Shown here piece after piece: positions 1 to 64,000 of a stretch of DNA of 64,000 bases (positions within the stretch are counted from its first letter, which is position 1; each line of letters begins with the position of its first letter). Position numbers and translations under genes: made by a program. The notes beneath the pieces were generated by a model. It searched no databases. It saw only the letters and a program-made list of their open reading frames with translations, and was not told the DNA's origin. The stretch comes from an uncultured Clostridia bacterium (lineage in GTDB: Bacteria > Bacillota > Clostridia > Christensenellales > Borkfalkiaceae): positions 1-64,000 of the forward strand of contig CANQET010000001.1 of NCBI GenBank assembly GCA_947595585.1, in the 5' to 3' direction.

Positions 1-258
1 GTGTGGATCGATATCTTCCCCCACAAGCCCATCACGCGGCACCCCGCCGAAGCCCGTATGGGTTCGGGCAAGGGCGCTGTCGAATTCTGGGTCGCGGTCG
101 TGAAGCCCGGCAGAGTGCTGTTCGAGATGGCGGGCGTGCCCGAAGACGTGGCGCGTGAGGCTATGCGTCTCGCGGCGCACAAGCTCCCCGTCAAGTGCAA
201 GTTTGTGAAGAAGGCGGCAGAGCCCACCGAAACCACGGAAGGCGGTGAAGTGAAATGA
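1..258 (+). CDS. rplP: 50S ribosomal protein L16 (uL16), 3' part
   Basis: C-terminal 85 residues of L16, the large-subunit protein near the A-site tRNA elbow. The frame is already open at base 1, so the GTG there is an internal valine codon and the true start lies outside the window. Recognised from [14 protein letters not shown] and [20 protein letters not shown], the conserved C-terminal half of the family. It ends in an extra acidic tail ([13 protein letters not shown]) beyond the usual L16 end. Its stop overlaps the rpmC start (ATGA), the S10/spc order known from Firmicutes. Confidence 0.96.
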
Positions 259-446
259 AAGAGAACGAATTCCACAACATGACCGATGTCGAGCTCGATA
301 AGAAGCTCAAGGATCTCAAGAGCGAGCTCTTCAATCTCCGCTTCCGCCATGCGAGCGGCCAGCTCGAAAACCCGCTCTCCATCCGCACCTGCAAGCGCGA
401 GATCGCGCGAGTCAACACCGAGATCCGCGCGCGGAAGGCGAAGTAA
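255..446 (+). CDS. rpmC: 50S ribosomal protein L29 (uL29)
   Basis: 63-residue two-helix protein L29, which lies at the polypeptide exit tunnel and contributes to the docking site for SRP and trigger factor. The length is normal for the family, and [20 protein letters not shown] with [15 protein letters not shown] is the typical signature. It starts inside the rplP stop codon (ATGA overlap) and is followed 11 bases later by rpsQ, so the three are one transcription unit. Confidence 0.96.
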
Positions 447-457
447 GGAGGCGCAAC

Positions 458-712
458 ATGGAAAGAAATCTGAGAAAAGAGAGAGTCGGAGTCGTTGTCT
501 CCGACAAGATGGATAAGACGGTCGTCGTCGCAGTCACCGACAAGCGCAAGCACCCCGTCTACAAGAAGACGATCACCCGCACGAAGAAGTTCAAGGCACA
601 CGACGAGAACAACGAATGTGGCGTGGGCGACAAAGTGCTCATCGTGGAGACGAGAAAGCTCTCCAAGGATAAGAACTGGCGGGTCGCCGAGATCATCGAG
701 AAGGCGAAGTAA
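458..712 (+). CDS. rpsQ: 30S ribosomal protein S17 (uS17)
   Basis: 84-residue OB-fold protein S17, a primary 16S rRNA binder. Conserved segments seen: [20 protein letters not shown] near the N-terminus, [19 protein letters not shown], and [20 protein letters not shown] near the C-terminus. An AAGGAGG Shine-Dalgarno sequence precedes the ATG. It lies between rpmC and rplN in the standard spc order. Confidence 0.97.
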
Positions 713-730
713 GGGGAGGCATAGAAGAAT

Positions 731-1099
731 ATGATTCAACCTCAAACAAGGCTCAAGGTCGCCGATAATTCGGGTGCGAAGGAGATCATGTGCATCCGCG
801 TGCTCGGCGGCAGCTTCAGAAGATGCGGCAATATCGGCGACGTCATCGTGGCGAGCGTGAAGACCGCAAACCCCGGCGGCGCCGTGAAGAAGGGCGACGT
901 CGTGAAGGCAGTCATTGTGCGTACTTCCAAGGGCATCCGCCGTGCGGACGGCTCCTACATCCGCTTCGACGACAACGCGGCAGTCATCATCGACGCCCAG
1001 AAACAGCCCAAGGGCACCCGTATCTTCGGACCGATCGCGAGAGAACTCAGAGAGAAGGATTACATGAGGATCATCTCGCTCGCGCCCGAGGTATTGTAA
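731..1099 (+). CDS. rplN: 50S ribosomal protein L14 (uL14)
   Basis: 122-residue L14, exactly the usual length. It sits at the subunit interface and forms intersubunit bridges with 16S rRNA. The start [20 protein letters not shown] and the end [12 protein letters not shown] are diagnostic. It is part of the continuous ribosomal operon, 18 bases after rpsQ and 10 before rplX. Confidence 0.98.
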
Positions 1100-1109
1100 G
1101 GAGGACGGC

Positions 1110-1529
1110 ATGGAAATCAAGACAAACGATACCGTGATCGTCATCACGGGCAAATACAAGGGCGCCAAGGGCAAAGTGCTCAAGACGAGCCCCAAGAACC
1201 ATACGGTCATCGTCGAGGGCGTGAACTTCGTGTATAAGCACAAGAAGGCGCGCAAGGCCAACGAGACCGCGCGCATCGTCCGCGAAGAGGCGCCGATCGA
1301 CGTCTCCAACGTGATGCTCGTCTGCGACAAATGCGGCAAGCCTACGCGCATCGCGCATCAGCTCGCCGGCAAGAAGTACGTCCGCATCTGCAAGAAGTGC
1401 GGCGCGGTGCTCGATAAGGCATACGCAGGCAAGGGCAAGAAGGCGGCGCCCGCCGAGACGACGGAAGAGGCGCCCAAGAAGCGCACGAGAAAGCGCAGTC
1501 AGAAGGCGGAAGCGCCCGCTCAGGAATAA
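1110..1529 (+). CDS. rplX: 50S ribosomal protein L24 (uL24), zinc-ribbon form with C-terminal extension
   Basis: L24 is an assembly-initiator protein near the tunnel exit. The KOW motif is visible (NDTVIVITGKYKGAKGKVL), followed by VMLVCDKCGKPTRI and RICKKCGAVLD, i.e. two CxxC pairs of the zinc-binding (C+) form. At 139 residues it is about 35 longer than common bacterial L24 (around 103-105). The excess is a Lys/Ala/Pro/Glu-rich tail containing PAETTEEAPKKRTRKR, likely a disordered, rRNA-contacting extension. Confidence 0.96.
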   Translation: MEIKTNDTVIVITGKYKGAKGKVLKTSPKNHTVIVEGVNFVYKHKKARKANETARIVREEAPIDVSNVMLVCDKCGKPTRIAHQLAGKKYVRICKKCGAVLDKAYAGKGKKAAPAETTEEAPKKRTRKRSQKAEAPAQE

Positions 1530-1544
1530 TCGGGAGGAATGAAC

Positions 1545-2141
1545 ATGGCAGAGAAGAAACCGGCGAAAAAAGAAGCGCCCGCACCCGCCGCTCCCGTGGG
1601 ACCGAGCAGGGTAAGAGTGCAGTACGAGACGGAGGTCGTCCCGTACCTCATGAAGAAATTCAACTACTCGTCCGTGATGCAGTGCCCCAAGCTCGAGAAG
1701 ATCGTCATCAACACGGGCCTCGGCGACATCAAGGACAACCAGAAGGCGATGCAGACGGTGGAAAAGGAGCTCATGCTCATCACCGGGCAGAAGCCCATCT
1801 ACAGAAAGGCGACGAAGTCGGTCGCAAACTTCAAGCTCCGCGAGGGTATGAACATCGGCCTCAAGGTCACCCTCCGCGGCAGGAGAATGTACGACTTCTA
1901 CGACAAGCTCGTCTCCATCGCGCTTCCCCGCGTCCGCGACTTCCGCGGCGTCTCGGATAAGGCGTTCGACGGCAGAGGCAACTACGCGCTCGGGCTCAAA
2001 GAGCAACTCATCTTCCCCGAGATCACCTACGATCAGGTGGAGAACATCCGCGGCATGGACGTCGTCATCGTGACGACGGCGAAGACCGACGAAGAGGCGC
2101 GTGAGCTTTTGAAGGCACTCGGAATGCCCTTCAAGAAGTAA
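1545..2141 (+). CDS. rplE: 50S ribosomal protein L5 (uL5)
   Basis: L5 binds 5S rRNA and contacts P-site tRNA. Core signatures: [35 protein letters not shown] and [16 protein letters not shown]. The ORF track starts at the ATG at 1539, but GGGAGG (1532-1537) ends one base before it. The ATG at 1545 has a normal 7-base spacing, so [10 protein letters not shown] is taken as the start (198 residues). About 20 residues of Lys/Ala/Pro-rich N-terminal extension precede the canonical L5 start, unusual compared with the typical 179-residue form. Confidence 0.95.
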
Positions 2142-2153
2142 GGAGAGACGGAC

Positions 2154-2339
2154 ATGGCGAAGAAATCAATGATCAACAAACAGCAGAAGAAGCCGAAGTA
2201 CTCGACCAGAGCGTATACGCGCTGCTCGATCTGCGGCAGACCGCACGCGGTTCTCAGAAAGTACGGCGTATGCCGTATCTGCCTTCGGGAACTTGCCTAC
2301 AAGGGGATGATCCCCGGCATGAAGAAAGCAAGCTGGTAA
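2154..2339 (+). CDS. rpsN: 30S ribosomal protein S14 type Z (uS14)
   Basis: 61-residue zinc-binding S14 of the 30S head. The four ligands are Cys24, Cys27, Cys40 and Cys43 ([16 protein letters not shown]). The C-terminal IPGMKKASW matches type Z proteins, the form typical of Firmicutes and Actinobacteria. It starts 12 bases after rplE, and GGAGA precedes the ATG. Confidence 0.97.
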
Positions 2340-2350
2340 GGAGGCAAGAG

Positions 2351-2743
2351 ATGACAGATCCTATCGCAGATATGCTCACGAGAATCAGAAATGCGCTCAT
2401 GGTCCGCAAGGAGACCGTCGAGATCCCCGCTTCCAACATGAAGAAAGCGATCGCGAACATCCTCCTCGAAGAGGGGTACGTTTCGGGCGTGGAATTCGTC
2501 GAAGAAGAGGGCAAACAGCCCAAGATCGTCATCACCCTCAAGTATGCGGGCGGCAAATCGGTCATCAGCGGGCTTGAGAGAGCTTCCAAACCCGGCCTCC
2601 GCTCGTATAGCGGCGCCAAGAATATGCCGAAGGTGCTTGGCGGATTCGGTATCGCGATCGTCTCCACCAACAAGGGCATCATGACGGATAAGAAGGCGAA
2701 GGCGCAAAACGTCGGCGGCGAAGTGCTGTGCTACGTCTATTAA
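2351..2743 (+). CDS. rpsH: 30S ribosomal protein S8 (uS8)
   Basis: 130-residue S8, a primary 16S rRNA-binding protein that represses the spc operon in E. coli. The start is [15 protein letters not shown] at 2351, preceded by AAGGAGGC. The longer ORF in the track begins inside rpsN in another frame and is not used. Other signatures: [20 protein letters not shown] and GGEVLCYVY at the C-terminus. Confidence 0.97.
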
Positions 2744-2753
2744 GGAGGGAATT

Positions 2754-3302
2754 ATGTCGAGAATCGGAAAAAAGGTGATCGCGGTTCCCGCAGGCGTCAC
2801 TGTGGACTTTGCAGAGGGCGTCGTCACCGTAAAGGGTCCCAAGGGGCAGCTTACCCGTGAGATCAAGGGCAATATCGACGTCAAGCACGAGGGCGCGGAA
2901 GTGCACGTGCTCGCGCTCGACGACACAAAAGACACGAATGCGCGCCACGGGCTCTACCGTGCGCTCATCGCGGATATGGTGAAGGGCGTCTCGGAGGGCT
3001 TTACCCGCTCTCTCGAGATCAAGGGCGTCGGCTGGAAGGGCCAGATGCAGGGCACCAAGCTCGTGCTGAATGTCGGCTTCTCCCACCCCGTCGATTTCGT
3101 AGCGCCCGAGGGCATCAAACTCGAATGCCCGACGGCGACGGAGATCGCGGTCTCGGGGATCGACAAGGTCCTCGTGGGGCAGGTCGCGGCGGACCTTCGC
3201 GCGATCCGCATCCCCGAGCCCTACCACGGCTACGGCATCCGCTACAAGGGCGAGCATGTCGAGCATAAGGAAGGCAAGACTTCGGGCAAGGGCAAGAAGT
3301 AA
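2754..3302 (+). CDS. rplF: 50S ribosomal protein L6 (uL6)
   Basis: 182-residue L6 near the factor-binding site of the 50S. It has the normal two-domain layout: MSRIGKKVIAVPAGVTVDF at the N-terminus and the conserved GYRAxxxG-like region ending PEPYHGYGIRYKGEHV. AAGGAGG precedes the ATG with good spacing. It follows rpsH by 10 bases. Confidence 0.97.
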   Translation: MSRIGKKVIAVPAGVTVDFAEGVVTVKGPKGQLTREIKGNIDVKHEGAEVHVLALDDTKDTNARHGLYRALIADMVKGVSEGFTRSLEIKGVGWKGQMQGTKLVLNVGFSHPVDFVAPEGIKLECPTATEIAVSGIDKVLVGQVAADLRAIRIPEPYHGYGIRYKGEHVEHKEGKTSGKGKK

Positions 3303-3315
3303 AGGAGCGTGAAAC

Positions 3316-3684
3316 ATGATAACAAGAATCGATAAGAATGCGGTGAGACAGCGCCGTCATAAGCGCGTCCGCAAGACGCTCTCGGGAACGCCCGAATGCC
3401 CGCGCCTCTCCGTCTATAAGAGCACGAAGAACATCTACGTTCAGTTCATCGACGACGTCAACGGCCTCACGCTTGCATCCTGCTCCACGCTCGAGAAGAG
3501 CGTACAGAGCGAGATCGCGGGCAAGACCAAGACGGATGCCGCCAAGATCGTCGGCAAGATCGCCGGCGAGCGCGCCAAGGAGAAGGGGATCGCCACCGTC
3601 GTATTCGACCGCGGCGGCTACAACTACACGGGGCGCGTACAGGCAGTTGCGGACGGCGCACGCGAAGCCGGACTTCAGTTCTGA
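3316..3684 (+). CDS. rplR: 50S ribosomal protein L18 (uL18)
   Basis: 122-residue L18, which binds 5S rRNA together with L5 in the central protuberance. Signatures: [34 protein letters not shown] and [17 protein letters not shown]. Normal length and position between rplF and rpsE. Confidence 0.97.
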
Positions 3685-3697
3685 AGGAGTATAGATC

Positions 3698-4216
3698 ATG
3701 GCAAGAGAAAACAGACCTCAGAGAAGACAGGAAGAAAACGACGGGCTCATCAAGAAGCTCATCGAGATCAATCGCGTGAGCAAGACCGTCAAGGGCGGCA
3801 AGAACATGCGCTTTGCGGCGCTTGTCGTCGTCGGTGACGGGGCAGGGCACGTCGGCTACGGCACGGGGAAGTCCAAGGAAGTCCCCGAGGCGATCGAGAA
3901 GGCGACGCAGGCTGCCAAGAAGAACATGATCAAAGTCTCCATCGTGGATACGACGATCCCGCACGAGGTGCTCGGGCGCTTCGGCAAGGGCGCGGTGCTT
4001 ATGCTCCCCGCCGCCGAAGGTACCGGCGTCATCGCGGGCGGTCCCGTCCGTGCCGTCATGGAGGCCGCGGGGATCAAGAATATCCGTACGAAATCGCACG
4101 GGACGCAGAACCCCGGCAACTGCATCAAGGCGACGGTCGCGGGGCTCGCAGAGCTCAAGACCGCCGAGGAGATCGCGGCGCTTCGCGGCAAGACCGTCGA
4201 AGAGATCATAGGCTGA
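3698..4216 (+). CDS. rpsE: 30S ribosomal protein S5 (uS5)
   Basis: 172-residue S5, involved in decoding fidelity and mRNA unwinding at the entry channel. Its N-terminal double-stranded-RNA-binding-like domain contains [20 protein letters not shown]. The C-terminal domain contains [18 protein letters not shown] and [17 protein letters not shown]. It lies 13 bases after rplR, with GGAG upstream. Confidence 0.97.
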
Positions 4217-4226
4217 GGAGGGTAAC

Positions 4227-4406
4227 ATGGTCAAAGTCACTTTAATGAAGAGCCCCATCGGCGAGGTCAAGTCGGTCAAAGCGACGATCGCCGCCCTCGG
4301 TCTCACGAAGATCCGCACCTATAAGGTCTTTGCCGACAGCGAAACGCTGCGCGGGCAGATCAGAAAGGTCGCCCACCTCGTCAAGGTCGAAGAGGTAAAG
4401 GAGTAA
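4227..4406 (+). CDS. rpmD: 50S ribosomal protein L30 (uL30)
   Basis: 59-residue L30, missed by the ORF track because of its size. Translation from the ATG at 4227 (after GAGGAGGG) gives [20 protein letters not shown], then [20 protein letters not shown] and a stop at 4404-4406. Length and sequence fit the short bacterial L30. It sits between rpsE and rplO, exactly where the spc operon predicts it. Confidence 0.96.
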
Positions 4407-4408
4407 AC

Positions 4409-4873
4409 ATGAGAATCGATACCATGAGAATCGATACGATCGCCCCCGCAGAGGGTGCGAGGACTACGGAAAAGCGGCTCGGCAGGGGCATCGGCTCCGG
4501 GCTCGGCAAGACGAGCGGCAAGGGCCATAAGGGCCAGTGGGCGCGTTCGGGCGGCGGCGTAAGGCCGGGCTTCGAAGGCGGCCAGATGCCTCTCGCCCGC
4601 AGGATCCCCAAGCGCGGCTTCCACAATAAGTGGGGCAAGGATTATGTGATCGTCAACATCTCCGCGCTCAACGATCTTCCCGCGGGGACCGAAGTCGATT
4701 ACGGCTACGTGCTCGAAAACGGGCTTGCGAAGGAAGTCAAGCACGACGCAGGGCTCAAAGTCCTCGGCGGCGGCGAGCTCAAAGTCGCACTCACGGTGCG
4801 CGCTGCGAAGTTCTCGGCGTCGGCGAAGGCCGCGATCGAGGCTGCGGGCGGTACGGCGGAAGTCCTCGAATGA
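4409..4873 (+). CDS. rplO: 50S ribosomal protein L15 (uL15)
   Basis: 154-residue L15, a late-assembling 50S protein contacting many 23S rRNA domains. Signatures: [32 protein letters not shown] and [17 protein letters not shown]. The gene begins with a 15-base tandem duplication (ATGAGAATCGATACC then ATGAGAATCGATACG), giving [10 protein letters not shown]. The ATG at 4409 has AAAGGAG at proper spacing; the second, in-frame ATG at 4424 is a weaker alternative. Confidence 0.96.
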
Positions 4874-4908
4874 CTTTCGCGTGCTACGGCGCTTGAAAGG
4901 AGTAAACT

Positions 4909-6261
4909 ATGTTTGAAACCATCAAAAACGCCTTACTCAACAAAGAGATCCGCAAGAAACTGTTGCTGACGCTTCTCCTTCTGCTCGTGTTCCGCGTCGG
5001 GTGCTATATCCCCGTGCCCGGTCTCGACAGGGGGGTGTTCTTCAACATCGTCAACGGCGAAGGCGGGAATGGCGGAAACGCTTTCTTGCAGCTCATGAGC
5101 GGCATCACGGGCGGCGCGCTCGCAAACGGCACGCTGTTCGCGCTCGGGATCGGGCCGTACATCAACGCGTCCATTATCATCCAGCTTCTCACGGTCGGCA
5201 TTCCCTATCTCGAGAACCTCTCGAAGCAGGGCGAAGAGGGGAGAAAGCGCATCACGTTCTTCACGCGCATCCTCACCATCATCCTCGCCATCATCCAATC
5301 CATCGGCATCATCGTCACCTTCGCGAACCAAAGCGGTGCCATCGCCACCGATTACTTCTTCGCAGTGGATATCGGCGAGGCGGGCGCCAAGTGGCTCGCA
5401 GGGATCTATATGACCATCGTCTACACGGGCGGCGCCATGCTCGTCATGTGGCTCGGTGAGCGCATCACCGATTTCGGCGTCGGCAACGGGATCTCGATGA
5501 TCATCTTCATCGGCATCATCTCCACGGCGGGTATCTCCGTCCTCAACGAGATCGAGCTCGTCTTCACGGAGAGCGCGGAACACCTTCTCAACATCGGTAT
5601 GTTCCTCATCATCACGGTCCTCGTGTTCTTTGCGATCGTGTATGTGGACCTCGCCGAACGGAAGATCCCCGTGCAATACGCCAAGCAGGTGCGCGGCACC
5701 AAGATGTACGGCGGCCAGAGCTCCGTCATTCCCATGAAGATCACGGGAAGCGGCGTCATGCCCCTCATCTTCGCGTTCGCGATCATCTCCTTCCCGTCCA
5801 TGCTCATCAGCCTCTTCTGGGGGAACACGCCCGCTGCGACGAATCTCCAGAACTGGTTCTCGGGCTCCTCGCCCAACTGGTACGGGCAGGTCCTCTACGC
5901 CCTCGCGCTCTGCATTCTCATCTTCATCTTCGCCTTCTTCTATGCGTCCATCGAGTTCAACCCCGACGACGTGGCGAAGCAGATCCAGGGCAACGGCGGA
6001 TTCATCCAAGGGATCCGTCCCGGCAAGCCGACGGCGGCCTACCTCAAGAAGATCAACAAGCGCATCACGCTCTTCGGTGCGATCTTCCTCACCCTTGTCG
6101 CGTTCATTCCCTCGGTGGCGTTCAGCTGGGCGGGTTCTTCCAACCTCGTCAACGTGTTCTCCACGACGGGGATCCTGATCGTCGTCTCTGTGGCTCTGGA
6201 ATTTGATAAGCAGTTACAGTCCCAGATCCTCATGAAAAACTACAAGGGGTTCCTGAAGTAA
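4909..6261 (+). CDS. secY: Preprotein translocase subunit SecY
   Basis: 450-residue channel subunit of the SecYEG translocon in the cytoplasmic membrane. Ten hydrophobic segments can be picked out, starting with LLLTLLLLLVFRVGCYIPVP. Family marks include the early GIGPYINASIIIQLLT, the cytoplasmic loop IPVQYAKQVRG and the region before TM10 (VAFSWAGSSNLVNVF). It closes the spc operon 35 bases after rplO. No clear terminator follows; instead a repeat block separates it from adk, its usual neighbour. Confidence 0.97.
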   Translation: MFETIKNALLNKEIRKKLLLTLLLLLVFRVGCYIPVPGLDRGVFFNIVNGEGGNGGNAFLQLMSGITGGALANGTLFALGIGPYINASIIIQLLTVGIPYLENLSKQGEEGRKRITFFTRILTIILAIIQSIGIIVTFANQSGAIATDYFFAVDIGEAGAKWLAGIYMTIVYTGGAMLVMWLGERITDFGVGNGISMIIFIGIISTAGISVLNEIELVFTESAEHLLNIGMFLIITVLVFFAIVYVDLAERKIPVQYAKQVRGTKMYGGQSSVIPMKITGSGVMPLIFAFAIISFPSMLISLFWGNTPAATNLQNWFSGSSPNWYGQVLYALALCILIFIFAFFYASIEFNPDDVAKQIQGNGGFIQGIRPGKPTAAYLKKINKRITLFGAIFLTLVAFIPSVAFSWAGSSNLVNVFSTTGILIVVSVALEFDKQLQSQILMKNYKGFLK

Positions 6262-6267
6262 CGAGCG

Positions 6268-6502
6268 AACTGCGGATAAGCGGCGCAATACTTTGTACGG
6301 CGCGCTACGCGCTTGTGCCGCCGAAATGAGCAAATCGTTTTCATGTTGCTTGTTCTCGGCGTTCGAACTGCGCTTTCCTACTTCGCCTAACGGCTCGTGC
6401 CGCGCTTAGAGAATTAGAAGTGCGCGCGGGGCGGTCACGTACGCACAAGTACGCTCCCGTCGGAAATGCTCGTTCTCCTTGTCTTGCTTGCTTCTCCGCA
6501 GT
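6268..6502 (+). repeat. Repeat D copy 1 (MITE-like, 235 bp)
   Basis: Bounded by the 9-base inverted ends AACTGCGGA and TCCGCAGTT. The interior (GATAAGCGGCGCAATACT, GGCTCGTGCCGCGCTTAGAG, GTGCGCGCGGGGCGGTC) recurs at 11789-11953 and, reversed, at 23499-23713. No ORF of note inside. Confidence 0.75.
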
Positions 6503-6610
6503 TTAACGGTACCCGTTGTCGCTTATCACGAGCGAAAGGCCTACCCCCATCGGGGGGAGGCTCCGCCGTAGGCGGTGGTGGGGGGCAAGGGAGACGACGA
6601 AGCCTATCAG

Positions 6611-6679
6611 TACGTCATTCCGAGGCGTTAGCCGAGGAATCTCGACTTTGTGATTTCTCACTACGTTCGAAATGACGTA
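6611..6679 (+). repeat. Repeat B copy 1 (palindromic, about 70 bp)
   Basis: Starts TACGTCATTCCGAGG and ends TTCGAAATGACGTA, so the ends are inverted repeats. Inside, GAGGAATCTC and a degraded GATTTCTCACTACG form the inner arms. The same unit recurs at 12639, 53308, 53542, 62112 and 62400. Confidence 0.75.
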
Positions 6680-6683
6680 TGTA

Positions 6684-6720
6684 CCCCCTCCCGCGGAGGG
6701 GGGTAGGGGGGTGGGCAGAG
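6684..6720 (+). repeat. Repeat A copy (CCCCCTCC hairpin)
   Basis: CCCCCTCCCGCGGAGGGGGG followed by TAGGGGGGTGGGCAG. This G/C-asymmetric hairpin plus tail recurs more than ten times in the window. Confidence 0.7.
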
Positions 6721-6769
6721 AACGATACCCCCATCCCAAGCGATAATCCACACTTATCGAGGTTTTTGT

Positions 6770-7408
6770 ATGAAACTGATCCTACTCGGTGCGCCCGGCG
6801 CAGGCAAGGGCACGCAGGCAACGAAGATCTCCGATCGCTACGGTCTCGTCCATATCTCCACGGGCGACATCTTCCGTGCGAACATCAAAAACGGCACCGA
6901 GATCGGGCTGCTCGCGAAGTCGTATACCGATAAAGGCGAGCTCGTCCCCGACGAAGTGACCTGTGCGATCGTGAAGGACCGTCTCACGTGGGAGGACTGC
7001 AAGAAGGGGTACCTTCTCGACGGCTTCCCCCGCAACCTGTTTCAGGCGGAGGCGCTCGATACGTTTGCCGAGATCGACGGGGTCGTGAACATCAACATCG
7101 ATCACAAGCTCCTCATGGACCGTCTTTGCGGCAGGAGAGTTTGCAAGGAATGCGGCGAGAGCTACCACGTCTCCACCTTAAACGGCGCGACGACGTGCGC
7201 CCGCTGCGGTGGCGAACTCTATCGCAGGAAAGACGATAACCCCGAGACCGTGGGCGCCCGTCTTGCCGTCTACAACGAGCAGACGGCCCCGCTCATCGAC
7301 TACTACACGAAGAAGGGCAACATCCTGAACTTCACGGGCACGGAGGCTCCCGCCGAAGTGCTGTTCGAAGAGATCAAGAAAGTGCTCGACCGTCTTGCGC
7401 AGCAATGA
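6770..7408 (+). CDS. adk: Adenylate kinase (zinc-lid form)
   Basis: 212-residue cytosolic enzyme converting AMP + ATP to 2 ADP. P-loop GAPGAGKGTQ at residues 7-16, the AMP-binding segment STGDIFRANIKNGTEIG, and DGFPRNLFQAEAL. The LID carries two CxxC pairs (VCKECGESY and CARCGGEL), the structural-zinc type common in Gram-positive bacteria. GAGG lies upstream of the ATG at 6770. The stop overlaps the map start (ATGATC), so the two are translationally coupled. Confidence 0.97.
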   Translation: MKLILLGAPGAGKGTQATKISDRYGLVHISTGDIFRANIKNGTEIGLLAKSYTDKGELVPDEVTCAIVKDRLTWEDCKKGYLLDGFPRNLFQAEALDTFAEIDGVVNINIDHKLLMDRLCGRRVCKECGESYHVSTLNGATTCARCGGELYRRKDDNPETVGARLAVYNEQTAPLIDYYTKKGNILNFTGTEAPAEVLFEEIKKVLDRLAQQ

Positions 7409-8148
7409 TCGTCGTAAAGAGCGAAGATGAGATCGCGCGCATGCGGGAACCCTGCGCCGTCGTCCGCGACTGCCTCGCCTACATCGGGGAGAAGATCACA
7501 GCGGGCATGACGACGCGGGAGGTCGATGCGCTCGTCGAGCAATTCATCCGTGCGCAGGGCGCGATCCCTTCCTGCCTCGGCTACGGCGGCTTTCCCGCCT
7601 CGGCCTGCGTCTCGGTCAACGAAGTCGTGGTGCACGGCATCCCGGGCGAGCGCGTCCTCCGCGAGGGGGATATCGTGAGCGTGGACCTCTGCGCCTACAA
7701 AAACGGCTTCCACGGCGACGGCGCACGCACCTTCTGTATCGGGAAGGTCAGCGCGGAGAAAGAGAAACTTGTGCGCATCACCGAAGAATGCTTCTATGCG
7801 GGCATCGACGGGGTGAAAGCGGGTACGCCGCTCGGCGATATCGGCTTCCGCGTCCAGAAACATGCCGAGGAGCACGGGTTTTCGGTCATCCGCGCCTACA
7901 CGGGGCACGGCATCGGCCGTGAAATGCACGAAGACCCCGCCGTGCCCAATTTCGGGCGGCAGGGTGCGGGCATCCGTCTCCCCGCAGGCGCCGTCATCTG
8001 CGTCGAACCCATGATCGCCGCGGGCAAGTGGCGGGTCAAGGTGCTTCCCGACGGCTGGACGGCCGTCATGGCAGACGGGCGCCCCGCCGCGCATTACGAG
8101 AACACGCTGGTCGTCCGCGAGGACGGCGTCGAGATCCTCACCCTTTGA
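7405..8148 (+). CDS. map: Methionine aminopeptidase type I
   Basis: 247-residue metalloenzyme that removes the initiator methionine from nascent proteins. The metal and catalytic positions are visible in order: VVVHGIPG (His), [20 protein letters not shown] (two Asp), [14 protein letters not shown] (His), VICVEPMI (Glu) and HYENTLVV (Glu). There is no N-terminal zinc-finger extension, so it is a short type Ia enzyme. It overlaps adk by 4 bases and is followed by infA. Confidence 0.97.
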
Positions 8149-8164
8149 GGTGAACGGAGGTAGT

Positions 8165-8386
8165 ATGTCGAAGGACGACGTCATCGAAACCGAAGGAAAA
8201 GTCATCGAAGCGCTCCCCAATGCCGCGTTCAAAGTGCGGCTCACCAACGGGCACGTCATCACGGCGTATATTTCGGGGAAGCTCAGAATGAACTACATCC
8301 GCATCATCGAAGGCGACAATGTGAAGCTCGAGATGAGCCCCTACGATCTCACCAAAGGTCGCATCACGTGGCGCAGCAAGAACTGA
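8165..8386 (+). CDS. infA: Translation initiation factor IF-1
   Basis: 73-residue OB-fold factor that occupies the A site during initiation. [20 protein letters not shown] and [18 protein letters not shown] are diagnostic. The start is set at 8165, where GGAGG sits 4 bases upstream; the track's earlier start at 8150 adds five residues and lacks this spacing. It follows map by 16 bases. Confidence 0.97.
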
Positions 8387-8425
8387 AGCCATTTCCAAAC
8401 CAAAATAACAGCGAGGTAATTCCCT

Positions 8426-8542
8426 ATGAAAGTCAGACCTTCCGTAAAGCCCATGTGCGATAAGTGCAAAGTCATCAAGAGAAACGGAAAAGTTATGGTC
8501 ATCTGCTCGAAAAATAAGAGCCATAAGCAAAGACAGGGTTAA
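8426..8542 (+). CDS. rpmJ: 50S ribosomal protein L36 (bL36), zinc form
   Basis: 38-residue L36, too short for the ORF track. The translation [20 protein letters not shown] ends KSHKQRQG. The zinc ligands Cys11, Cys14, Cys27 and His33 are all present. A GCGAGG Shine-Dalgarno sequence lies upstream. It ends the secY-adk-map-infA-rpmJ unit, and a new promoter follows eight bases later. Confidence 0.97.
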
Positions 8543-8549
8543 AAATCAG

Positions 8550-8578
8550 TTGACACAAGCTGTTTCCTATGCTATAAT
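8550..8578 (+). promoter_or_regulatory. Sigma-A type promoter for the alpha operon
   Basis: TTGACA (8550-8555), 17-base spacer, TATAAT (8573-8578): both hexamers are perfect. The predicted start is near 8585, about 240 bases before rpsM, so rpsM-rplQ can be transcribed separately from the upstream genes. Confidence 0.9.
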
Positions 8579-8584
8579 GTATAT

Positions 8585-8822
8585 TGCGGCTTTTGGAAGA
8601 AAACCGCAAAAATGCATGATCTCAAGCTGAATTTCCGCAGCGGAAGGTTGCGGAGACTCGGCTTGCTTTGCGCTTGATAAGGGCGGTTTTTCCCCCGAAA
8701 AGGCGCAAAAAAATGCGAAAATTCCCGCTTTCGGGGTGCGTACTTTCCACTGCGCACCGCAAAGAACGGACGACATAGAAAAATTCTTATTATTTTACCA
8801 AATCAACGGAGGTTTCAAGTAC
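8585..8822 (+). promoter_or_regulatory. Structured leader upstream of rpsM
   Basis: A long untranslated leader with several possible stems: GCGGCTTTT/AAAACCGC at the very 5' end (8587-8608), a CCCCCGAAA/TTTCGGGG long-range stem (about 8693-8737), and GGTGCG/CGCACC (about 8736-8759). It ends with GGAGG 10 bases before the rpsM ATG. A role as an r-protein autoregulatory leader (for example S4, encoded downstream) is inferred from position only. Confidence 0.5.
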
Positions 8823-9191
8823 ATGGCACGTATTGCCGGTGTGGATTTGCCGAGAGAGAAGCGGGTCGAGATCGGCCTCACCTACATCTACGGGATCGGA
8901 CTTACGACGTCGAAGAAGATCTTGGCGGAGACGGGGATCAATCCCGATACCCGCGTGAAGGATCTCAATGAGAACGACGTCTCCAAGCTCAGAGAGTATA
9001 TCGACCACCACCTCACCGTGGAGGGCGAACTCAGAGGACAAGTTAGCCTCAACATCAAGCGCCTGATGGAGATCGGGTGCTATCGCGGCGTGCGCCACAG
9101 AAAGGGCTTGCCCGTACGCGGACAGAGCACGAAGCGCAACGCGCGGACCCGCAAAGGGCCTCGCCGTACGGTCGCGAACAAGAAGAAGTAA
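8823..9191 (+). CDS. rpsM: 30S ribosomal protein S13 (uS13)
   Basis: 122-residue S13 of the 30S head, which contacts 23S rRNA and the P-site tRNA. The start [20 protein letters not shown] is set at 8823; the track's upstream extension lies inside the leader. Signatures: [33 protein letters not shown] and [11 protein letters not shown]. It is the first gene of the rpsM-rpsK-rpsD-rpoA-rplQ (alpha) operon. Confidence 0.97.
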
Positions 9192-9203
9192 GGAGGCGAA
9201 GAC

Positions 9204-9602
9204 ATGGCAGCAGCAAAGAAGTCGGTTGCTTCGCGCAAACGCAGAGAGATCAAGAAGGTCGACCGCGGACAGGTGCACATCCAGTCCACGTTCAACAATA
9301 CCATCGTTACCATCACGGATATGAACGGCAATGTTATCTCGTGGTCGAGTGCGGGCGCTCTGAAATACCGCGGCTCGCGCAAGGGTACGCCGTTCGCAGC
9401 GCAGATGGCGGCTGAGACGGCAGCCAAGGCGGCCAAGGAACATGGGCTTCGCTCCGTCGAAGTCTACGTGAAGGGTCCCGGTGCGGGCAGAGAGTCCGCG
9501 ATCCGCGCGCTCGCGAATTGCGACCTCGAGGTCACGCTCATTTCCGACGTTTCGCCCGTCGCGCACAACGGGTGCCGTCCGCCCAAGCGCAGAAGAGTTT
9601 AA
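9204..9602 (+). CDS. rpsK: 30S ribosomal protein S11 (uS11)
   Basis: 132-residue S11 of the 30S platform, close to the Shine-Dalgarno helix. Signatures: [31 protein letters not shown] and the conserved end [27 protein letters not shown] precedes the ATG. It follows rpsM by 12 bases. Confidence 0.97.
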
Positions 9603-9613
9603 GGAGGTAAGAG

Positions 9614-10240
9614 ATGGCTGTTTACAGAGATGCAAAATGCAAACTTTGCAGAAGAGAGGGCAATAAGCTCTTTTTGAAGGGCGATAAATGCTACATGGAG
9701 AAGTGCCCGTTCAACAAGCGGCCCACGCCTCCCGGGAAAGCGCCCAGCGCCATGCGGAAGAAGGTCTCCGAATACGGTCTGCAGCTCCGTGAGAAGCAGA
9801 AGACCAAGCGCATCTACGGCGTGCAGGAAGGGCAGTTCCGCCACTACTATGAACTCGCAGAGCGCATGAAGGGGATCACGGGCGAGAACATGCTCTCCCT
9901 CCTCGAGAGAAGGCTCGATAACGTCGTGTTCCGTATGGGCCTCGGCGCTTCGCGTACGCAGGCGCGCCAGCTCGTCAACCATGCGCACCTCACGGTCAAC
10001 GGGAAGACGGTCACCGTGCCCTCCTACATCGTGAAGGCGGGGGACGTCATCGCCGTCAAAGAGACCAGAAAAGGCAACAAATACTTCGAGCAGATCAAAG
10101 CGATGAAGGTAGGTAACCTTCCCAAGTGGCTGGAGTTCGACCCCGAGAAGCTCGAGGGTAAGGTTTTGGCATTGCCGACCAGAGAGGACATCGATAGCCA
10201 GATCGCAGAACACATGATCGTCGAGTTGTACTCCAAATAA
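9614..10240 (+). CDS. rpsD: 30S ribosomal protein S4 (uS4), zinc form
   Basis: 208-residue S4, a primary 16S rRNA binder and translational fidelity protein. The N-terminus has Cys9, Cys12, Cys26 and Cys31 ([16 protein letters not shown]), i.e. the zinc-binding form. The S4 RNA-binding domain follows ([34 protein letters not shown]). Located in the alpha operon before rpoA; in E. coli the S4 protein represses this operon, which makes the rpsM leader worth testing. Confidence 0.97.
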
Positions 10241-10266
10241 TTAAAATTCCATAAGGAGGTAGCTAT

Positions 10267-11220
10267 ATGATCGAAATGGATATGCCCAAGATCGAGGTCA
10301 CGGAAAACGAGGATAAGAGCTATGCCAAAATCGTCGTTGAACCGCTCGAAAAGGGTTTCGGTCTTACGATCGGCAACTGCTTGAGAAGAATTCTGCTGTC
10401 GGCGCTGCCCGGTGCTGCCGCGCAAGGGATCCGCTTTATGGACGGGACCGTCAAACACGAGTTCTGCGCCATCCCGGGCGTCAAGGAAGACGTCACCGAG
10501 ATCATTCTGAACCTCAAACTCCTCGCCATCAAGACGAGGGTCACCGATAAGGGCTACACCAAGACGCTGCGCCTCACCAAAGAGGGCCCGGCCGTCGTTA
10601 CGGCTGCCGATATCTCGCAGGATGCCGAGGTCGAGATCATCAACTCCGATCAATACATCTGCACCCTCGACCGCGGCGGCAAGCTCGATATGGAGATCAC
10701 GATCGGCAGAGGCAGAGGGTATCACCCCGCGAAAGACAACAAGCAGCCCCAGATCGACTATATTCCCATCGATAGCATCTATACGCCCGTCAAGAAGGTC
10801 AACTACACCGTCGATCCCGCCCGCGTCGGGCAGAACATCGATTTCGACCGCCTCACCCTCGAGGTCTGGACGGACGGCACCTTCTCGGGGAAGGAGATCG
10901 TCTCCCTCGCCGCGAAGATCATGCAGGACCATATCAACCTGTTCGTCAATCTTTCGGATACCATCAAGGATATGGATATCCTCGTCAAGACGGACGACGA
11001 TAAGCAGCAGCAGATCCTCTCCATGAAGATCGAGGATATGGACTTCTCCGTCCGTTCCTACAACTGCTTGAAGAGAGCCAACATTCACACCGTGGAAGAC
11101 CTCATCAGAAAGACGGAAGAGGATATGCTCAAGGTCAGGAACCTCGGCAAGAAATCCCTCGACGAAGTCATTCAGAAGCTCGAATCGTATGGTCTTTCGC
11201 TCGAAAAAAAGGAGGATTAA
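10267..11220 (+). CDS. rpoA: RNA polymerase subunit alpha
   Basis: 317-residue alpha subunit, the scaffold for RNA polymerase assembly. The N-terminal dimerisation domain shows EPLEKGFGLTIGNCLRRILL and the C-terminal DNA/activator-binding domain shows LKRANIHTVEDLIRKTEEDM and LGKKSLDEVIQKLESYGL. Length is normal. AAGGAGG precedes the ATG at 10267. It lies between rpsD and rplQ as in nearly all bacteria. Confidence 0.98.
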   Translation: MIEMDMPKIEVTENEDKSYAKIVVEPLEKGFGLTIGNCLRRILLSALPGAAAQGIRFMDGTVKHEFCAIPGVKEDVTEIILNLKLLAIKTRVTDKGYTKTLRLTKEGPAVVTAADISQDAEVEIINSDQYICTLDRGGKLDMEITIGRGRGYHPAKDNKQPQIDYIPIDSIYTPVKKVNYTVDPARVGQNIDFDRLTLEVWTDGTFSGKEIVSLAAKIMQDHINLFVNLSDTIKDMDILVKTDDDKQQQILSMKIEDMDFSVRSYNCLKRANIHTVEDLIRKTEEDMLKVRNLGKKSLDEVIQKLESYGLSLEKKED

Positions 11221-11223
11221 ATC

Positions 11224-11730
11224 ATGCCCGGGAAATTAGGCAGAACAACGGAGCAGCGCCTCGCCATCTTGCGCAATCAGGCGTCCCAGCTCCTCTGGTA
11301 CGGTAGGATCGAGACGACGTTGGCACGCGCGAAAGAGCTTCAGCCCTACGTCGAGAAGCTCATCACCAAGGCGATCAATACCTATGAGGACGTCGTCGAG
11401 ATCGAGGTCGTCACCAAGGATAAGAAGGGCAAGGACGTCAAGACCAAGTCGTATAAAGACGGCCCCAAGAAGCTCGCGGCACGCCGCTATTGCATGGCGA
11501 AGACCTACGACCTTCAGGAGATCAAGCCCTTCGCGGAGAAGAAGAGCGACTTCAAGAAGCGCACGGGGAAGGTCAACCATCCCCTCATGGAGAAGCTCTT
11601 CAATGAGATCGCACCCAAGTACGCCGAACGCAAGGAAGAGCTCGGCCAGGGCGGCGGCTACACCCGCATCTATCGCCTCGGCGAGCGGCGCGGGGATGCT
11701 TCGGAAGAGGCGATCATAGAACTTGTATAA
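11224..11730 (+). CDS. rplQ: 50S ribosomal protein L17 (bL17) with internal insertion
   Basis: L17 near the tunnel exit. The N-terminal MPGKLGRTTEQRLAILRNQA and C-terminal GGYTRIYRLGERRGDASEEA are diagnostic. At 168 residues it is about 48 longer than the B. subtilis protein. The extra part is a charged insertion after the ETTLARAKEL helix (EIEVVTKDKKGKDVKTKSYK and following). It starts 3 bases after the rpoA stop and is the last gene before a strong terminator. Confidence 0.96.
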   Translation: MPGKLGRTTEQRLAILRNQASQLLWYGRIETTLARAKELQPYVEKLITKAINTYEDVVEIEVVTKDKKGKDVKTKSYKDGPKKLAARRYCMAKTYDLQEIKPFAEKKSDFKKRTGKVNHPLMEKLFNEIAPKYAERKEELGQGGGYTRIYRLGERRGDASEEAIIELV

Positions 11731-11732
11731 GG

Positions 11733-11761
11733 AAAAAACCGCACATGAGGTGCGGTTTTTT
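11733..11761 (+). terminator. Intrinsic terminator of the alpha operon
   Basis: AAAAAACCGCAC / GTGCGGTTTTTT stem with loop ATGAG, starting 2 bases after the rplQ stop. The T run forms the 3' arm. Confidence 0.92.
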
Positions 11762-11788
11762 CATGCTTGTTTGGACTTCGTAAGAGCG

Positions 11789-11953
11789 AACTGCGGATAA
11801 GCGGCGCAATACTGTGTCGAACTGCGCTTTCCTACTTCGCCTACGGCTCGTGCCGCGCTTAGAGAATTAGAAGTGCGCGCGGGGCGGTCGTGTACACAAG
11901 TACACTCCCGTCGGAAATGCTCGTTCTCCTCGTTCTGCTTGCTTCTCCGCAGT
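11789..11953 (+). repeat. Repeat D copy 2 (shorter)
   Basis: Same inverted ends as copy 1 (AACTGCGGA, TCCGCAGTT) and the same flank GCGAACTGCGGATAAGCGG, but about 70 bases of the left interior are missing. This shows internal deletion with the ends retained. Confidence 0.75.
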
Positions 11954-12306
11954 TTAACGGGTACCCGTTTTCGCTCATGATGGGCAAGACGGTGCTCGAC
12001 CATGTCATTCCGAGGCGTAGCCGAGGAATCTCATTCTAATAACGCCATGTTGAGCTTGTCGCCCCGCGCTCCTCGTTCTGCTTGCTTCTCCGCAGTTTGA
12101 CGGTACCCGTTTTCGTTCCTCCAAAGCGACCTCATTCCGAGCCCCGTTAGGGGCGAGAGAATCTTAAGATACACTCGCTACGCTACTTCGCCGAACGGCT
12201 CGTGCCGTGCTTCGATAAACAATAGAAGCCCCGCACGGGGCGGTATGAGGGTTGGACTTCGTATTGGCCTCGCGCGACACCCCTCTGCGGCTTATTTCAA
12301 GCGCCA

Positions 12307-12426
12307 CCCCCTCCATTGGGAAACAGAAGACCACCACTCCTCCATTGGAGAACAGAATGCATACCCCCTCCATTGGAGAACAGATCACATACCCCCTCCA
12401 TTGGAGGGGGGTAGGGGGGTGGGCAG
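12307..12426 (+). repeat. Repeat A tandem array, four units
   Basis: CTCCATTGG starts at 12311, 12340, 12368 and 12396, a period of 28-29 bases. The unit is roughly ACCCCCTCCATTGGAGAACA plus GATCACAT. The last unit ends with the full hairpin CCTCCATTGGAGG and the TAGGGGGGTGGGCAG tail. Confidence 0.8.
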
Positions 12427-12638
12427 GTGACGACGGGGCATATTCGGAGCGCAAGGCCTACCCCCATCGGGGTCGCAAAGCGCAATTCTCGCGGAAAGCA
12501 CAGTGCGCTTTTCGCGGCGCTTTGCGGTGAGTGAGCGCATCGGAAGGCGCGAACGGTGACCGAACGCGGGGCTCTACCCGCGTGAGACGGCTCCGCGTAG
12601 CGGTGGTGGGGGGCAAGGGAGACGACGGGGCCTATCAG

Positions 12639-12710
12639 TACGTCATTCCGACGACCGTAGGGAGGAGGAATCTCGTCTTTGAGATTTCTCACTACGTTCG
12701 AAATGACGTA
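12639..12710 (+). repeat. Repeat B copy 2
   Basis: TACGTCATTCCGACGACCGT ... TTCGAAATGACGTA with inner GAATCTC GTCTTT GAGATTTCTC hairpin; the best-preserved palindrome of this family (72 bp). Confidence 0.8.
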
Positions 12711-12711
12711 G

Positions 12712-12803
12712 CCCTCCTCTATTGGAAAACAGACCACCACCCCCTCCATTGGAGAACAGACCACATACCCCCTCCATCGGAGGGGGGTAGGGGGGTGGGC
12801 AGA
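12712..12803 (+). repeat. Repeat A tandem array, three units
   Basis: CTCTATTGG at 12717, CTCCATTGG at 12744 and CTCCATCGG at 12772 (period 27-28), ending in GGAGGGGGGTAGGGGGGTGG. It directly abuts repeat B. Confidence 0.75.
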
Positions 12804-12828
12804 AGACGACGAAGCGTATCCCGAGCGT

Positions 12829-12937
12829 CCCTTGGCTCCCATTGTAGGGGAGCTGTCGCGGCGTAAGACGCGGCTGAGGGGTTCGAAACCCTATCCCCTG
12901 CTACGCAGGTACTTCCCCTACGAGGGGAAGCAAGGGG
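12829..12937 (+). repeat. Repeat C copy 1 (about 109 bp)
   Basis: CCCTTGGCTCCC, then GGGGAGCTGTCGCGGCGTAA, CGGCTGAGGGGTTCGAAACC, CTATCCCCTGCTACGCAGGT and ACTTCCCCTACGAGGGGAAG. The same unit occurs at 53406 and 63574, and reversed at 23291. Confidence 0.75.
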
Positions 12938-13060
12938 TAAACTTCGTACAGGCTTCCCCCGAAGTGGCAACGAGGGGTCGGACTACGCGGGTATTTCCCG
13001 AAAAAGTGCAACGAGGGGTCGGACTTCGCACCCCTCGTCTTTCTTTATGCCCACGCCCAA

Positions 13061-13201
13061 ACATATGCACAAAGGGGCATGTGCAAAACATGCGGCGGGG
13101 GGCATATGCGAAAAAACCCCGCCGAGTGCCCTAAGCGACATATGCGGCATACGGCACCCGTCGCACATATGTTGCGCCCTGCATGCGGTCCGCATATGCA
13201 C
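13061..13201. repeat. Cluster of CATATG/GCATGC-type palindromes
   Basis: ACATATGCAC (13061), GCATGTGC (about 13078), ACATGCGG (about 13088), GCATATGCG (13102), CATATGCGG (13139), ACATATGT (13165), GCATGCGG (13181) and CCGCATATGCAC (13190) fall within 141 bases, just upstream of the M18 peptidase promoter. Function unknown. Confidence 0.6.
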
Positions 13202-13273
13202 GTCCGCACATCGGTTTTTTCGCCGCGGCAGGGAGTCGGCTGCGGGAAGTTCGGCCGAGCTGCCGCAAAATCC

Positions 13274-13302
13274 TTGCTATTTTTCGTGCGCTATGCTATA
13301 AT
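13274..13302 (+). promoter_or_regulatory. Promoter of the M18 aminopeptidase gene
   Basis: TTGCTA (13274-13279), 17-base spacer, TATAAT (13297-13302). The -35 element is imperfect. The start site should be near 13309, leaving a 20-base leader with GGGAGG. Confidence 0.7.
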
Positions 13303-13329
13303 CTAACGGAAACCTTAAGGGAGGCAAAT

Positions 13330-14727
13330 ATGGCAGATACAAGCAAGGGCAAGAAGCTCCTCAAGGAGCTCGGCTACACCAAACAAAACTACTTTGAAAC
13401 GGCGGATAAGGCGGAGCGCAAGGCGATCTTCGACTATGCGAAGGGCTACATGGCATTCCTCGACGCCGCGAAGACAGAGCGCGAGGCCTGCGACTATGCC
13501 GTTTCCGCGGCACAGGCGAAGGGCTTCACCGAATACAACTTCGGCGATCCTCTGCAGGCAGGCGACAAAAAATATTTCGTCAACCGCGGCAAGTCCGTCG
13601 TCGTATTCCGCGTGGGAGAGAAAGATCTCGAGGAGGACGGCATCCGCATCATCGCCTCCCACATCGATGCTCCCCGCATCGACATCAAGCAAAATCCGCT
13701 CTATGAGGACAGCGGCATGGCTTTCCTCAAGACGCACTACTACGGCGGCATCAAGAAGTACCAGTGGACGGCGATCCCGCTCGCCCTGCACGGCGTCATC
13801 GTGCTGAAGAGCGGCGAAAAGATCGACGTGCGCGTGGGGGAGGACCCCAAGGATCCCGTGTTCTACATCAACGACCTTCTGCCCCATCTCGGCGGCGATC
13901 AGATGGCGGGAAAGGCGGGGAAGATCATCGAAGGCGAACAGCTCAATGTGCTCGTCGGCGGGCTTCCCTATGCGGATGAAGAGGTCTCCGAGAAGATCAA
14001 GCTCAACGTGCTCGCGGCCCTCAATAAGCAATACGGCGTCACCGAGGAAGATCTTCTCTCGGCAGAGCTCTCCGCCGTTCCCGCGTTCGGCGCCCGCGAC
14101 ATCGGCTTCGACCGTGCGCTCATCGGCGCCTACGGCCACGACGACAGAGTCTGCGCCTACCCCGCGCTCACGGCGGTTTTGGACCGTGAGACGCCCCACA
14201 CCGTGCTCGCGATGCTCGTCGATAAGGAAGAGATCGGCAGCGAAGGCACCACGGGCATCCAGTGCAAGGTCTACGAAGACCTCATGGAGGAGATCTCCCT
14301 TGCGCTCGGCGCCAACTTCCGCAAGGTACGCGCACATTCCATGTGTCTCTCTTCGGACGTGACGGCGGCTTACGACCCCAACTTCGCCGGTGTATACGAG
14401 AAGCAGAACTCCGCGATCCTCTCCTGCGGCACGGCGATGTGCAAATTCACGGGCGCCCGCGGGAAGAGCGGCTCCAACGACGCCAACGCCGAATTCGTCG
14501 GCCTCATCCGTAAGATGTTCGCGGAGGAGGGGGTCGTATGGCAGACGGCCGAACTCGGCAAGGTGGATATCGGCGGCGGCGGCACGGTCGCCAAATTCGT
14601 CGCCCAGCTCAATATCGATACGGTAGACCTCGGGGTGCCCGTCATCTCCATGCACGCCCCCTACGAGGTCATCTCCAAGGCCGATCTCTACAGCAACTAC
14701 AAGGCCTTCCTCGCATTCATGAAATAA
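13330..14727 (+). CDS. M18 family zinc aminopeptidase
   Basis: 465-residue cytosolic aminopeptidase (aspartyl aminopeptidase superfamily) that trims N-terminal residues from peptides. M18 marks: ASHIDAPRIDIKQNP (metal His and Asp), the YYGGIKKYQW region, VDKEEIGSEGTTGIQ (catalytic and metal Glu), SSDVTAAYDPNF and the late VISMHAPYEVISKADLY (His ligand). The start is set at 13330 because GGGAGGCAAAT precedes this ATG; the track's extension enters the promoter. It is a single-gene unit with its own promoter and terminator. Confidence 0.93.
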   Translation: MADTSKGKKLLKELGYTKQNYFETADKAERKAIFDYAKGYMAFLDAAKTEREACDYAVSAAQAKGFTEYNFGDPLQAGDKKYFVNRGKSVVVFRVGEKDLEEDGIRIIASHIDAPRIDIKQNPLYEDSGMAFLKTHYYGGIKKYQWTAIPLALHGVIVLKSGEKIDVRVGEDPKDPVFYINDLLPHLGGDQMAGKAGKIIEGEQLNVLVGGLPYADEEVSEKIKLNVLAALNKQYGVTEEDLLSAELSAVPAFGARDIGFDRALIGAYGHDDRVCAYPALTAVLDRETPHTVLAMLVDKEEIGSEGTTGIQCKVYEDLMEEISLALGANFRKVRAHSMCLSSDVTAAYDPNFAGVYEKQNSAILSCGTAMCKFTGARGKSGSNDANAEFVGLIRKMFAEEGVVWQTAELGKVDIGGGGTVAKFVAQLNIDTVDLGVPVISMHAPYEVISKADLYSNYKAFLAFMK

Positions 14728-14732
14728 AGCGT

Positions 14733-14767
14733 TTCCCTCCCCGCAGTGTGCAGGGAGGGAATTTTTT
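14733..14767 (+). terminator. Intrinsic terminator after the M18 peptidase
   Basis: TTCCCTCCC / GGGAGGGAA stem followed by six T residues. Confidence 0.9.
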
Positions 14768-14777
14768 GCACTTTTTC

Positions 14778-14806
14778 TTGACAACCTAAGAGGGATACGA
14801 TATAAT
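14778..14806 (+). promoter_or_regulatory. Consensus promoter for the 138-residue membrane protein
   Basis: TTGACA (14778-14783), 17 bases, TATAAT (14801-14806); start expected near 14813, just before the GAGGGAG ribosome-binding site. Confidence 0.9.
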
Positions 14807-14826
14807 GAGGGCGAGGGAGAGAGAAT

Positions 14827-15243
14827 ATGAGAAGTGATAAAGCATCGATTTGGGGATTGCTCTTCAACGTGTTCGATGCGATCCTCGAGGCGAAGTCTGC
14901 CCGTCTTCAACCCGAGACGCGCGGAAGTTACAGAAAACTCGGCTATCGCGCCATCGCATATTCGATCGTGGCGTGCATCTGCGTCTCGGCGCTGCTTCTT
15001 CTATACATTTTGCCCAACGCGGAGGGATGGGCGCTGCTCGCCTACATCGTCTTCCTGCCGATGGGGCTGGGGATCGGCATCTTGGGGACTCTCCTCATGC
15101 TGCTCAATGCCGTCGTCGCCATGATCGGGCAGTTCGCGGTCAACCGCTCTGCGGTCTCGTGGGCGGCGCTTCTCACGTTTCTTTTGGCCGTCGCCGCGAT
15201 CGCCCTCTTCCTTCTGTTCTTTTTACAACACCTTCCCTTCTGA
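14827..15243 (+). CDS. Small integral membrane protein, unknown function
   Basis: I do not recognise a family. The 138 residues start with about 45 cytosolic-type residues (MRSDKASIWGLLFNVFD), then show three hydrophobic segments: AIAYSIVACICVSALLLLYI, a long Gly/Leu-rich stretch around LAYIVFLPMGLGIGILGTLL, and LLTFLLAVAAIALFLLFFLQ. It has its own perfect promoter and a GAGGGAG site, so it is probably well expressed. It is monocistronic; the only downstream partner is the SRP RNA on the other strand. Confidence 0.75.
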   Translation: MRSDKASIWGLLFNVFDAILEAKSARLQPETRGSYRKLGYRAIAYSIVACICVSALLLLYILPNAEGWALLAYIVFLPMGLGIGILGTLLMLLNAVVAMIGQFAVNRSAVSWAALLTFLLAVAAIALFLLFFLQHLPF

Positions 15244-15250
15244 ACAGTTA

Positions 15251-15280
15251 CGCGCCGCCGCGGTATCCCGCGGCGGCGCG
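15251..15280. terminator. 13-bp GC-only inverted repeat, possible bidirectional terminator
   Basis: CGCGCCGCCGCGG TATC CCGCGGCGGCGCG is a perfect stem-loop between the membrane protein gene and the convergent SRP RNA. No long T run follows on either strand, so termination is only probable. Confidence 0.5.
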
Positions 15281-15313
15281 ATCTTATCCGAAAAAACTGT
15301 GAGGGCTTTTTTT

Positions 15314-15566
15314 GTTACGGCCTACCGAAGCGGGAACGAGATAGGTACCTCCCACAAAGCTCCCTCATGGCACACGCACGACACCGTTTAGTGCTGCTGT
15401 ATCCCTACCCTGACACGGTTCGCGGGCATACGTTGCATGAGACCTTATGATCGACAGCCCTTGTCTCGTGCAGCCTCCCATAGACCGCACCGAGAAAAGC
15501 GTTCGGCTCTGCTATAGCGGATTGCAGATACAGGGCACCGCTAACTCCCCGCCTATCACAGCAACC
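15314..15566 (-). ncRNA. ffs: Signal recognition particle RNA (long, Firmicutes type)
   Basis: Read on the minus strand. The RNA that targets nascent membrane proteins together with Ffh. The 5' Alu-type domain is close to Bacillus scRNA: GGGGAGTTAGCGGTGCCCTG then TATCTGCAATCCGC. The helix-8 domain is CAGG-GTA-GGGA-TAC-AGCAGC, i.e. a GNRA tetraloop on a 3-bp stem flanked by the conserved asymmetric loop. The ends can pair (GTTGC near the 5' end with GTAAC at the 3' end). About 253 nt; ends are estimated. Confidence 0.9.
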
Positions 15567-15568
15567 AT

Positions 15569-15597
15569 AGTATAGCCGATTTCTTCGGAATTTGCAA
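15569..15597 (-). promoter_or_regulatory. Promoter of the SRP RNA gene
   Basis: On the minus strand: TTGCAA (15592-15597), 17-base spacer, TATACT (15569-15574), with a start near 15562-15566, at the 5' end of the SRP RNA. Confidence 0.85.
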
Positions 15598-15657
15598 GCG
15601 TTTTTTATCTTTCGGCGAAGAATTTGCTGCGGTTTTCGATCGGACCCGCCGAAAGCC

Positions 15658-15686
15658 TTGTTATTTTCCCCCAAACGTGCTACAAT
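15658..15686 (+). promoter_or_regulatory. Promoter of the Mrp ATPase gene
   Basis: TTGTTA (15658-15663), 17-base spacer, TACAAT (15681-15686). Confidence 0.75.
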
Positions 15687-15730
15687 AGGGGAAGCGGGGC
15701 CGAGAAGCGCTCACGGCCCGAGGAGAGAAA

Positions 15731-16567
15731 ATGGCAAATTGTACCCACGACTGTTCGACATGCGCGAGCGATTGCAACACGCGCAGCAAGCAATCTTTCA
15801 TCAAACCGCCGCATAGCTCGGCGAAGATCGGCCGCGTCGTCGCCGTAATGAGCGGAAAGGGAGGCGTGGGGAAGTCCCTCGTCACCGCCCTTCTCGCCGT
15901 ACGTGCGCGGGCGATGGGGCTCAAGGTCGGGATCCTCGATGCCGACGTCACGGGCCCTTCCATCCCCAAGGCGTTCGGCGTACACGACCGCGCTACGGGC
16001 ACCGACGGCAATATCTTCCCCGTGGAGAGCAAGGGGGGCATCAAACTCATCTCGATGAATTCCCTGCTCGACCATGAAGACGACCCCGTCGTCTGGCGGG
16101 GGGCGCTCATCGCGGGTGCGGCGCTGCAATTCTGGACGGACGTTGTGTGGGGAGACCTCGATCTCCTGTTCCTCGATATGCCGCCCGGGACGGGGGATGT
16201 GCCGCTCACCGTCTTCCAGAGCATCCCGCTCTCGGGGGCGGTCGTCGTCACCACGCCGCAAGATCTCGTCGAGATGATCGTGGGCAAGGCTGTGCACATG
16301 GCGGGCATGCTGAATATCCCCATCCTCGGCCTTGCCGAGAATATGAGCTATTTCGTCTGCCCCGATTGCGGGAAGTGCCACGAGCTCTTCGGCGCAAGCA
16401 AGGCGGAAGCCCTTGCCGCCCGCTACGCCATCCCCGCGACGGCCCGTCTTCCCATCGATCCCGCGCTCGCCCGCCTCTTCGATGAAGGCAGGGCGGAGGA
16501 GGCCCAGACCGACGCCTTGGCTTCCATCTTCGCCGAGATCCTGAAGTCGCGCAAGATCAATTATTGA
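15731..16567 (+). CDS. mrp: Mrp/NBP35-family iron-sulfur carrier ATPase
   Basis: 278-residue P-loop ATPase of the Mrp/ApbC/NBP35 group, thought to carry and deliver Fe-S clusters. Deviant Walker A SGKGGVGKS near residue 40, DADVTGPSIPKAFGV, and the DMPPGTGD Walker B region. There is a Cys-rich N-terminus (Cys4, 8, 11, 15 in CTHDCSTCASDC) and the C-terminal CPDC pair that binds the bridging cluster in this family. AGGAG precedes the ATG. Monocistronic, with promoter and terminator. Confidence 0.93.
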   Translation: MANCTHDCSTCASDCNTRSKQSFIKPPHSSAKIGRVVAVMSGKGGVGKSLVTALLAVRARAMGLKVGILDADVTGPSIPKAFGVHDRATGTDGNIFPVESKGGIKLISMNSLLDHEDDPVVWRGALIAGAALQFWTDVVWGDLDLLFLDMPPGTGDVPLTVFQSIPLSGAVVVTTPQDLVEMIVGKAVHMAGMLNIPILGLAENMSYFVCPDCGKCHELFGASKAEALAARYAIPATARLPIDPALARLFDEGRAEEAQTDALASIFAEILKSRKINY

Positions 16568-16581
16568 ACTGCAAAGTATAA

Positions 16582-16610
16582 AAAAACGAGCGGCATCGCC
16601 GCTCGTTTTT
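16582..16610. terminator. Bidirectional terminator
   Basis: AAAAACGAGCGGC ATC GCCGCTCGTTTTT; the A and T runs on both sides let it serve mrp (+) and the convergent DUF1508 gene (-). Confidence 0.9.
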
Positions 16611-16621
16611 GCTACATGGGG

Positions 16622-17722
16622 TCAGGATTGTTCGTCTTTGACTTCGATGACGGAGGTCTGCGACCAGCGCTTGATGGAGTCGCGCGTGCTCTCCGCCTGT
16701 GCCCGCGTGGAGTAGGTGGAGCTCGTCGCAAGAAGGCGCTTGCTGCCGTTCAGGATCTGCACCTGGAAGTCGCCGTTCTTGTGTTCGACGATCTCGAGGC
16801 GGTCGGCTGCGATGTTGTCCTGATAGGTGCGGATGCCCGATTTCGCATTGGCGAGGGAGCCGTAAGGGGTTGCGCTCTCGAGCATGATCTGACCGTTGGA
16901 GGCGATGAGGGAGAACCAGAACTTGCCGTTCTTATCCTCTTCGATGACCCACTTGCCGCCGACGCCGGAAGTCTTGGGCTCTTCCTTGGGAAGCTCGGCC
17001 TTGATCACGACGGGCGCTTTCTTGGGCTCGGGCTTGGGCCTTCTCACGACGACAGGCGCCGCCGCGGGCTTCTTTGCGGGCTCTTGTTTCTTGGCAGGCT
17101 CGGGCTTTTTGGCGGGAGCGGGTGCTTTTTCGGTCTTTTTCATATCGGTTTCCTCCTGATCGTTCGCTTCTTCGGGCTTTTCTTCCGCGACGGGTTCAGT
17201 TGCCGCTTCCTGTGCGGGCTCGGTCTTCTCTTTCTCTACGGGCTCCGCGGCTTCCTCGGCTGCAGGCTCTTCGGCCTTCTCTTCGGCGGCGGGCTCTGCG
17301 GCTTCCTCGGCGACAGGCTCTTCTGCCTTCTCTTCGGCGACGGGCTCGGCGGCTTCCTCGGCTGCAGGCTCTTCGGCCTTTTCTTCGGGAGCGGGCTCCG
17401 CAGCTTCCTCGGCTGCAGGTTCTTCGGCCTTCTCTTCGGGAGCGGGCTCCGCCGCGACGGGGGTGGGGTACGTCTGCGTTTCGGCGACGGGCTGGGCCGC
17501 GGCTTCTTGCGCCGCACGTTCTTTTTCTTGTACTTCGGCGCTGTTGGCCGCTTCGCGCGCTGCCTTGTTCTCGGCGACTTGCTTCTTATCCTTGATATAG
17601 AGCACGGCCATGATGATGGCGAGCACAAGGATGAGCATGAGGATCACCGCGAGGATGATGACGAGGATCTTGTTCTCTTCAAAGAAATTTGAAGCGGATG
17701 CAAGCAAATTGAAAGATGCCAT
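16622..17722 (-). CDS. Membrane-anchored protein with Ala/Glu/Pro repeats and two DUF1508 domains
   Basis: 366 residues. An N-terminal membrane helix (VIILAVILMLILVLAIIMAV, about residues 19-44) is followed by a charged segment, then a long low-complexity region of near repeats (EEAAEPAPEEKAEEPAAEEA), a Lys/Pro-rich linker, and two C-terminal repeats of about 50 residues: KWVIEEDKNGKFWFSLIASN and RLEIVEHKNGDFQVQILNGS. The latter resemble YegP/DUF1508 domains, which occur in pairs and have no established function. The extended linker suggests the C-terminal domains are held away from the membrane. AAGGAG precedes the start. Confidence 0.85.
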   Translation of the reverse strand: MASFNLLASASNFFEENKILVIILAVILMLILVLAIIMAVLYIKDKKQVAENKAAREAANSAEVQEKERAAQEAAAQPVAETQTYPTPVAAEPAPEEKAEEPAAEEAAEPAPEEKAEEPAAEEAAEPVAEEKAEEPVAEEAAEPAAEEKAEEPAAEEAAEPVEKEKTEPAQEAATEPVAEEKPEEANDQEETDMKKTEKAPAPAKKPEPAKKQEPAKKPAAAPVVVRRPKPEPKKAPVVIKAELPKEEPKTSGVGGKWVIEEDKNGKFWFSLIASNGQIMLESATPYGSLANAKSGIRTYQDNIAADRLEIVEHKNGDFQVQILNGSKRLLATSSTYSTRAQAESTRDSIKRWSQTSVIEVKDEQS

Positions 17723-17742
17723 AATTTTTTCTCCTTTTCTAC

Positions 17743-17771
17743 ATTATAACACGGAAAATTTGTCCTGTCAA
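17743..17771 (-). promoter_or_regulatory. Consensus promoter of the DUF1508 gene
   Basis: On the minus strand: TTGACA (17766-17771), 17 bases, TATAAT (17743-17748). Its -35 box forms one arm of a perfect palindrome with the -35 box of the divergent promoter. Confidence 0.92.
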
Positions 17772-17775
17772 TCCA

Positions 17776-17804
17776 TTGACAAATTTTTTTTCAGCGGTTA
17801 TGAT
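17776..17804 (+). promoter_or_regulatory. Divergent promoter of the flavoprotein gene, apparently leaderless
   Basis: TTGACA (17776-17781), 17 bases, TATGAT (17799-17804). Only six bases separate the -10 from the ATG at 17811, so transcription should start on or next to the start codon. Confidence 0.85.
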
Positions 17805-17810
17805 AAGTTT

Positions 17811-18947
17811 ATGAAAAAAATTGCAGTGATCGGCGGGGGCGCAGCGGGGATGGCGTGCGCCGTCCTGCTCGCAAGAGCACACCACAAAGTCGTCCTTCTC
17901 GAGCGGGGAGACCGCCTCGGGCGCAAACTTTCGGCGACGGGCAACGGACAAGGCAACGTCACCAACCTCAACATGGGGAAGGAACACTATTTTTCGGATG
18001 ACCTTACTAAGGCGGGGGAAGTCCTCTCCCGCTTTTCGGCGGAGGACGCGATCGCCTTCCTCTCCTCGATGGGGGGGATCTTCTTGCCCGATGCCCGCGG
18101 CAGGGTGTATCCCGCAGGGCGGCAGGCTTCGGCCGTCACCGATCTCTTCCGCCATGAACTTTCCCGCCTCGGCGTGGAAGTTATTTTGGGAGCGCGCGTC
18201 GAAAAGATCGATGCGGAGGACGGATTTCTTGTCCGTTGGAAGGAAAATTCCCGCAGTGCGGATTCCGTCGTCCTCGCGGCGGGCGGCAGGGCTGCGGAGA
18301 ACTTCGGCACCGACGGTACGGCCTATGCGCTCGCCGAGGCCTTCGGGCACAGCGTGACGCCGCTCTCTCCCGTCCTCGTACAGCTCAAATGCGATCCCGC
18401 CCTCGTCCGCGGCCTCAAGGGCATTCGGATCGACGGCAAACTCTCCGTCTTCCGCGGCAAAGAGGAGCGCTTTTCGGGGCGGGGGGACGTGCTCTTTACC
18501 GAGGGCGGCGTCTCGGGCGACCTCGTCTTCCGCGCTTCTTCGTATGCCGTGCAGGGGGACGTACTCGCGATCGATCTTCTCCCCGATGTGCCGAAATCTT
18601 CCCTCATGCAGCTATTTTCGCGCGGAAGAGGGGAGGAAGACCTGCTCTGCGTCGTGCCCAACGGGCTCGGGCGGGTGATGCTGCGCAGGGCGGGCGGCGA
18701 CGCGGAGACCCTCGCCGAACTTCTCAAAAACTTCACCCTTCCCGTGACGGGCACCTACGGATTTGCGCGGGCACAGGCCACCCGCGGCGGCATTCCGCTC
18801 GCCGAGACGGGGGAAGGGCTCGAGAGCATCTTCCGCCGCGGGCTCTACTTCGCGGGGGAGATCCTCGACGTCGACGGCGAATGCGGGGGATACAACCTGC
18901 ATTGGGCGTTTGCCTCGGCCCATGCCGTGGCGGAGGCCCTCCGATGA
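17811..18947 (+). CDS. HI0933/BaiN-type flavoprotein (NAD(P)/FAD-dependent oxidoreductase)
   Basis: 378-residue FAD-binding protein. The N-terminal Rossmann motif is IAVIGGGAAGMACAVLLARA, followed by LLERGDRLGRKLSATGNGQG and NVTNLN, characteristic of the HI0933-like family. The C-terminal FAD motif is GLYFAGEILDVDGECGGYNL. The substrate is unknown for most members. The track's long N-terminal extension is rejected: the ATG at 17811 begins the Rossmann strand and sits at the predicted transcription start, with no Shine-Dalgarno sequence. Its stop overlaps the next gene (ATGA). Confidence 0.9.
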   Translation: MKKIAVIGGGAAGMACAVLLARAHHKVVLLERGDRLGRKLSATGNGQGNVTNLNMGKEHYFSDDLTKAGEVLSRFSAEDAIAFLSSMGGIFLPDARGRVYPAGRQASAVTDLFRHELSRLGVEVILGARVEKIDAEDGFLVRWKENSRSADSVVLAAGGRAAENFGTDGTAYALAEAFGHSVTPLSPVLVQLKCDPALVRGLKGIRIDGKLSVFRGKEERFSGRGDVLFTEGGVSGDLVFRASSYAVQGDVLAIDLLPDVPKSSLMQLFSRGRGEEDLLCVVPNGLGRVMLRRAGGDAETLAELLKNFTLPVTGTYGFARAQATRGGIPLAETGEGLESIFRRGLYFAGEILDVDGECGGYNLHWAFASAHAVAEALR

Positions 18948-20449
18948 TCGTGCAGACGACCCTCCGCCCCGGGGAGGGGGAAGAGAAGCTCCGCGCCTTC
19001 TGTGCGGCAAAGCTCGGCGGGCCCGTCCGCTTTTTCCGTATCTTGAAAAAGTCGCTGGACGCCCGCGATAAATTCAAGATCCGCTGGGTCTACAGCATCG
19101 AATGCGATACCGCCGCGCGAAGCGTTCCGCAGCCCGTCTTTCCCCAAGTCAAGAAGGCGCCCCGCGTACTCATCGTGGGAGCAGGGCCCGCGGGGCTCTT
19201 CTGTGCACTGCGGCTCATCGATCACGGCGTCTTTCCCGTCCTCATCGATCGGGGCAAGGCGGTAGAGGACCGCGCTTCGGATATCTTGAAATTTCAACAG
19301 ACGGGGGTGCTCGATCCCGCCTCCAACGTGCAGTTCGGGGCGGGCGGCGCAGGGGCCTTTTCGGACGGAAAACTCACCACGCAGACCAATTCGCCCTTCC
19401 ACCGTGAAGTGCTCGAGCGCTTCGTCCGCTTCGGGGCGCCCGAGGAGATCTTATACCTCAACAAGCCGCACATCGGCAGCGATAAACTACTACAGGTCGT
19501 CACGAATATCACAAAATTTCTTGGGGAGCGCTGCGAAGTCCGCTTCTCCACGGCGCTCACCGATCTCACCTTCGAAGGGGGAAAGCCCGTAGCTGCGATC
19601 GGAGCGCGGGAGAAGTTCGATGCCGTGGTGCTTGCGATCGGCCACAGTGCACGGGATACCTTCGGGATGCTGCTCTCCCGCGGCTTTGCGATGGAGCAGA
19701 AGGAGTTCGCGGCGGGGGTCAGGATCGAACATCTGCAGGAGAAGATCGGCCGTGCACAGTATGGCGAGGCCTACAAACTGCTTCCGCCTGCCGATTATAA
19801 GCTCGTCTCCCATGCCGCGGAGCGCGGCGTATTTACCTTCTGCATGTGCCCGGGCGGGGTGGTCATTCCCGCGGCGTCCGAAGAAGGGGGCGTCGTCACC
19901 AACGGCATGAGCGATTATGCCCGTGCGGGCAAAAACGCCAATGCCGCCGTCGTCGTACAGATCAGGCGGGAGGATTTCCAAAGCGATCATCCGCTCGCGG
20001 GGGTCGCCTTTCAGCAAAAGCTCGAGCGTGCGGCCTATCTTGCGGGCGGCGGGGGATACCGTGCCCCCGTGCAGCGCGTGGGGGACTTCCTCGAAGGACG
20101 GGAGACGTGCTCGTTCGGAGAGGTACTCCCGACCTATGCCCGCGGTACGGCGTTTGCGCCCGTCGCTTCCTATCTTCCGCCCATGATGACGAGCTGCCTC
20201 GCCCTCGGGATCCGCGATATGGGGCGGCGGCTCAAGGGCTTCGATGCCCCCGATGCCCTCCTCACAGGCGTCGAGAGCCGCACGAGTTCGCCCGTACGCA
20301 TCCTGCGCGACGAGACGCTCGCGGCGGCGGGGCGGGAAGGCGTCTACCCCTGCGGCGAGGGCTGCGGCTATGCGGGCGGGATCATGTCGGCGGCGGCAGA
20401 CGGCATCCGCATCGCTGCTACGATTGCCGCAAAGGCGGATTTTATATAG
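18944..20449 (+). CDS. FAD-dependent dehydrogenase, COG2509 type
   Basis: 501-residue flavoprotein. An N-terminal domain of about 90 residues (FRILKKSLDARDKFKIRWVY) is typical of this group, followed by the Rossmann motif RVLIVGAGPAGLFCALRLID, FGAGGAGAFSDGKLTT, and a C-terminal GVYPCGEGCGYAGGIMSAAA. The reaction is not known. The start is MIVQTTLRPGEG at 18944, overlapping the upstream flavoprotein stop; the 737-residue ORF in the track is only open frame running through that gene. The two flavoproteins form a coupled pair. Confidence 0.9.
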   Translation: MIVQTTLRPGEGEEKLRAFCAAKLGGPVRFFRILKKSLDARDKFKIRWVYSIECDTAARSVPQPVFPQVKKAPRVLIVGAGPAGLFCALRLIDHGVFPVLIDRGKAVEDRASDILKFQQTGVLDPASNVQFGAGGAGAFSDGKLTTQTNSPFHREVLERFVRFGAPEEILYLNKPHIGSDKLLQVVTNITKFLGERCEVRFSTALTDLTFEGGKPVAAIGAREKFDAVVLAIGHSARDTFGMLLSRGFAMEQKEFAAGVRIEHLQEKIGRAQYGEAYKLLPPADYKLVSHAAERGVFTFCMCPGGVVIPAASEEGGVVTNGMSDYARAGKNANAAVVVQIRREDFQSDHPLAGVAFQQKLERAAYLAGGGGYRAPVQRVGDFLEGRETCSFGEVLPTYARGTAFAPVASYLPPMMTSCLALGIRDMGRRLKGFDAPDALLTGVESRTSSPVRILRDETLAAAGREGVYPCGEGCGYAGGIMSAAADGIRIAATIAAKADFI

Positions 20450-20548
20450 TTTTAATCGCAACTTCACCTGATTTTCACGCGTATACGCTATGATAGAGGC
20501 AGAAATCAGAAGTTCTGCTTATTCTCCAAGATTTTTTCATATTCTCTC

Positions 20549-20584
20549 AGGAAAGCGCCGCCCCATTCGGGACGGCGCTTTCCT
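20549..20584. terminator. Hairpin between convergent genes
   Basis: AGGAAAGCGCCG / CGGCGCTTTCCT, a 12-bp stem with an inner CCC/GGG pair, between the FAD gene (+) and tmcAL (-). No long T run on either side, so bidirectional termination is likely but not certain. Confidence 0.65.
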
Positions 20585-20626
20585 ATTGTATTTTATGCGA
20601 AAATCAACACATGGGGTCGGATTTTA

Positions 20627-21808
20627 TCAAACGAAGAGGGTCTCGTAGTCGCCGAGCTGCGTTCCCGAGAGGGCGGAGTAGAGCCCGTTGGCGCGGACGT
20701 CGAGGGAGAAACAGGCGAGGGCGTCCTTCTTGAGCACGGCGGCGTCGCCCTTGCGGGCAAGGAGAGGGAAGCCCTCCGAGAGCGCCGAAAGCAGCTCTTC
20801 CGCGCGGTCCTTCTTCACGGCGAGCGTACGCAGATAGAGGGGGGCCTCTATGTAATTTTTCACGTTTTTCAGGCGGATGCCGAGGAAATTCTGCAGCAGG
20901 ATGCGCTTGATGCGGGAGCGGGTGTAGCGCTTGGAGACGACCTTGCCGAGCAGGGCGTCGTAATCGGGGTTGGAGCGTACGAGGGCCTTGAGGCGGTTTT
21001 CGAGCCCCTCCGAGCAATCGGGCGTGAGCGCGAGATCCTCTTCCTCCGCGGCGATGAGGGCACAGAGCGCGGCGGCGGGATAGGGCAGGGGCCTGTATTC
21101 CGAGAGGGAGGCATAGACGTCTGCGGGAAGATTGCGCCGCTTCGCGAAGGTAGCGCGGAGGGACTTATCGCCGAGTACGCTGCGGAGGGCGGCCGCCGAA
21201 GAGAAATCGCGGCGGAGCGCGGTATCCGCATAGCCCCCTCCGACGCGCGGAATGGGCAGGGGCTCGATCTTGGCGCCCGTGGCGAGGATGGCACGGCAGT
21301 ATTCGGTGCCGAGCATGTTGTTGGGGGAAGTGAGGAGGGCCTCATCGACCTCGGAGTTGAGCGCAAGCACGACCTGTGTCCGCGCTTTGGCGTAGGAAGT
21401 GCCGTCTTTCATCGCCTCTTTGAGGGCAGAGCGGAAGCGCTTATCTTCGCCGAGCGTCGCCCGCGCCGCACGGAGGAAGTCTTCCTTTGTCCCGCTCTCA
21501 CAGCCGAAGGCGAGCGTCGTCACCGAACGGATGCTGCCGAGGATATGCAGGGCGCCCTGTGCGAAGATCTCCGCGGGGGCGACGGCAAACGCCGTGGGAA
21601 GTTCCAATACGACGTCGGCCCCGTTTTCGACGGCATGCCGCGCCCGCGTGTACTTTCCGAGCACGGCGGGTTCCCCGCGCTGGGTGAAGTTCCCGCTCAT
21701 GAGGCAGAGGACGGCGTCGCACCCGCTCAGCCGCTTGATCTCGGCAAGCTGATGGGCGTGTCCGTTGTGGAAGGGGTTGTATTCGCAAATGACCGCACAA
21801 AATTTCAT
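20627..21808 (-). CDS. tmcAL: tRNA(Met) cytidine acetate ligase
   Basis: 393-residue enzyme that uses acetate and ATP to form N4-acetylcytidine at the wobble base of elongator tRNA-Met, as known for B. subtilis TmcAL (YlbM). The HIGH-like nucleotidyltransferase motif is EYNPFHNGHAHQLAE, then CLMSGNFTQRGEPAVLGKYT. The start is at 21808 (MKFCAVICEYNPF); the track's 11 extra residues lie in the promoter region. It is divergent from pta, which makes acetyl phosphate, the acetate branch that supplies its substrate. Confidence 0.92.
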   Translation of the reverse strand: MKFCAVICEYNPFHNGHAHQLAEIKRLSGCDAVLCLMSGNFTQRGEPAVLGKYTRARHAVENGADVVLELPTAFAVAPAEIFAQGALHILGSIRSVTTLAFGCESGTKEDFLRAARATLGEDKRFRSALKEAMKDGTSYAKARTQVVLALNSEVDEALLTSPNNMLGTEYCRAILATGAKIEPLPIPRVGGGYADTALRRDFSSAAALRSVLGDKSLRATFAKRRNLPADVYASLSEYRPLPYPAAALCALIAAEEEDLALTPDCSEGLENRLKALVRSNPDYDALLGKVVSKRYTRSRIKRILLQNFLGIRLKNVKNYIEAPLYLRTLAVKKDRAEELLSALSEGFPLLARKGDAAVLKKDALACFSLDVRANGLYSALSGTQLGDYETLFV

Positions 21809-21826
21809 GATTTTTCCGCCTGTAGC

Positions 21827-21855
21827 TTTACAATTCGCCAAAAATGGTGTATAAT
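21827..21855 (+). promoter_or_regulatory. Promoter of pta
   Basis: TTTACA (21827-21832), 17-base spacer, TATAAT (21850-21855). The -10 lies in one arm of the inverted repeat described at 21847-21891. Confidence 0.8.
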
Positions 21856-21891
21856 GACATTTGGTAATTTCTTCTGCGTAACATTATACAC
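21847..21891. promoter_or_regulatory. Inverted repeat holding opposed -10 boxes (pta / tmcAL)
   Basis: GTGTATAATG (21847-21856) and CATTATACAC (21882-21891) are perfect inverted arms 25 bases apart. The left arm contains the pta -10; the right arm contains a TATAAT on the minus strand that could serve tmcAL (its -35 would be the weak TTTATT). Confidence 0.6.
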
Positions 21892-21933
21892 GAAACGCGG
21901 AGAAAAATAAAGGGTTTTTCGGGAGATTTTCAA

Positions 21934-22977
21934 ATGGGTATCATGAAAGCATTCAAAGACCTCGGCAGAAAGATCGCCGAGAACGGCACCGTCATCGAAA
22001 CGATCAAGAAGAAGGCGGCGGCCAAGCAGAAGACGATCGTCCTCTGCGAAGGGGAAGATGCACGCGTCGTCGAGGCGGCGGCCGATTGCGTCGAACAGGG
22101 CATTGCGAAGATCGTCTTGCTCGGCAACGCGGAAGAGATCCGTGCAAAGAATCCCGACTTCGATCTTTCGGGCGTGGAGATCATCGAGCCTGCGACGTCG
22201 CCCAAGCTCGGGGAGTATGCAAAACTTCTCTATGAGCTCAGAAAGGCAAAGGGCATGACGGAGGAACAGGCCTTGGAGCAGGCCAAGGATGCGACGTTCT
22301 TCGGCGCGCTCATGCTCAAGTCCGGCGATGTGGACGGGCTCGTCTCGGGCGCCTGCCATTCGACGGCGAATACGCTCCGCCCCGGCCTTCAGATCATCAA
22401 GACGGCCCCCGGCGTCTCCGCGGTCTCGAGCTTCAACCTCATGGTCGCACCCGTGGGCGGCAATAAGTATTGCGAAGACGGCATGCTCATCTTCGCCGAT
22501 TGCGGCCTGAATCCCACGTATACGGCAGAAGGACTCGCCGATTGCGCCATCGCGACGGCCAAGAGCGCGATGGAGATCGCAGGCCTTTCGCCCCGCGTCG
22601 CCATGCTTTCCTTCTCGACGATGGGCAGTGCCAAGCACGACCTCGTGACGAATGTGCAGGAGGCGGTGAAGATCGCAAAGGAGAAGGCGCCCGAGCTCAT
22701 GATCGACGGCGAACTTCAGTTCGATGCGGCCATGGTCCCCGAAGTCGCGGCGCTCAAGGCTCCCGCTTCCAAGGTGGCGGGGCACGCGAACGTGCTCATC
22801 TTCCCCGACCTGCAATCGGGCAACATCGGCTACAAGATCGCAGAGCGCCTCGGCGGATTCCAGGCGATCGGGCCCATCTGCCAGGGCTTTGCGAAGCCCC
22901 TCAACGATCTCTCCCGCGGCTGCAAGAAGGATGATATCGTCTGCGCCGTCGCGATCACGGCTCTGCAGGCCGAATAA
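21934..22977 (+). CDS. pta: Phosphate acetyltransferase
   Basis: 347-residue single-domain Pta, converting acetyl-CoA + Pi to acetyl phosphate in the acetate fermentation pathway. Signatures: DGLVSGACHSTANTLRPGLQ, PGVSAVSSFNLMV, and near the C-terminus GHANVLIFPDLQSGNIGYKI. Its short length (no N-terminal DRTGG domain) is the form usual in Gram-positive bacteria. ackA follows after a 776-base repeat block, an unusually long gap for this pair. Confidence 0.96.
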   Translation: MGIMKAFKDLGRKIAENGTVIETIKKKAAAKQKTIVLCEGEDARVVEAAADCVEQGIAKIVLLGNAEEIRAKNPDFDLSGVEIIEPATSPKLGEYAKLLYELRKAKGMTEEQALEQAKDATFFGALMLKSGDVDGLVSGACHSTANTLRPGLQIIKTAPGVSAVSSFNLMVAPVGGNKYCEDGMLIFADCGLNPTYTAEGLADCAIATAKSAMEIAGLSPRVAMLSFSTMGSAKHDLVTNVQEAVKIAKEKAPELMIDGELQFDAAMVPEVAALKAPASKVAGHANVLIFPDLQSGNIGYKIAERLGGFQAIGPICQGFAKPLNDLSRGCKKDDIVCAVAITALQAE

Positions 22978-23290
22978 ACGATACAGGTACCCCGTCAAAC
23001 GTCATTTCGCCCCGACCGCAGCTTCTATTTGTTCTACTAAGGTCGGCACGAGCCGTAGGCGAAGTTACCAAGTAGAGAAATCTCAAGTAGAATTAAGACT
23101 GCGGCGATTCTTCGACAAGCTCAGAATGACGTTATTAGAACGAGATTCCTCCTCCCTACGGTCGTCGGAATGACGTACTGATGAGCAAATACGAAGTCCG
23201 CAACCCCTCCGTGGTTCATCTCAAGTAATACCCCCTCCGTGGGAGGGGGACCAAGGGGGTGGGCGGCGACAAGGCAAATACGAAGTCCGT

Positions 23291-23402
23291 CCCCTTGCTG
23301 CCCCTTTAGGGGAAGTACCTGCGTCAGCAGGGGATAGGGTTCCCAAAACCCCTCAGCCGCGTCTTACGCCGCGACAGCTCCCCTACGAGGGGAGCCAAGG
23401 GG
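23291..23402 (-). repeat. Repeat C copy 2, reversed
   Basis: CCCCTTTAGGGGAAGTACCT, GCAGGGGATAGGGTT and ACGCCGCGACAGCTCCCCTA are the reverse complement of copy 1. Confidence 0.75.
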
Positions 23403-23498
23403 TCGCTCTGAATACGCCCCGTCGGTCTCCTGCCCACCCCCCTACCCCCCTCCGCGGGAGGGGGTAGCGCACAGGATGAGCGACAACGGGTACCGTCA

Positions 23499-23713
23499 AA
23501 CTGCAAAGTTGCAAGTAAGACAAGCAATAGCGAGGCTTTTCGCAGGGAGTGTACTAAATCGTACACGACCACCCCGCGCGCATTTCTAATTCTCTAAGCG
23601 CGGCACGAGCCCCCAAGGGCGAAGTAGTAAAACGCAGCATGACGCAGTATTACGCAGCAAATTTGCAGTTCGTAAGTTCGAAGCGAGTAGTATTGCGCCG
23701 CTTATCCGCAGTT
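23499..23713 (-). repeat. Repeat D copy 3, reversed
   Basis: Right end TCCGCAGTT intact; left end degraded to AACTGCAAA. The interior holds GCGCGCATTTCTAATTCTCT and AAGCGCGGCACGAG. Ends 40 bases before ackA. Confidence 0.7.
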
Positions 23714-23753
23714 CGCAAGTACGAAGTCCAAACAAACATAAAGAGGTTTTAAT

Positions 23754-24947
23754 ATGAAAATTCTTGTTATCAACGCCGGCAGCTCCTCCCTCAAATATCA
23801 GCTCATCCAAATGGAGACCGAGGAGGTCATCGCGAAGGGCGGCTGCGAGCGCATCGGCATTGCGGGCGGCAAGCTCACCCACAAGGCACACGGCGAGACG
23901 TACGTCGTCGAGCAGGAAATGCCCACCCATACCGATGCGATCTCCCTCGTCCTCAAGATGCTCGTCGATAAAAAGGCGGGCTGCATCGCCTCCATGGACG
24001 AGATCGACGCCGTCGGCCACCGCGTGGTCGCATCGGGCGAGGCCTTCAAGAAGACGACGCTCGTCGACGACAAAGTGATGGAGACGATGGAGGAGATCGC
24101 CGAACTTGCTCCCCTCCACAACCCCGCCGCGATCCTCGGCGTCAACGCCTGCAGGGCCGTGATGCCGGGCAAGAAGATGGCGCTCGTATTCGATACGTCC
24201 TTCCACGCCACGATGCCCGATTACGCATATATGTATGCCGTCGATTACGACGACTACAAGAAGTATAAAGTCCGCCGCTACGGCGCCCACGGCACCTCGC
24301 ACAAGTATGTTTCGGGCGAGGCGGCGAAGTACCTCAAGCGAGACTTGAAGGACCTGAAGATCGTCACCTGTCACCTCGGCAACGGCTCCTCGATCTCCGC
24401 GGTCAAGGGGGGGACCTGTATCGATACTTCGATGGGTTTCACCCCGCTCGCAGGCGTTCCCATGGGGACGCGCAGCGGCGATATCGACTATGCGGCGGCC
24501 GAGTTCATCTTCCGCAAGCGGGGCATGGACCTCTCCGAGGGCCTCACCTATCTCAATAAGAAGTGCGGCGTTTTGGGCGTTTCGGGCGTCTCTTCGGACT
24601 TCCGCGACCTCGCCGCGGCGAAGGATGCGGGCAACGACAGGGCACGCTTGGCGCTCGATATGTTCGCCTACTCCTGCAAGAAGTACATCGGCGCCTACAT
24701 GGCCGCGCTCGGAGGGCTTGACGTCATCGTATTCACGGCGGGCATCGGCGAAAATACGCCCGATGTGCGGCGCGACGTCGTCTCGGGGCTCGAGGCGTTC
24801 GGCATCGAACTCGACGAGAAGAAGAACAATTTCAAGAACGACGGCGCCATCCACGAGATCCAGAAGGCGTCCTCGCGCGTGAAGATCCTCGTCATTCCCA
24901 CGAACGAAGAGCTCGTCATCGCACGCGAAACGGCGGCGCTTCTCTGA
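23754..24947 (+). CDS. ackA: Acetate kinase
   Basis: 397-residue ASKHA-fold kinase making acetate and ATP from acetyl phosphate. Signatures: MKILVINAGSSSLKYQLI at the start, DTSFHATMPDYAYMYAV, HGTSHKYVSGEAAKYL, CHLGNGSSISAVKGG and FTAGIGENTPDVRR. AGAGG precedes the ATG. Works with pta upstream; together they give substrate-level ATP in fermentation. Confidence 0.97.
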   Translation: MKILVINAGSSSLKYQLIQMETEEVIAKGGCERIGIAGGKLTHKAHGETYVVEQEMPTHTDAISLVLKMLVDKKAGCIASMDEIDAVGHRVVASGEAFKKTTLVDDKVMETMEEIAELAPLHNPAAILGVNACRAVMPGKKMALVFDTSFHATMPDYAYMYAVDYDDYKKYKVRRYGAHGTSHKYVSGEAAKYLKRDLKDLKIVTCHLGNGSSISAVKGGTCIDTSMGFTPLAGVPMGTRSGDIDYAAAEFIFRKRGMDLSEGLTYLNKKCGVLGVSGVSSDFRDLAAAKDAGNDRARLALDMFAYSCKKYIGAYMAALGGLDVIVFTAGIGENTPDVRRDVVSGLEAFGIELDEKKNNFKNDGAIHEIQKASSRVKILVIPTNEELVIARETAALL

Positions 24948-24984
24948 TTTTTCGCAAAAACTGCGAAATATACGCGAAAAAAGA

Positions 24985-25013
24985 TTGACAAACGCGTAGA
25001 AATATCCTATACT
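24985..25013 (+). promoter_or_regulatory. Promoter of yceD-rpmF, near-leaderless
   Basis: TTGACA (24985-24990), 17 bases, TATACT (25008-25013). Ten bases lie between the -10 and the ATG at 25024, so the leader would be only about 4 nt. Confidence 0.88.
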
Positions 25014-25023
25014 TTTTAAGTCC

Positions 25024-25437
25024 ATGATTCCTGATATCGATGTACGCGGCAGCGTGGCGAGAGGGAAATACGAGGGCACGCTCGAGATCTTCGGGGAAGC
25101 GGACCGCGATCTTCCGGATATCCCGTACGCTGGCTTCGCGGGTCCCGTCGTCTATTCGCTCAAGTACGAAATTTTCGAGGATGATACGGTCGAGGTGCGT
25201 GGAAGCGTTCGCTTCACCCTCGAGGGGGCGTGTTCGCGGTGCCTTGCGGCGGCGCGGCAGACTTTCTCGGAAGAGGTCTACGGCTTCTTTGAACCCGGCG
25301 AAGGGGACGGCGAGACTTACGGCTACCAAAACGGCGTCGTAAAACTCGGCGAATTTCTGCGCGATGCGCTCATGTTCGCACTTCCGTCCCGTCTCCTCTG
25401 CGGGAACTGCGGCAGCCCCGAAGGGGAATCAGAATAA
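25024..25437 (+). CDS. yceD: YceD/DUF177 family protein
   Basis: 137 residues of the DUF177 family, which is almost always encoded directly before rpmF and has been linked to 23S rRNA/50S biogenesis. Family marks: the zinc-type Cys pair in LEGACSRCLAAARQTFSEEV, then CGNCG at the C-terminus. No Shine-Dalgarno sequence is visible before the ATG (TTTTTAAGTCC). rpmF follows 21 bases downstream, with its own AGAGG site. Confidence 0.88.
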   Translation: MIPDIDVRGSVARGKYEGTLEIFGEADRDLPDIPYAGFAGPVVYSLKYEIFEDDTVEVRGSVRFTLEGACSRCLAAARQTFSEEVYGFFEPGEGDGETYGYQNGVVKLGEFLRDALMFALPSRLLCGNCGSPEGESE

Positions 25438-25458
25438 TTACGGAGAAGAGGTGGTAAT

Positions 25459-25647
25459 ATGGCAGTCCCTAAGAGCAAACAATCGAAGAGCAGGACGAAC
25501 AAGCGCTTTGCAAACTATAAGGCCAAGGTGCCGACGCTCGTCGAATGCCCTCATTGCCATGTACTTACGCCCGCCCATAGAGTCTGCAAGAATTGCGGCT
25601 ACTACGACGGCACGGAAGTCATCAAGCAGGAAGAGGAAAAGAAATAA
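25459..25647 (+). CDS. rpmF: 50S ribosomal protein L32 (bL32), zinc form
   Basis: 62-residue L32. MAVPKSKQSKSRTNKRFANY is the standard start; Cys30, Cys33, Cys43 and Cys46 form the zinc ribbon (CPHCH, CKNCGYY). Co-transcribed with yceD and ended by a strong terminator. Confidence 0.97.
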   Translation: MAVPKSKQSKSRTNKRFANYKAKVPTLVECPHCHVLTPAHRVCKNCGYYDGTEVIKQEEEKK

Positions 25648-25650
25648 GGC

Positions 25651-25678
25651 AAAGGCGGACGAGGCAGTCCGCCTTTTT
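25651..25678 (+). terminator. Terminator after rpmF
   Basis: AAAGGCGGAC / GTCCGCCTTT stem with T run, 3 bases after the stop codon. Confidence 0.92.
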
Positions 25679-25704
25679 CATCCGAACACGAAAAAGGAGA
25701 TACC

Positions 25705-26352
25705 ATGGATCCTACGGCACTCTTTCGCCTTTCCTATGGCGTGTATATCGTCACGAGCTGGAACGAGGGTACGCCGGTGGGCTGCGTCGCCAATTCCGCG
25801 ATGCAGATAACCGCCTCCCCCGCAACGATCGCGGTGAGCGTGAACAAGCAGAACTTCACCCACAAGGCGATCGAGGACTGCGGCTACTTCGCCCTCTCGG
25901 CGCTCTCGGAGAAGTCCGATCCCAAGCTCATCGGAAGATTCGGCTTCACGTCTTCGCGCGATACCGATAAATTCGCGGGGACGCCCTACGCGATCAAGGG
26001 CAAGCTGCCCGTCATCACAGACGGCGTCGCCTATTTTTGCTGTAAGGTCGTCGCCACGATGGATACCCCGACGCACACCGTCTTCTTAGGCGAAGTCTAT
26101 GAGGCCGAAAATCTGCAGCGCGCAAAGCCCATGACGTATGCCTACTACCACGAGGTGCTGAAAGGCAAGACGAGCGCGCTCGCACCCACCTATCAGGCCG
26201 AGGAGCCCGAAGGCGCCGAAAAGGCGGTTTGGGTGTGCACGATCTGCGGCTATGAATACGACGGCGAAGTGCCCTTCGAGGAGCTCCCCGAAGATTGGGT
26301 CTGCCCGCTCTGCGGCGTCGGCAAGGAATTCTTCAAAAAACGCGAAAATTAG
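25705..26352 (+). CDS. Flavin reductase-rubredoxin fusion (high molecular weight rubredoxin)
   Basis: 215 residues. Residues 1 to about 155 are an FMN-binding split-barrel flavin reductase ([39 protein letters not shown]). Residues about 172-215 are a rubredoxin with [20 protein letters not shown] and [12 protein letters not shown], supplying four Cys iron ligands. Such fusions (Hrb) pass electrons to NO/O2-reducing flavodiiron proteins or other acceptors in anaerobes. AAAGGAG precedes the ATG. Single-gene unit. Confidence 0.93.
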
Positions 26353-26368
26353 CAATTTTCCGCGAATT

Positions 26369-26393
26369 TTCCCCCAAAATTGGGGGATTTTTT
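26369..26393 (+). terminator. Terminator after the rubredoxin fusion
   Basis: CCCCC AAAATT GGGGG followed by ATTTTTTG. Confidence 0.85.
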
Positions 26394-26482
26394 GTTATTT
26401 CGAAATTTATCAAAATAACTATTTACGGCTTTCCCGCTCCAAAAATTTCTTCGCGCGTTCCGAAAAATTTTTCCGAAACCGC

Positions 26483-26512
26483 TTGACAAGATACCCCGTG
26501 GAGGTATATACT
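26483..26512 (+). promoter_or_regulatory. Promoter of the csoR-copA operon
   Basis: TTGACA (26483-26488), 18-base spacer, TATACT (26507-26512). The spacer contains the first CsoR-type operator. Confidence 0.85.
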
Positions 26513-26533
26513 ATGTATACCCCCGTGGGGTAT
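26491..26533 (+). promoter_or_regulatory. Two CsoR-type operators
   Basis: ATACCCCGTGGAGGTAT (26491-26507) and ATACCCCCGTGGGGTAT (26517-26533) are 17-base G/C-tract palindromes of the TACCC...GGGTA type known for CsoR-family repressors. The first lies in the promoter spacer, the second at the start site; their centres are 26 bp apart. Confidence 0.8.
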
Positions 26534-26558
26534 TTCACATCATAGAGGAGAAGAGGGT

Positions 26559-26855
26559 ATGGAAACCTGTTGCTGCACTTCGAAGACGAAGGTCCGCACC
26601 GAAGAGGAGAAGAAAAAGATCATCGCCCGCCTCAGCCGCATCGCGGGGCAGATCGGAGGCGTAAAGCGCATGATCGAGGAAGACCGCTATTGCGACGACG
26701 TACTCATCCAGCTCGCCGCCATCGATAAATCGGTCAAGAGCCTTGCGGGCGTCATCCTCGAGAGCCACATGCACTCCTGCCTCATCGAGAACATCGAAAA
26801 GGGGAATTATGCCGTGGTCGATGAGATCGTCGATCTCTTCAAGCGGTTCCAATAA
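26559..26855 (+). CDS. csoR: CsoR-family copper-sensing repressor
   Basis: 98-residue DUF156 all-helical repressor that releases DNA when it binds Cu(I). The ligand set Cys-His-Cys is present: Cys in DRYCDDVL, His and Cys in ESHMHSCL. Family start RLSRIAGQIGGVKRMIEEDR. The N-terminus carries an extra Cys cluster (METCCCTSKTK) that may add metal-binding capacity. Preceded by GAGGAGAAGAGG; copA follows after 2 bases. Two matching operators upstream indicate autoregulation. Confidence 0.94.
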   Translation: METCCCTSKTKVRTEEEKKKIIARLSRIAGQIGGVKRMIEEDRYCDDVLIQLAAIDKSVKSLAGVILESHMHSCLIENIEKGNYAVVDEIVDLFKRFQ

Positions 26856-26857
26856 AG

Positions 26858-29302
26858 ATGAAACATCGTTACAGCATCACGGGCATGACCTGTGCGGCGT
26901 GCGCGGCGGGGATCGAGCGCACGGTGAAAAAACTCAAGGGCGTGACGTCCTGCGCCGTCTCTCTCATGGGGGAGAGCATGGAGGTGGAGTACGACGAAGC
27001 CCTTCTCGACGAGGCGAAGATCCGCTCGGCCGTGTTCTCACTCGGCTACGGCGCCTACGAGGAAGGCAAGGCGCCCAAAAAGACGCGCGGCATCCCGCTC
27101 ATCGTGCGCTTTCTCGTCTCGCTCGCCCTGCTCCTTCCGCTTATGTATCTTTCGATGGGGGAAATGCTGAAGCTCCCCGTCCCCGGGGGATGGTGGAACC
27201 ATGGCTTCCAGATCGGGCTTGCGACGGCGATCCTTGCCGTAAACCATGCCTTCTTCGTCAGTGGCGTACGTGCGGCCTGCAAGCTCGTGCCCAATATGGA
27301 TACGCTCGTCACCCTCGGCGCCGCGGCTTCGTATTTCTACAGCATCGCCGCGCTCATCGTCATGCACACGGGCGGGGAGATGATGCACCTCTTCTTCGAA
27401 TCGGCGGCGATGATCGTCACGCTCGTCACCCTCGGGAAATTCCTCGAGGAGAAGAGCAAGAAGCGCACGGGCAAGGAACTCGAGAAGCTCCGTGCTCTCG
27501 CCCCCCAAACGGTGACCGTGGAGCGGGAGGGCAGGGAATGCCGCATTCCGCTCTCCGAAGTCGAAGAGGGGGATACCGTCGTCGTCAAACAGGGGGAGAG
27601 CATCGCGGCCGACGGCACCGTGCTCGAGGGGCATGCCTTCGTCGACGCCTCCGCCGTGACGGGGGAGAGCCTGCCCGTGGAAGTGGGCACGGGAGACCGC
27701 GTCACCAGCGCCTCGCTGCTCTCCGGCGGATACTTAAAGCTCCGTGCCGAGAAGGTGGGGGAAGATACCATGCTCGCAGGTATCATCCGCATGGTGCGGG
27801 AAGCGGGGGCGAGCAAGGCGCCCATCCAAAAACTTGCCGACCGCGTCTCGGCGATCTTCGTGCCCGCCGTCGTCTGCATCGCGCTCCTTACCTTTCTCAT
27901 CTGGATCTGTATTACGCGCGATATCACCAAAGCGATCAACTTCAGCGTGAGCGTGCTCGTCATCTCCTGCCCCTGCGCGTTGGGGCTCGCGACGCCCGTT
28001 GCGATCATGGCGGCGACGGGGCGGGGGGCCTCGCTCGGCGTCCTCTATAAGAACGCGGAGGCCCTGCAGAAGATGGCAAGCGTCAAAGAAGTCTTCCTCG
28101 ATAAGACGGCGACGCTCACCGAAGGAAAGCCCAAGGTCGTCTTCTTCGAAGGGGACGATACGGCGAAGAAAATTGCATATGGGGTCGAAAAAAAGCTCAA
28201 TCATCCCCTCGCGCAGTGCATCGTGGACTACTGCGGGGAGGGCTTTACGGCCGAGGATGTTTCCTACATCCCGCGGCAGGGTGCCGTGGGGAAGGTAGGC
28301 GGGAAGACCTATTTCCTCGGCAACGAGACGCTCATGCAAATGCGGGGCGTGAAGTTCGAGGCACAGCTTGCGCAGTTTACAAAGCTCACCGAAGAGGGCA
28401 AGACGGTGCTCTTCCTCGCGGATGAAGAAAAGGTCCTCGCCATGTTCGGCCTCGCGGATACCCTGAAGGCGGATAGCCGCGCGGCGGTGGAGGAGCTTGG
28501 TGCCCTCGGGTGCGTGCCCATCATGCTCACGGGAGACAACGCCGCCGTGGCGAAGTATATCGCACGGGAGGCGGGCTTCCCCGATTGGGATATGTGCGTA
28601 TGCCCCGAACTTCTTCCCGAGGAAAAACTCGACCATGTGCGCCGCATGCGCGTACAAAATGAACAGGCGAAGCAGGAGAAGACCGCAAAGCGGGCCAATT
28701 CTTACGTCGCCATGGTGGGGGACGGCATCAACGACGCCCCCGCCTTAAAGGAAGCCGATATCGGCATTGCGATCGGGAACGGGACGGACGTCGCCATCGA
28801 GAGTGCGGACGTCGTCCTCGTCAAGGGGGACCTTGCCGCCGTGCCCGAGGCCATCCGCCTCTCCAAGCGCACGATGCGCATCATAAAACAGAACCTCTTC
28901 TGGGCGTTTTTCTACAACTGTATCGGGATCCCGCTCGCGGCAGGGGCATTTTCCACCCTCGGCGTCGTGCTCGATCCCATGATCGGCGCGGCGGCGATGA
29001 GCCTCTCTTCGCTGTTCGTGGTGACGAACGCTCTGCGGCTCACGATCGGGCAAAAGTCGAACATGGGGGCGAAAAAACAGCAAAAAGGAGGGAATACCAT
29101 GCAGCGTGTTGTAAAGATCGAAGGCATGATGTGCGAGCACTGCGCAAAGCGCGTCGAGGCGGCCCTTGCAGCCGTTTCGGGCGTCGAGAGCGTCGAAGTC
29201 AAGCTCAAGAAGAAGTCGGCCGTCGTCAAGGGTGAAGCGGATGTCGCGGCGCTCAAAGAAGCCGTGAAGGCGGCGGGGTACGAAGTCGTCGGCATCGAAT
29301 AA
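26858..29302 (+). CDS. copA: Copper-exporting P1B-type ATPase with C-terminal CopZ-like domain
   Basis: 814-residue membrane ATPase exporting Cu(I). N-terminal heavy-metal domain with GMTCAACAAG (Cys12, Cys15), eight expected membrane helices, the TGES loop, SCPCALGLATPV (Cys371-Pro-Cys373, transport site), DKTATLTEG (phosphorylated Asp415) and GDGINDAPALKEADIGIAIG. Unusually, a second heavy-metal domain (KIEGMMCEHCAKRV) follows the last membrane helices through the linker MGAKKQQKGGNT. That linker encodes a strong ribosome-binding site, see the next feature. It follows csoR by 2 bases and is copper-regulated by inference. Confidence 0.95.
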   Translation: MKHRYSITGMTCAACAAGIERTVKKLKGVTSCAVSLMGESMEVEYDEALLDEAKIRSAVFSLGYGAYEEGKAPKKTRGIPLIVRFLVSLALLLPLMYLSMGEMLKLPVPGGWWNHGFQIGLATAILAVNHAFFVSGVRAACKLVPNMDTLVTLGAAASYFYSIAALIVMHTGGEMMHLFFESAAMIVTLVTLGKFLEEKSKKRTGKELEKLRALAPQTVTVEREGRECRIPLSEVEEGDTVVVKQGESIAADGTVLEGHAFVDASAVTGESLPVEVGTGDRVTSASLLSGGYLKLRAEKVGEDTMLAGIIRMVREAGASKAPIQKLADRVSAIFVPAVVCIALLTFLIWICITRDITKAINFSVSVLVISCPCALGLATPVAIMAATGRGASLGVLYKNAEALQKMASVKEVFLDKTATLTEGKPKVVFFEGDDTAKKIAYGVEKKLNHPLAQCIVDYCGEGFTAEDVSYIPRQGAVGKVGGKTYFLGNETLMQMRGVKFEAQLAQFTKLTEEGKTVLFLADEEKVLAMFGLADTLKADSRAAVEELGALGCVPIMLTGDNAAVAKYIAREAGFPDWDMCVCPELLPEEKLDHVRRMRVQNEQAKQEKTAKRANSYVAMVGDGINDAPALKEADIGIAIGNGTDVAIESADVVLVKGDLAAVPEAIRLSKRTMRIIKQNLFWAFFYNCIGIPLAAGAFSTLGVVLDPMIGAAAMSLSSLFVVTNALRLTIGQKSNMGAKKQQKGGNTMQRVVKIEGMMCEHCAKRVEAALAAVSGVESVEVKLKKKSAVVKGEADVAALKEAVKAAGYEVVGIE
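29099..29302 (+). CDS. copZ: Possible free CopZ-like copper chaperone by internal initiation in copA
   Basis: In frame with copA, the ATG at 29099 (codon 748) is preceded by AAAGGAGGG with 6-base spacing, a near-ideal Shine-Dalgarno sequence inside a coding region. Translation gives 67 residues, MQRVVKIEGMMCEHCAKRVE onward, with exactly the size and CxxC motif of CopZ. The copA frame is uninterrupted, so the domain can also be made as the tail of CopA. Either dual expression or a recent loss of the stop between copA and copZ would explain it. Confidence 0.6.
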   Translation: MQRVVKIEGMMCEHCAKRVEAALAAVSGVESVEVKLKKKSAVVKGEADVAALKEAVKAAGYEVVGIE

Positions 29303-29398
29303 GGCATTTTCGGGAAAAAGAGCGCAGATTCGACAAAGAATGTGAATATGCGCTCGCGTACATATGCGATACTTTCATAAAAAAGGTAGGTAGCGTAT

Positions 29399-29734
29399 AT
29401 GCAAACTTTGCTGTTGGATCGCCGCACGCAGGGGCTCATCGAGGGGTACGTCCCCGAAGGCGAACTGCTCTTCTCGCTCGTGCGCTTCTTCTCCATCTTT
29501 TCCGACCCGACACGGCTTCGGATCCTATCGGCGCTCGCGATCTCGGAGATGTGCGTCACCGATATCTCCCGCGTCCTCGGCATCAACCAGACGACCGTCT
29601 CCCACCAGCTCCGCTTTCTGAAGGATGCGGGCATCGTGTGCACCGAGCGGCACGGGAAGATCATCTTCTATTCGCTCTACAACGAGATCGTGAACGACGT
29701 TCTTCTGAAGGGCGTGGAATTCCTCGGAGACTGA
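29399..29734 (+). CDS. ArsR-family winged-helix regulator
   Basis: 111-residue ArsR/SmtB-type repressor. The DNA-binding part is clear: FSIFSDPTRLRILSALAISE, then DISRVLGINQTTVSHQLRFL and a wing TERHGKIIFYSLYN. The alpha-3 position reads SEMCVTDI, keeping one of the two Cys of the classical ELCVCDL metal site; another Cys is in GIVCTE. The ligand is therefore uncertain. It lies 97 bases after copA and ends at a terminator; a direct repeat ATATGCG (about 29347 and 29363) precedes it. No obvious target besides itself. Confidence 0.88.
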   Translation: MQTLLLDRRTQGLIEGYVPEGELLFSLVRFFSIFSDPTRLRILSALAISEMCVTDISRVLGINQTTVSHQLRFLKDAGIVCTERHGKIIFYSLYNEIVNDVLLKGVEFLGD

Positions 29735-29762
29735 AAAAAACCGCACCATGGTGCGGTTTTTT
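29734..29762. terminator. Bidirectional terminator, perfect palindrome
   Basis: AAAAAACCGCACC and GGTGCGGTTTTTT form a continuous palindrome between arsR (+) and the ABC permease gene (-). Confidence 0.93.
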
Positions 29763-29776
29763 CCTATCATCGAAGC

Positions 29777-30556
29777 TCATACCAAGCTCGTCTTGTTCAG
29801 TATGACATTTGAGACGGCCCCAAGCCCTGCAGCAAAAAGGAGCCCTCCGAAGACGCACAGCACGACGTTGAACGCGCCCGAATCGAGCGGCGTCATCATG
29901 GGGATCATCGTAAAGAGCAGCATTCCCGCCGCGAGCGAGCCGAGGATGGAGAGCCACAACCTTGCTTTTCCGACGGTCGCAAGCGTCAAGGCGATCGATA
30001 CAAAGACGAGCGCAAAGAACACTTTGCTTATCATGCAGGCGATAATCCCGCCCGCGCTTGCCCCGACCGCCGCAACGTCGAAGGAAAGCCCCGCGATCCC
30101 GCCGCCGATCATCGCGCCGACAAAGTACAATAGGAACATACCGACAGCCGCTACAAACAGCACAATGGTTTTGGAAAGGACGTAATCGAGCTTTTTCGAG
30201 CGCACCGTAAAGAGGTTCTTGACGTATCCGCTTTGGAAATCTTCGCCCACGAACAGGCAGACGAAGATCGCCACGAGGAAGTACAGGAGATTGATGTTGC
30301 ACATGCTCGTAAGGTCCATGCGCATAGTGCCGCCAGCCGAGCCGATCGCCTGCCAAACGTTCGTAAACGTTTCAACCGCTTCTCCCGTTTCGGGGTTTGC
30401 TCCGCCCATGAAAGAGGTCATCACGAGGATAAGAACGGGAAGCGCGAGGCTTATCCCGAGCATAATATAGACGGTGGGCATCGTAAACATCCTGCGCGCG
30501 TCTACTTTGAGCATGGTAGAAAGGCGTTGAAGGAAGCCGCCGAACTTATCTTTCAT
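29777..30556 (-). CDS. ABC-2 type permease, copy 1
   Basis: 259-residue membrane subunit of an exporter. About six hydrophobic segments, for example VYIMLGISLALPVLILVMTS, LLYFLVAIFVCLFVGEDF and ALVFVSIALTLATV. The motif GEDFQSGYVKNLFTVRSKKL after the second segment is shared with permease copy 2 (GHDYRSGYVKQLFTTHAKKE). Its start overlaps the stop of the upstream ATPase gene (ATGA). Last gene of the TetR-linked operon. Confidence 0.87.
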   Translation of the reverse strand: MKDKFGGFLQRLSTMLKVDARRMFTMPTVYIMLGISLALPVLILVMTSFMGGANPETGEAVETFTNVWQAIGSAGGTMRMDLTSMCNINLLYFLVAIFVCLFVGEDFQSGYVKNLFTVRSKKLDYVLSKTIVLFVAAVGMFLLYFVGAMIGGGIAGLSFDVAAVGASAGGIIACMISKVFFALVFVSIALTLATVGKARLWLSILGSLAAGMLLFTMIPMMTPLDSGAFNVVLCVFGGLLFAAGLGAVSNVILNKTSLV

Positions 30557-31455
30557 CTTCTTTCCTCCCGCATAAGGCCGATATAATATTCTTCGAGGCC
30601 GATCTTCGCCGTGCGGATCTCGGTCACGGGAATGCCGAAATTTGCATATAGGTACCCCGCGATCTGCTCCGCTGTAGCCCCCGCGGTGCGAATTTCGCCC
30701 GTCTGCTCGTCGAGATCTGCCCGTCCGAAGGCACGCCGTAAAATTTCGGCCGTCTGCGCCATGTGCGCGGTCTTGAGGGCGACGTAGGTCGGGCAGTCGG
30801 CATCGAGCTCCGAGGCGGTCATCTCCCGAAGCATCTTGCCGCCGCGGAGAATGCCGTAGTGCGTGGCGATCTTTTCAAGTTCGCCCAAGATATGGGAGGA
30901 AATGAGAACGGTCGTGCCGCGATGCGAGAGGTCCAACAGAATTTCCCGCATGATGCGCATCCCGTCGGCGTCTAACCCGTTGATGGGCTCATCGAGCACG
31001 AGCAGCCGAGGATTTCCGAGAAGGGCAAAGGCGATGCCGATGCGCTGTTTCATGCCGAGCGAGCAGTTCTTGAATTTGTTGCCCGCCGCGCCCTCCATGC
31101 GGACGAGGCGCAAGACCCGCCGTATCTCTTCGTCCTCGTTTCCGATCCCGAGGTTGGCGGCTTGCAGTTTCATATTGTTCCAAACGGTGTAATTGGGGAA
31201 GCAACCGGGGGCTTCGATGAGAACGCCGATCTGTGCGCGAACGGTCTGCTCCCTAAAATCTTTCCCCCAAAGTTTTATCTCGCCGCCGCTCGGCTGAATA
31301 AGGCCGCAAATGAGCTTTTCGGTCGTCGATTTGCCGCTTCCGTTTTCACCGATGAAGCCGTAGATCGCGCCCTCGGGCACGGTCATGGAGAGGCCGTCCA
31401 CCGCACGTTTTTCGCCGAACGTCTTCGTCAAATTTCTGATTTCGATCGCATTCAT
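30553..31455 (-). CDS. ABC transporter ATP-binding protein, copy 1
   Basis: 300-residue ATPase: Walker A GENGSGKST, signature LGMKQRIGIAFALLGNPRLL, Walker B LLVLDEPINGLDADG, switch His in SSHILGELEKIATHYG. The C-terminal tail IGLEEYYIGLMREERR matches that of copy 2 (VGLEEYYVSLMREKEM). This layout resembles bacitracin/lantibiotic-type exporters, but the substrate is unknown. It pairs with the permease that follows by a 4-base overlap. Confidence 0.92.
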   Translation of the reverse strand: MNAIEIRNLTKTFGEKRAVDGLSMTVPEGAIYGFIGENGSGKSTTEKLICGLIQPSGGEIKLWGKDFREQTVRAQIGVLIEAPGCFPNYTVWNNMKLQAANLGIGNEDEEIRRVLRLVRMEGAAGNKFKNCSLGMKQRIGIAFALLGNPRLLVLDEPINGLDADGMRIMREILLDLSHRGTTVLISSHILGELEKIATHYGILRGGKMLREMTASELDADCPTYVALKTAHMAQTAEILRRAFGRADLDEQTGEIRTAGATAEQIAGYLYANFGIPVTEIRTAKIGLEEYYIGLMREERR

Positions 31456-31467
31456 GATGCTACTTCC

Positions 31468-32286
31468 TTAATACACGTCCCTGCGGTACAAAATGACCGA
31501 ACCGAGGACGTTATAGATGATTGCCCAAACTACAGAGCAGGCAAGGCACACGAGGACGGAGAAAAAGTTTGCCGAAAGGCAGGCCTGCACCGACGAACCG
31601 TAGAGGAAGATATTGAGCGCCGCCGTATTTCCGAGAAGCGCCGCCGCACCGATGACGGGGATCCCCGTGCCGAGGACGAAGCAGAGGGCAATCGAGATGC
31701 CGAACTTCCTGCGGAAGATGATATTGATAAAGGTATAGAGGCTTGCCCAGCCGAGGCTCATGATGACCTTCCCCCAAATGGCGCAAAGAAGAGAAGCTGC
31801 GTTCACCGTAAACGGAAGTCCCGTCGCGGCCCCCGAGATCGTCCCGCCCAGAAGGTAGGTAAAGCACATACACACCATCGAGAACGCAGAGACAAGCGTT
31901 TTGCTTATCATATAGTCCTCTTTCTTGGCGTGGGTGGTAAAGAGCTGTTTGACGTATCCGCTCCGATAGTCGTGCCCGATAAAGATCGACACCATGATGC
32001 CGCCGAAGAGAAAGACCATGTTCATGTTGGCGTATTCGCCCATATCGTGAACGATATACAGCGGGCTGTCTGCGGCGATGATCTGCCAAGCGTTCGAGAA
32101 CATTCCCGCCGTTTCGCCCTCGCCCATTGCTCCCATAGATACCAGCGCGGGAATGATCGCGGCGATCGCAATGAAGATATAAAAGAGCGGCGTATGGAAC
32201 AGGCGGTAGAAGTCCACGCCGAGCATGCCCTGTAATCTTCGGAAGAAGCTCGGCTTTTCGAATTGTAAGGATAGCGTGCGTTCCAT
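31468..32286 (-). CDS. ABC-2 type permease, copy 2
   Basis: 272-residue permease starting MERTLSLQFEKPSFFRRLQG; the track's 11 extra residues overlap the upstream gene, while AAGGAGATG precedes the ATG at 32286. Membrane segments include LFYIFIAIAAIIPALVSMGA and FSVLVCLACSVVWAIIYNVL. It aligns along its length with permease copy 1. One base separates it from its ATPase. Confidence 0.87.
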   Translation of the reverse strand: MERTLSLQFEKPSFFRRLQGMLGVDFYRLFHTPLFYIFIAIAAIIPALVSMGAMGEGETAGMFSNAWQIIAADSPLYIVHDMGEYANMNMVFLFGGIMVSIFIGHDYRSGYVKQLFTTHAKKEDYMISKTLVSAFSMVCMCFTYLLGGTISGAATGLPFTVNAASLLCAIWGKVIMSLGWASLYTFINIIFRRKFGISIALCFVLGTGIPVIGAAALLGNTAALNIFLYGSSVQACLSANFFSVLVCLACSVVWAIIYNVLGSVILYRRDVY

Positions 32287-32287
32287 A

Positions 32288-33187
32288 TTACATCTCCTTT
32301 TCGCGCATGAGGGAAACATAGTATTCTTCGAGGCCTACTTTATGCGGCTTGAGCTCGCTGAAAAAAGTGCCGTTTTGCATGAGAAAAGCAGATAGGCCCC
32401 CCGTGTTTTCCACATCATAGATGCGAAGCTCGCCTTCCTCGAATTTGACGTTGTACCCGCTGCGCCACAAAAGGTCTGCCGTCGCTTGCAAATTTTGCGT
32501 CTTTAGGGAAACGTAGACCTGCGACCTTGCGTCCATTTCGGATGCCGCGATCTCCTTTATCATCTTGCCGCGGCGGAGAATGCCGTAGTGGGTGGCGATT
32601 TTTTCAAGTTCTCCGAGGATATGCGAGGAAATAAGGACGGTACAGCCGTAGTTTTTTGTAATATCCACGAGGATCTCGCGCATGAGCCGCATGCCGTCGG
32701 CATCCAACCCGTTGATGGGTTCATCGAGGATGAGAAGCGCGGGATCGCCCAAAAGCGCCATGGCAATGCCGATGCGCTGTTTCATGCCGAGCGAACACTT
32801 CTTGAAGGTGAGGCGCGCGCTATCTTCCATGCGGACGATCTTCAAAACTCTCTGAATTTCGCCGTTTCTGTCTTTTAGACCCAAATTGATGGCTTGCATC
32901 ATGAGGTTCGCGTGCACGCTCGACGAGGGGAAGCACCCCGCATTTTCGATGAGCGCACCCACCTTTGCACGGACGCCCGCGTCGGTATAGGGCCTTCCGA
33001 ACAAAGTTATCTTGCCCTTATCGGGAACGAGATGCCCGCAGATACACTTCTCCGTCGTCGATTTTCCGCTCCCGTTCTCGCCGATAAAGCCGTATATCGC
33101 GCCCTGCGGCACGGTCATATCGAGGCCGTCGAGCGCATACATTCCGCGGAAACTCTTTGTAAGATCTCTGATTTCTATCGCGTTCAT
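32288..33187 (-). CDS. ABC transporter ATP-binding protein, copy 2
   Basis: 299-residue ATPase with GENGSGKSTTEKCICG (Walker A), SLGMKQRIGIAMALLGDPAL (signature), LLILDEPINGLDADGMRLMR (Walker B) and SSHILGELEKIATHYGILRR. The N-terminus MNAIEIRDLTKSFRGMYALD is nearly the same as copy 1 (MNAIEIRNLTKTFGEKRAVD), so the two ATPase-permease pairs arose by tandem duplication. Confidence 0.92.
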   Translation of the reverse strand: MNAIEIRDLTKSFRGMYALDGLDMTVPQGAIYGFIGENGSGKSTTEKCICGHLVPDKGKITLFGRPYTDAGVRAKVGALIENAGCFPSSSVHANLMMQAINLGLKDRNGEIQRVLKIVRMEDSARLTFKKCSLGMKQRIGIAMALLGDPALLILDEPINGLDADGMRLMREILVDITKNYGCTVLISSHILGELEKIATHYGILRRGKMIKEIAASEMDARSQVYVSLKTQNLQATADLLWRSGYNVKFEEGELRIYDVENTGGLSAFLMQNGTFFSELKPHKVGLEEYYVSLMREKEM

Positions 33188-33216
33188 AGCTTTGTCCTTG
33201 TTATTCCGAATTAAGT

Positions 33217-34317
33217 TTACAAAGTATCGAACTTCTCACCTGTCTTTGCTTCATCCGAATAGAGTTCTCTCGGTAGAATATTGGGATAGGCGTGCCATTG
33301 ACGAACGGACATTGTGCCTCTCCCGCCCGTGAGTTCCTTAACATTTCCGTCACGAGTTGTAAATTTGCCTTCCACCTTATCAAAAATAAGCGTTGCAACA
33401 GGATTGTCGGGGACGCGGAATGTTACACCCCAAGTTCTCGCATTGCCGAGATGCGCTTTTATGTCTATAACACCGTCCTCGACCTCGATTTTAATATTGT
33501 AAATAGACGGCACAAAGCCATCGAGTTCTCTTAAAAACACCCAATCTTCGTGCGTGATTGTCATTTTGCCTTCGGGGTAATGCTTTTTCGTTTCAAGGTC
33601 ATAGACGGAAAAGTCTTTCATGCCAAGTCTCATATCATACATGGAAGAATGAAGTTCATTGAAAGTGATGTATCCCCAATCTTCCCAACCACCAAGCTCT
33701 GCCGCAGAAGAATCGACCGCCACATAGCGTTCGCGCTGTCCTGTGCCTTTCACCTTGACATTCTTCCCTTGATAAGTAAATTCGCCCTCAACGTCGCCCG
33801 CCCAATTATAGCCATAGGTAATAGAATGCTGTGTCAGATAAGAAGGTTTTTCTCTGCCGTACCAAAGGGGATAACCATAAGGGCGATGCCATAGATCCGC
33901 CTTAAATTCTCCGTCGCAGGTATCGATACAAATATGCCAAGCGTGGTTTTCAAAGCATTCGACGGAATATTCTTTCCCGCAAGTCACGAAAACACTATGA
34001 TCCGTCTTTTTGATTTTGAGCGTTCCCTGTGGATTACGATAAAATTTATTTAAGCACCCGCCGGGAAAAATGCCGATTTTATAAATGGAATTTTCGAGCT
34101 GTCTTACATGACCTACGCCTTTTGCAAGACATAACGTTACAAGATCCATTTTTTCGAGTGCCAAAGACAGAATGGAACCGCCGATAGCATATAGCTCTCC
34201 GTCATCACCTTGCACATTAAACTCAAAGAGCCAATCGAGGAAACCGCTTCTGACTTCTTCTTTCACGCCGTTTCTTGCTTCATCGGAAAGAGTTACATTC
34301 GGATTTTCAATTTTCAT
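33217..34317 (-). CDS. Lipocalin-like (possibly AttH/CrtC superfamily) protein, unknown function
   Basis: 366 residues, mostly beta strands, no signal peptide or membrane segment. Trp/Tyr/Gly-rich motifs such as FKADLWHRPYGYPLWYGRE, ITYGYNWAGDVEGEFTYQGK and VKGTGQRERYVAVDSSAAEL recall AttH/CrtC-type lipocalin-like proteins, a weak resemblance seen by eye. The start is at 34317 (MKIENPNVTL), with GAGGAG upstream; the track's extra 22 residues are rejected. More AT-rich than its neighbours. First gene of the operon divergent from tetR, suggesting it handles a hydrophobic ligand that the exporters also deal with (inference). Confidence 0.6.
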   Translation of the reverse strand: MKIENPNVTLSDEARNGVKEEVRSGFLDWLFEFNVQGDDGELYAIGGSILSLALEKMDLVTLCLAKGVGHVRQLENSIYKIGIFPGGCLNKFYRNPQGTLKIKKTDHSVFVTCGKEYSVECFENHAWHICIDTCDGEFKADLWHRPYGYPLWYGREKPSYLTQHSITYGYNWAGDVEGEFTYQGKNVKVKGTGQRERYVAVDSSAAELGGWEDWGYITFNELHSSMYDMRLGMKDFSVYDLETKKHYPEGKMTITHEDWVFLRELDGFVPSIYNIKIEVEDGVIDIKAHLGNARTWGVTFRVPDNPVATLIFDKVEGKFTTRDGNVKELTGGRGTMSVRQWHAYPNILPRELYSDEAKTGEKFDTL

Positions 34318-34350
34318 AATGATTTTCTCCTCTTCCTTAATCGTATCTCT

Positions 34351-34356
34351 ATTATA
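34351..34356 (-). promoter_or_regulatory. -10 box for the lipocalin-ABC operon
   Basis: TATAAT on the minus strand, about 35 bases before the start codon. No good -35 is visible at 16-18 bases, which fits an activated or regulated promoter. Confidence 0.5.
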
Positions 34357-34452
34357 CAGCGTTAGGCATTCAAAACACCACAACAGAAATCCCGAAAAGT
34401 GTTGGTTTCTGAAAAGTTTTTCGAAAAGAAACGGACGAAGCCTATTTTATCA

Positions 34453-34481
34453 TTGTGTTTTGCGGGAGTATATGGTACAAT
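34453..34481 (+). promoter_or_regulatory. Promoter of the TetR gene
   Basis: TTGTGT (34453-34458), 17 bases, TACAAT (34476-34481). The preceding A/T-rich segment TTTCTGAAAAGTTTTTCG / AAAAGAAA (about 34407-34433) has dyad character and could be a TetR operator shared with the divergent operon. Confidence 0.65.
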
Positions 34482-34499
34482 ACAAAAGAGGTGCGCATC

Positions 34500-35096
34500 A
34501 TGAACAGATCCGAAGCAAAATTCCATAACACCGCCGTGAAGATGGACGACGCACTCATTTTGCTACTCGAACATAAAGAGTTCAAGGATATATCCATTAT
34601 GGATATATGCGAAAAGGCGGGCGTCAACCGCTCCACTTTCTACGCGCATTATGAGAATTTGTACGACCTCTTAAAAGAAACACAGGAACGCGCCGTTTCG
34701 GAATTTTTCGTGTCGTTCGGTGCCTCCACCCTCGGGGCGGCAGATTTTTCCAAAATGACGGCTGATGAACTTATTTTCATTACGCCGCAATACCTTGTGC
34801 CGTATCTTACGTTTATCAAGAAGAACAGACGGCTATACGAGGTCTACAACAATTCGGGCGCGTTTCAGATCGGGGAGATGGATAAACAGCTCATTGAAAA
34901 CATCTTTGTCCCGATCTATGCGAAAAACGGTGTGACGGATAAAAAGATCGTCGAATATATGTCCCGCTACTTCATCAGCGGCGTCACCGCAATTACGATG
35001 GAATGGATGAAACGGGGGTGTGAAGACGATATCCTGTTCATCTGCGAAGTCATCTCCGTTTGCGTCCGTCCCTCGATGCGGGCGGCGGGGCTGTAA
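34500..35096 (+). CDS. TetR/AcrR-family regulator
   Basis: 198-residue repressor. The N-terminal helix-turn-helix is ISIMDICEKAGVNRSTFYAH followed by YENLYDLLKE, the classic TetR form. The C-terminal ligand domain is helical and resembles the group often annotated TetR_C_7 in Firmicutes. The start at 34500 is preceded by AGAGGTG. Divergent orientation to the lipocalin-ABC operon makes that operon its likely target. Confidence 0.9.
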   Translation: MNRSEAKFHNTAVKMDDALILLLEHKEFKDISIMDICEKAGVNRSTFYAHYENLYDLLKETQERAVSEFFVSFGASTLGAADFSKMTADELIFITPQYLVPYLTFIKKNRRLYEVYNNSGAFQIGEMDKQLIENIFVPIYAKNGVTDKKIVEYMSRYFISGVTAITMEWMKRGCEDDILFICEVISVCVRPSMRAAGL

Positions 35097-35100
35097 AATA

Positions 35101-35140
35101 CGCGCCGCGGGCGATCCTTCGCCCGCGGCGCGCGGTTTAT
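35101..35140. terminator. Terminator after tetR
   Basis: CGCGCCGCGGGCG ATCCTT CGCCCGCGGCGCG, then CGGTTTATTAT; a 13-bp GC stem. Confidence 0.8.
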
Positions 35141-35156
35141 TATACAAACAAGGGGG

Positions 35157-35216
35157 GGACCTATTTCATAAAACAGGCAGGACCTATTTCATAAATCAGG
35201 GGGACCTGTATCGATT
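35157..35216. repeat. Short tandem repeat, 22-23 bp period
   Basis: GGACCTATTTCATAAAACAG (35157), GGACCTATTTCATAAATCAG (35180) and the diverged GGACCTGTATCGATTTTAG (35202). Three units between the tetR terminator and the rarA stop codon. Confidence 0.8.
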
Positions 35217-36542
35217 TTAGGGCGATTTGTGCTGTTTTTTCCATGCCTTGATCTCGGCGAGGCGGGCCTTATATTTGCTCTCGATGCCTTCCTCGGTGGG
35301 AAGATAGTATTCCCGCCCCAAGAGGGCATCGGGCAGGCACTGCATGTTCGTGAGCTTCTCCTCGGTATCGTGCGCATATTGGTACCCCTTGCCGTATTCG
35401 AGCTCCTTCATGAGCTTTGTCGGGGCGTTGCGGATGACGAGGGGCACCGGCTCTGCGAGCATGGTGAGGGCATCCTTCTTCGCCCGCTCGTAGGCGACGT
35501 AGAGGGAATTGGACTTGGGCGCCATGGCCATGTAGACGACGGCCTCCGTGAGATGCACCGAGCATTCGGGCATGCCGATGAAGTGGCAGGCGTGGTAGGC
35601 GGCGACGGCGATCTCGAGGGCACGGGGGTCGGCGAGGCCGACGTCTTCACTTGCGAAACGGGTCACCCGCCGTGCGATATAGATGGGGTCCTCGCCCGCT
35701 TCGAGCATGCGGGCCAGCCAATAGACGGCGGCATCGGGATCGGAATTGCGCATGGATTTATGCAGGGCGGAGATGAGGTTGTAGTGCTCCTCGCCGCCTT
35801 TATCATAGAGAAGCGACCGCTTCGAGATACATTGGGCGACGGTCTCTTGTGTGACGCGCGTCCCCTGCTCGGTCTGCTCCCCGTTGAGGACGGCCATCTC
35901 GAGGGTGGTGAGGGCACTGCGGGCGTCGCCGTTTGCGAAGTTCGCGATCGCGGAAAGAAGCTCATCGGAGATCTCGACGTGCTGTTGCCCGAAGCCGCGT
36001 TCATCTTCGATCGCACGGCGAAGAAGGGCCGTGAGTTCCTCCGTCTTGAGCGCCTGCAATACGAACACCTTGCAGCGGGAAAGAAGGGCCCCGTTGATCT
36101 CGAAGGAAGGGTTTTCGGTCGTCGCGCCGATGAGGATGATGCTTCCCTTTTCGACGAAGGGCAGGAAGGCATCTTGCTGTGCCTTGTTGAAGCGGTGGAT
36201 CTCGTCGACGAAGAGGATGGTCTTCTCGCCGAAGCGGCGGTTCTTCTCCGCCTGCTCCATTACCTGTTTGATCTCCTTGATGCCGCTCGTGACGGCCGAA
36301 AAATCGATGAAGCTCGCCTTCGTCCTCCGTGCGATGATGCGGGCGAGCGTTGTCTTCCCGACGCCCGGGGGACCCCAGAAGATCATCGAGCCGATCTTAT
36401 CGCTCTCGATGAGCCGCCGCAAGATCTTTCCCTCCCCCAAGAGGTGGGTCTGTCCGCAGAACTCCTCGAGCGTCTGCGGACGAAGCCGCTCGGCAAGGGG
36501 TTGCATCTCGTGAGTATCGAAGAGTGTACCTTGTTCCAACAT
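35217..36542 (-). CDS. rarA: Replication-associated recombination protein A (AAA+ ATPase)
   Basis: 441-residue clamp-loader-like ATPase acting at stalled replication forks. PLAERLRPQTLEEFCGQTHL, Walker A WGPPGVGKTTLARI, Walker B ILFVDEIHRFNKAQQDAFLP, sensor 1 LIGATTENPSFE and the C-terminal tetramerisation part (YEYGKGYQYAHD-like LEYGKGYQYAHD). The start MLEQGTLFDTHEM is at 36542; the track's 103-residue extension crosses the promoter. Divergent from uvrC, another DNA-repair gene. Confidence 0.95.
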   Translation of the reverse strand: MLEQGTLFDTHEMQPLAERLRPQTLEEFCGQTHLLGEGKILRRLIESDKIGSMIFWGPPGVGKTTLARIIARRTKASFIDFSAVTSGIKEIKQVMEQAEKNRRFGEKTILFVDEIHRFNKAQQDAFLPFVEKGSIILIGATTENPSFEINGALLSRCKVFVLQALKTEELTALLRRAIEDERGFGQQHVEISDELLSAIANFANGDARSALTTLEMAVLNGEQTEQGTRVTQETVAQCISKRSLLYDKGGEEHYNLISALHKSMRNSDPDAAVYWLARMLEAGEDPIYIARRVTRFASEDVGLADPRALEIAVAAYHACHFIGMPECSVHLTEAVVYMAMAPKSNSLYVAYERAKKDALTMLAEPVPLVIRNAPTKLMKELEYGKGYQYAHDTEEKLTNMQCLPDALLGREYYLPTEEGIESKYKARLAEIKAWKKQHKSP

Positions 36543-36577
36543 AACCTTCTCCGTACGCGGGGACCCCGCGCAAAGGT

Positions 36578-36606
36578 ATTGTAGCACATTCCGCCGAAAA
36601 ACGCAA
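36578..36606 (-). promoter_or_regulatory. Promoter of rarA
   Basis: Minus strand: TTGCGT (36601-36606), 17 bases, TACAAT (36578-36583). Confidence 0.8.
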
Positions 36607-36675
36607 GGCACGCCGAAAAAATCCCGAAATCTCCCCGCTTTTTGTGCGAGAAAGAGAGAATTTACCGCATTTTTC

Positions 36676-36704
36676 TTGAAATTCCGCCGCAAGTCGTGTA
36701 TAAT
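36676..36704 (+). promoter_or_regulatory. Promoter of the uvrC operon, apparently leaderless
   Basis: TTGAAA (36676-36681), 17 bases, TATAAT (36699-36704). Six bases (AGGACC) separate the -10 from the uvrC ATG at 36711, so the mRNA should begin at or next to the start codon. Confidence 0.85.
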
Positions 36705-36710
36705 AGGACC

Positions 36711-38522
36711 ATGGGTGAAAGCGTACTGCGCGAAAAGCTCAAACTTCTGCCCGATTCCCCCGGGGTCTACATCATGCTCGACGCCGCGGGAACGGTCATC
36801 TACGTGGGCAAGGCGCGCGTCCTCAAAAATCGGGTACGGCAATATTTCCATACCTCGGAGAAGCCTCCGAAGGTACAGGCGATGGTGGATGCGATCGCCG
36901 ATTTTGCCTATGTCGTCACCCCGTCCGAAGTCGATGCCCTCGCCCTCGAGAACACCTACATCAAGAAGTATAAACCCAAGTACAACATCCTCTTAAAGGA
37001 CGATAAGACCTACCCCTATATCAAATTACACACGGGGGAGCGCTTCCCCCACATCTCGATCACCCGCCGCGTGAAGAAGGACGGCAAGTATTTCGGGCCC
37101 TTCATGGGCGGCGTGAGCTGCAAGGAGATCGTCGACGTCTGCGCCAAAGTCTACAAGATCCGCACGTGCACGCAGGCGATCGGCGAAAAGCAGAAGAAGC
37201 CCTGTCTCGATCACGACCTCGGGCGCTGTCCCGCTCCCTGCGCGGGGCGTATCGGCGAAGAAGACTATGCCGCGCTCGTGGAGAAGGCGGTGAGCTTTCT
37301 TTCGGGCAACTACGAAGAGGCGGCCGCCCTTCTCGAGGAGAAGATGAAGGCCTTCGCCGCGGCCGAAGAATTCGAGCTCGCCCTCGATTACCGCAACAAG
37401 ATCGCCATGCTCAAGAAACTCGGGCAGCGGCGGATCACCTCCATGCCGCGGGACGTCGGCGCCGACATCTGGGCACTCTGCACGAACGGGCTGTATACGG
37501 CCATCTCCCTCCTCGTTACGCGGGGGGGCATCATGCAGGGAAGTGCGAATTTCGCCTTCGAGGCGGGGGCCGCAGAGCGCGGGGAGGCCCTGCTCAGCTT
37601 CATGACGCAGTATTACGACGGCAAGGAGATCCCCCACGAAGTCATCCTCGGGGAGCAGTTCGACGACGCCCTCTTTGCCGGATTCGTCCGCGCGCGGGAG
37701 GGGAAGGGGGTCGAGATCACCCGCCCCAAGCTCGGCGTAAAGCGGGAACTTCTCACGATGGCCGAGCGCAACGCCAAAGAATACCTCGAGAAGTCGGTCT
37801 CGGCGATCGAGCACAAGAGCGATATGACGGTCCGTGCCTGTGCGCGTCTTCAGGAACTTCTGCACCTCAAAAATTACCCCAAGCGCATGGAGTGTTACGA
37901 TATTTCGGATATCTCGGGCGTCGACAAAGTGGGGAGCATGGTGGTGTTTTCCGACGGCGAAGCCGAAAAATTCTCCTATCGCCGCTTCCGCATCAAGACG
38001 GTGGAGGGCGCCAACGACTTCGCCTCGCTGCAGGAAGTCCTTTCGCGGCGGCTTGCAAAACTCGGCACCGACGAAGAGGAGAGATTTCCCCGTCCGCAGC
38101 TCGTCGTCATCGACGGCGGCAAGGGGCAACTCTCGGCCGTAAAAGCCGTTTTTGATGACATGGGGGCGGAAAACATCGATCTCGTCGCCCTCGCAAAGCA
38201 AGAGGAGGAGGTCTACACCCTCACCTCGGACGAGCCCGTCCGCCTCGATCGCAGAGACTACGCCCTGCGCACCCTGCAGCGTATCCGCGACGAGGCCCAT
38301 AGGTTTGCGATCACCTATTTCCGCAACCTGCATTCCAAGCGCAATCTCTCCTCCGTGCTCGAGGAGATCGGGGGCATCGGCAAGAAAAAGCGGCTGGCCC
38401 TCATCGAGAAATTCGGCACGATTGACCGCATCATGCGGGCAGAAGAAAAGGAGCTTTCCGCGGTGGAGGGCATCGGGAAGGAACTCGCCGCCCGCATCCG
38501 CGCCTATTTCGTAACGCTATGA
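36711..38522 (+). CDS. uvrC: Excinuclease ABC subunit C
   Basis: 603-residue dual-incision nuclease of nucleotide excision repair. GIY-YIG domain at the start (LPDSPGVYIMLDAAGTVIYV, GKARVLKNRVRQYF), UVR motif around residue 200 (AAALLEEKMKAFAAAEEFEL), the RNase H-like C-terminal nuclease (CYDISDISGVDKVGSMVVFS, LVVIDGGKGQLSAV) and the helix-hairpin-helix end (IGGIGKKKRLALIEKFG). The start MGESVLREKLKL is the expected N-terminus; the track's 23-residue extension runs through the promoter. It heads a coupled operon: its stop overlaps the HAD gene. Confidence 0.97.
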   Translation: MGESVLREKLKLLPDSPGVYIMLDAAGTVIYVGKARVLKNRVRQYFHTSEKPPKVQAMVDAIADFAYVVTPSEVDALALENTYIKKYKPKYNILLKDDKTYPYIKLHTGERFPHISITRRVKKDGKYFGPFMGGVSCKEIVDVCAKVYKIRTCTQAIGEKQKKPCLDHDLGRCPAPCAGRIGEEDYAALVEKAVSFLSGNYEEAAALLEEKMKAFAAAEEFELALDYRNKIAMLKKLGQRRITSMPRDVGADIWALCTNGLYTAISLLVTRGGIMQGSANFAFEAGAAERGEALLSFMTQYYDGKEIPHEVILGEQFDDALFAGFVRAREGKGVEITRPKLGVKRELLTMAERNAKEYLEKSVSAIEHKSDMTVRACARLQELLHLKNYPKRMECYDISDISGVDKVGSMVVFSDGEAEKFSYRRFRIKTVEGANDFASLQEVLSRRLAKLGTDEEERFPRPQLVVIDGGKGQLSAVKAVFDDMGAENIDLVALAKQEEEVYTLTSDEPVRLDRRDYALRTLQRIRDEAHRFAITYFRNLHSKRNLSSVLEEIGGIGKKKRLALIEKFGTIDRIMRAEEKELSAVEGIGKELAARIRAYFVTL

Positions 38523-39331
38523 ATTATCCGCTCTTTGTCTCGGATTTCGACGGTACCCTTCTCCGCCCCGACGGCACCGTCTCACAGACGACCGTCGCCG
38601 CAATTTCCGCGTATCGCAGCACGGGCGGGATCTTCGCCGTCTGCACGGGGCGTATGCTGACTTCCATCCTCCCGCGGCTCGCTTTCCTCGGGCTGCATGA
38701 TGGCGTCGTCGCCGCCTACCAAGGGGCGACGATCGCCGAGATCGCGACGGGAAGGCTGCTCCGCGACGAGGCCTTCACAACGAGCGAGGCCTGTTCCCTC
38801 GTCGCCCGTCTCGAAGAAATGGGGGTGCATATCCACATTTACACGATTTGCGCCCTCTTTTCCAATATGCGCGACGGCCTTCTTGCGCAATACGAAAGGG
38901 TGTGCGGCGTGAAGGCCACCGTGCCCGAAGTCCCGCTCTCCGTCCTCTGCCGCAGCGAGAGGATCGTAAAGGTGCTCATCATGTGCGAAAAAGAGGTACA
39001 GGGGGCCCTGTTTCGCGATTGCTGCGAGAAGTTTTCCGAAGAATTTTTCGTGACCTGCTCTTCGCCCACGCTCATCGAATTCATGCCCAAGGGGCAGACC
39101 AAGGCGGCGGCGATCGAATTTCTCGGGAAGTACTACGGCTTCTCCAAAGAAAAGATCGCCGCGATCGGCGACGAGAAGAACGATCTTCCCATGCTCGAGG
39201 CGGCGGGGGGAAGATTTGCCGTAGCGAATGCCGCCGAAGAACTCAAACGAATTGCGACCGTCGTGCCCTCCAATGCGGAGGACGGCGTTGCCTATGCGAT
39301 CCGCAAATACGCGATGGGGGAAGACCTATGA
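38519..39331 (+). CDS. Cof-type HAD-superfamily phosphatase
   Basis: 270-residue cytosolic hydrolase. Motif I LFVSDFDGTLLRPDG (nucleophile Asp9), motif II in VCTGRM, motif III Lys in QTKAAAIEFL and motif IV IGDEKNDLPMLEAAGG. The C2 cap places it in the Cof/YbjI group that dephosphorylates sugar phosphates or cofactors; the specific substrate is unknown. It overlaps uvrC and hprK by 4 bases on each side. Confidence 0.92.
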   Translation: MNYPLFVSDFDGTLLRPDGTVSQTTVAAISAYRSTGGIFAVCTGRMLTSILPRLAFLGLHDGVVAAYQGATIAEIATGRLLRDEAFTTSEACSLVARLEEMGVHIHIYTICALFSNMRDGLLAQYERVCGVKATVPEVPLSVLCRSERIVKVLIMCEKEVQGALFRDCCEKFSEEFFVTCSSPTLIEFMPKGQTKAAAIEFLGKYYGFSKEKIAAIGDEKNDLPMLEAAGGRFAVANAAEELKRIATVVPSNAEDGVAYAIRKYAMGEDL

Positions 39332-40254
39332 ACGAGATCAATCTGCCGCAAGAGACCGTCATGCTCGATAAGTTCGCATCCGATCTGAGCCTCGAAATGC
39401 TCTATGCGGGGCGGGGGATCATCACGCTGACGAGCATCAGCGTCGACCGCCCGGGGCTGCGCCTTGCGGGATTTTTCAGCTTTTTCGATTCACGGCGCAT
39501 CATGCTCATCGGGCTCACCGAGCATGAGTATATGCGCTCCTTCCCCTCCGAAGCACGGCAGGAGATGATCTCCAAGCTGTTCTCCTGCGGGGAGATCCCC
39601 TGCGTCATCTTCGCACGCGATCTTCCCGTCTTGCCCGAATTCATGGAGTGCGCCCGCGCTTCGGGGACGCCCATCTTCCGCACGGGCAAGATGACGACCA
39701 ACATCATGGCCGATCTCTGCCTGTACTTGAGCCGCCTTCTGGCGCCCATGACGACCGTCCACGGCGTCCTCATGGATGTCTTCGGAGCGGGGATCCTGCT
39801 CACGGGGCAATCGGGCGTAGGAAAGAGCGAAACGGCGATGGAGCTCATCAAGCGGGGGCACCGCCTCGTCGCGGATGACTCCGTCCTCATCAAGAAGATC
39901 GAGAGCGAGCTCGTGGGCACGGCGCCCGAACGTATCCGCTATTTCATGGAGCTACGGGGCATCGGCATCATCAACGTGAAGAATATGTACGGCTCGGGCT
40001 CGGTGCTCGGGGAGAAGGAAGTGGAGCTCGTGATGGAGCTCGAGCATTGGAAGCAGGGCAAGGAGTACGACCGCATCGGCGGCGAAGGGGGCGAGGAGGA
40101 GATCCTCGGCGTGCGCGTCCCCAAGCTCACCATCCCCGTAAGCCCCGGGCGCAATCTTGCCATCCTCATCGAGGTCGCGGCGCGCAACCACCGCCTCAAG
40201 AGCATGGGCTACGATGCGGCGCAGGAGCTCATCCAGCGCACGATAGGGAGATGA
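39328..40254 (+). CDS. hprK: HPr kinase/phosphorylase
   Basis: 308-residue bifunctional enzyme that phosphorylates HPr on Ser46 and so controls carbon catabolite repression in Firmicutes. The P-loop is LLTGQSGVGKSETAMELIKR, with VADDSV after it and the HprK signature ELRGIGIINVKNMYG. The start is the ATG at 39328 overlapping the HAD stop. ptsH is not in this window. Presence of hprK supports a Firmicutes origin. Confidence 0.96.
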   Translation: MNEINLPQETVMLDKFASDLSLEMLYAGRGIITLTSISVDRPGLRLAGFFSFFDSRRIMLIGLTEHEYMRSFPSEARQEMISKLFSCGEIPCVIFARDLPVLPEFMECARASGTPIFRTGKMTTNIMADLCLYLSRLLAPMTTVHGVLMDVFGAGILLTGQSGVGKSETAMELIKRGHRLVADDSVLIKKIESELVGTAPERIRYFMELRGIGIINVKNMYGSGSVLGEKEVELVMELEHWKQGKEYDRIGGEGGEEEILGVRVPKLTIPVSPGRNLAILIEVAARNHRLKSMGYDAAQELIQRTIGR

Positions 40255-40256
40255 CG

Positions 40257-42356
40257 ATGGAACTTCTTGCACCCGCAGGGGGAGAAGCGGCGGCATACGT
40301 CGCCCTCGACGCCGGGGCCGACGCCGTATACCTCGGAATGAAGCAGTTCTCCGCGCGCAGCAGTGCGGAGAATTTCGACGTCTCCGCCCTCTCCCGCGTG
40401 ACGAAGTATGCTCATCTTCTCGGGGCGAAGGTCTACGTCGCCCTCAACACGCTCGTCAAGGACGGCGAGCTTTCGGAATTCTTTGGGGCGGCGGAGGCGG
40501 CATGGAGCGCAGGCGCCGATGCGATCCTGCTTCAGGATCTCTTCCTCGGGCGGGAGCTCAAGCGGCGCTGCCCCGCGCTCACGCTGCACCTCTCCACGCA
40601 GGCGGGGTGCTGCAACGTCTATGGCGCAGAGGTCGCAAGGGACTACGGCTTTTCGCGGGCCGTCCTCGCGCGGGAGACGCCAATTTCCGAAGTCGAAAAG
40701 ATCTCCCGCATCCTCGAGACGGAAGTCTTCGTGCAGGGAGCGCTCTGTACGGCCTTCTCGGGGCAATGCTTCTTCTCCTCGTTTGCGGGCGGGAACAGCG
40801 GCAACCGCGGCAAATGCAAGCAGCCTTGCCGTAAAAAATATTCCATCGACCGCAGCGGGTTCGATGCGCTCTCCTATGCGCTCTCGACCTCGGATCTCTG
40901 CCTCGGCAAAAGGCTGGATGCGCTGAAGGATGCGGGCGTCGTCTCCCTCAAGATCGAGGGCAGGATGCGGCGGGAAGAATATGTCGCCGCGGCCGTCTCC
41001 TACTACCGTGCCCGCCTCGCCGGGAGGGAGGGGAAGGAGGAATTTTCCGCCCTCGCCCGTGCCTACAACCGCGGCGATTATACCGAAGGGCTCATGTTCG
41101 GCCAGAAGGAAGACTTCCTCTCGCGGGACGTGCAGGGGCACATCGGAGTGCGGGTCGGCCTCGTAAAGATCGATGGGGGTACCCCCGTTTGCCGCACTTC
41201 GTTTGCGGCCAAGAAGGGGGACTGCTTCAAGATCCTCCGCGGCGGCAAGGAAGTTTGCGGCGCCTATTTTTCCAAGACGCAGACGGGGGGCTTTGCGCTT
41301 TCCGCCGAGAAAAAACTTCTTGCGGGCGATGAAGTCCGCCTCACCTCACGGCAGGATCCGTCCCTTCCCGCGCGGCGGCTTCGGCCCATCGCCGTCCGCC
41401 TCGAGATGAAGGCAGGCGCCCCCGCAAAGGCCTATTGCGGCGATCTCTGCTACACGGGCGAAGTGCTCCCCGCGGCCGAGAAGGCTCCCCTTTCCGAAGA
41501 AGACTTTCGCGCCGCCTTTTTGCGGGTGGACGGGCTCCCCTTGGCGCCGCAAATCGAGGTGGAGACGGACGGCGTATTCTTTGCGCGGTCTGCCCTCAAC
41601 GCCTTCCGCCGCGGCTTCTATGCGGCGCTCTGCGCCCATCTTTGCCCGAAGCGGGAAGAAAAGCTCCGAACGGCGCTCCCGCCCCTTCCGAATACCGCGG
41701 AAAATTCCCGCGTTGCCCGCATCGTCGATGGGCAAACTTGCGACATGGGGGCGGAAAACGAGCTCATCATCGTAAAACAGAGGGACCTCAAGGTCCCCGT
41801 ACGCGGCAAATATCTCTATCTTCCGCCCTTTTTGACCTCCGAGGAGATCGCGGCCATCGATCCGCGGGAGATCGCGGGCGTCTTCGGCGAAGGATATTAT
41901 GCCATCGCGCTCGCAAAAAAGTGGGGGGTCCCCCTGTTTGCGGGCACGGGCTTCCACATCGCAAACCGCATCGCCGTCTCCGCCGTGCGGGAGGTAGCGC
42001 AGTATTTTACGCTCTCCAAGGAGCTCTCCCGCACAGAACAGGATGTTCTCGCCGCCGAGGGGGCGTTTGCGCTCACCGCGGGGGACATCAAGCTCATGGA
42101 CCTCATCTATTGCCCCTTCGAAAAGACCTGTGCCGCCTGTTCGCGGCGTGAATTTTACTCGATGCGCGACGAAGCGGGGCGGATCTTCCCCTTAAGGCGG
42201 TATCTTTCCCCTACGGGGGCCTGCAGATTCGAGGTCTACAACTGCGCCGCGCTTCTCACCGAGGCGGGGACCGCGGGGCGGCTCTACGACGACAGCGCCC
42301 TTGCGGTGCGGCCGCATGCGACGACCAAAGGCCATGCGGAAAGGAGTGTGCTATGA
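40257..42356 (+). CDS. rlhA: U32-family peptidase-like protein (RlhA type)
   Basis: 699 residues. The N-terminal U32 domain (MELLAPAGGEAAAYVALDAG, DAILLQDLFLGRELKRRCPA) carries the Cys signature FVQGALCTAFSGQCFFSS and GNRGKCKQPCRKKYS, thought to bind an Fe-S cluster. A DUF3656-like middle and a second C-terminal part follow. The size matches E. coli RlhA, which makes 5-hydroxycytidine in 23S rRNA, so that role is the best guess. Start: GGGAG (40246-40250) abuts the ATG at 40251 but is 6 bases from the ATG at 40257, so 40257 is chosen. The stop overlaps mutS2. Confidence 0.85.
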   Translation: MELLAPAGGEAAAYVALDAGADAVYLGMKQFSARSSAENFDVSALSRVTKYAHLLGAKVYVALNTLVKDGELSEFFGAAEAAWSAGADAILLQDLFLGRELKRRCPALTLHLSTQAGCCNVYGAEVARDYGFSRAVLARETPISEVEKISRILETEVFVQGALCTAFSGQCFFSSFAGGNSGNRGKCKQPCRKKYSIDRSGFDALSYALSTSDLCLGKRLDALKDAGVVSLKIEGRMRREEYVAAAVSYYRARLAGREGKEEFSALARAYNRGDYTEGLMFGQKEDFLSRDVQGHIGVRVGLVKIDGGTPVCRTSFAAKKGDCFKILRGGKEVCGAYFSKTQTGGFALSAEKKLLAGDEVRLTSRQDPSLPARRLRPIAVRLEMKAGAPAKAYCGDLCYTGEVLPAAEKAPLSEEDFRAAFLRVDGLPLAPQIEVETDGVFFARSALNAFRRGFYAALCAHLCPKREEKLRTALPPLPNTAENSRVARIVDGQTCDMGAENELIIVKQRDLKVPVRGKYLYLPPFLTSEEIAAIDPREIAGVFGEGYYAIALAKKWGVPLFAGTGFHIANRIAVSAVREVAQYFTLSKELSRTEQDVLAAEGAFALTAGDIKLMDLIYCPFEKTCAACSRREFYSMRDEAGRIFPLRRYLSPTGACRFEVYNCAALLTEAGTAGRLYDDSALAVRPHATTKGHAERSVL

Positions 42357-44689
42357 AGCGTTCGGAAGAGCTCTTGGAGCTCGATAAAATACTACAGTCC
42401 GCGGCTTCTTTTGCCGTGCTCGATGCGGCGAAGGAGGCGATCCTCGCCCTTCGCCCCGTGCACGATCTTTCCGCGGCCCGCCGTGCGCTCGACGAGACGG
42501 AGGAAGCAAGCCTTCTGCTCTTTACGTTGGGCGCGGGCAGGGTGGAATACTTCCCGCCCCTCGGCGACGCCTTGGAACGTGCGGAGAAGGGGGCGACGCT
42601 CTCCTGCGCCGAACTGCTTTCCGCGGCCAAGGCGCTGCGTTCTCTGCGCCTCTTCGCCGAGTCCGTGCAAATATCCGATGGACGTACCCCCATGTTTTCC
42701 GGACTTGCGGCGCACGTCTACTTCGACCGCACCCTCGAGCGGGAGATCGGGGAGAAGATCCTCTCCGAGGATACCGTCGCCGATACCGCAAGCGAGGCAC
42801 TCTATGCCATCCGCAGCGAGATGCGTGCCCTCGGCGAGAGGATCCGTGCCCGCCTTGCGCAATACCTCACGGGCGACGAGAAAAAATATCTGCAAGACGG
42901 CGTGGTGACCGTCCGCGGCGACCGCTACGTCATCCCCGTCAAGGCCGAATATAAGCGGAGCATCCGCGGCTTCATCCACGATCGTTCCCAGAGCGGGGCG
43001 ACCGTGTTCGTCGAACCCGAGGAGGTCCTCGAGATGAACAACGAGCTCAGGGACCTTGCCATCGACGAACAGGAGGAAGTCGAACGCATTCTGAAGGACC
43101 TCTCGCGGCGGCTCGGGTTGCAGCGTACGCGCCTTGCCGATTCGATCGCGCTTCTCGTCGAGGCGGATACCTACTATGCCCGTGCGGAGTATTGTTACAA
43201 ACTGCACTGCACAAAACCCGTGCTCGAAGCGAAGGGGAGCGTTGCGATCGTCAAAGGGCGGCACCCCCTGCTCGATCCCAAGAAGGCGGTGCCCGTCTCT
43301 GTGGGCTTCGGGGAGGACTGCGGCTTTTTGCTCCTCTCGGGCGCCAACACGGGTGGCAAGACCGTCACCCTCAAGATGTGCGGCCTCTTCTGCCTCATGG
43401 CGACGTGCGGCTTCTTCGTGCCCGCGGCAGAGGGGACCCGTCTTTCGGTGCGTGAAGTCTGGTGCGACGTGGGCGACAGTCAGTCCATCGAGGAAAACCT
43501 CTCGACGTTCTCTTCCCATATCCTGCACTTAAAGGAGATCCTCGAGGGAGCGGGGGAGGGCGACGTCGTCCTCATCGATGAACCGGGCGGGGGCACCGAT
43601 CCCGAAGAGGGGCAAGCGATCGCCCGCGCGGTGCTTTTGACCCTGCTCGAAAAGGGCTGCCGCGGCATCGTGACGACCCACTATTCCGCCCTCAAAGAAT
43701 TTGCCTACGAACATGCGGGGCTCATGAACGGCTGCATGGAGTTCGACGCCGAAGATCATCGCCCCCTCTACCGCTTCCGCAAGGGGGCGCCGGGCTCTTC
43801 CAACGCCCTCGCCATCTGCACCCGCTTGGGGCTCGGTGAGGAGGTCGTCGGCCTTGCGCGGAGCTTTCTTTCGGAGGGGGCCCGTGCATTTGAAAGGACC
43901 TTGCAGGCGGCGGAGGAGAGCCGTATCCGTGCCGAAGAGACCGCGCGGGAGACCGCCCTTCTCAAGGCGGATTGGGAGGCGCGGACGGCACAGCTCGAAA
44001 AGGACGAAGAAAAATTCCGCCGCGAACGGGAGAAATTTCTCACTTCCGCAAAGGCAGATGCCCGCCGCATCGTCTCCGAACGGACGGTGCACGCGGAGGA
44101 ACTTCTCGCCGAGATCGAGGCGATCTTCCAAAAAGAGACCCTCGACGAGCGCGACCTCATCCGTGCCCGTACCCTCAAAAACAAGATGGGGGAAGAGGAG
44201 CGCGAAGAGGTCCCGCAGCGCGGCGACCCCGTCGATCCCAAAGCGCTGCGGGTGGGGGACCTCGTCCGCATTGGCAGCATGGGGACGCAGGGGACCGTGA
44301 TCGCGCTTCAGCCTGCGAAGGGCACGGCAGAAGTGCAGGCGGGCTCGCTCAAAGTGCGCGTACCGTTTTCCGATCTCTTCGCGGCCGCGCCCGCGGAGGA
44401 GAAGCGGGAGATCCGTGTTATGAGGAACGTCACTGCCCCCGCGGAGACCAAAAACGAGATCGACCTCATCGGCATGACGACTTCGGAGATGGAGCCCGAG
44501 CTCGAAAAATTCCTCGATGCCGCCGTGCTCGCGAATCTCTCCGAGGTGCGGATCGTCCACGGCATGGGCACGGGAAAACTGCGTGCCGCCGTGCATGCGC
44601 TTCTAAAAAAACACCACAGGGTGGCCTCTTTCCGCCTCGGGAAGTACGGCGAGGGGGAGAGCGGGGTGACGATCGTCACGCTGAAATGA
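42353..44689 (+). CDS. mutS2: Endonuclease MutS2
   Basis: 778-residue MutS paralogue lacking the mismatch-recognition domain; family members suppress recombination or split collided ribosomes. The ATPase core has LSGANTGGKTVTLKMCG (Walker A), VVLIDEPGGGTDPEEGQAIA and TTHYSALKEFAYEHAG. A coiled coil follows (about residues 520-620), then a KOW-like strand region and a C-terminal Smr domain (IDLIGMTTSEMEPELEKFLD, IVHGMGTGKLRAAV). Last gene of the coupled uvrC operon. Confidence 0.96.
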   Translation: MKRSEELLELDKILQSAASFAVLDAAKEAILALRPVHDLSAARRALDETEEASLLLFTLGAGRVEYFPPLGDALERAEKGATLSCAELLSAAKALRSLRLFAESVQISDGRTPMFSGLAAHVYFDRTLEREIGEKILSEDTVADTASEALYAIRSEMRALGERIRARLAQYLTGDEKKYLQDGVVTVRGDRYVIPVKAEYKRSIRGFIHDRSQSGATVFVEPEEVLEMNNELRDLAIDEQEEVERILKDLSRRLGLQRTRLADSIALLVEADTYYARAEYCYKLHCTKPVLEAKGSVAIVKGRHPLLDPKKAVPVSVGFGEDCGFLLLSGANTGGKTVTLKMCGLFCLMATCGFFVPAAEGTRLSVREVWCDVGDSQSIEENLSTFSSHILHLKEILEGAGEGDVVLIDEPGGGTDPEEGQAIARAVLLTLLEKGCRGIVTTHYSALKEFAYEHAGLMNGCMEFDAEDHRPLYRFRKGAPGSSNALAICTRLGLGEEVVGLARSFLSEGARAFERTLQAAEESRIRAEETARETALLKADWEARTAQLEKDEEKFRREREKFLTSAKADARRIVSERTVHAEELLAEIEAIFQKETLDERDLIRARTLKNKMGEEEREEVPQRGDPVDPKALRVGDLVRIGSMGTQGTVIALQPAKGTAEVQAGSLKVRVPFSDLFAAAPAEEKREIRVMRNVTAPAETKNEIDLIGMTTSEMEPELEKFLDAAVLANLSEVRIVHGMGTGKLRAAVHALLKKHHRVASFRLGKYGEGESGVTIVTLK

Positions 44690-44750
44690 CGAATATTCGG
44701 CTTCCGCAGACATACAATGGTGATAGATTTTGTGTGTTTGAGGAACCCTA

Positions 44751-45458
44751 ATGAAAGGACGAAAAATCACCGCGCTCACCAACGCCGCGCTTGCCGTCAT
44801 CCTGATCGCGCTCTCCGTCGTATGCTTTTTCCCCGCCGCAGATCCCGCTTCGGGCGTCGAGGAGCGTATCTTCCGCAGCGGCGGCAAGAAGGACGGCGTC
44901 TCCCTCATGGTCAACGTCTATGAGGGGAGAGAAGAGGTCTATGAGATGCTCGAGATCTTCGCGCGCTACGATGCCCGCATCACCTTCTTTCTCGGGGGAT
45001 GTTGGGCGGATGACAACGTAGAGTGCGTGCGTGCGATCGCGGCGGCGGGGCATGAAGTGGGTTCGCACGGCTACTTTCATCTCGACCACGCGAGCCTCGG
45101 CTATGAGGAGAACGTGCGGGAGATCGCGGCGAGCGTAGAGTTCTTATCCCTCGCCACGGGAAGCCCCATAGAGCTCTTTGCGCCGCCCTCGGGCGCCTAT
45201 TCGGATGAGACCGTCCGCGCCGCCGAGAGCATGGGCCTCAAGACGATCTTATGGAGCAAAGATACCATCGATTGGCGGGATGAAGACAGTGAGCTCGTCT
45301 TTCGCCGTGCGGCCGCAGCGGAGGGAGGAGACCTCGTCCTCATGCACCCGAAAAAACACACCGTGGCGGCACTTCCCCGCATTTTGGAGGAGTACCGCGC
45401 GCGAGGGCTCATCGTCATCCCCGTCGGGGAAAATCTGCAAGCATCGGAAATTCCGTAA
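44751..45458 (+). CDS. ylxY: YlxY-like polysaccharide deacetylase homologue lacking the catalytic Asp pair
   Basis: 235 residues. An N-terminal signal anchor (ITALTNAALAVILIALSVVC, about residues 5-27) puts the NodB-like domain outside. Motif 2 is intact (HEVGSHGYFHLDHA), but motif 1, usually TFDDGP with base and metal Asp, reads SLMVNVYEG here. That substitution is characteristic of YlxY, which in B. subtilis lies directly before the M16 peptidase gene mlpA, as here. Deacetylase activity is therefore doubtful. GAGG lies upstream of the ATG. Confidence 0.85.
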   Translation: MKGRKITALTNAALAVILIALSVVCFFPAADPASGVEERIFRSGGKKDGVSLMVNVYEGREEVYEMLEIFARYDARITFFLGGCWADDNVECVRAIAAAGHEVGSHGYFHLDHASLGYEENVREIAASVEFLSLATGSPIELFAPPSGAYSDETVRAAESMGLKTILWSKDTIDWRDEDSELVFRRAAAAEGGDLVLMHPKKHTVAALPRILEEYRARGLIVIPVGENLQASEIP

Positions 45459-45478
45459 CAAAATAAGAGAGGAAAAAC

Positions 45479-46717
45479 ATGATCGAAACAAGAAAACTTT
45501 CCAACGGCGTGCGCATTATCGTCAAGCGCATGGAGGGACTCTATTCCGTCGCGATGGGGGTGCTCGTGGGAACGGGCTCTGCCTTCGAGACGGACGCGGA
45601 GGACGGCATCTCCCACTTCATCGAACACATGCAGTTCAAGGGGACGCCCACCCGCACGGCATTCGAGATCTCGGATGCCTTCGACGCGCTGGGGGCGCAG
45701 GTCAACGCCTTCACGGGCAAAGATATGACGTGTTACTACGCCAAGGCCACCTGCGATCACGCCGCCGAGGCCTTCGACCTGCTCGCCGACCTCTTTCTGC
45801 ACGCGAACTACCCCGAACACGAGATGGTGCGCGAGAAGGGGGTCATCCTCGAGGAGATCGGCATGAACGAGGATTCGCCCGAAGATCTCTGCCTCGACCT
45901 CTTGGCGCGGGCGACCTTCGGAAAACATAACTACGGCCGAAATATTTTGGGACCTGCCGCCAACGTGAAGAACTTCACGCGGGAACAGGTGTTTCATTAT
46001 AAAAAGGAGCGCTACGTCCCGCGCAATATCGTCGTCTCCTTTGCGGGGAACATCGATCCCGAGGAGGCCTTCCGCCTCACGGAGGCGGCCTTCGGAGGGC
46101 TGGAGGATACCCCGCTCGTCCGCCGTGCAAAACGGGTGCAGTTCCGTGCGGGGAACATCGTAAAACGGAAGAAATACGAACAGGTGCACTTCGCGATCGG
46201 CTTCCCGAGCATTCCGCGGGACGACGACAGCTATTATGCCGTACAGGTCATGAATGCGGCGCTCGGCGGCGGCCTCTCTTCCCGCCTCTTCAAGCGGGTG
46301 CGCGAGGAGCTCGGGCTCGCCTATTCCGTCTATTCCTATACTTCGCACTACGCCGAAACGGGGCTTCTCGCCGTGTACGCGGGCGTCAACCCCGAGAAGG
46401 CCGAAGACGCCAAGCAGGCGATCGTCGGGGTCATCGAAGAGCTTCGCCGCGGCGGCATCACCGAGGAAGAGTTTTTGCGCGGACGGGAACAGCTCAAGGC
46501 AGGCAGCGTGTTTTCCCAGGAGAGCACCAACGCGCAGATGCTCCTTTACGGGCGGAATCTCCTGTATACGGGGGAGGTCTACGACTTGGAGAAGCGCATG
46601 GAAGAGCTCTCGCAGCTCACCCTCGACGACGTCACAAAGGCCATCGGGGCGCATTTCGACCTTACGAAGGCCGCCATCGCCGCCGTCGGGACGCTTGCGG
46701 ACAAGCTCACGCTATGA
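45479..46717 (+). CDS. mlpA: M16-family zinc peptidase (MlpA/YmxG type)
   Basis: 412-residue pitrilysin-type peptidase. The inverted zinc motif HxxEH appears as SHFIEHMQFKGTPTR, with the downstream Glu in EKGVILEEIGMNEDSPEDL. The second half (RVREELGLAYSVYSYTSHY) is the non-catalytic half with the conserved substrate-anchoring RxxY-like segment. Cytosolic, no signal peptide. The ylxY-mlpA order is conserved in Firmicutes. Its stop overlaps the glycosylase gene. Confidence 0.94.
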   Translation: MIETRKLSNGVRIIVKRMEGLYSVAMGVLVGTGSAFETDAEDGISHFIEHMQFKGTPTRTAFEISDAFDALGAQVNAFTGKDMTCYYAKATCDHAAEAFDLLADLFLHANYPEHEMVREKGVILEEIGMNEDSPEDLCLDLLARATFGKHNYGRNILGPAANVKNFTREQVFHYKKERYVPRNIVVSFAGNIDPEEAFRLTEAAFGGLEDTPLVRRAKRVQFRAGNIVKRKKYEQVHFAIGFPSIPRDDDSYYAVQVMNAALGGGLSSRLFKRVREELGLAYSVYSYTSHYAETGLLAVYAGVNPEKAEDAKQAIVGVIEELRRGGITEEEFLRGREQLKAGSVFSQESTNAQMLLYGRNLLYTGEVYDLEKRMEELSQLTLDDVTKAIGAHFDLTKAAIAAVGTLADKLTL

Positions 46718-47196
46718 GAAGAGCGGAGGGCTTTGCACCCGAATACGACGAAGGAAGCCGCGTCATCATCCTCGGAAGCTTCCCGAGCGTGAAGAGCCGC
46801 GCGGAGGGGTTTTACTACGGCAATCCGCAAAACCGCTTCTGGCGCATGCTCGCCGCCTTTTTCCATGAAGCGCTTCCCCGCAGCGTCGAAGAAAAGCGCG
46901 GCCTCCTGCATACATACGGCGTCGCGCTCTGGGATATGGTCGCCGCGTGCGCGATCGAGGGCTCTGCGGATGCCTCCATCCGCGAAGAGGAGACGGCGGA
47001 TATCGCATGGCTCGCCGCCCGTATCCCGCAGGCGACGATCCTGTGCAACGGGGCAAAGGCGTATGCACTGCTTTCGGCCGCTGCGCCCGAACTTCTCCCC
47101 CGTGCAAAGAAGCTCCCCTCGACTTCTCCCGCCAATCCGCGCTACAGCGAGGAAGTGTGGCATGCGGCGCTCGACGAAGCGCTTCGTCGCCGATAA
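46714..47196 (+). CDS. DNA-deoxyinosine glycosylase (HDG, uracil-DNA glycosylase superfamily)
   Basis: 160-residue base-excision repair enzyme. The family signature ILGSFPSVKSRAEGFYYGNP followed by QNRFWRMLAAFF is clear, with YGVALWDMVAACAIEGSADA and the late PSTSPANPRYS. Such enzymes remove hypoxanthine produced by adenine deamination. The start codon overlaps the mlpA stop (ATGA), so it is translationally coupled although functionally unrelated. Confidence 0.92.
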   Translation: MRRAEGFAPEYDEGSRVIILGSFPSVKSRAEGFYYGNPQNRFWRMLAAFFHEALPRSVEEKRGLLHTYGVALWDMVAACAIEGSADASIREEETADIAWLAARIPQATILCNGAKAYALLSAAAPELLPRAKKLPSTSPANPRYSEEVWHAALDEALRRR

Positions 47197-47305
47197 GCGG
47201 GGGGATGCTATCGTTTATTTGCAAAATGCAAGGGGGATCTCTCCAAAGAAGACGGGGGAATTTGCGCGAAAGCGGGACTTCGATCGAGGAATTGTCCAAA
47301 AAGTA

Positions 47306-47334
47306 TTGACATCCGCGGAAAAAAGCGGTACAAT
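47306..47334 (+). promoter_or_regulatory. Promoter of acpP
   Basis: TTGACA (47306-47311), 17 bases, TACAAT (47329-47334). The spacer contains CCGC/GCGG arms. Confidence 0.87.
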
Positions 47335-47379
47335 ATAAAAAATTATGAAATGCCCCGTACGCGAGGCAGGAGGAAAAAT

Positions 47380-47607
47380 ATGTTCGAAAAAGTTTGCGCA
47401 ATGCTCGCAGAGCAGCTCGGGATCCCCGCGGATTCCATAAAGCCCGAGTCCGACGTCATCAAAGATCTTCACGCCGATTCCCTCGATGTCGTCGAACTCA
47501 TGATGACACTCGAAAACACCTACGGCATCACCCTTCCCGACGGCGACGTCGAGAATATCAAGACGGTGCAGGATATCGTCGATATGATGAACAAGATCGT
47601 CAAGTAA
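47380..47607 (+). CDS. acpP: Acyl carrier protein
   Basis: 75-residue acidic four-helix protein that carries fatty-acyl chains. The phosphopantetheine attachment Ser is in DLHADSLDVVELMM. Other family parts: ESDVIKDL and FEKVCAMLAEQLGI at the start. The ATG at 47380 has GGCAGGAGG upstream; the track's 10 extra residues overlap the promoter leader. Monocistronic here; no fab genes are nearby. Confidence 0.95.
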   Translation: MFEKVCAMLAEQLGIPADSIKPESDVIKDLHADSLDVVELMMTLENTYGITLPDGDVENIKTVQDIVDMMNKIVK

Positions 47608-47614
47608 ACCGCAC

Positions 47615-47642
47615 GGCGCTCCTTCGGGGGCGCCGAAGTTTT
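47615..47642 (+). terminator. Terminator after acpP
   Basis: GGCGCTCC TTCG GGGGCGCC: an 8-bp stem with a UUCG tetraloop, then GAAGTTTT. Confidence 0.8.
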
Positions 47643-47678
47643 GGAAAAAAATTCTCGGGAAAACCTTGCTTCATAGCG

Positions 47679-47707
47679 TTGCTTTTTCGGGGCGGAGATG
47701 ATATAAT
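47679..47707 (+). promoter_or_regulatory. Promoter of the 6S RNA candidate
   Basis: TTGCTT (47679-47684), 17 bases, TATAAT (47702-47707); start expected at about 47714. Confidence 0.8.
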
Positions 47708-47713
47708 AGAGTA

Positions 47714-47904
47714 GACACCTGCGGTGTACGGAGTTCGGGAAATAAGCGGGATCCACAAAGTTCATTAGGGAGCGCATGTCGGTTCGGATAGGCAAGGTCT
47801 GTATGAAAATACGGAAAGTCTGATGCCGTATCGCCGCGCACCCGCCTGCATGAGATGCGGGTTCACCCATTTTCGAGCTGCGGCACAGGCGGATGTCTTT
47901 TTTT
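47714..47904 (+). ncRNA. ssrS: 6S RNA candidate
   Basis: 191-nt transcript between a promoter and a T7 run, with no ORF. The ends close: GACA-CCTG at the 5' end pairs with CAGG-(CGGA)-TGTC at the 3' end. AGTTCGGG can pair with TTCGAGCT further in, then an unpaired region follows, then a long imperfect arm tipped by CTGTAT-GAAA-ATACGG, and a side hairpin CCCG/CGGG near GGGTTCACCC. A long closing stem, central bubble and apical arm at 180-200 nt is the 6S RNA plan, the RNA that mimics an open promoter and binds RNA polymerase. Confidence 0.72.
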
Positions 47905-47955
47905 CTAAAAAATTTTCCCGACGCCAAAAATTTTACGTTTTGCGGGCAAAATCGG

Positions 47956-47984
47956 TTGCAAGAACGCGCGGATTATGGTATAAT
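47956..47984 (+). promoter_or_regulatory. Promoter of the tRNA-Glu gene
   Basis: TTGCAA (47956-47961), 17 bases, TATAAT (47979-47984). Confidence 0.85.
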
Positions 47985-48047
47985 CTACAGGCGATCGGGG
48001 AAAACGACGCTTCCGCAAGGGAGCCGCCCCATAGCAAAATTACATAC

Positions 48048-48122
48048 GGCCTTGTGGTCAAGCGGTTAAGACGGCGCCCTCTCACGGCGCAATCCCGGGT
48101 TCGATTCCCGGCAAGGTCACCA
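48048..48122 (+). tRNA. tRNA-Glu (anticodon CTC)
   Basis: Acceptor GGCCTTG pairs with CAAGGTC (one G-T pair), D arm with GGTCAAGCGGTTAAGAC, anticodon arm GGCGCC-CTCTCAC-GGCGC with anticodon CTC, T arm CCCGGGTTCGATTCCCGG. The discriminator A and an encoded CCA end at 48122. The anticodon stem sequence is like that of E. coli tRNA-Glu. A single tRNA with its own promoter. Confidence 0.95.
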
Positions 48123-48161
48123 TGCAGCCCCGTCCATTCTTTTGAATGGACGGGGCTGCAT
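48122..48161 (+). terminator. 18-bp inverted repeat abutting the tRNA 3' end
   Basis: ATGCAGCCCCGTCCATTC TTTT GAATGGACGGGGCTGCAT. The stem starts at the last A of the encoded CCA. Very stable, but followed by TATG rather than a T run. Confidence 0.7.
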
Positions 48162-48300
48162 TATGAACGCGTTCGGGCAGCAGAAGAAGGCGGCGGGTTC
48201 GCCCCGCGCGAAGCTTCTGATTGTGATACCAAGCGCGGCACAAGCCCCATTGGGGGGCGAAGTATTCCCGGGGCGGGAAATCGGGAAAAGTTGCAAAGCG
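48162..48300. other. Non-coding gap with a repeat D fragment
   Basis: Contains AAGCGCGGCACAAGCCCC and GGGGCGAAGTA-like pieces (about 48231-48265) that match the interior of repeat D. No gene seen. Confidence 0.5.
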
Positions 48301-48303
48301 GAG

Positions 48304-48333
48304 TTGACTTTCGGGGGCAGTGTGTGCTATAAT
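48304..48333 (+). promoter_or_regulatory. Promoter of the NlpC/P60-like gene
   Basis: TTGACT (48304-48309), 18-base spacer, TATAAT (48328-48333). Confidence 0.8.
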
Positions 48334-48380
48334 CATAATAGGATCGATTTCGATCGCCGCAAACAAGAAAAGGGGCGAAT

Positions 48381-49001
48381 ATGGAAGAGCGCGGAGGATA
48401 TATCTACATCGTATTTTCGCAGACCCCGTATAAGATGGGTCGGTTTATCCGCGCGATCACACACGGGACGTTTAACCATGTCTCGGTGGCGCTCGACGGC
48501 GAGCTGACTGAGATGTACTCCTTTGCGCGTCTCAAGCGCGATACGCCCTTCTGCGGGGGCTTCGTGCACGAAGGGGCGGAGCGGTACCGTTTCCGCGGCC
48601 GCACGGCGAAGATCTCCATCTGCGGCGTTTACGTGGGGGAAGAGGTCGCGCAAAAGGTGCGCGGCAGCATCAAGGAAATGGAGCTTAGGCGGGATACCTA
48701 TATCTATAATTTGCTCTCCGCGCTACTTGTTCCGCTCCGCAAGAAGGCCTATGCACGCGATTCTTATACCTGCGTGGAGTTCGTCTCTGCGATCCTGAAG
48801 ATCGCGGGGGTGGGGCTGCTTTGCGAATGCTATACGGCCTCTGAGCTCTACGCCCAGCTGCAAGATCATGAGATCTACCGCGGAGAATTCCCCGCCGAGG
48901 CTTCGATCGTCGACGAAAGCTACGCAGAGCACGTATCGATCCCCCGCCGCATCACGAGCTCGGCAAAGCAGTTCGGCTGCCTTCTCCATCGGATCTTTTA
49001 G
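48381..49001 (+). CDS. Putative permuted NlpC/P60 (papain-like) hydrolase
   Basis: 206 residues, no signal peptide or membrane helix. The order of likely catalytic residues is His first (His33 in THGTFNHVSVAL) and Cys later (Cys131 in DSYTCVEFVSAILK), as in circularly permuted NlpC/P60 or YiiX/LRAT-like proteins, whose motif is usually NC.E....L. The substrate is unknown; a cytosolic location argues against cell-wall hydrolysis. Own promoter and terminator. Confidence 0.65.
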   Translation: MEERGGYIYIVFSQTPYKMGRFIRAITHGTFNHVSVALDGELTEMYSFARLKRDTPFCGGFVHEGAERYRFRGRTAKISICGVYVGEEVAQKVRGSIKEMELRRDTYIYNLLSALLVPLRKKAYARDSYTCVEFVSAILKIAGVGLLCECYTASELYAQLQDHEIYRGEFPAEASIVDESYAEHVSIPRRITSSAKQFGCLLHRIF

Positions 49002-49015
49002 CGAAAAAGTACATA

Positions 49016-49051
49016 CGTCCCCCTCCGTTTGCAGACGGCAGGGGGCTTTTT
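49016..49051 (+). terminator. Terminator after the NlpC/P60-like gene
   Basis: CCCCCT ... AGGGGG stem with inner CGT/ACG pairs and CTTTTTC tail. Confidence 0.85.
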
Positions 49052-49104
49052 CGGCAGACGGAAAAATCTTTCATGAGATTTGGGAGATATTTCCGCAGTT
49101 CGTC

Positions 49105-49133
49105 TTGATTTTTTCACGAAAATTTGCTATAAT
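49105..49133 (+). promoter_or_regulatory. Promoter of the NCS2 permease gene
   Basis: TTGATT (49105-49110), 17 bases, TATAAT (49128-49133). The leader is only about 18 nt, so there is no room for a purine riboswitch. Confidence 0.83.
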
Positions 49134-49157
49134 GGAAAAAAATATCAAGAAAGTATC

Positions 49158-50591
49158 ATGGAAGAGAAAAAAACCAACCGATTTTTATCCAAAGTGGACG
49201 GCTATTTCGGAATTTCCGAGAGCGGTTCTTCCTTCCGCACGGAGATCGTCGCGGGGCTGACGACGTTTATGGCGATGGTCTACGCGCTGCTCGTCGTCCC
49301 GGGGATGTACCCCGCGGATCAGGTCTCCTTCGGCGCCGTATACATCGCTACGGCGCTCGGCGCGATCGTGGGGACGATGCTCATGGCGCTCGTCGCGAAG
49401 ATGCCCCTGGCGCAGGCCTCGGGGCTTGGGGCGACGGCGTATGTGACGGGAACGCTCCTCGGGGGCAACATGGGGCTGACCTATGCGAATACGATGGTGT
49501 TCGTCTTGCTCGGCGGCGCCATCTTCGTCTTGCTTACGGCGACGGGGCTGCGCAAGCAGATCCTTGCGGGGATCCCCGATGAGATCAAGACGATCGTCCC
49601 CGTCGGCATCGGGATGTTCATCGCCTTCATCGGCTTCAAGAAAGCGGGGCTTGTGGTCTTGCATGAGGACAGCATCGGCTTCGCTTCCTTCAACGTCCTC
49701 GGCGGCGTCGACTATAGCGGTGCGATCGGGGCGGCCGTCGCCCTGTGCGGTGCGATCGCGATCGCCGTCCTCACCAAACGAAACGTGAAGGGGGGGATCC
49801 TCTGGGGGATGCTCGGCAGTGCGGCGCTCTATTATGCGCTCGTGGGGCTGGGCTGTATCTGGGACGCGGGGTGCCGTACGGTCTTTCAAAACATCGCGGA
49901 GGGCTTCGAAGATCCCTTCAAGGCGTTTGCCGCATGGGGGAAGGAATCGGCGGGGCAGGTCTTCATCAACGGGTTCGACTTCAGCGGGATCGGCGCAGGC
50001 GAGCTTGTGATGGTCATCGTGACCGCTTCGCTCTCGCTGTGCATGGTAAACATGTTCGATACGCTCGGCACCCTCTACGGCGCTTGCTCCAAGGGCGGCC
50101 TTCTCGATGAAAACGGCAACCCCATCCGCGTAAATCGCTGCATGCTCTCGGATTCCATCGCCTCGTGCGCGGGAGCGGTGTTCGGGGCGACGACGGTGAC
50201 GACGTACGTCGAGTCCTCTTCGGGCGTTGCGGCGGGCGGCAAAACGGGATTTTCCTCCCTCATTACGGGAATTTGCTTTATCGTCGCGATGTTTTTGAGC
50301 CCGATCGCACGGCTCGTGCCCGATGCCGCGACCTCTGCGGCGCTCATCTGGGTGGGCGTCCTCATGATGAGTGCGGTGAAGGATATCGAATGGTCGGATC
50401 CCGCCGCGGCGCTGCCCGCCTTCCTCACGATCACGGTGATGGCCTTCGGGTACTCGATCTCCTTCGGCATGGGGGTGGGGATCATCTCGTGTGTGCTCGT
50501 GAAGCTCTTCACGGGCAAAGTACGGGAGATCTCCGTCGTCACGTGGGTGATCGCGGCGCTCTTCCTCGCGATGTTCCTCCTCACAAACTAA
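49158..50591 (+). CDS. NCS2-family purine permease (AzgA/PbuG type)
   Basis: 477-residue membrane transporter, probably for guanine, hypoxanthine or adenine by proton symport. Signatures: FRTEIVAGLTTFMAMVYALL, MPLAQASGLGATAYVTGTLL, SLCMVNMFDTLGTLYGACSK and the later TTYVESSSGVAAGGKTGFSS. About 12-14 hydrophobic segments. The start is set at 49158 (MEEKKTNRFLSKVDGYFGI), the usual AzgA N-terminus; the track's upstream part overlaps the promoter. The Shine-Dalgarno sequence is weak (AAGAAAG). Confidence 0.92.
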   Translation: MEEKKTNRFLSKVDGYFGISESGSSFRTEIVAGLTTFMAMVYALLVVPGMYPADQVSFGAVYIATALGAIVGTMLMALVAKMPLAQASGLGATAYVTGTLLGGNMGLTYANTMVFVLLGGAIFVLLTATGLRKQILAGIPDEIKTIVPVGIGMFIAFIGFKKAGLVVLHEDSIGFASFNVLGGVDYSGAIGAAVALCGAIAIAVLTKRNVKGGILWGMLGSAALYYALVGLGCIWDAGCRTVFQNIAEGFEDPFKAFAAWGKESAGQVFINGFDFSGIGAGELVMVIVTASLSLCMVNMFDTLGTLYGACSKGGLLDENGNPIRVNRCMLSDSIASCAGAVFGATTVTTYVESSSGVAAGGKTGFSSLITGICFIVAMFLSPIARLVPDAATSAALIWVGVLMMSAVKDIEWSDPAAALPAFLTITVMAFGYSISFGMGVGIISCVLVKLFTGKVREISVVTWVIAALFLAMFLLTN

Positions 50592-50634
50592 AAAAACGAT
50601 ATAGGCCCCCCGCCTTTTATACGATGAGGATAGC

Positions 50635-53235
50635 ATGATCGAAGTCAAAGAACTCACAAAGATCTATAAGAGCCGCAAGAGCGGCAACTGCACGGCCCTC
50701 GATCGCATCAGTTTTACACTGCCCGATAAGGGCTTTGTTTTTGTCATCGGCAAGAGTGGAAGCGGGAAGACGACCCTTCTATCTCTCCTCGGGGGATTGG
50801 ATACCATCACCTCGGGCGAGATCGTCGAAAACGGCAGGCATATCGAGAAATTCGGCCTCAAGGAGCAGGTCTACTACCGCAATTCGACGATCGGCTTCAT
50901 CTTTCAGGACTTCCACCTCATCGACGACCTCACGATCTATGAGAACATCATGCTCGCCCTCGAGCTCAAGGGGGAGGCGGACCGCGAAAAGGTACTTCGG
51001 GCGCTTTCCGATACCGATCTCGCGGAGTTTGAAAACCGCTATCCCAAGGAGCTCTCGGGGGGACAGAAGCAGAGGGTGGCGATCGCGCGTGCCCTCGTAA
51101 AACAGCCCTCCGTCATCCTCGCCGATGAGCCTACGGGCAATCTCGACAGCAAGACGACGGCGCAGATCTTGGACCTTCTGAAGCAGCTCTCCGAAGAGAA
51201 GCTCGTCGTCATCGTGTCGCATAATTTGCGCGACGCGGAGCACTATGCGGATGAGATCATTGAACTTTCCGACGGCAAAATACTTCAGCATCTGAAGCGG
51301 AACGAGGCCTTCGACGCACACCTCAGAGTGGAGGGGGAAACCCTCGTCATCCCGGGTGGGGAGACCTTCGGCGAGGAAGAGGTGCAGGCCGCCTCCGCCG
51401 CAATGGAGCGGGGGACGGTGCGAAAGCTCCGCTACGAGGCCGATCGGTTCCTTCCTTGCGATGAGCATACGGCGGAAGATGCGGTGCTGCTGCTCGAAAA
51501 GAAACACATAGGCCCCCGTGCTTTGATGAAGACGGCGGCAAAATTCACGCGGCGGGGCCGGATCCGCACGGCGATCTATGCCGTCATCTTTGCGGCGATC
51601 ATGGTCGTCTTGAACCTCGCCCAGCTCATCATGAACTTCAACGGCGGCGAAGTGCTCGCAAGCGAAATGCAAAAGCGGGGGCTGCAGTGCAGTTCGTTCC
51701 TCAAAAATGAGAATCCTTCCTACGACGTCATCGATGCGACCCGCCTTGTCGACGTTGCGGCGGGGGACCTGCAGAAGTTTTTTGATGCGGGGTATGAAGG
51801 CAAGGCCTATCCGCTCGTCAACTATTCGTTTTTGAATACGTCGAGCAATGTCGACGTAAGGCAGATGCGTCTGACGTTGAAGGATGACCCGTATGCGTTT
51901 TCGGGCACCGCGGGCCTTCTCATCACCGAGGAGAGCTATCTCGAAAAGCAGTTCGGGGAACTCAAATTCACAGCGCGCTCCGAAGATCCCAAAGACTACG
52001 GCGTATACCTCACCGATTTCTTCGCCGACGCCTATATCGCAGGGCATCCGCAGTATTCTTATGAAACGCTCCTCGGGCCGACGCAGCAGTTTACGGGCTA
52101 TGTATACGGCTACATCAACGGCATTATCGATACAAATTATCGCAAGCGTTACGAAGATCTTCTCGCAAAACTGACTGATCCCGCACTCTCCAAAACCGAG
52201 CGCCGCAGCCTTGCCGAATGCGACGAAGGCCTCGCGTTTGCCGATGAAATTTACCAATATCTTGCGATCGCCTATACATTCGATGAGGATTTCATCGAGA
52301 AGTCTGCAAGCGCAGGCATCCGTCAATTCGTGAGCTCGGGCATCTCGACCTTCACCTGGCGCGGGAAAGAATACGAATATGCGGATTCTTGGTTTACTTG
52401 TGCGGCGCTTAGGAACAGCGTCCCGCTTGGGGAGAACGAGGTCGTGATGAGCTACGAGGTCTACAACGAGATCTTCGATACCTCGTATACTTCGCAAAAT
52501 GCGGATACGTTCACGCCGCATGAGGTGAAGTTTGCCTACTATCTTCCCTGCGATCGAAACAAGACGCAGAAGAAGTACGAGGCGACGCTCAAGATCATCG
52601 GGCTCAACAACGGGACCACCCGCGTGAATGTGGCCGACAACATCTTGCGCGCGCTGCAGAGGATCGAGGGGTACACCTGCGGCTATTATTTCGAAACGGA
52701 GGGGGATGTATCACTTCTTTTCAACACGGCAGACGAGCTCGGCTACATCCCCAATTCCTCGATCGCTGGGTCGATCGCGACGATGACGAAGGCGGTGAGG
52801 GTGTTCAGCGATTTCTTCGTCCTCATCTTCATCGTGCTTTGCGCGGCGCTACTGCTTCTCATGGTACAATTCGAGGTGAAGAGCATCAAGGATCGCATGA
52901 AGGAGATCGGCATCATGAAGGCGCTCGGGGCACGAAATTCCGACCTCATGTGTATATTTGGCTTACAGATCGTCCTCGCGGGACTTGCGATGCTCGTGCT
53001 CTACATTGCGGGGTCCTTCGTCTTTATCGGGCTTGCGAATCGCATTCTGGTGCTTTCGCTGAATGAACTTGCGCGCAGTACGATGGTCATGGACCTTTCT
53101 TTCCTCATCGTGAAGTGGAGCTATATTTTGTGGGACTGCCTGCTCGCGCTCGGCATCCTCCTCGTCTCCTTCCTCGCGCCCATGCTGCGCCTGAGGTCCA
53201 TCAAGCCCACCAACGTCATCAAGGCAAAGGAATAA
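50635..53235 (+). CDS. ABC transporter with fused ATPase and FtsX-like permease
   Basis: 866 residues. The N-terminal ATPase of the MacB/LolD type: [20 protein letters not shown] (Walker A), [20 protein letters not shown] (signature), [15 protein letters not shown] (Walker B). Then TM1 near residue 310 ([20 protein letters not shown]), a large extracytoplasmic domain of about 380 residues, and three membrane helices in the FtsX domain ([36 protein letters not shown]). Likely a half-size exporter or mechanotransmission protein that dimerises; substrate unknown. It follows the permease by 43 bases, perhaps co-transcribed. Confidence 0.9.
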
Positions 53236-53307
53236 AGCATACAGGGGTAGCCCTTATGCGACGAAAGGACGTGGGGCGACGGGACGGACTGCGTAGGGGC
53301 ACATCAG

Positions 53308-53379
53308 TACGTCATTCCGACGACCGTAGGGAGGAGGAATCTCAAGGACGAGATTTCTCACTACGTTCGAAATGACGTA
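53308..53379 (+). repeat. Repeat B copy 3
   Basis: TACGTCATTCCGACGACCGT to TTCGAAATGACGTA, inner arms GAATCTC AAGGAC GAGATTTCTC. Confidence 0.78.
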
Positions 53380-53405
53380 ATGGGCGAGGGCGCAAATCAT
53401 GTGCG

Positions 53406-53517
53406 CCCCTCGGCTCCCCTTGCAGGGGAGCTGTCGCGGCGTAAGACGCGGCTGAGGGGTTTTTGAAACCCTATCCCCTGCTACGCAGGTACTTCCCCTA
53501 AAAGGGGAAGCAAGCGG
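53406..53517 (+). repeat. Repeat C copy 3
   Basis: CGGCTCCCCTTGCAGGGGAG to CTTCCCCTAAAAGGGGAAG, nearly the same as copy 1. Confidence 0.75.
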
Positions 53518-53541
53518 ATGGACTTCGTAGGGGCACATCAG

Positions 53542-53613
53542 TACGTCATTCCGACGACCGTAGGGAGGAGGAATCTCGACTTTGAGATTTCTCACTAACG
53601 TTCAAAATGACGT
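53542..53613 (+). repeat. Repeat B copy 4
   Basis: Same unit with inner loop GACTTT and a one-base change in the right arm (TTCAAAATGACGT). Confidence 0.75.
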
Positions 53614-53908
53614 GCGCCATGCATGGGCTTTTCTGCCGCCCCACCCCCTTAATCCCCCTCCCACGGAGGGGGTAGTGGACTGCGTAGGGGCACATCTTGT
53701 GCAACACCCCCCTCCATTGGAGGGGGTAGGGGGGTGGGCAGATGACCGATGGGGGTAGGGCTTTCGGACTTCGTATCTTCCCCGTCGTGCATCATGCAAA
53801 AAGCCCCGGGGGGGCTCGGGGCAAAGGGCGTAAAGATGAAAACAAGGGCGCAAAACGGGCAATAAAATTGCAGGGGTAGGCCGAAAACGAGGGGGCCTAC
53901 CTACTTTT

Positions 53909-55567
53909 TTACACGTTGAAGCAGCTTCCGCCGATGAATTCGCGGATCAGCGAATTGCAGGGGATGATCGCATCGTTATCGATGAGACGGAAGTATTTCA
54001 GCGTCTTGATGAGGCGGTTGGCGACGAGGTACTGCGGGTCCGAGGCCTCGATCTTCGAAAGGGCCTCCATGGCCTGTTTTTTGAGCACGCAAAGCTCATA
54101 GCCGAGGCTGGAATCGAACACGTAGTCGGCGGTCTCTTGATGGGGATAGATCCAGCGGAATTCCCCGTTTCGTACCGATTGCCACATGTCGATGGTCGAA
54201 GCGGCGGGGCAGTTGCGGAATTTCATATCCCGCACGATACGGCGGATGAGCCGCGTATTCGTGATGGAGAGCGGGGTATGGTTATCGATGCTCATCTGGG
54301 TATGCGGCGCGATATAGATCTTGAATTTGCGGTGCTTGGGGATGGAATGGGTGAGTTTTTCGTTGAGCGCATGGATGCCTTCGATGATGACGGGCACATT
54401 CTCCCCGAGGCGGATGGTCTTGCCCGCTTCCCGCCGATCGAGTTTGAAGTTGAAGCGGGGGAGGGTGACTTCTTCGCCGTTGATGAGGTCGTAGAGGTCC
54501 TTATTGAATTGGTCGATATCGAGGCAGGCGATGTGCTCGAGGTCCAGAAGCTCACGGGGCTTGCCCTGCAGTTTGCAGATCGTATCCTTTTCGAAGTAGT
54601 AGTCGTCGAGGGAGATCGTCACGGGGTCGATGCCGCGGGAGAGGAGCTCGATGCGAAGACGGGTGCAGAACGTCGTCTTCCCGCTCGAGCTGGGGCCTGC
54701 GATCGCGATGAGACGCACTTCGTCGAGATGCTTTTCGATGATATCCCCGAGCTCGGCGAGTTGGCGGCTGTGCTGGGCCTCGCACATCTGCACGAATTCG
54801 AGCGTCTTGCCCTCATCGATCTTGCGGTTGATATCGCAGACGGTCTGGATGCCCGTCTTGATCGCACGGTCGTAGGAGCGTTGGAGCGTCCTGCAATAGG
54901 TGGCCTCCTCCTCGAAATCGGGGATCGCCGCTTCGAGGTCGTGGCGGGGGTATTGGATGATGATGCCCGGGCTGTAGGGGGTGATGGTGTAGTTGCGGAT
55001 GCAGCCCGTCGAGGGGACCATATAGCTGTAGAGATAGTTGTAGTATTCCCCGCACTTATAGAGATGCACGGTGTTCTCGGGGCGATACTTCAAGATCTCG
55101 ATCTTGTCGTCGAGGTGGAACTTCTGATAGATCTTCGTCGCCTCCTCGAGGGTGACCGTCACCCGTTCGATGGGGAGGTCCTCTTCGATGATCCGCCCGA
55201 CTTCCGCGGTGATCGCGGCGACCGCACGCGACATGTTGAAGTTCTTCGTGAGCGCCTGGCAGGAGATCGAGCGGGAGATGTTGTAAGAAAAGCGGATGGG
55301 GATCTCGGGATAGATGCGGTAGAAGGCCATCGCGACGATATAGCTCAGGCTTGCGCGGTACGCCCTGCCCGCCTCGGCATTGTTGAGGCCGAGGAGCTCG
55401 ATCTGCATGCCGTCGTTCTTGGCAGAAAGGCGGTAGTTGAGTTCCTTGACCTGTGCGCCCACGCGGCACACGACGAAATTTTTGCGTTCTTTTTTCTCTA
55501 AAAGTTCGATGACGCGCGTTCCCTCTTCGACTTCGCGCACGCCGTTGTTGAATTCGACACGGATCAT
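53909..55567 (-). CDS. TGS/ThrRS-like domain fused to uridine kinase
   Basis: 552 residues. The N-terminus is a TGS-like domain (MIRVEFNNGVREVEEGTRVI) and a threonyl-tRNA synthetase-type second domain (MAFYRIYPEIPIRFSYNIS). The C-terminal half is a uridine kinase-like P-loop kinase: IAIAGPSSSGKTTFCTRLRI, VTISLDDYYFEKD and VPVIIEGIHALNEKL. This fused nucleoside kinase is widespread in Clostridia; its in vivo substrate is not settled. The start at 55567 has GGGAAGGG upstream; the track's extension of 83 residues runs through AT-rich leader. Confidence 0.9.
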   Translation of the reverse strand: MIRVEFNNGVREVEEGTRVIELLEKKERKNFVVCRVGAQVKELNYRLSAKNDGMQIELLGLNNAEAGRAYRASLSYIVAMAFYRIYPEIPIRFSYNISRSISCQALTKNFNMSRAVAAITAEVGRIIEEDLPIERVTVTLEEATKIYQKFHLDDKIEILKYRPENTVHLYKCGEYYNYLYSYMVPSTGCIRNYTITPYSPGIIIQYPRHDLEAAIPDFEEEATYCRTLQRSYDRAIKTGIQTVCDINRKIDEGKTLEFVQMCEAQHSRQLAELGDIIEKHLDEVRLIAIAGPSSSGKTTFCTRLRIELLSRGIDPVTISLDDYYFEKDTICKLQGKPRELLDLEHIACLDIDQFNKDLYDLINGEEVTLPRFNFKLDRREAGKTIRLGENVPVIIEGIHALNEKLTHSIPKHRKFKIYIAPHTQMSIDNHTPLSITNTRLIRRIVRDMKFRNCPAASTIDMWQSVRNGEFRWIYPHQETADYVFDSSLGYELCVLKKQAMEALSKIEASDPQYLVANRLIKTLKYFRLIDNDAIIPCNSLIREFIGGSCFNV

Positions 55568-55726
55568 GATTTTCCCTTCCCTTGTATACGATTTTCCCGC
55601 GGTGGGGAACGTTTGGTGTTCCATTATACTACAAACCAAAATTTTTTGCAATGGGTTTTTGATAACTTTATCCGTTTTTTGCGAATTTTTATCAGGCAAA
55701 AGGGGGAGGCATTTTTGATTTTCATC

Positions 55727-55755
55727 TTGACAACGGCCCTTCTCGGGACTATAAT
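55727..55755 (+). promoter_or_regulatory. Consensus promoter of the tnaA operon
   Basis: TTGACA (55727-55732), 17 bases, TATAAT (55750-55755). The leader is about 45 nt with AAGGAG before tnaA, too short for the E. coli tnaC mechanism. Confidence 0.92.
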
Positions 55756-55805
55756 GGATATGAAGAAGGGGAGGTATGGCCTTCCCGCTATATAAGGAGA
55801 CTTTT

Positions 55806-57182
55806 ATGAAACGCATCTACTTTCCCGAGCCATTCCGCATCAAGAGCGTCGAGCCGCTCCGCATGCTCACAAATAAGGAGCGAGAACAGAAGATTGCCGA
55901 AGCGGGGTACAACGTATTCCGCCTTGCCGCGAGCGACGTCTACATCGATCTTCTCACCGATAGCGGAACGGGCGCGATGAGCTCGGCACAGTGGGCAGGG
56001 GTGATGCTCGGCGACGAATCGTATGCGGGCGCCGATTGCTACTACAAGGTGCAGGAGGCGGCACAGCGGATCTTCGGATTGCCCTATATCCAACTCGTCC
56101 ACCAAGGACGGGCGGCGGAAAAGGTGCTGCTTCCTATTCTTTTGCAAGGAAAAAAATATGCAATTGCGAACATGCACTTCGATACGACGCGCGCCCATGT
56201 CGAGATCGCGGGGGCAAGGGCCATCGACTGCGTCGTGCCCGAGGCGCTCGATACGACGTCGTATTACGACTTCAAGGGGAATATGGACTGCGCCCGTCTC
56301 GAGGAATACATCCATAAGCTCGGGGCGGAGAACATCGGCGTCGTCATCATGACGATCACCAACAATTCCGCGGGCGGGCAGCCCGTTTCGGTGGCGAACA
56401 TCCGCGAGACGGCGGCGATCGCCCATAAGCATGGGATCCCGTTCATGATCGACGCCGCACGCTATGCCGAGAACAGCTACTTCGTGCAGCAGCGCGAGGA
56501 AGAATTCAAAGGAAAGTCCATCGCCGAGATCGTGAAGGCCTCCTTCGACTGTTGCGACGTCTTCACCATGAGCGCCAAGAAGGATGCCATCGTCAACATG
56601 GGCGGCCTCATCGGCTGCCGCGACAAGGCGATCTTCGAACTTATAAAGCAGCGCACGATCTCCTTCGAGGGCTTCATTACCTACGGCGGGATGTCCGGGC
56701 GGGATATCGAAGCCTTGGCGAGGGGGCTCGACGAGGGCATCGACGAGAACTATCTCAAGTACCGCATCGGGCAGATGCAATACCTCGCCGCGCGGCTCGA
56801 AGAGGGGGGCATCCCCTTCCAGACGCCCGTGGGCGGGCATGCCGTCTTTGTCGACGCCAAGAAACTCCTTCCCCATATCCCGTATTACGAATTCCCCGCA
56901 CAGGCGCTTGCGATCGAACTCTATCGCGAGGCGGGCATCCGTGCCTGCGATATCGGCTCCTACATGCTCGGCAACGACCCCGATACGGGCAAACAGCTCG
57001 AGGCGGAGTTCGAGTTCACCCGCCTTGCCATTCCGCGGAGGGTCTACACGCAATCGCATCTCGACGTCATCGCCGATGCCCTTCTGAACATCAAGGAGCG
57101 TGCCGCGGAGATCAAGGGCTTCAAGATCGTGGAAGAACCGCCCATCTTGCGCCACTTTACGGCCAAACTCATGCCGCTTTGA
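55806..57182 (+). CDS. tnaA: Tryptophanase
   Basis: 458-residue PLP enzyme splitting tryptophan to indole, pyruvate and ammonia; it can also act on cysteine and serine. The N-terminal [53 protein letters not shown], the PLP lysine in [17 protein letters not shown], and [14 protein letters not shown] all follow tryptophanase. The position of tyrosine phenol-lyase Arg381 (RSMERG) reads RACDIG here, favouring tryptophanase over TPL. An 11-codon ORF in the leader has no Trp codon. It forms an operon with the cysteine desulfidase gene 12 bases downstream. Confidence 0.9.
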
Positions 57183-57194
57183 GAGGGGGATGTT

Positions 57195-58469
57195 ATGGAT
57201 GAACAGCTGATGAAGGCATATTGCGACCTGCTCGCCGCCGAGCTCGTCCCCGCGACGGGCTGTACCGAACCCATCGCCGTCGCCTATGCCGCGGCCCTTG
57301 CGAAGAAGACCCTCGGAACGCTTCCCGAGCGCGTCGAGATCTCCGTAAGCGGCAATATCTTGAAGAATGTGAAGAGCGTGATCGTGCCCAACACGGGCGG
57401 CCTCAGGGGCGTCGCGGCGGCGGCTGCGGCGGGCATCGTCGCGGGGCACGCCGAAAAGAAGCTCGAAGTGCTCGCGCACGTCACCCCGAAGAAGTATGCG
57501 GCCATCGCCGAATATCTCGAAAAGACGCCGATCACCGTCGAAAAATCGACCTCAGGTTGTGTTTTTGATATCGGCATCCGCGTCTTTGCGGGTACGGAGA
57601 GCGCCTTTGTCCGCATCGAAGGGCGGCATACCAACGTCGTCCGCATCGAACGCAACGGTGAGAAGACTTCCCGCGGCAGAAGTTACCACGATAAGGAGCA
57701 CATTCCCGAGCTCACGATCGATCAGATCCTCGAATTTTGCACACAGGTCCCCCCCGAAACGCTGGAAAATACGGTCGGCCGCCAGATTGAAGTCAACCGC
57801 GCCATCTGCGAAGAGGGGCTCAAAAACGCCTATGGGGCACGCGTCGGGAAGATCCTCCTCGCCGCCTACGGAGAGGGAGTGATGAACCGCGCCAAGGCGA
57901 TCTCCGCCGCGGGATCGGATGCCCGCATGAACGGCTGCGATCTTCCAGTCATCATCATTTCGGGAAGCGGGAACCAGGGCATCACGGCGTGTATGCCCGT
58001 CGTCGTATATGCAGAAGAGATGGAGGTCCCCCGCGAACGGCTCCTGCGCGCGGTCGCGCTCTCCGACCTCGTCACCATCCACCTGAAGGCGGGCGTCGGC
58101 AGGCTCTCCGCCTATTGCGGGGCGGTGTGTGCGGGCGTCGGCGCCGGGGCGGGCGTGTGTTACCTCTTCGGGGGCGACTTCGAGAAGATCGCGAGCACCG
58201 TCGCCAACGGGCTTGCCATCGCCTCGGGCATCGTGTGCGACGGCGCAAAATCGAGCTGTGCCGCCAAGATCGCCGCGGCCGTCGATGCCGGGCTCTTCGG
58301 TTTTGAGATGGAGCGGCGGGGAAGCTGTTTCGCGGGCGGCGAAGGCATCCTCGAGAAGGGCGTCGAGCGCACGATCGATAACGTCGGCTCCCTCGCCCGC
58401 AACGGCATGAAGGAGACCGACGCCGAGATCATCCGCATGATGCTCCGCAATATCAACGAAGCCGACTAA
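57195..58469 (+). CDS. cyuA: L-cysteine desulfidase / serine dehydratase alpha-like protein (UPF0597, CyuA type)
   Basis: 424-residue Fe-S dehydratase relative. LAAELVPATGCTEPIAVAYA carries the conserved Cys, SGSGNQGITACMPVVVYAEE is the family motif, and LSAYCGAVCAGVGAGAGVCY supplies further Cys for a [4Fe-4S] cluster. Related proteins degrade cysteine to H2S, pyruvate and ammonia. Co-transcription with tryptophanase suggests a sulfur/aromatic amino-acid breakdown unit. A GAGGGGG site precedes the ATG. Confidence 0.88.
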   Translation: MDEQLMKAYCDLLAAELVPATGCTEPIAVAYAAALAKKTLGTLPERVEISVSGNILKNVKSVIVPNTGGLRGVAAAAAAGIVAGHAEKKLEVLAHVTPKKYAAIAEYLEKTPITVEKSTSGCVFDIGIRVFAGTESAFVRIEGRHTNVVRIERNGEKTSRGRSYHDKEHIPELTIDQILEFCTQVPPETLENTVGRQIEVNRAICEEGLKNAYGARVGKILLAAYGEGVMNRAKAISAAGSDARMNGCDLPVIIISGSGNQGITACMPVVVYAEEMEVPRERLLRAVALSDLVTIHLKAGVGRLSAYCGAVCAGVGAGAGVCYLFGGDFEKIASTVANGLAIASGIVCDGAKSSCAAKIAAAVDAGLFGFEMERRGSCFAGGEGILEKGVERTIDNVGSLARNGMKETDAEIIRMMLRNINEAD

Positions 58470-58476
58470 AAAAATC

Positions 58477-58517
58477 ACTGCCCCGTGCCGCGTTTTCGCA
58501 ACATGGGGCAGTTTTTT
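58477..58517. terminator. Terminator between the desulfidase and xre genes
   Basis: ACTGCCCC / GGGGCAGT stem with T6 run; A-rich on the other side, so it can serve both convergent genes. Confidence 0.88.
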
Positions 58518-58534
58518 ATGCCTTTTTCTACTTT

Positions 58535-58750
58535 TCAAGTTACGTCGAAGAGTTCGTTCGGCGTGATACCATAGAGGGCGCAGAGGGCGAGTATCTGTGC
58601 ATAGTTGAGTTCGAAAACGCCTGTTTCGAAGCGGCTGTATTGCTGCTGCGTCATGAGCATCTTCGCAGCGACTTCCTTTTGTGTCAGCCCTGCATCCCGC
58701 CGCGCCAATTTCAGGTTTTGCCCGATTTTCTTTGCGATGTCCATATTCAA
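58535..58750 (-). CDS. XRE-family helix-turn-helix regulator
   Basis: 71 residues (69 from the internal ATG). A compact Cro/C1-type domain: NLKLARRDAGLTQKEVAAKM followed by LMTQQQYSRFETGVFELNYA and a short last helix; no effector domain. The codon at 58750 is TTG, with GGTGAT just upstream at a spacing matching the anti-Shine-Dalgarno sequence; ATG at 58744 is the alternative. An operator-like palindrome covers this start region, so it probably represses itself and the divergent TIR gene. Confidence 0.88.
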   Translation of the reverse strand: MNMDIAKKIGQNLKLARRDAGLTQKEVAAKMLMTQQQYSRFETGVFELNYAQILALCALYGITPNELFDVT

Positions 58751-58751
58751 A

Positions 58752-58773
58752 TTATCACCATAAAGTGATGTAA
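58752..58773 (-). promoter_or_regulatory. Operator-like palindrome 1 (xre side)
   Basis: Read on the minus strand: TTACATCACTTTATGGTGAT plus AA. Dyad core ATCAC/GTGAT. Overlaps the xre ribosome-binding region. Confidence 0.65.
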
Positions 58774-58778
58774 AATTC

Positions 58779-58807
58779 TTGACTTACATCATTTTATGAT
58801 GTATAAT
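58779..58807 (+). promoter_or_regulatory. Promoter of the TIR-domain gene
   Basis: TTGACT (58779-58784), 17 bases, TATAAT (58802-58807). The whole spacer is palindrome 2. Confidence 0.88.
58784..58806 (+). promoter_or_regulatory. Operator-like palindrome 2 (TIR side)
   Basis: TTACATCATTTTATGATGTA plus TAA, with perfect arms TACATCA/TGATGTA. Matches palindrome 1 at most positions of the first 16; centres are about 32 bp apart. Confidence 0.7.
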
Positions 58808-58908
58808 AATTGTAGCATGCCGAGTTTCGGCCATATGCGGCGAAGATACACGGCAAAACGCAGGAAATTCTGCAGATAAAAAGCAAAAAACACGACTGGA
58901 GAAATCGA

Positions 58909-61905
58909 ATGGAGCTTACGGAACTTCTATGTAAAACTTGTGAGGCGCGCCTCGATCCCGGCCGCGCGCAGAACAACGTCATCTTCTGCGAGCATTGCGG
59001 GAATGCCTACATCTTGCCGCGGAAGGAGACTTCCCCCAAGGCGCTTTCCTTCCTGCGCATGGGCGAGCACGAGCTCGACGTGTGCAAGTTCGACGACGCA
59101 TTGAATGCCTACGAGAAGGCCGCCGAGGCCGATAAGACCGAACCCGAGGCCTACTTCGGCATGGCGCTCTCCGAGTTCAAAGTGCAATATCTGAAGGATG
59201 AGACGGCCGATCCGCCCCACCTGCAGCCCATCTGCCACGAGATCTCCGAGAAGCGCTTCACCGAGAATAAGAACTTTCAGCGCGCCCTGTCGCTCGCAAG
59301 CGGCGCACAGAAGGAGGCGTATGAGAAGAAGGGAGACGAGATCGACCGCATCCGCAGCGAGTTCTTGCGCCTCAAGGAGAGCGGCCTCGATTACGACTGC
59401 TTCCTCTGCGTGAAGGTCTCCTCGGAGGACGGCGGTACGACGCAGGATAGCCACGAGGCCCTCAAGCTCTATCACTACCTCAAGGAACGCGGCTATACGC
59501 CCTTCTATTCGGAAGAAGAGATCAAGGGCCGCACGGGCGTCGACTACGAGGCCCTCATCCTGTATGCCCTTTATACCTCGGAGTGCATGCTCATCGTATG
59601 CAGCAACGAGGAATATTTGCAGACCAAGTGGGTGAAGAACGAATATACCCGCTTTGCGAAGATGATCGTGCGGGAAGGAAAGGAGCACGACGCCATCACC
59701 TTTGTCTTCCGCGGCAAGCCCATCGAGCGCCTCCCCGGGCAGGACGGCAAGATCCAAGGCATCGACCTATCCAAGCCCGACGCCTATTCTCGGATCGAGG
59801 AATATATCTCCTCGTTCCGCCGCATCCCGTTGGAATCCCTCGAGATCAAGCGGAAGGAATACAAGGGGTCGGCCTATACCAAAAAGCAGACCATGCGCCA
59901 CAGTGTCACGAAGCGCACGTTGGAGACGGTAGAGAGCGAGATCAAGATCTCCAACCCTGCGCAGCTCAAGATCGCGAAGGACATGATGCACCGCAACGAT
60001 TTCGTGAATACGAAGAAATACCTCAACAACATGCTCAATGAGAACCCGACGGACGGCGAGGCATATTATCTTCGCTTCCTTACCTCGCTTTCCTGCCCCG
60101 ATGAGCATGCGTTCTATCGGTATAAGCGGAGCAAGAACCTTGATTTCTCCGATTTTGAAAAGGCGATCGCCTGCACGCAGGATCCCGCCCGCCGCAGCGA
60201 ACTTTACGACATCCTCTATCGCAACGTCGTGGAGACGAAGAACCTGTCTTCCTACAAGGAATACATCGAACTTCCCGAGAGCGACGCAAAGAAGATCGGC
60301 GAGCTCACCGAAGTCATGTATCAATTGGCGTTAGAGACGCGCAGCGAACAAGTTTTCGATGAAGCGTTGAAGACGGTGACGGATACCGATAAATACATCG
60401 GGATGAACTTCAAGTTCGCAGAACTCTTCGATCGCACCGATCCGCAGCTTGCGATGAAGTATTATAAAAACATTCTCGATGCGGATGAGGGCTCCGCCGA
60501 GGCCCTTTGGAAAGTATTTTATTTGGAGAAGGGGCAAGATGATCAGGCGGTCTTCGGTGCCTTTTTGGAAGGTGGCGCCGCGGCATTTGAGGAAGCGCTC
60601 TTTTCCTACGGTTTCAATGCGTATGCGCATGAAAACCTCTTCAAGGTTTGCCTTGAATTTTCGGCATCCCGCCCCGAAGACGTCTGCCGCCTGTTCGATT
60701 TCCTGCTCACGATGATCCCCAAAACGAAAAACAAGATTTTCACTGCCGATCTTCGTTCGTTCATCGAAACGATGCTGAAAAACGATCGCGTCAATTATAT
60801 TGCAAAATATAATGAACTGCTGCTCAGCATCGAAAAAATGGACCACACGGCATATTTTAACCGCGTGCTGATCAAGCATAAGTATCACAATCCCTTTGAG
60901 CTCGTCAATATCGCGGAGACGCTTTTGGACGATCCCGATTACTTTTCGGCAATCAATATTTTTACAGAAAAATTCCCGGATCAGAATAATCTCTACCTTG
61001 ATATCAACGACGCATTGAAAAGCCTCGCAAGTAATATAAAAGATGCGGAATGCAGAAAATTTATCGCCGATACTTGTTATATTCAGAAAGAAGATCTTGC
61101 GCGTTGCAACAAACGGGTCATGCAGTGCTTGCGGAGCGAAGCATTAGATTGCATCGGCAGACTTTGCGAAAAATATGGGTGCGCGGATGTAGATGCGCTC
61201 TTTGAATTGCGGGAGGATGTCACATCGGATCCGCTTCTGCTTCGCGCCGACCTGTTTGCGCGCGTTTCTAAGGCCGAGACGGCAGCGGTCACACAGCACA
61301 TTTTATTTGAGCAAGCAGTTGCATGTAAAAAAAATATCATAGCAGATAAGCATGCATTGCGCGACCGCAAGCGGGAGAAATGCAAGTCTATAGCATATAA
61401 CATATATATTGCGGTTGTATGCATAATTTCGTTTGCTACGATCGCATCCGTAATTGTTTTATTATCAATGCTTGGTGTATCGGAATGGGATAGCAATGAT
61501 CACATTTTTTTGGCACACGGGAGCGGCCTCTTTGTAGACATAGCCAACTATTATTACAGCCTGTTTGATTTTGAGCCGTCACTCGCGGTACTTGTAATGA
61601 CAATCCCGGTTTCCGTGCCATTTTTAGCCATGACGATTGCAATTCTTTGCTTCAGAAAGCAAAGGAAAGGACGAGCGATTTACTTTTCGGTTCTCATATT
61701 GATTGCTTCCGGGTTAATACATGGTTTCGGTATCTCTAATTGGAACAAAAATAAAGACATGATAGAGCGTTACAGCAATATCGACACCGCGCCCGTCGTA
61801 ATGAATGATTTTTCCGTACCCAGTGATGCAATTTCCGTCATCGATGAGATCAACCAATCACAAGAAGAGTTCGTAGTCTTATTTGATTGCGCTTCTGAAT
61901 TTTAA
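58909..61905 (+). CDS. Zinc ribbon-TIR-helical repeat-transmembrane protein (putative TIR effector)
   Basis: 998 residues. Residues 8-30: zinc ribbon (Cys8, Cys11, Cys27, Cys30). Residues about 49-85: a TPR-like pair (AYEKAAEADKTEPEAYFGMA). Residues about 161-270: a TIR domain, YDCFLCVKVSSED, LYHYLKERGYTPFYSEEEIK, ECMLIVCSNEEYLQTKWVKN, with Glu245 in KWVKNE at the place of the catalytic Glu of NAD-cleaving TIRs (SARM1 type W-V-x-K-E). Residues about 340-800: helical repeats. Residues about 829-945: three membrane helices, then a short tail. The 3' third is clearly more AT-rich than the 5' part. Divergent XRE gene and two palindromes suggest tight repression. Confidence 0.85.
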   Translation: MELTELLCKTCEARLDPGRAQNNVIFCEHCGNAYILPRKETSPKALSFLRMGEHELDVCKFDDALNAYEKAAEADKTEPEAYFGMALSEFKVQYLKDETADPPHLQPICHEISEKRFTENKNFQRALSLASGAQKEAYEKKGDEIDRIRSEFLRLKESGLDYDCFLCVKVSSEDGGTTQDSHEALKLYHYLKERGYTPFYSEEEIKGRTGVDYEALILYALYTSECMLIVCSNEEYLQTKWVKNEYTRFAKMIVREGKEHDAITFVFRGKPIERLPGQDGKIQGIDLSKPDAYSRIEEYISSFRRIPLESLEIKRKEYKGSAYTKKQTMRHSVTKRTLETVESEIKISNPAQLKIAKDMMHRNDFVNTKKYLNNMLNENPTDGEAYYLRFLTSLSCPDEHAFYRYKRSKNLDFSDFEKAIACTQDPARRSELYDILYRNVVETKNLSSYKEYIELPESDAKKIGELTEVMYQLALETRSEQVFDEALKTVTDTDKYIGMNFKFAELFDRTDPQLAMKYYKNILDADEGSAEALWKVFYLEKGQDDQAVFGAFLEGGAAAFEEALFSYGFNAYAHENLFKVCLEFSASRPEDVCRLFDFLLTMIPKTKNKIFTADLRSFIETMLKNDRVNYIAKYNELLLSIEKMDHTAYFNRVLIKHKYHNPFELVNIAETLLDDPDYFSAINIFTEKFPDQNNLYLDINDALKSLASNIKDAECRKFIADTCYIQKEDLARCNKRVMQCLRSEALDCIGRLCEKYGCADVDALFELREDVTSDPLLLRADLFARVSKAETAAVTQHILFEQAVACKKNIIADKHALRDRKREKCKSIAYNIYIAVVCIISFATIASVIVLLSMLGVSEWDSNDHIFLAHGSGLFVDIANYYYSLFDFEPSLAVLVMTIPVSVPFLAMTIAILCFRKQRKGRAIYFSVLILIASGLIHGFGISNWNKNKDMIERYSNIDTAPVVMNDFSVPSDAISVIDEINQSQEEFVVLFDCASEF

Positions 61906-61921
61906 TGATATCGCACAAATT

Positions 61922-61957
61922 GCACCCCGCCGATGTAATGCATCGGCGGGGTGTTTG
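61922..61957 (+). terminator. Terminator after the TIR gene
   Basis: CACCCCGCCGATG TAATG CATCGGCGGGGTG then TTT; a 13-bp stem 17 bases after the stop codon. Confidence 0.85.
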
Positions 61958-62111
61958 CTATGCTCTTTTTCCCAAACGCGGGGACACGTGGTAGTTTATT
62001 CCGCGCGTACCCCCTCCGTGGGGCAATGTGCCCAGACACGGTGCATCTTATGCGATACCCCCTCCATTGGAGGGGGGTAGGGGGGTGGGCGGAAGACGAC
62101 GGGGCGCATCA

Positions 62112-62238
62112 GTACGTCATTCCGCCCTGTGCGAGGCTTCTATTGTTTATCGAAGCACGGCACGAGCGCGTAGCGCGAAGTAGGCGTGAGCCGAGGAATC
62201 TCGTTCTTTGAGATTTCTCACTACGTTCGAAATGACGT
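62112..62238 (+). repeat. Repeat B copy 5 with inserted repeat D material
   Basis: Ends TACGTCATTCCG and TTCGAAATGACGT as in other copies, but about 55 bases longer. The extra part (TCTATTGTTTATCGAAGCAC, GGCACGAGCGCGTAGCG) resembles the D-interior fragment at 12195-12225. Confidence 0.7.
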
Positions 62239-62399
62239 GCTCCATTCATGGGCCTTGTCGTGCTCCATTCTTTGCCCCCCATCCGTCACGGCTATGCCGT
62301 GCCACCCTCCCCCCGATGGGGGTAGGGCTTTCGGACTTCGTAGTTGCCCCGTCGCCGCCCCACCCCCTTGATCCCCCTCCCACGGAGGGGGTAGAGCGA

Positions 62400-62470
62400 T
62401 ACGTCATTCCGAGGCGTGAGCCGAGGAATCTCGTTCTTTGAGATTTCTCACTACGTTCGAAATGACGTAG
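62400..62470 (+). repeat. Repeat B copy 6
   Basis: TACGTCATTCCGAGGCGTGA to TTCGAAATGACGTA, inner arms GAATCTC GTTCTTT GAGATTTCTC. Confidence 0.78.
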
Positions 62471-62538
62471 ACACCCCCTCCATTGGAGAACAGCCCCCCC
62501 CTCCATTGGAGGGGGGTAGGGGGCGATAAAACGAATGG

Positions 62539-63336
62539 TCAGAGGGATTTGAAGGCGTCGGTCAGAATGAAGAGCTCCTTCTCGTAATTCATGCCGTACT
62601 TCTTATCGGGCACCTCGGTCTGCGTACGCAGGATCGAGCGGTAACAAAATTCGATGCACAGCGTAAGGGCGTCCTTGAGGGGCATCCCCCCGCCGATGCA
62701 GCCCGCAAAGGCCGAGGCGAACACGTCGCCCGCGCCATGGAAGGAGCCCTCCACCTTCCGAAGGGGGATCTTCTTATTTTCCCCGTCGTAGTAGTAGAGG
62801 AAATAGCCTTCCGCCGTATCCGCCCCCGTAATGATGGGATGCGGGCAGATCTTTGCAAGCGCGGAGAGCGCCTTTTCGGGGTCCTTTTCGCCTGTGAGAA
62901 GGAAGCTCTCGGTGTCGTTGGGAAGGATGTAATCCGCGAGGCCGCAGAGGGTACGCATTTGCGCGGCGAAGGCTTCGTCGAACCCCTTATAAAATTTGAA
63001 ATTATCGCCGAGGACGGGGTCGACGACGAAGATCCCGTCGGGCTTCAAGAAGCGCTGCTTCACCGATTTCACGAATTCGATCTGACTGCGGCTGCCGAGA
63101 TACCCGCTGCAGATGACGTCGTATTTGAGGGGAAGGGTCTCCCAATGGGCGCAGATCTTCTCCATTTCATCGTCGAGCGGGAGGAAGGTGTAGCCCGTAA
63201 ATCCGCCCGTGTGCGTGGAGAGGAGAGCAGTGGGGAGGATGTCGACCGTCGCGCCGCACGCAGAGAGCACGGGGAGGGCGACGGTGAGGGAACACTTCCC
63301 CGCACAGGAGATATCGTTGATGGCAAGGACACGCAT
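62539..63336 (-). CDS. pdxY: Pyridoxal/pyridoxamine kinase
   Basis: 265-residue ribokinase-fold enzyme that phosphorylates B6 vitamers to supply PLP. VLAINDISCAGKCSLTVALP, LPTALLSTHTGGFTGYTF, FVVDPVLGDNF and the late SFHGAGDVFASAFAGCIGGG (anion hole and catalytic Asp) are typical. The start at 63336 (MRVLAINDISC) has GAGGT upstream; the track's 31 extra residues cross the promoter. Tryptophanase in this window is a PLP enzyme, but no direct link is implied. Confidence 0.92.
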   Translation of the reverse strand: MRVLAINDISCAGKCSLTVALPVLSACGATVDILPTALLSTHTGGFTGYTFLPLDDEMEKICAHWETLPLKYDVICSGYLGSRSQIEFVKSVKQRFLKPDGIFVVDPVLGDNFKFYKGFDEAFAAQMRTLCGLADYILPNDTESFLLTGEKDPEKALSALAKICPHPIITGADTAEGYFLYYYDGENKKIPLRKVEGSFHGAGDVFASAFAGCIGGGMPLKDALTLCIEFCYRSILRTQTEVPDKKYGMNYEKELFILTDAFKSL

Positions 63337-63360
63337 GGCTTTTACCTCGTTTTTGCTCAA

Positions 63361-63389
63361 ATTATACACGCTCTCGCCGCAGATTGCAA
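63361..63389 (-). promoter_or_regulatory. Promoter of pdxY
   Basis: Minus strand: TTGCAA (63384-63389), 17 bases, TATAAT (63361-63366). Confidence 0.85.
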
Positions 63390-63429
63390 GCATTTTCACG
63401 CGCTTTCGCCGAAAGTCTCGAAGTTGCAT

Positions 63430-63795
63430 TTGGCGTGAGTCGACGACGGTAGAAAGGGCGGACGAAGAGGCAAGACGCGACGACGGACGACGGGGCCAAT
63501 TATGCGCGACCCCCCCTCCATTGGAGGGGGGTAGGGGGGTGGGCAGGAGACGATGGGGCGTATCTCGAGCGAGCCCTTGGCTCCCCTTGCAGGGGAGCTG
63601 GCACGGCGTAGCCGTGACTGAGGGGTTTTGAAACCCTATCCCCCGCTGACGCGGGTACTTCCCCTATGAGGGGAAGCGAGGGGACGGACTTCGTACTTGC
63701 TTTTTTGCCGCCCCACCCCCTTGATCCCCCTCCCACGGAGGGGGTAGTGCTCGGGATAAACCCCGTAGGGGGTAGGGCTTTCGGACTGCGGAATT
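63430..63795. repeat. Repeat block before the second zinc-ribbon gene
   Basis: Gene-free: A copy (63509-63546), repeat C (63574-63683), reversed A (63707-63750), and GGGGGTAGGGCTTTCGGACT. The arrangement C then reversed A matches 53406-53675 and, in part, 23291-23470. Confidence 0.78.
63574..63683 (+). repeat. Repeat C copy 4
   Basis: CCCTTGGCTCCCCTTGCAGG to CTTCCCCTATGAGGGGAAG, with a changed centre (GGCACGGCGTAGCCGTGACT). Confidence 0.75.
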
Positions 63796-63798
63796 TTC

Positions 63799-63827
63799 TT
63801 GACAGCGGGGGCGGGATGCAGTATAAT
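63799..63827 (+). promoter_or_regulatory. Consensus promoter of the second zinc-ribbon gene
   Basis: TTGACA (63799-63804), 17 bases, TATAAT (63822-63827), followed by AAGGAG. Confidence 0.9.
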
Positions 63828-63851
63828 GAAACAAGGAGTTTTCACAAGACG

Positions 63852-64000
63852 ATGGAAATGCAAGGCTACAAATGTAAGACATGCGGCGGACTTCTCGACG
63901 AAGCACGCTCTTCCGCGCGCGATGGGCTCGTCGTATGCCCCTATTGCGGAAACACGTGGACACTCCCCAAGAAGGGTACTTCTCCCGCCGCGCTCGAATT
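63852..64000 (+). CDS. Zinc-ribbon protein, paralogue of the TIR protein N-terminus (cut by window end)
   Basis: The first 49 codons only, open at the window edge. MEMQGYKCKTCGGLLDEARS and VVCPYCGNTWTLPKKGTSPA align with LCKTCEARLDPGR and FCEHCGNAYILPRKETSPKA of the 998-residue protein at 58909, including all four Cys and the P-x-K-x-TSP linker. Whether a TIR domain follows cannot be seen. It has its own perfect promoter. The ATG at 63858 is an alternative start. Too short a piece for the ORF track. Confidence 0.8.
   Translation, partial: MEMQGYKCKTCGGLLDEARSSARDGLVVCPYCGNTWTLPKKGTSPAALE

Follow-up and report, generated by a model that had tools for sequence, protein, structure and literature searches.

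Repeat D, a palindromic sequence with three copies in the 64,000-nucleotide stretch of DNA analysed here (the window), is rather probably a short, non-coding and non-autonomous mobile DNA hairpin element that behaves like the YPAL element of Yersinia. In the mechanism that we propose, a candidate trans-acting protein would recognise the folded DNA (a cruciform or a single-stranded hairpin) and not the terminal sequence, and new copies would be inserted at the 3' ends of genes or into or beside terminator-like dyads, as has been proposed for YPAL.

An earlier note on the window, made from the sequence alone, described D as MITE-like, named three copies and several fragments, and placed it next to core genes. 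The repeat is real, and the three copies, at 6268-6503 (+), 11789-11954 (+) and 23499-23670 (-), adjoin secY/adk, rplQ and ackA as that note had it. Copy 1 is 236 bp long, with AACTGCGGA at 6268-6276 and again, inverted, at 6495-6503; the same nonamer is also located at 11789 and, in inverted form, at 11946, 12089, 23705 and 49092. The family is established by long matches and not by the number of these nonamers, whose count within the window is not above chance. The full outer stem is 14 bp long and contains a single, conserved T.C mismatch (AACTGCGGAtAAGC / GCTTcTCCGCAGTT). Copy 3 carries the outer stem AACTGCAAATTTGC, differing from the AACTGCGGA type. The parts of D and the features around them are the following.

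6268..6503, plus strand: D copy 1, full form (core, arm A and arm B), beginning 6 nt past the secY stop codon and aligned with five other full copies
6297..6363, plus strand: arm A of copy 1, an optional hairpin of 67 bp, defined by size classes and by precise presence/absence at an orthologous site
6380..6431, plus strand: arm B of copy 1, an optional hairpin of 52 bp, defined by size classes and by its occurrence alone in other repeats
6504..6522, plus strand: right flank of copy 1, TAACGGTACCCGTTGTCGC, the first part of which (TAACGGTAACC-like) recurs behind most copies in the genus
11732..11762, plus strand: intrinsic terminator of rplQ, upstream of copy 2
11773..11787, plus strand: linker GGACTTCGTAAGAGC between the terminator and D copy 2, found before many copies and other modules
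11789..11954, plus strand: D copy 2 (core and arm B), 58 nt past the rplQ stop codon
12069..12098, plus strand: truncated D 3' end (CTCC..GCTTCTCCGCAGTTT) fused to another repeat module
12186..12248, plus strand: hairpin of arm-B type that lies within another repeat and is no fragment of D
23499..23670, minus strand: D copy 3 (core and arm B), outer stem AACTGCAAATTTGC
23671..23713, minus strand: extra outer 5' layer (GAACTGCGGATAAGC...CTTAC) around copy 3, bearing AACTGCGGA at 23705-23713
48201..48264, minus strand: stand-alone arm-B-type hairpin (the fragment noted earlier at about 48231)

Among the fragments proposed earlier, the one near 12060 is a true D 3' end (12069-12098), but those at 12180 and 48231 are arm-B hairpins, lying in or outside other repeats.

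In the window's species the D unit consists of a 117-bp imperfect hairpin core and two optional hairpin arms, A (67 bp) and B (about 52 bp), which always sit at constant internal positions of the core. Every two-ended copy in about 440 kb was considered, together with single loci of the window's own genome, and the copies form four size classes of about 117, 166-172, 184-186 and 236-238 bp, which are the combinations of core, arm A and arm B. In the nearest species, at about 85% nucleotide identity, the sole large difference of the orthologous copy is a clean 67-bp gap at arm A. Discrete size classes and precise arm junctions rule out random interior deletion, and the earlier description of conserved ends around an interior that suffers deletions has to be replaced by one of two precise hairpin arms; genuine interior deletions do occur where a few old sites in relatives have decayed. 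Some copies carry additional outer layers (for example window 23671-23713), the linker GGACTTCGTANNNRC often precedes D and a RACGGTWACC-like sequence often comes after it.

The two arms differ in their distribution. Arm A was inside D in all eight of its occurrences, whereas arm B gave 47 matches in 440 kb, only 14 of which were scored within D, the remainder being within other hairpin repeats. Arm B is a hairpin repeat in its own right, nesting in D and in other hairpins. Its sites in the window (TTCGCC..GGCTCGTGCCG..GGGGCGA) are 11834-11884, 12186-12248, 23023-23090 (-), 48201-48264 (-) and 62117-62180 (-), and it nests at corresponding positions of several unrelated palindromic repeats, namely the ACGTCATTCCG family, the CCTCATTCCG family and D.

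Copies of D sit within long mosaics of other palindromic modules. Intergenic mosaics of such repeats occupy positions 6504-6770, 11955-13130, 23000-23500, 53236-53900, 61990-62540 and 63440-63800 of the window; their families include TACCCCCTCC.., GGCTCCCCT..AGGGGAGC, ACGTCATTCCG.. and GCCGCCCCACCCCC.., and a recurring linker, GGACTTCGTANNNGC, joins them. Tandem D copies, 5-12 nt apart, were observed in several genera (loci L203 2704-2944, L204 2786-3035, L210 3100-3342, L220 2833-3306 and L114 1370-1617), and inverted D pairs lie between the same two genes in genomes G009 and G091 (L130, L147).

The window's genome (1.69 Mb in 30 contigs, 96.7% complete) belongs to a genus of many species within a large order of gut bacteria. 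The genome-wide search that the earlier note called for, run by BLAST with a 241-bp query, returned 77 matches spread over most of the 30 contigs; six are full-length, at 89-100% identity, and D is not confined to one region. A covariance model of the D core gave at least 42 matches in this genome; it located the core, with 1 to at least 42 copies each, in 73 of the 86 genomes of the genus. Across the order, 108 of 297 genomes have it, and these fall into 38 of 125 genera. The length of the core is constant within a few bases across the order, with a unit of 117-122 bp. All in all, a dispersed, short, non-coding repeat with inverted ends, consistent boundaries and presence/absence variation among relatives, as claimed before, is supported. 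A known RNA family was excluded, D having no match at the gathering score or at a relaxed E-value among the covariance models of Rfam 15. Plasmid or phage carriage was likewise rejected after searches of PLSDB and INPHARED gave no D match; the core motif is present in two IMG/VR contigs, one with a weak covariance-model match (E 1e-4) and the other with none. One 3.1-kb contig of G032 (C162, CANRDK010000162.1; L031 / L096), which was placed in the bin of another species, shares 97.9% identity with contig C9 of the window's genome and is therefore probably a misbinned contig of the window's species.

D is placed with respect to genes in a characteristic manner. Gene positions were taken from a simple codon-usage gene caller (our own script, not a validated annotation), and the sample comprised the best match per genome and a few dense stretches and is not a random draw. 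On this basis, the gene on the 5' side of D is co-directional for 42 of 47 copies in the genus and 26 of 29 in the order; within the window's genome the bias is weak (18 of 25, P=0.04). Among the co-directional cases, the D 5' end overlaps the stop codon or is no more than 15 nt away from it in 29 of 42 (genus) and 21 of 26 (order), and 11 more genus copies start 38-71 nt past the stop codon, after a terminator such as that at 11732-11762. The stop codon even forms part of D in several copies (as TAA at positions 10-12 or as its first bases). On the 3' side the median gap to the next gene is about 250 nt in relatives, against 589 nt in the window's genome. This is the arrangement of a YPAL-like element, in the same direction as the gene and just past stop codons or at terminators. 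A recurrent neighbour gene was dismissed, as the genes upstream are unrelated housekeeping genes: secY, rplQ, hrcA, argG, queA, degV, rpoD, an SMC-family gene and prs.

The stems of D remain complementary as their sequences diverge, which is visible as covariation. In the 67 copies of the genus alignment, 96.4% of cells are paired and 24 of 35 pairs show compensatory double changes; order-level copies give 93.7% and 28 of 35, and both percentages are biased upward because the alignments were fitted to the model. The double-change cells of the genus number 357 against 94.7 in shuffles, none of 500 shuffles reaches the observed value, and sliding the partners abolishes the signal. Throughout the order, pairing is absent from the internal loops and from the T.C mismatch at position 10. 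Most copies in the window's genome have identical 14-bp ends; among copies, species and genera, the outer stem differs and complementarity alone is conserved. The variants, each with its own complement, can be seen by eye (AACTGCGGA, AAACGCGTA, CTCGTCCCA, GGCCGCAGA, AACCGCATA and others).

The outer stem may also run into the host gene. At the order level the inverted repeat extends past the modelled hairpin into the flanks by a mean of 2.5 bp, compared with 0.5 bp for shuffled flanks (0 of 2000 shuffles). In the hrcA and argG copies the stem extends 14 bp into the gene, covering the stop codon and the last codons, and the sequence behind D at these two loci is therefore an inverted copy of the gene end. 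Judging from these sequences, a locus-specific outer stem would arise in one of two ways: D inserts into a dyad that was already there, or the gene end is copied by fold-back. The hrcA orthologues in which a pre-existing hairpin was sought have 53-55% protein identity, too distant to decide between the two.

Presence and absence at orthologous sites, in comparisons that were all between species, provide information about the turnover of D. Between secY and adk, at least five species have D behind the stop codon and most others lack it, G104 and G075 being a near filled/empty pair; a position common to several species also fits an old or a selected element. A single ancestral insertion at this site was rejected, presence being patchy on the protein tree (six changes on a poorly resolved tree, in which row L084, the same species as L111, was wrongly scored as being without D). 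The L127 locus carries D in G007, G084 and G008 and lacks it in G006, G064, G075 and G095, and a short hairpin remnant is left in G096 and G071. A different dispersed repeat of about 105 bp, noticed at about 1290-1396 of the L127-locus query, has dozens of copies in G006, G007, G064 and G075 of the same genus. The secY-adk copy of the window's genome is 92-93% similar to its best matches among the other copies of that genome and 73-78% similar to D at the same site in other species, a pattern as would be expected of recent spread or conversion. No clear or consistent direct target-site duplication was seen in the between-species comparisons at the two loci: at secY-adk, G104 against G075 reveals none beyond 1-2 nt, and at L127 a version of a roughly 20-nt gene overlap is retained on both sides of D. 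The turnover data show gain, loss and homogenisation, with no dated insertion.

Whether the hairpin acts as DNA or as RNA should be reflected in its mismatches, as structured RNAs tolerate G-U and reject A-C. In D, the G-U and A-C cells stand at 20:15 in the genus and 22:37 in the order, compared with 410 and 15 in the SRP RNA of the same genus, the one RNA used as a yardstick. The ratios differ 20-fold or more (Fisher P 5e-11 for the genus, 5e-28 for the order), P-values that are optimistic because related copies make the cells non-independent. The large excess of G-U over A-C that marks a structured RNA is not found in D. Because G-U is no commoner than A-C, unlike in SRP RNA, the pairing appears to be kept as DNA; the simplest reading of these sequences is that it is maintained in a cruciform or a single-stranded hairpin and not in RNA, or that both strands matter equally. 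The GU:AC comparison is a simple test that separates DNA-acting from RNA-acting hairpins and is applicable to other repeat families.

This pattern weighs on the possibility that D is a functional 3'-UTR RNA element (an mRNA stabiliser, processing site or terminator), kept by the host after certain genes, with the repeats as by-products. On the one hand, such an element would account for the sense orientation and tight spacing to stop codons, the retention of D behind secY in at least five species, the strong covariation, and a predicted RNA fold more stable than that of shuffles (z -3.1). On the other hand, the GU:AC ratio is near 1:1, D is patchy at orthologous sites on the tree, its host genes are unrelated to each other, and it often lies behind an already complete intrinsic terminator. 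We consider this explanation unlikely.

The equal numbers of G.T and A.C mismatches would also fit templated correction, and it is conceivable, but quite unlikely, that there is no transposition at all: D would then represent old hairpins spread by ectopic gene conversion, their arms kept complementary by template switching during replication. Double changes observed at shared sites, homogenisation within genomes, the inverted extension into the gene end and the tandem copies are all compatible with this. However, correction should close the T.C position and the internal loops, which stay unpaired across the order, and new sites with clean flanks require an insertion step.

No protein that would move D was found among three protein families, whose profiles (PF01797, PF00078 and TIGR02249) were searched. 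The Y1 transposase profile PF01797 had no match in the window's genome, the most copy-rich here, with positive controls in 5 of 14, and a REP/REPIN-RAYT system was rejected on this ground. The reverse transcriptase profile PF00078 is absent from the window's genome and from 16 of the 23 genomes searched, several of them D-rich, and a reverse-transcribed element (group II intron, retron or similar) was set aside since the window's genome lacks it. The integron integrase profile TIGR02249 was above cut-off in none of 17 D-bearing genomes, with only weak matches to tyrosine recombinases in general. An attC site was rejected for want of an integrase over the cut-off and because AAC...GTT boxes, present in some D copies, are absent in the CTCGTCCCA, GATCGCG, CCCGCC and GGCCGC types.

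A full-length element with the same ends and a transposase, which the earlier note proposed to look for, was not found in the window's genome (96.7% complete): every 5'-end match has a 3' end no more than about 240 nt away, and the D neighbours are housekeeping genes. A TIR-defined autonomous element was rejected as no 5' end is unpaired. These results bear directly on a classic MITE, that is, a deleted derivative of one insertion sequence, moved by a DDE transposase via sequence-specific terminal inverted repeats. D does resemble one in its size within 50-500 bp, its non-coding nature and its many dispersed copies, and the same 14-bp ends are shared by most copies of the window's genome. Nevertheless, the terminal inverted repeats are conserved only within that genome, complementarity alone being kept elsewhere; some stems extend into the host gene; a longer element bounded by these ends did not turn up, each 5'-end match pairing with a nearby 3' end; and no consistent target duplication was seen. 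A classic MITE is thus improbable. The earlier label of MITE-like holds in the loose sense of ERIC, NEMIS and YPAL (short, non-coding, dispersed) but not in the classic one, given the variable terminal sequence and the modular interior.

A more specific proposal, possible but doubtful, regards D as the site recognised by an undescribed system for recombination or transposition that is present across the order and reads the shape of DNA. Its protein, neither a Y1 transposase nor an integron integrase nor a reverse transcriptase, would bind the folded hairpin with its conserved unpaired bases, join it to the 3' ends of genes and use fold-back synthesis on the host gene to rebuild the outer stem. 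Should there be an enzyme that reads hairpins, D would be its likely substrate, and the differences in copy number among close species offer a route to the mobiliser gene. The spread of the family over 38 genera provides diversity enough to tell conserved base pairs and conserved unpaired bases from the rest.

Among known systems, the preferred reading of D as a mobile hairpin has its closest counterpart in YPAL / RU-2, a 168-bp repeat of Yersinia and Erwinia with direct target duplications of 3-26 bp and targets spanning or adjoining dyad symmetry (PMC2229807). Both are short non-coding hairpin repeats with dyad-type targets, filled and empty sites among relatives, and insertion past stop codons or at terminator-like sequences; the likeness described here is one of behaviour, target duplications are reported for YPAL but are not clear in D, and D has optional nested arms and order-wide conservation. 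De Gregorio et al. in 2006 are said to have placed YPAL after stop codons and at terminators. ERIC / RU-1 and Correia/NEMIS are imperfect intergenic palindromes of about 100-150 bp, NEMIS occurring at 107 or 155 bp via an internal module, and ERIC at the 3' ends of genes can affect mRNA (PMC2229807, PMC10969869). They share with D the intergenic imperfect palindrome and the size classes based on internal modules, but have fixed terminal repeats and TA targets, whereas D has locus-specific outer stems and follows no TA rule. The streptococcal BOX element combines an outer structure with an optional self-folding inner module, boxB being tandemly multiplied (PMC3049150); D is modular in the same way, but neither arm A nor arm B is multiplied in it, and arm B also occurs in unrelated repeats.

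REPINs are hairpins with compensatory changes, thought to be active as single-stranded DNA, which form tandem clusters and need the RAYT (Y1) protein (PMC3116915). Compensatory hairpins and tandem clusters are features of D too, but the required Y1 protein is absent from the window's genome. Integron attC sites are structure-recognised DNA hairpins of about 60-140 bp that lie right after stop codons and have conserved unpaired bases. D likewise is a hairpin past a stop codon with conserved unpaired bases; its copies, however, are dispersed and not in cassette arrays, and the conserved AAC/GTT ends are missing from many of them. Because defining features of each were looked for and found lacking, D should not be classed as a classic MITE, a REPIN or an attC site. 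ERIC, NEMIS, YPAL and the Rickettsia palindromes have been known for decades, and we know of no proven mobiliser for them. In its behaviour D resembles the mobile hairpins of the YPAL/ERIC class; its new features are a core conserved throughout the order, mismatches of the DNA type, an outer stem specific to the locus and optional arms that nest inside the element.
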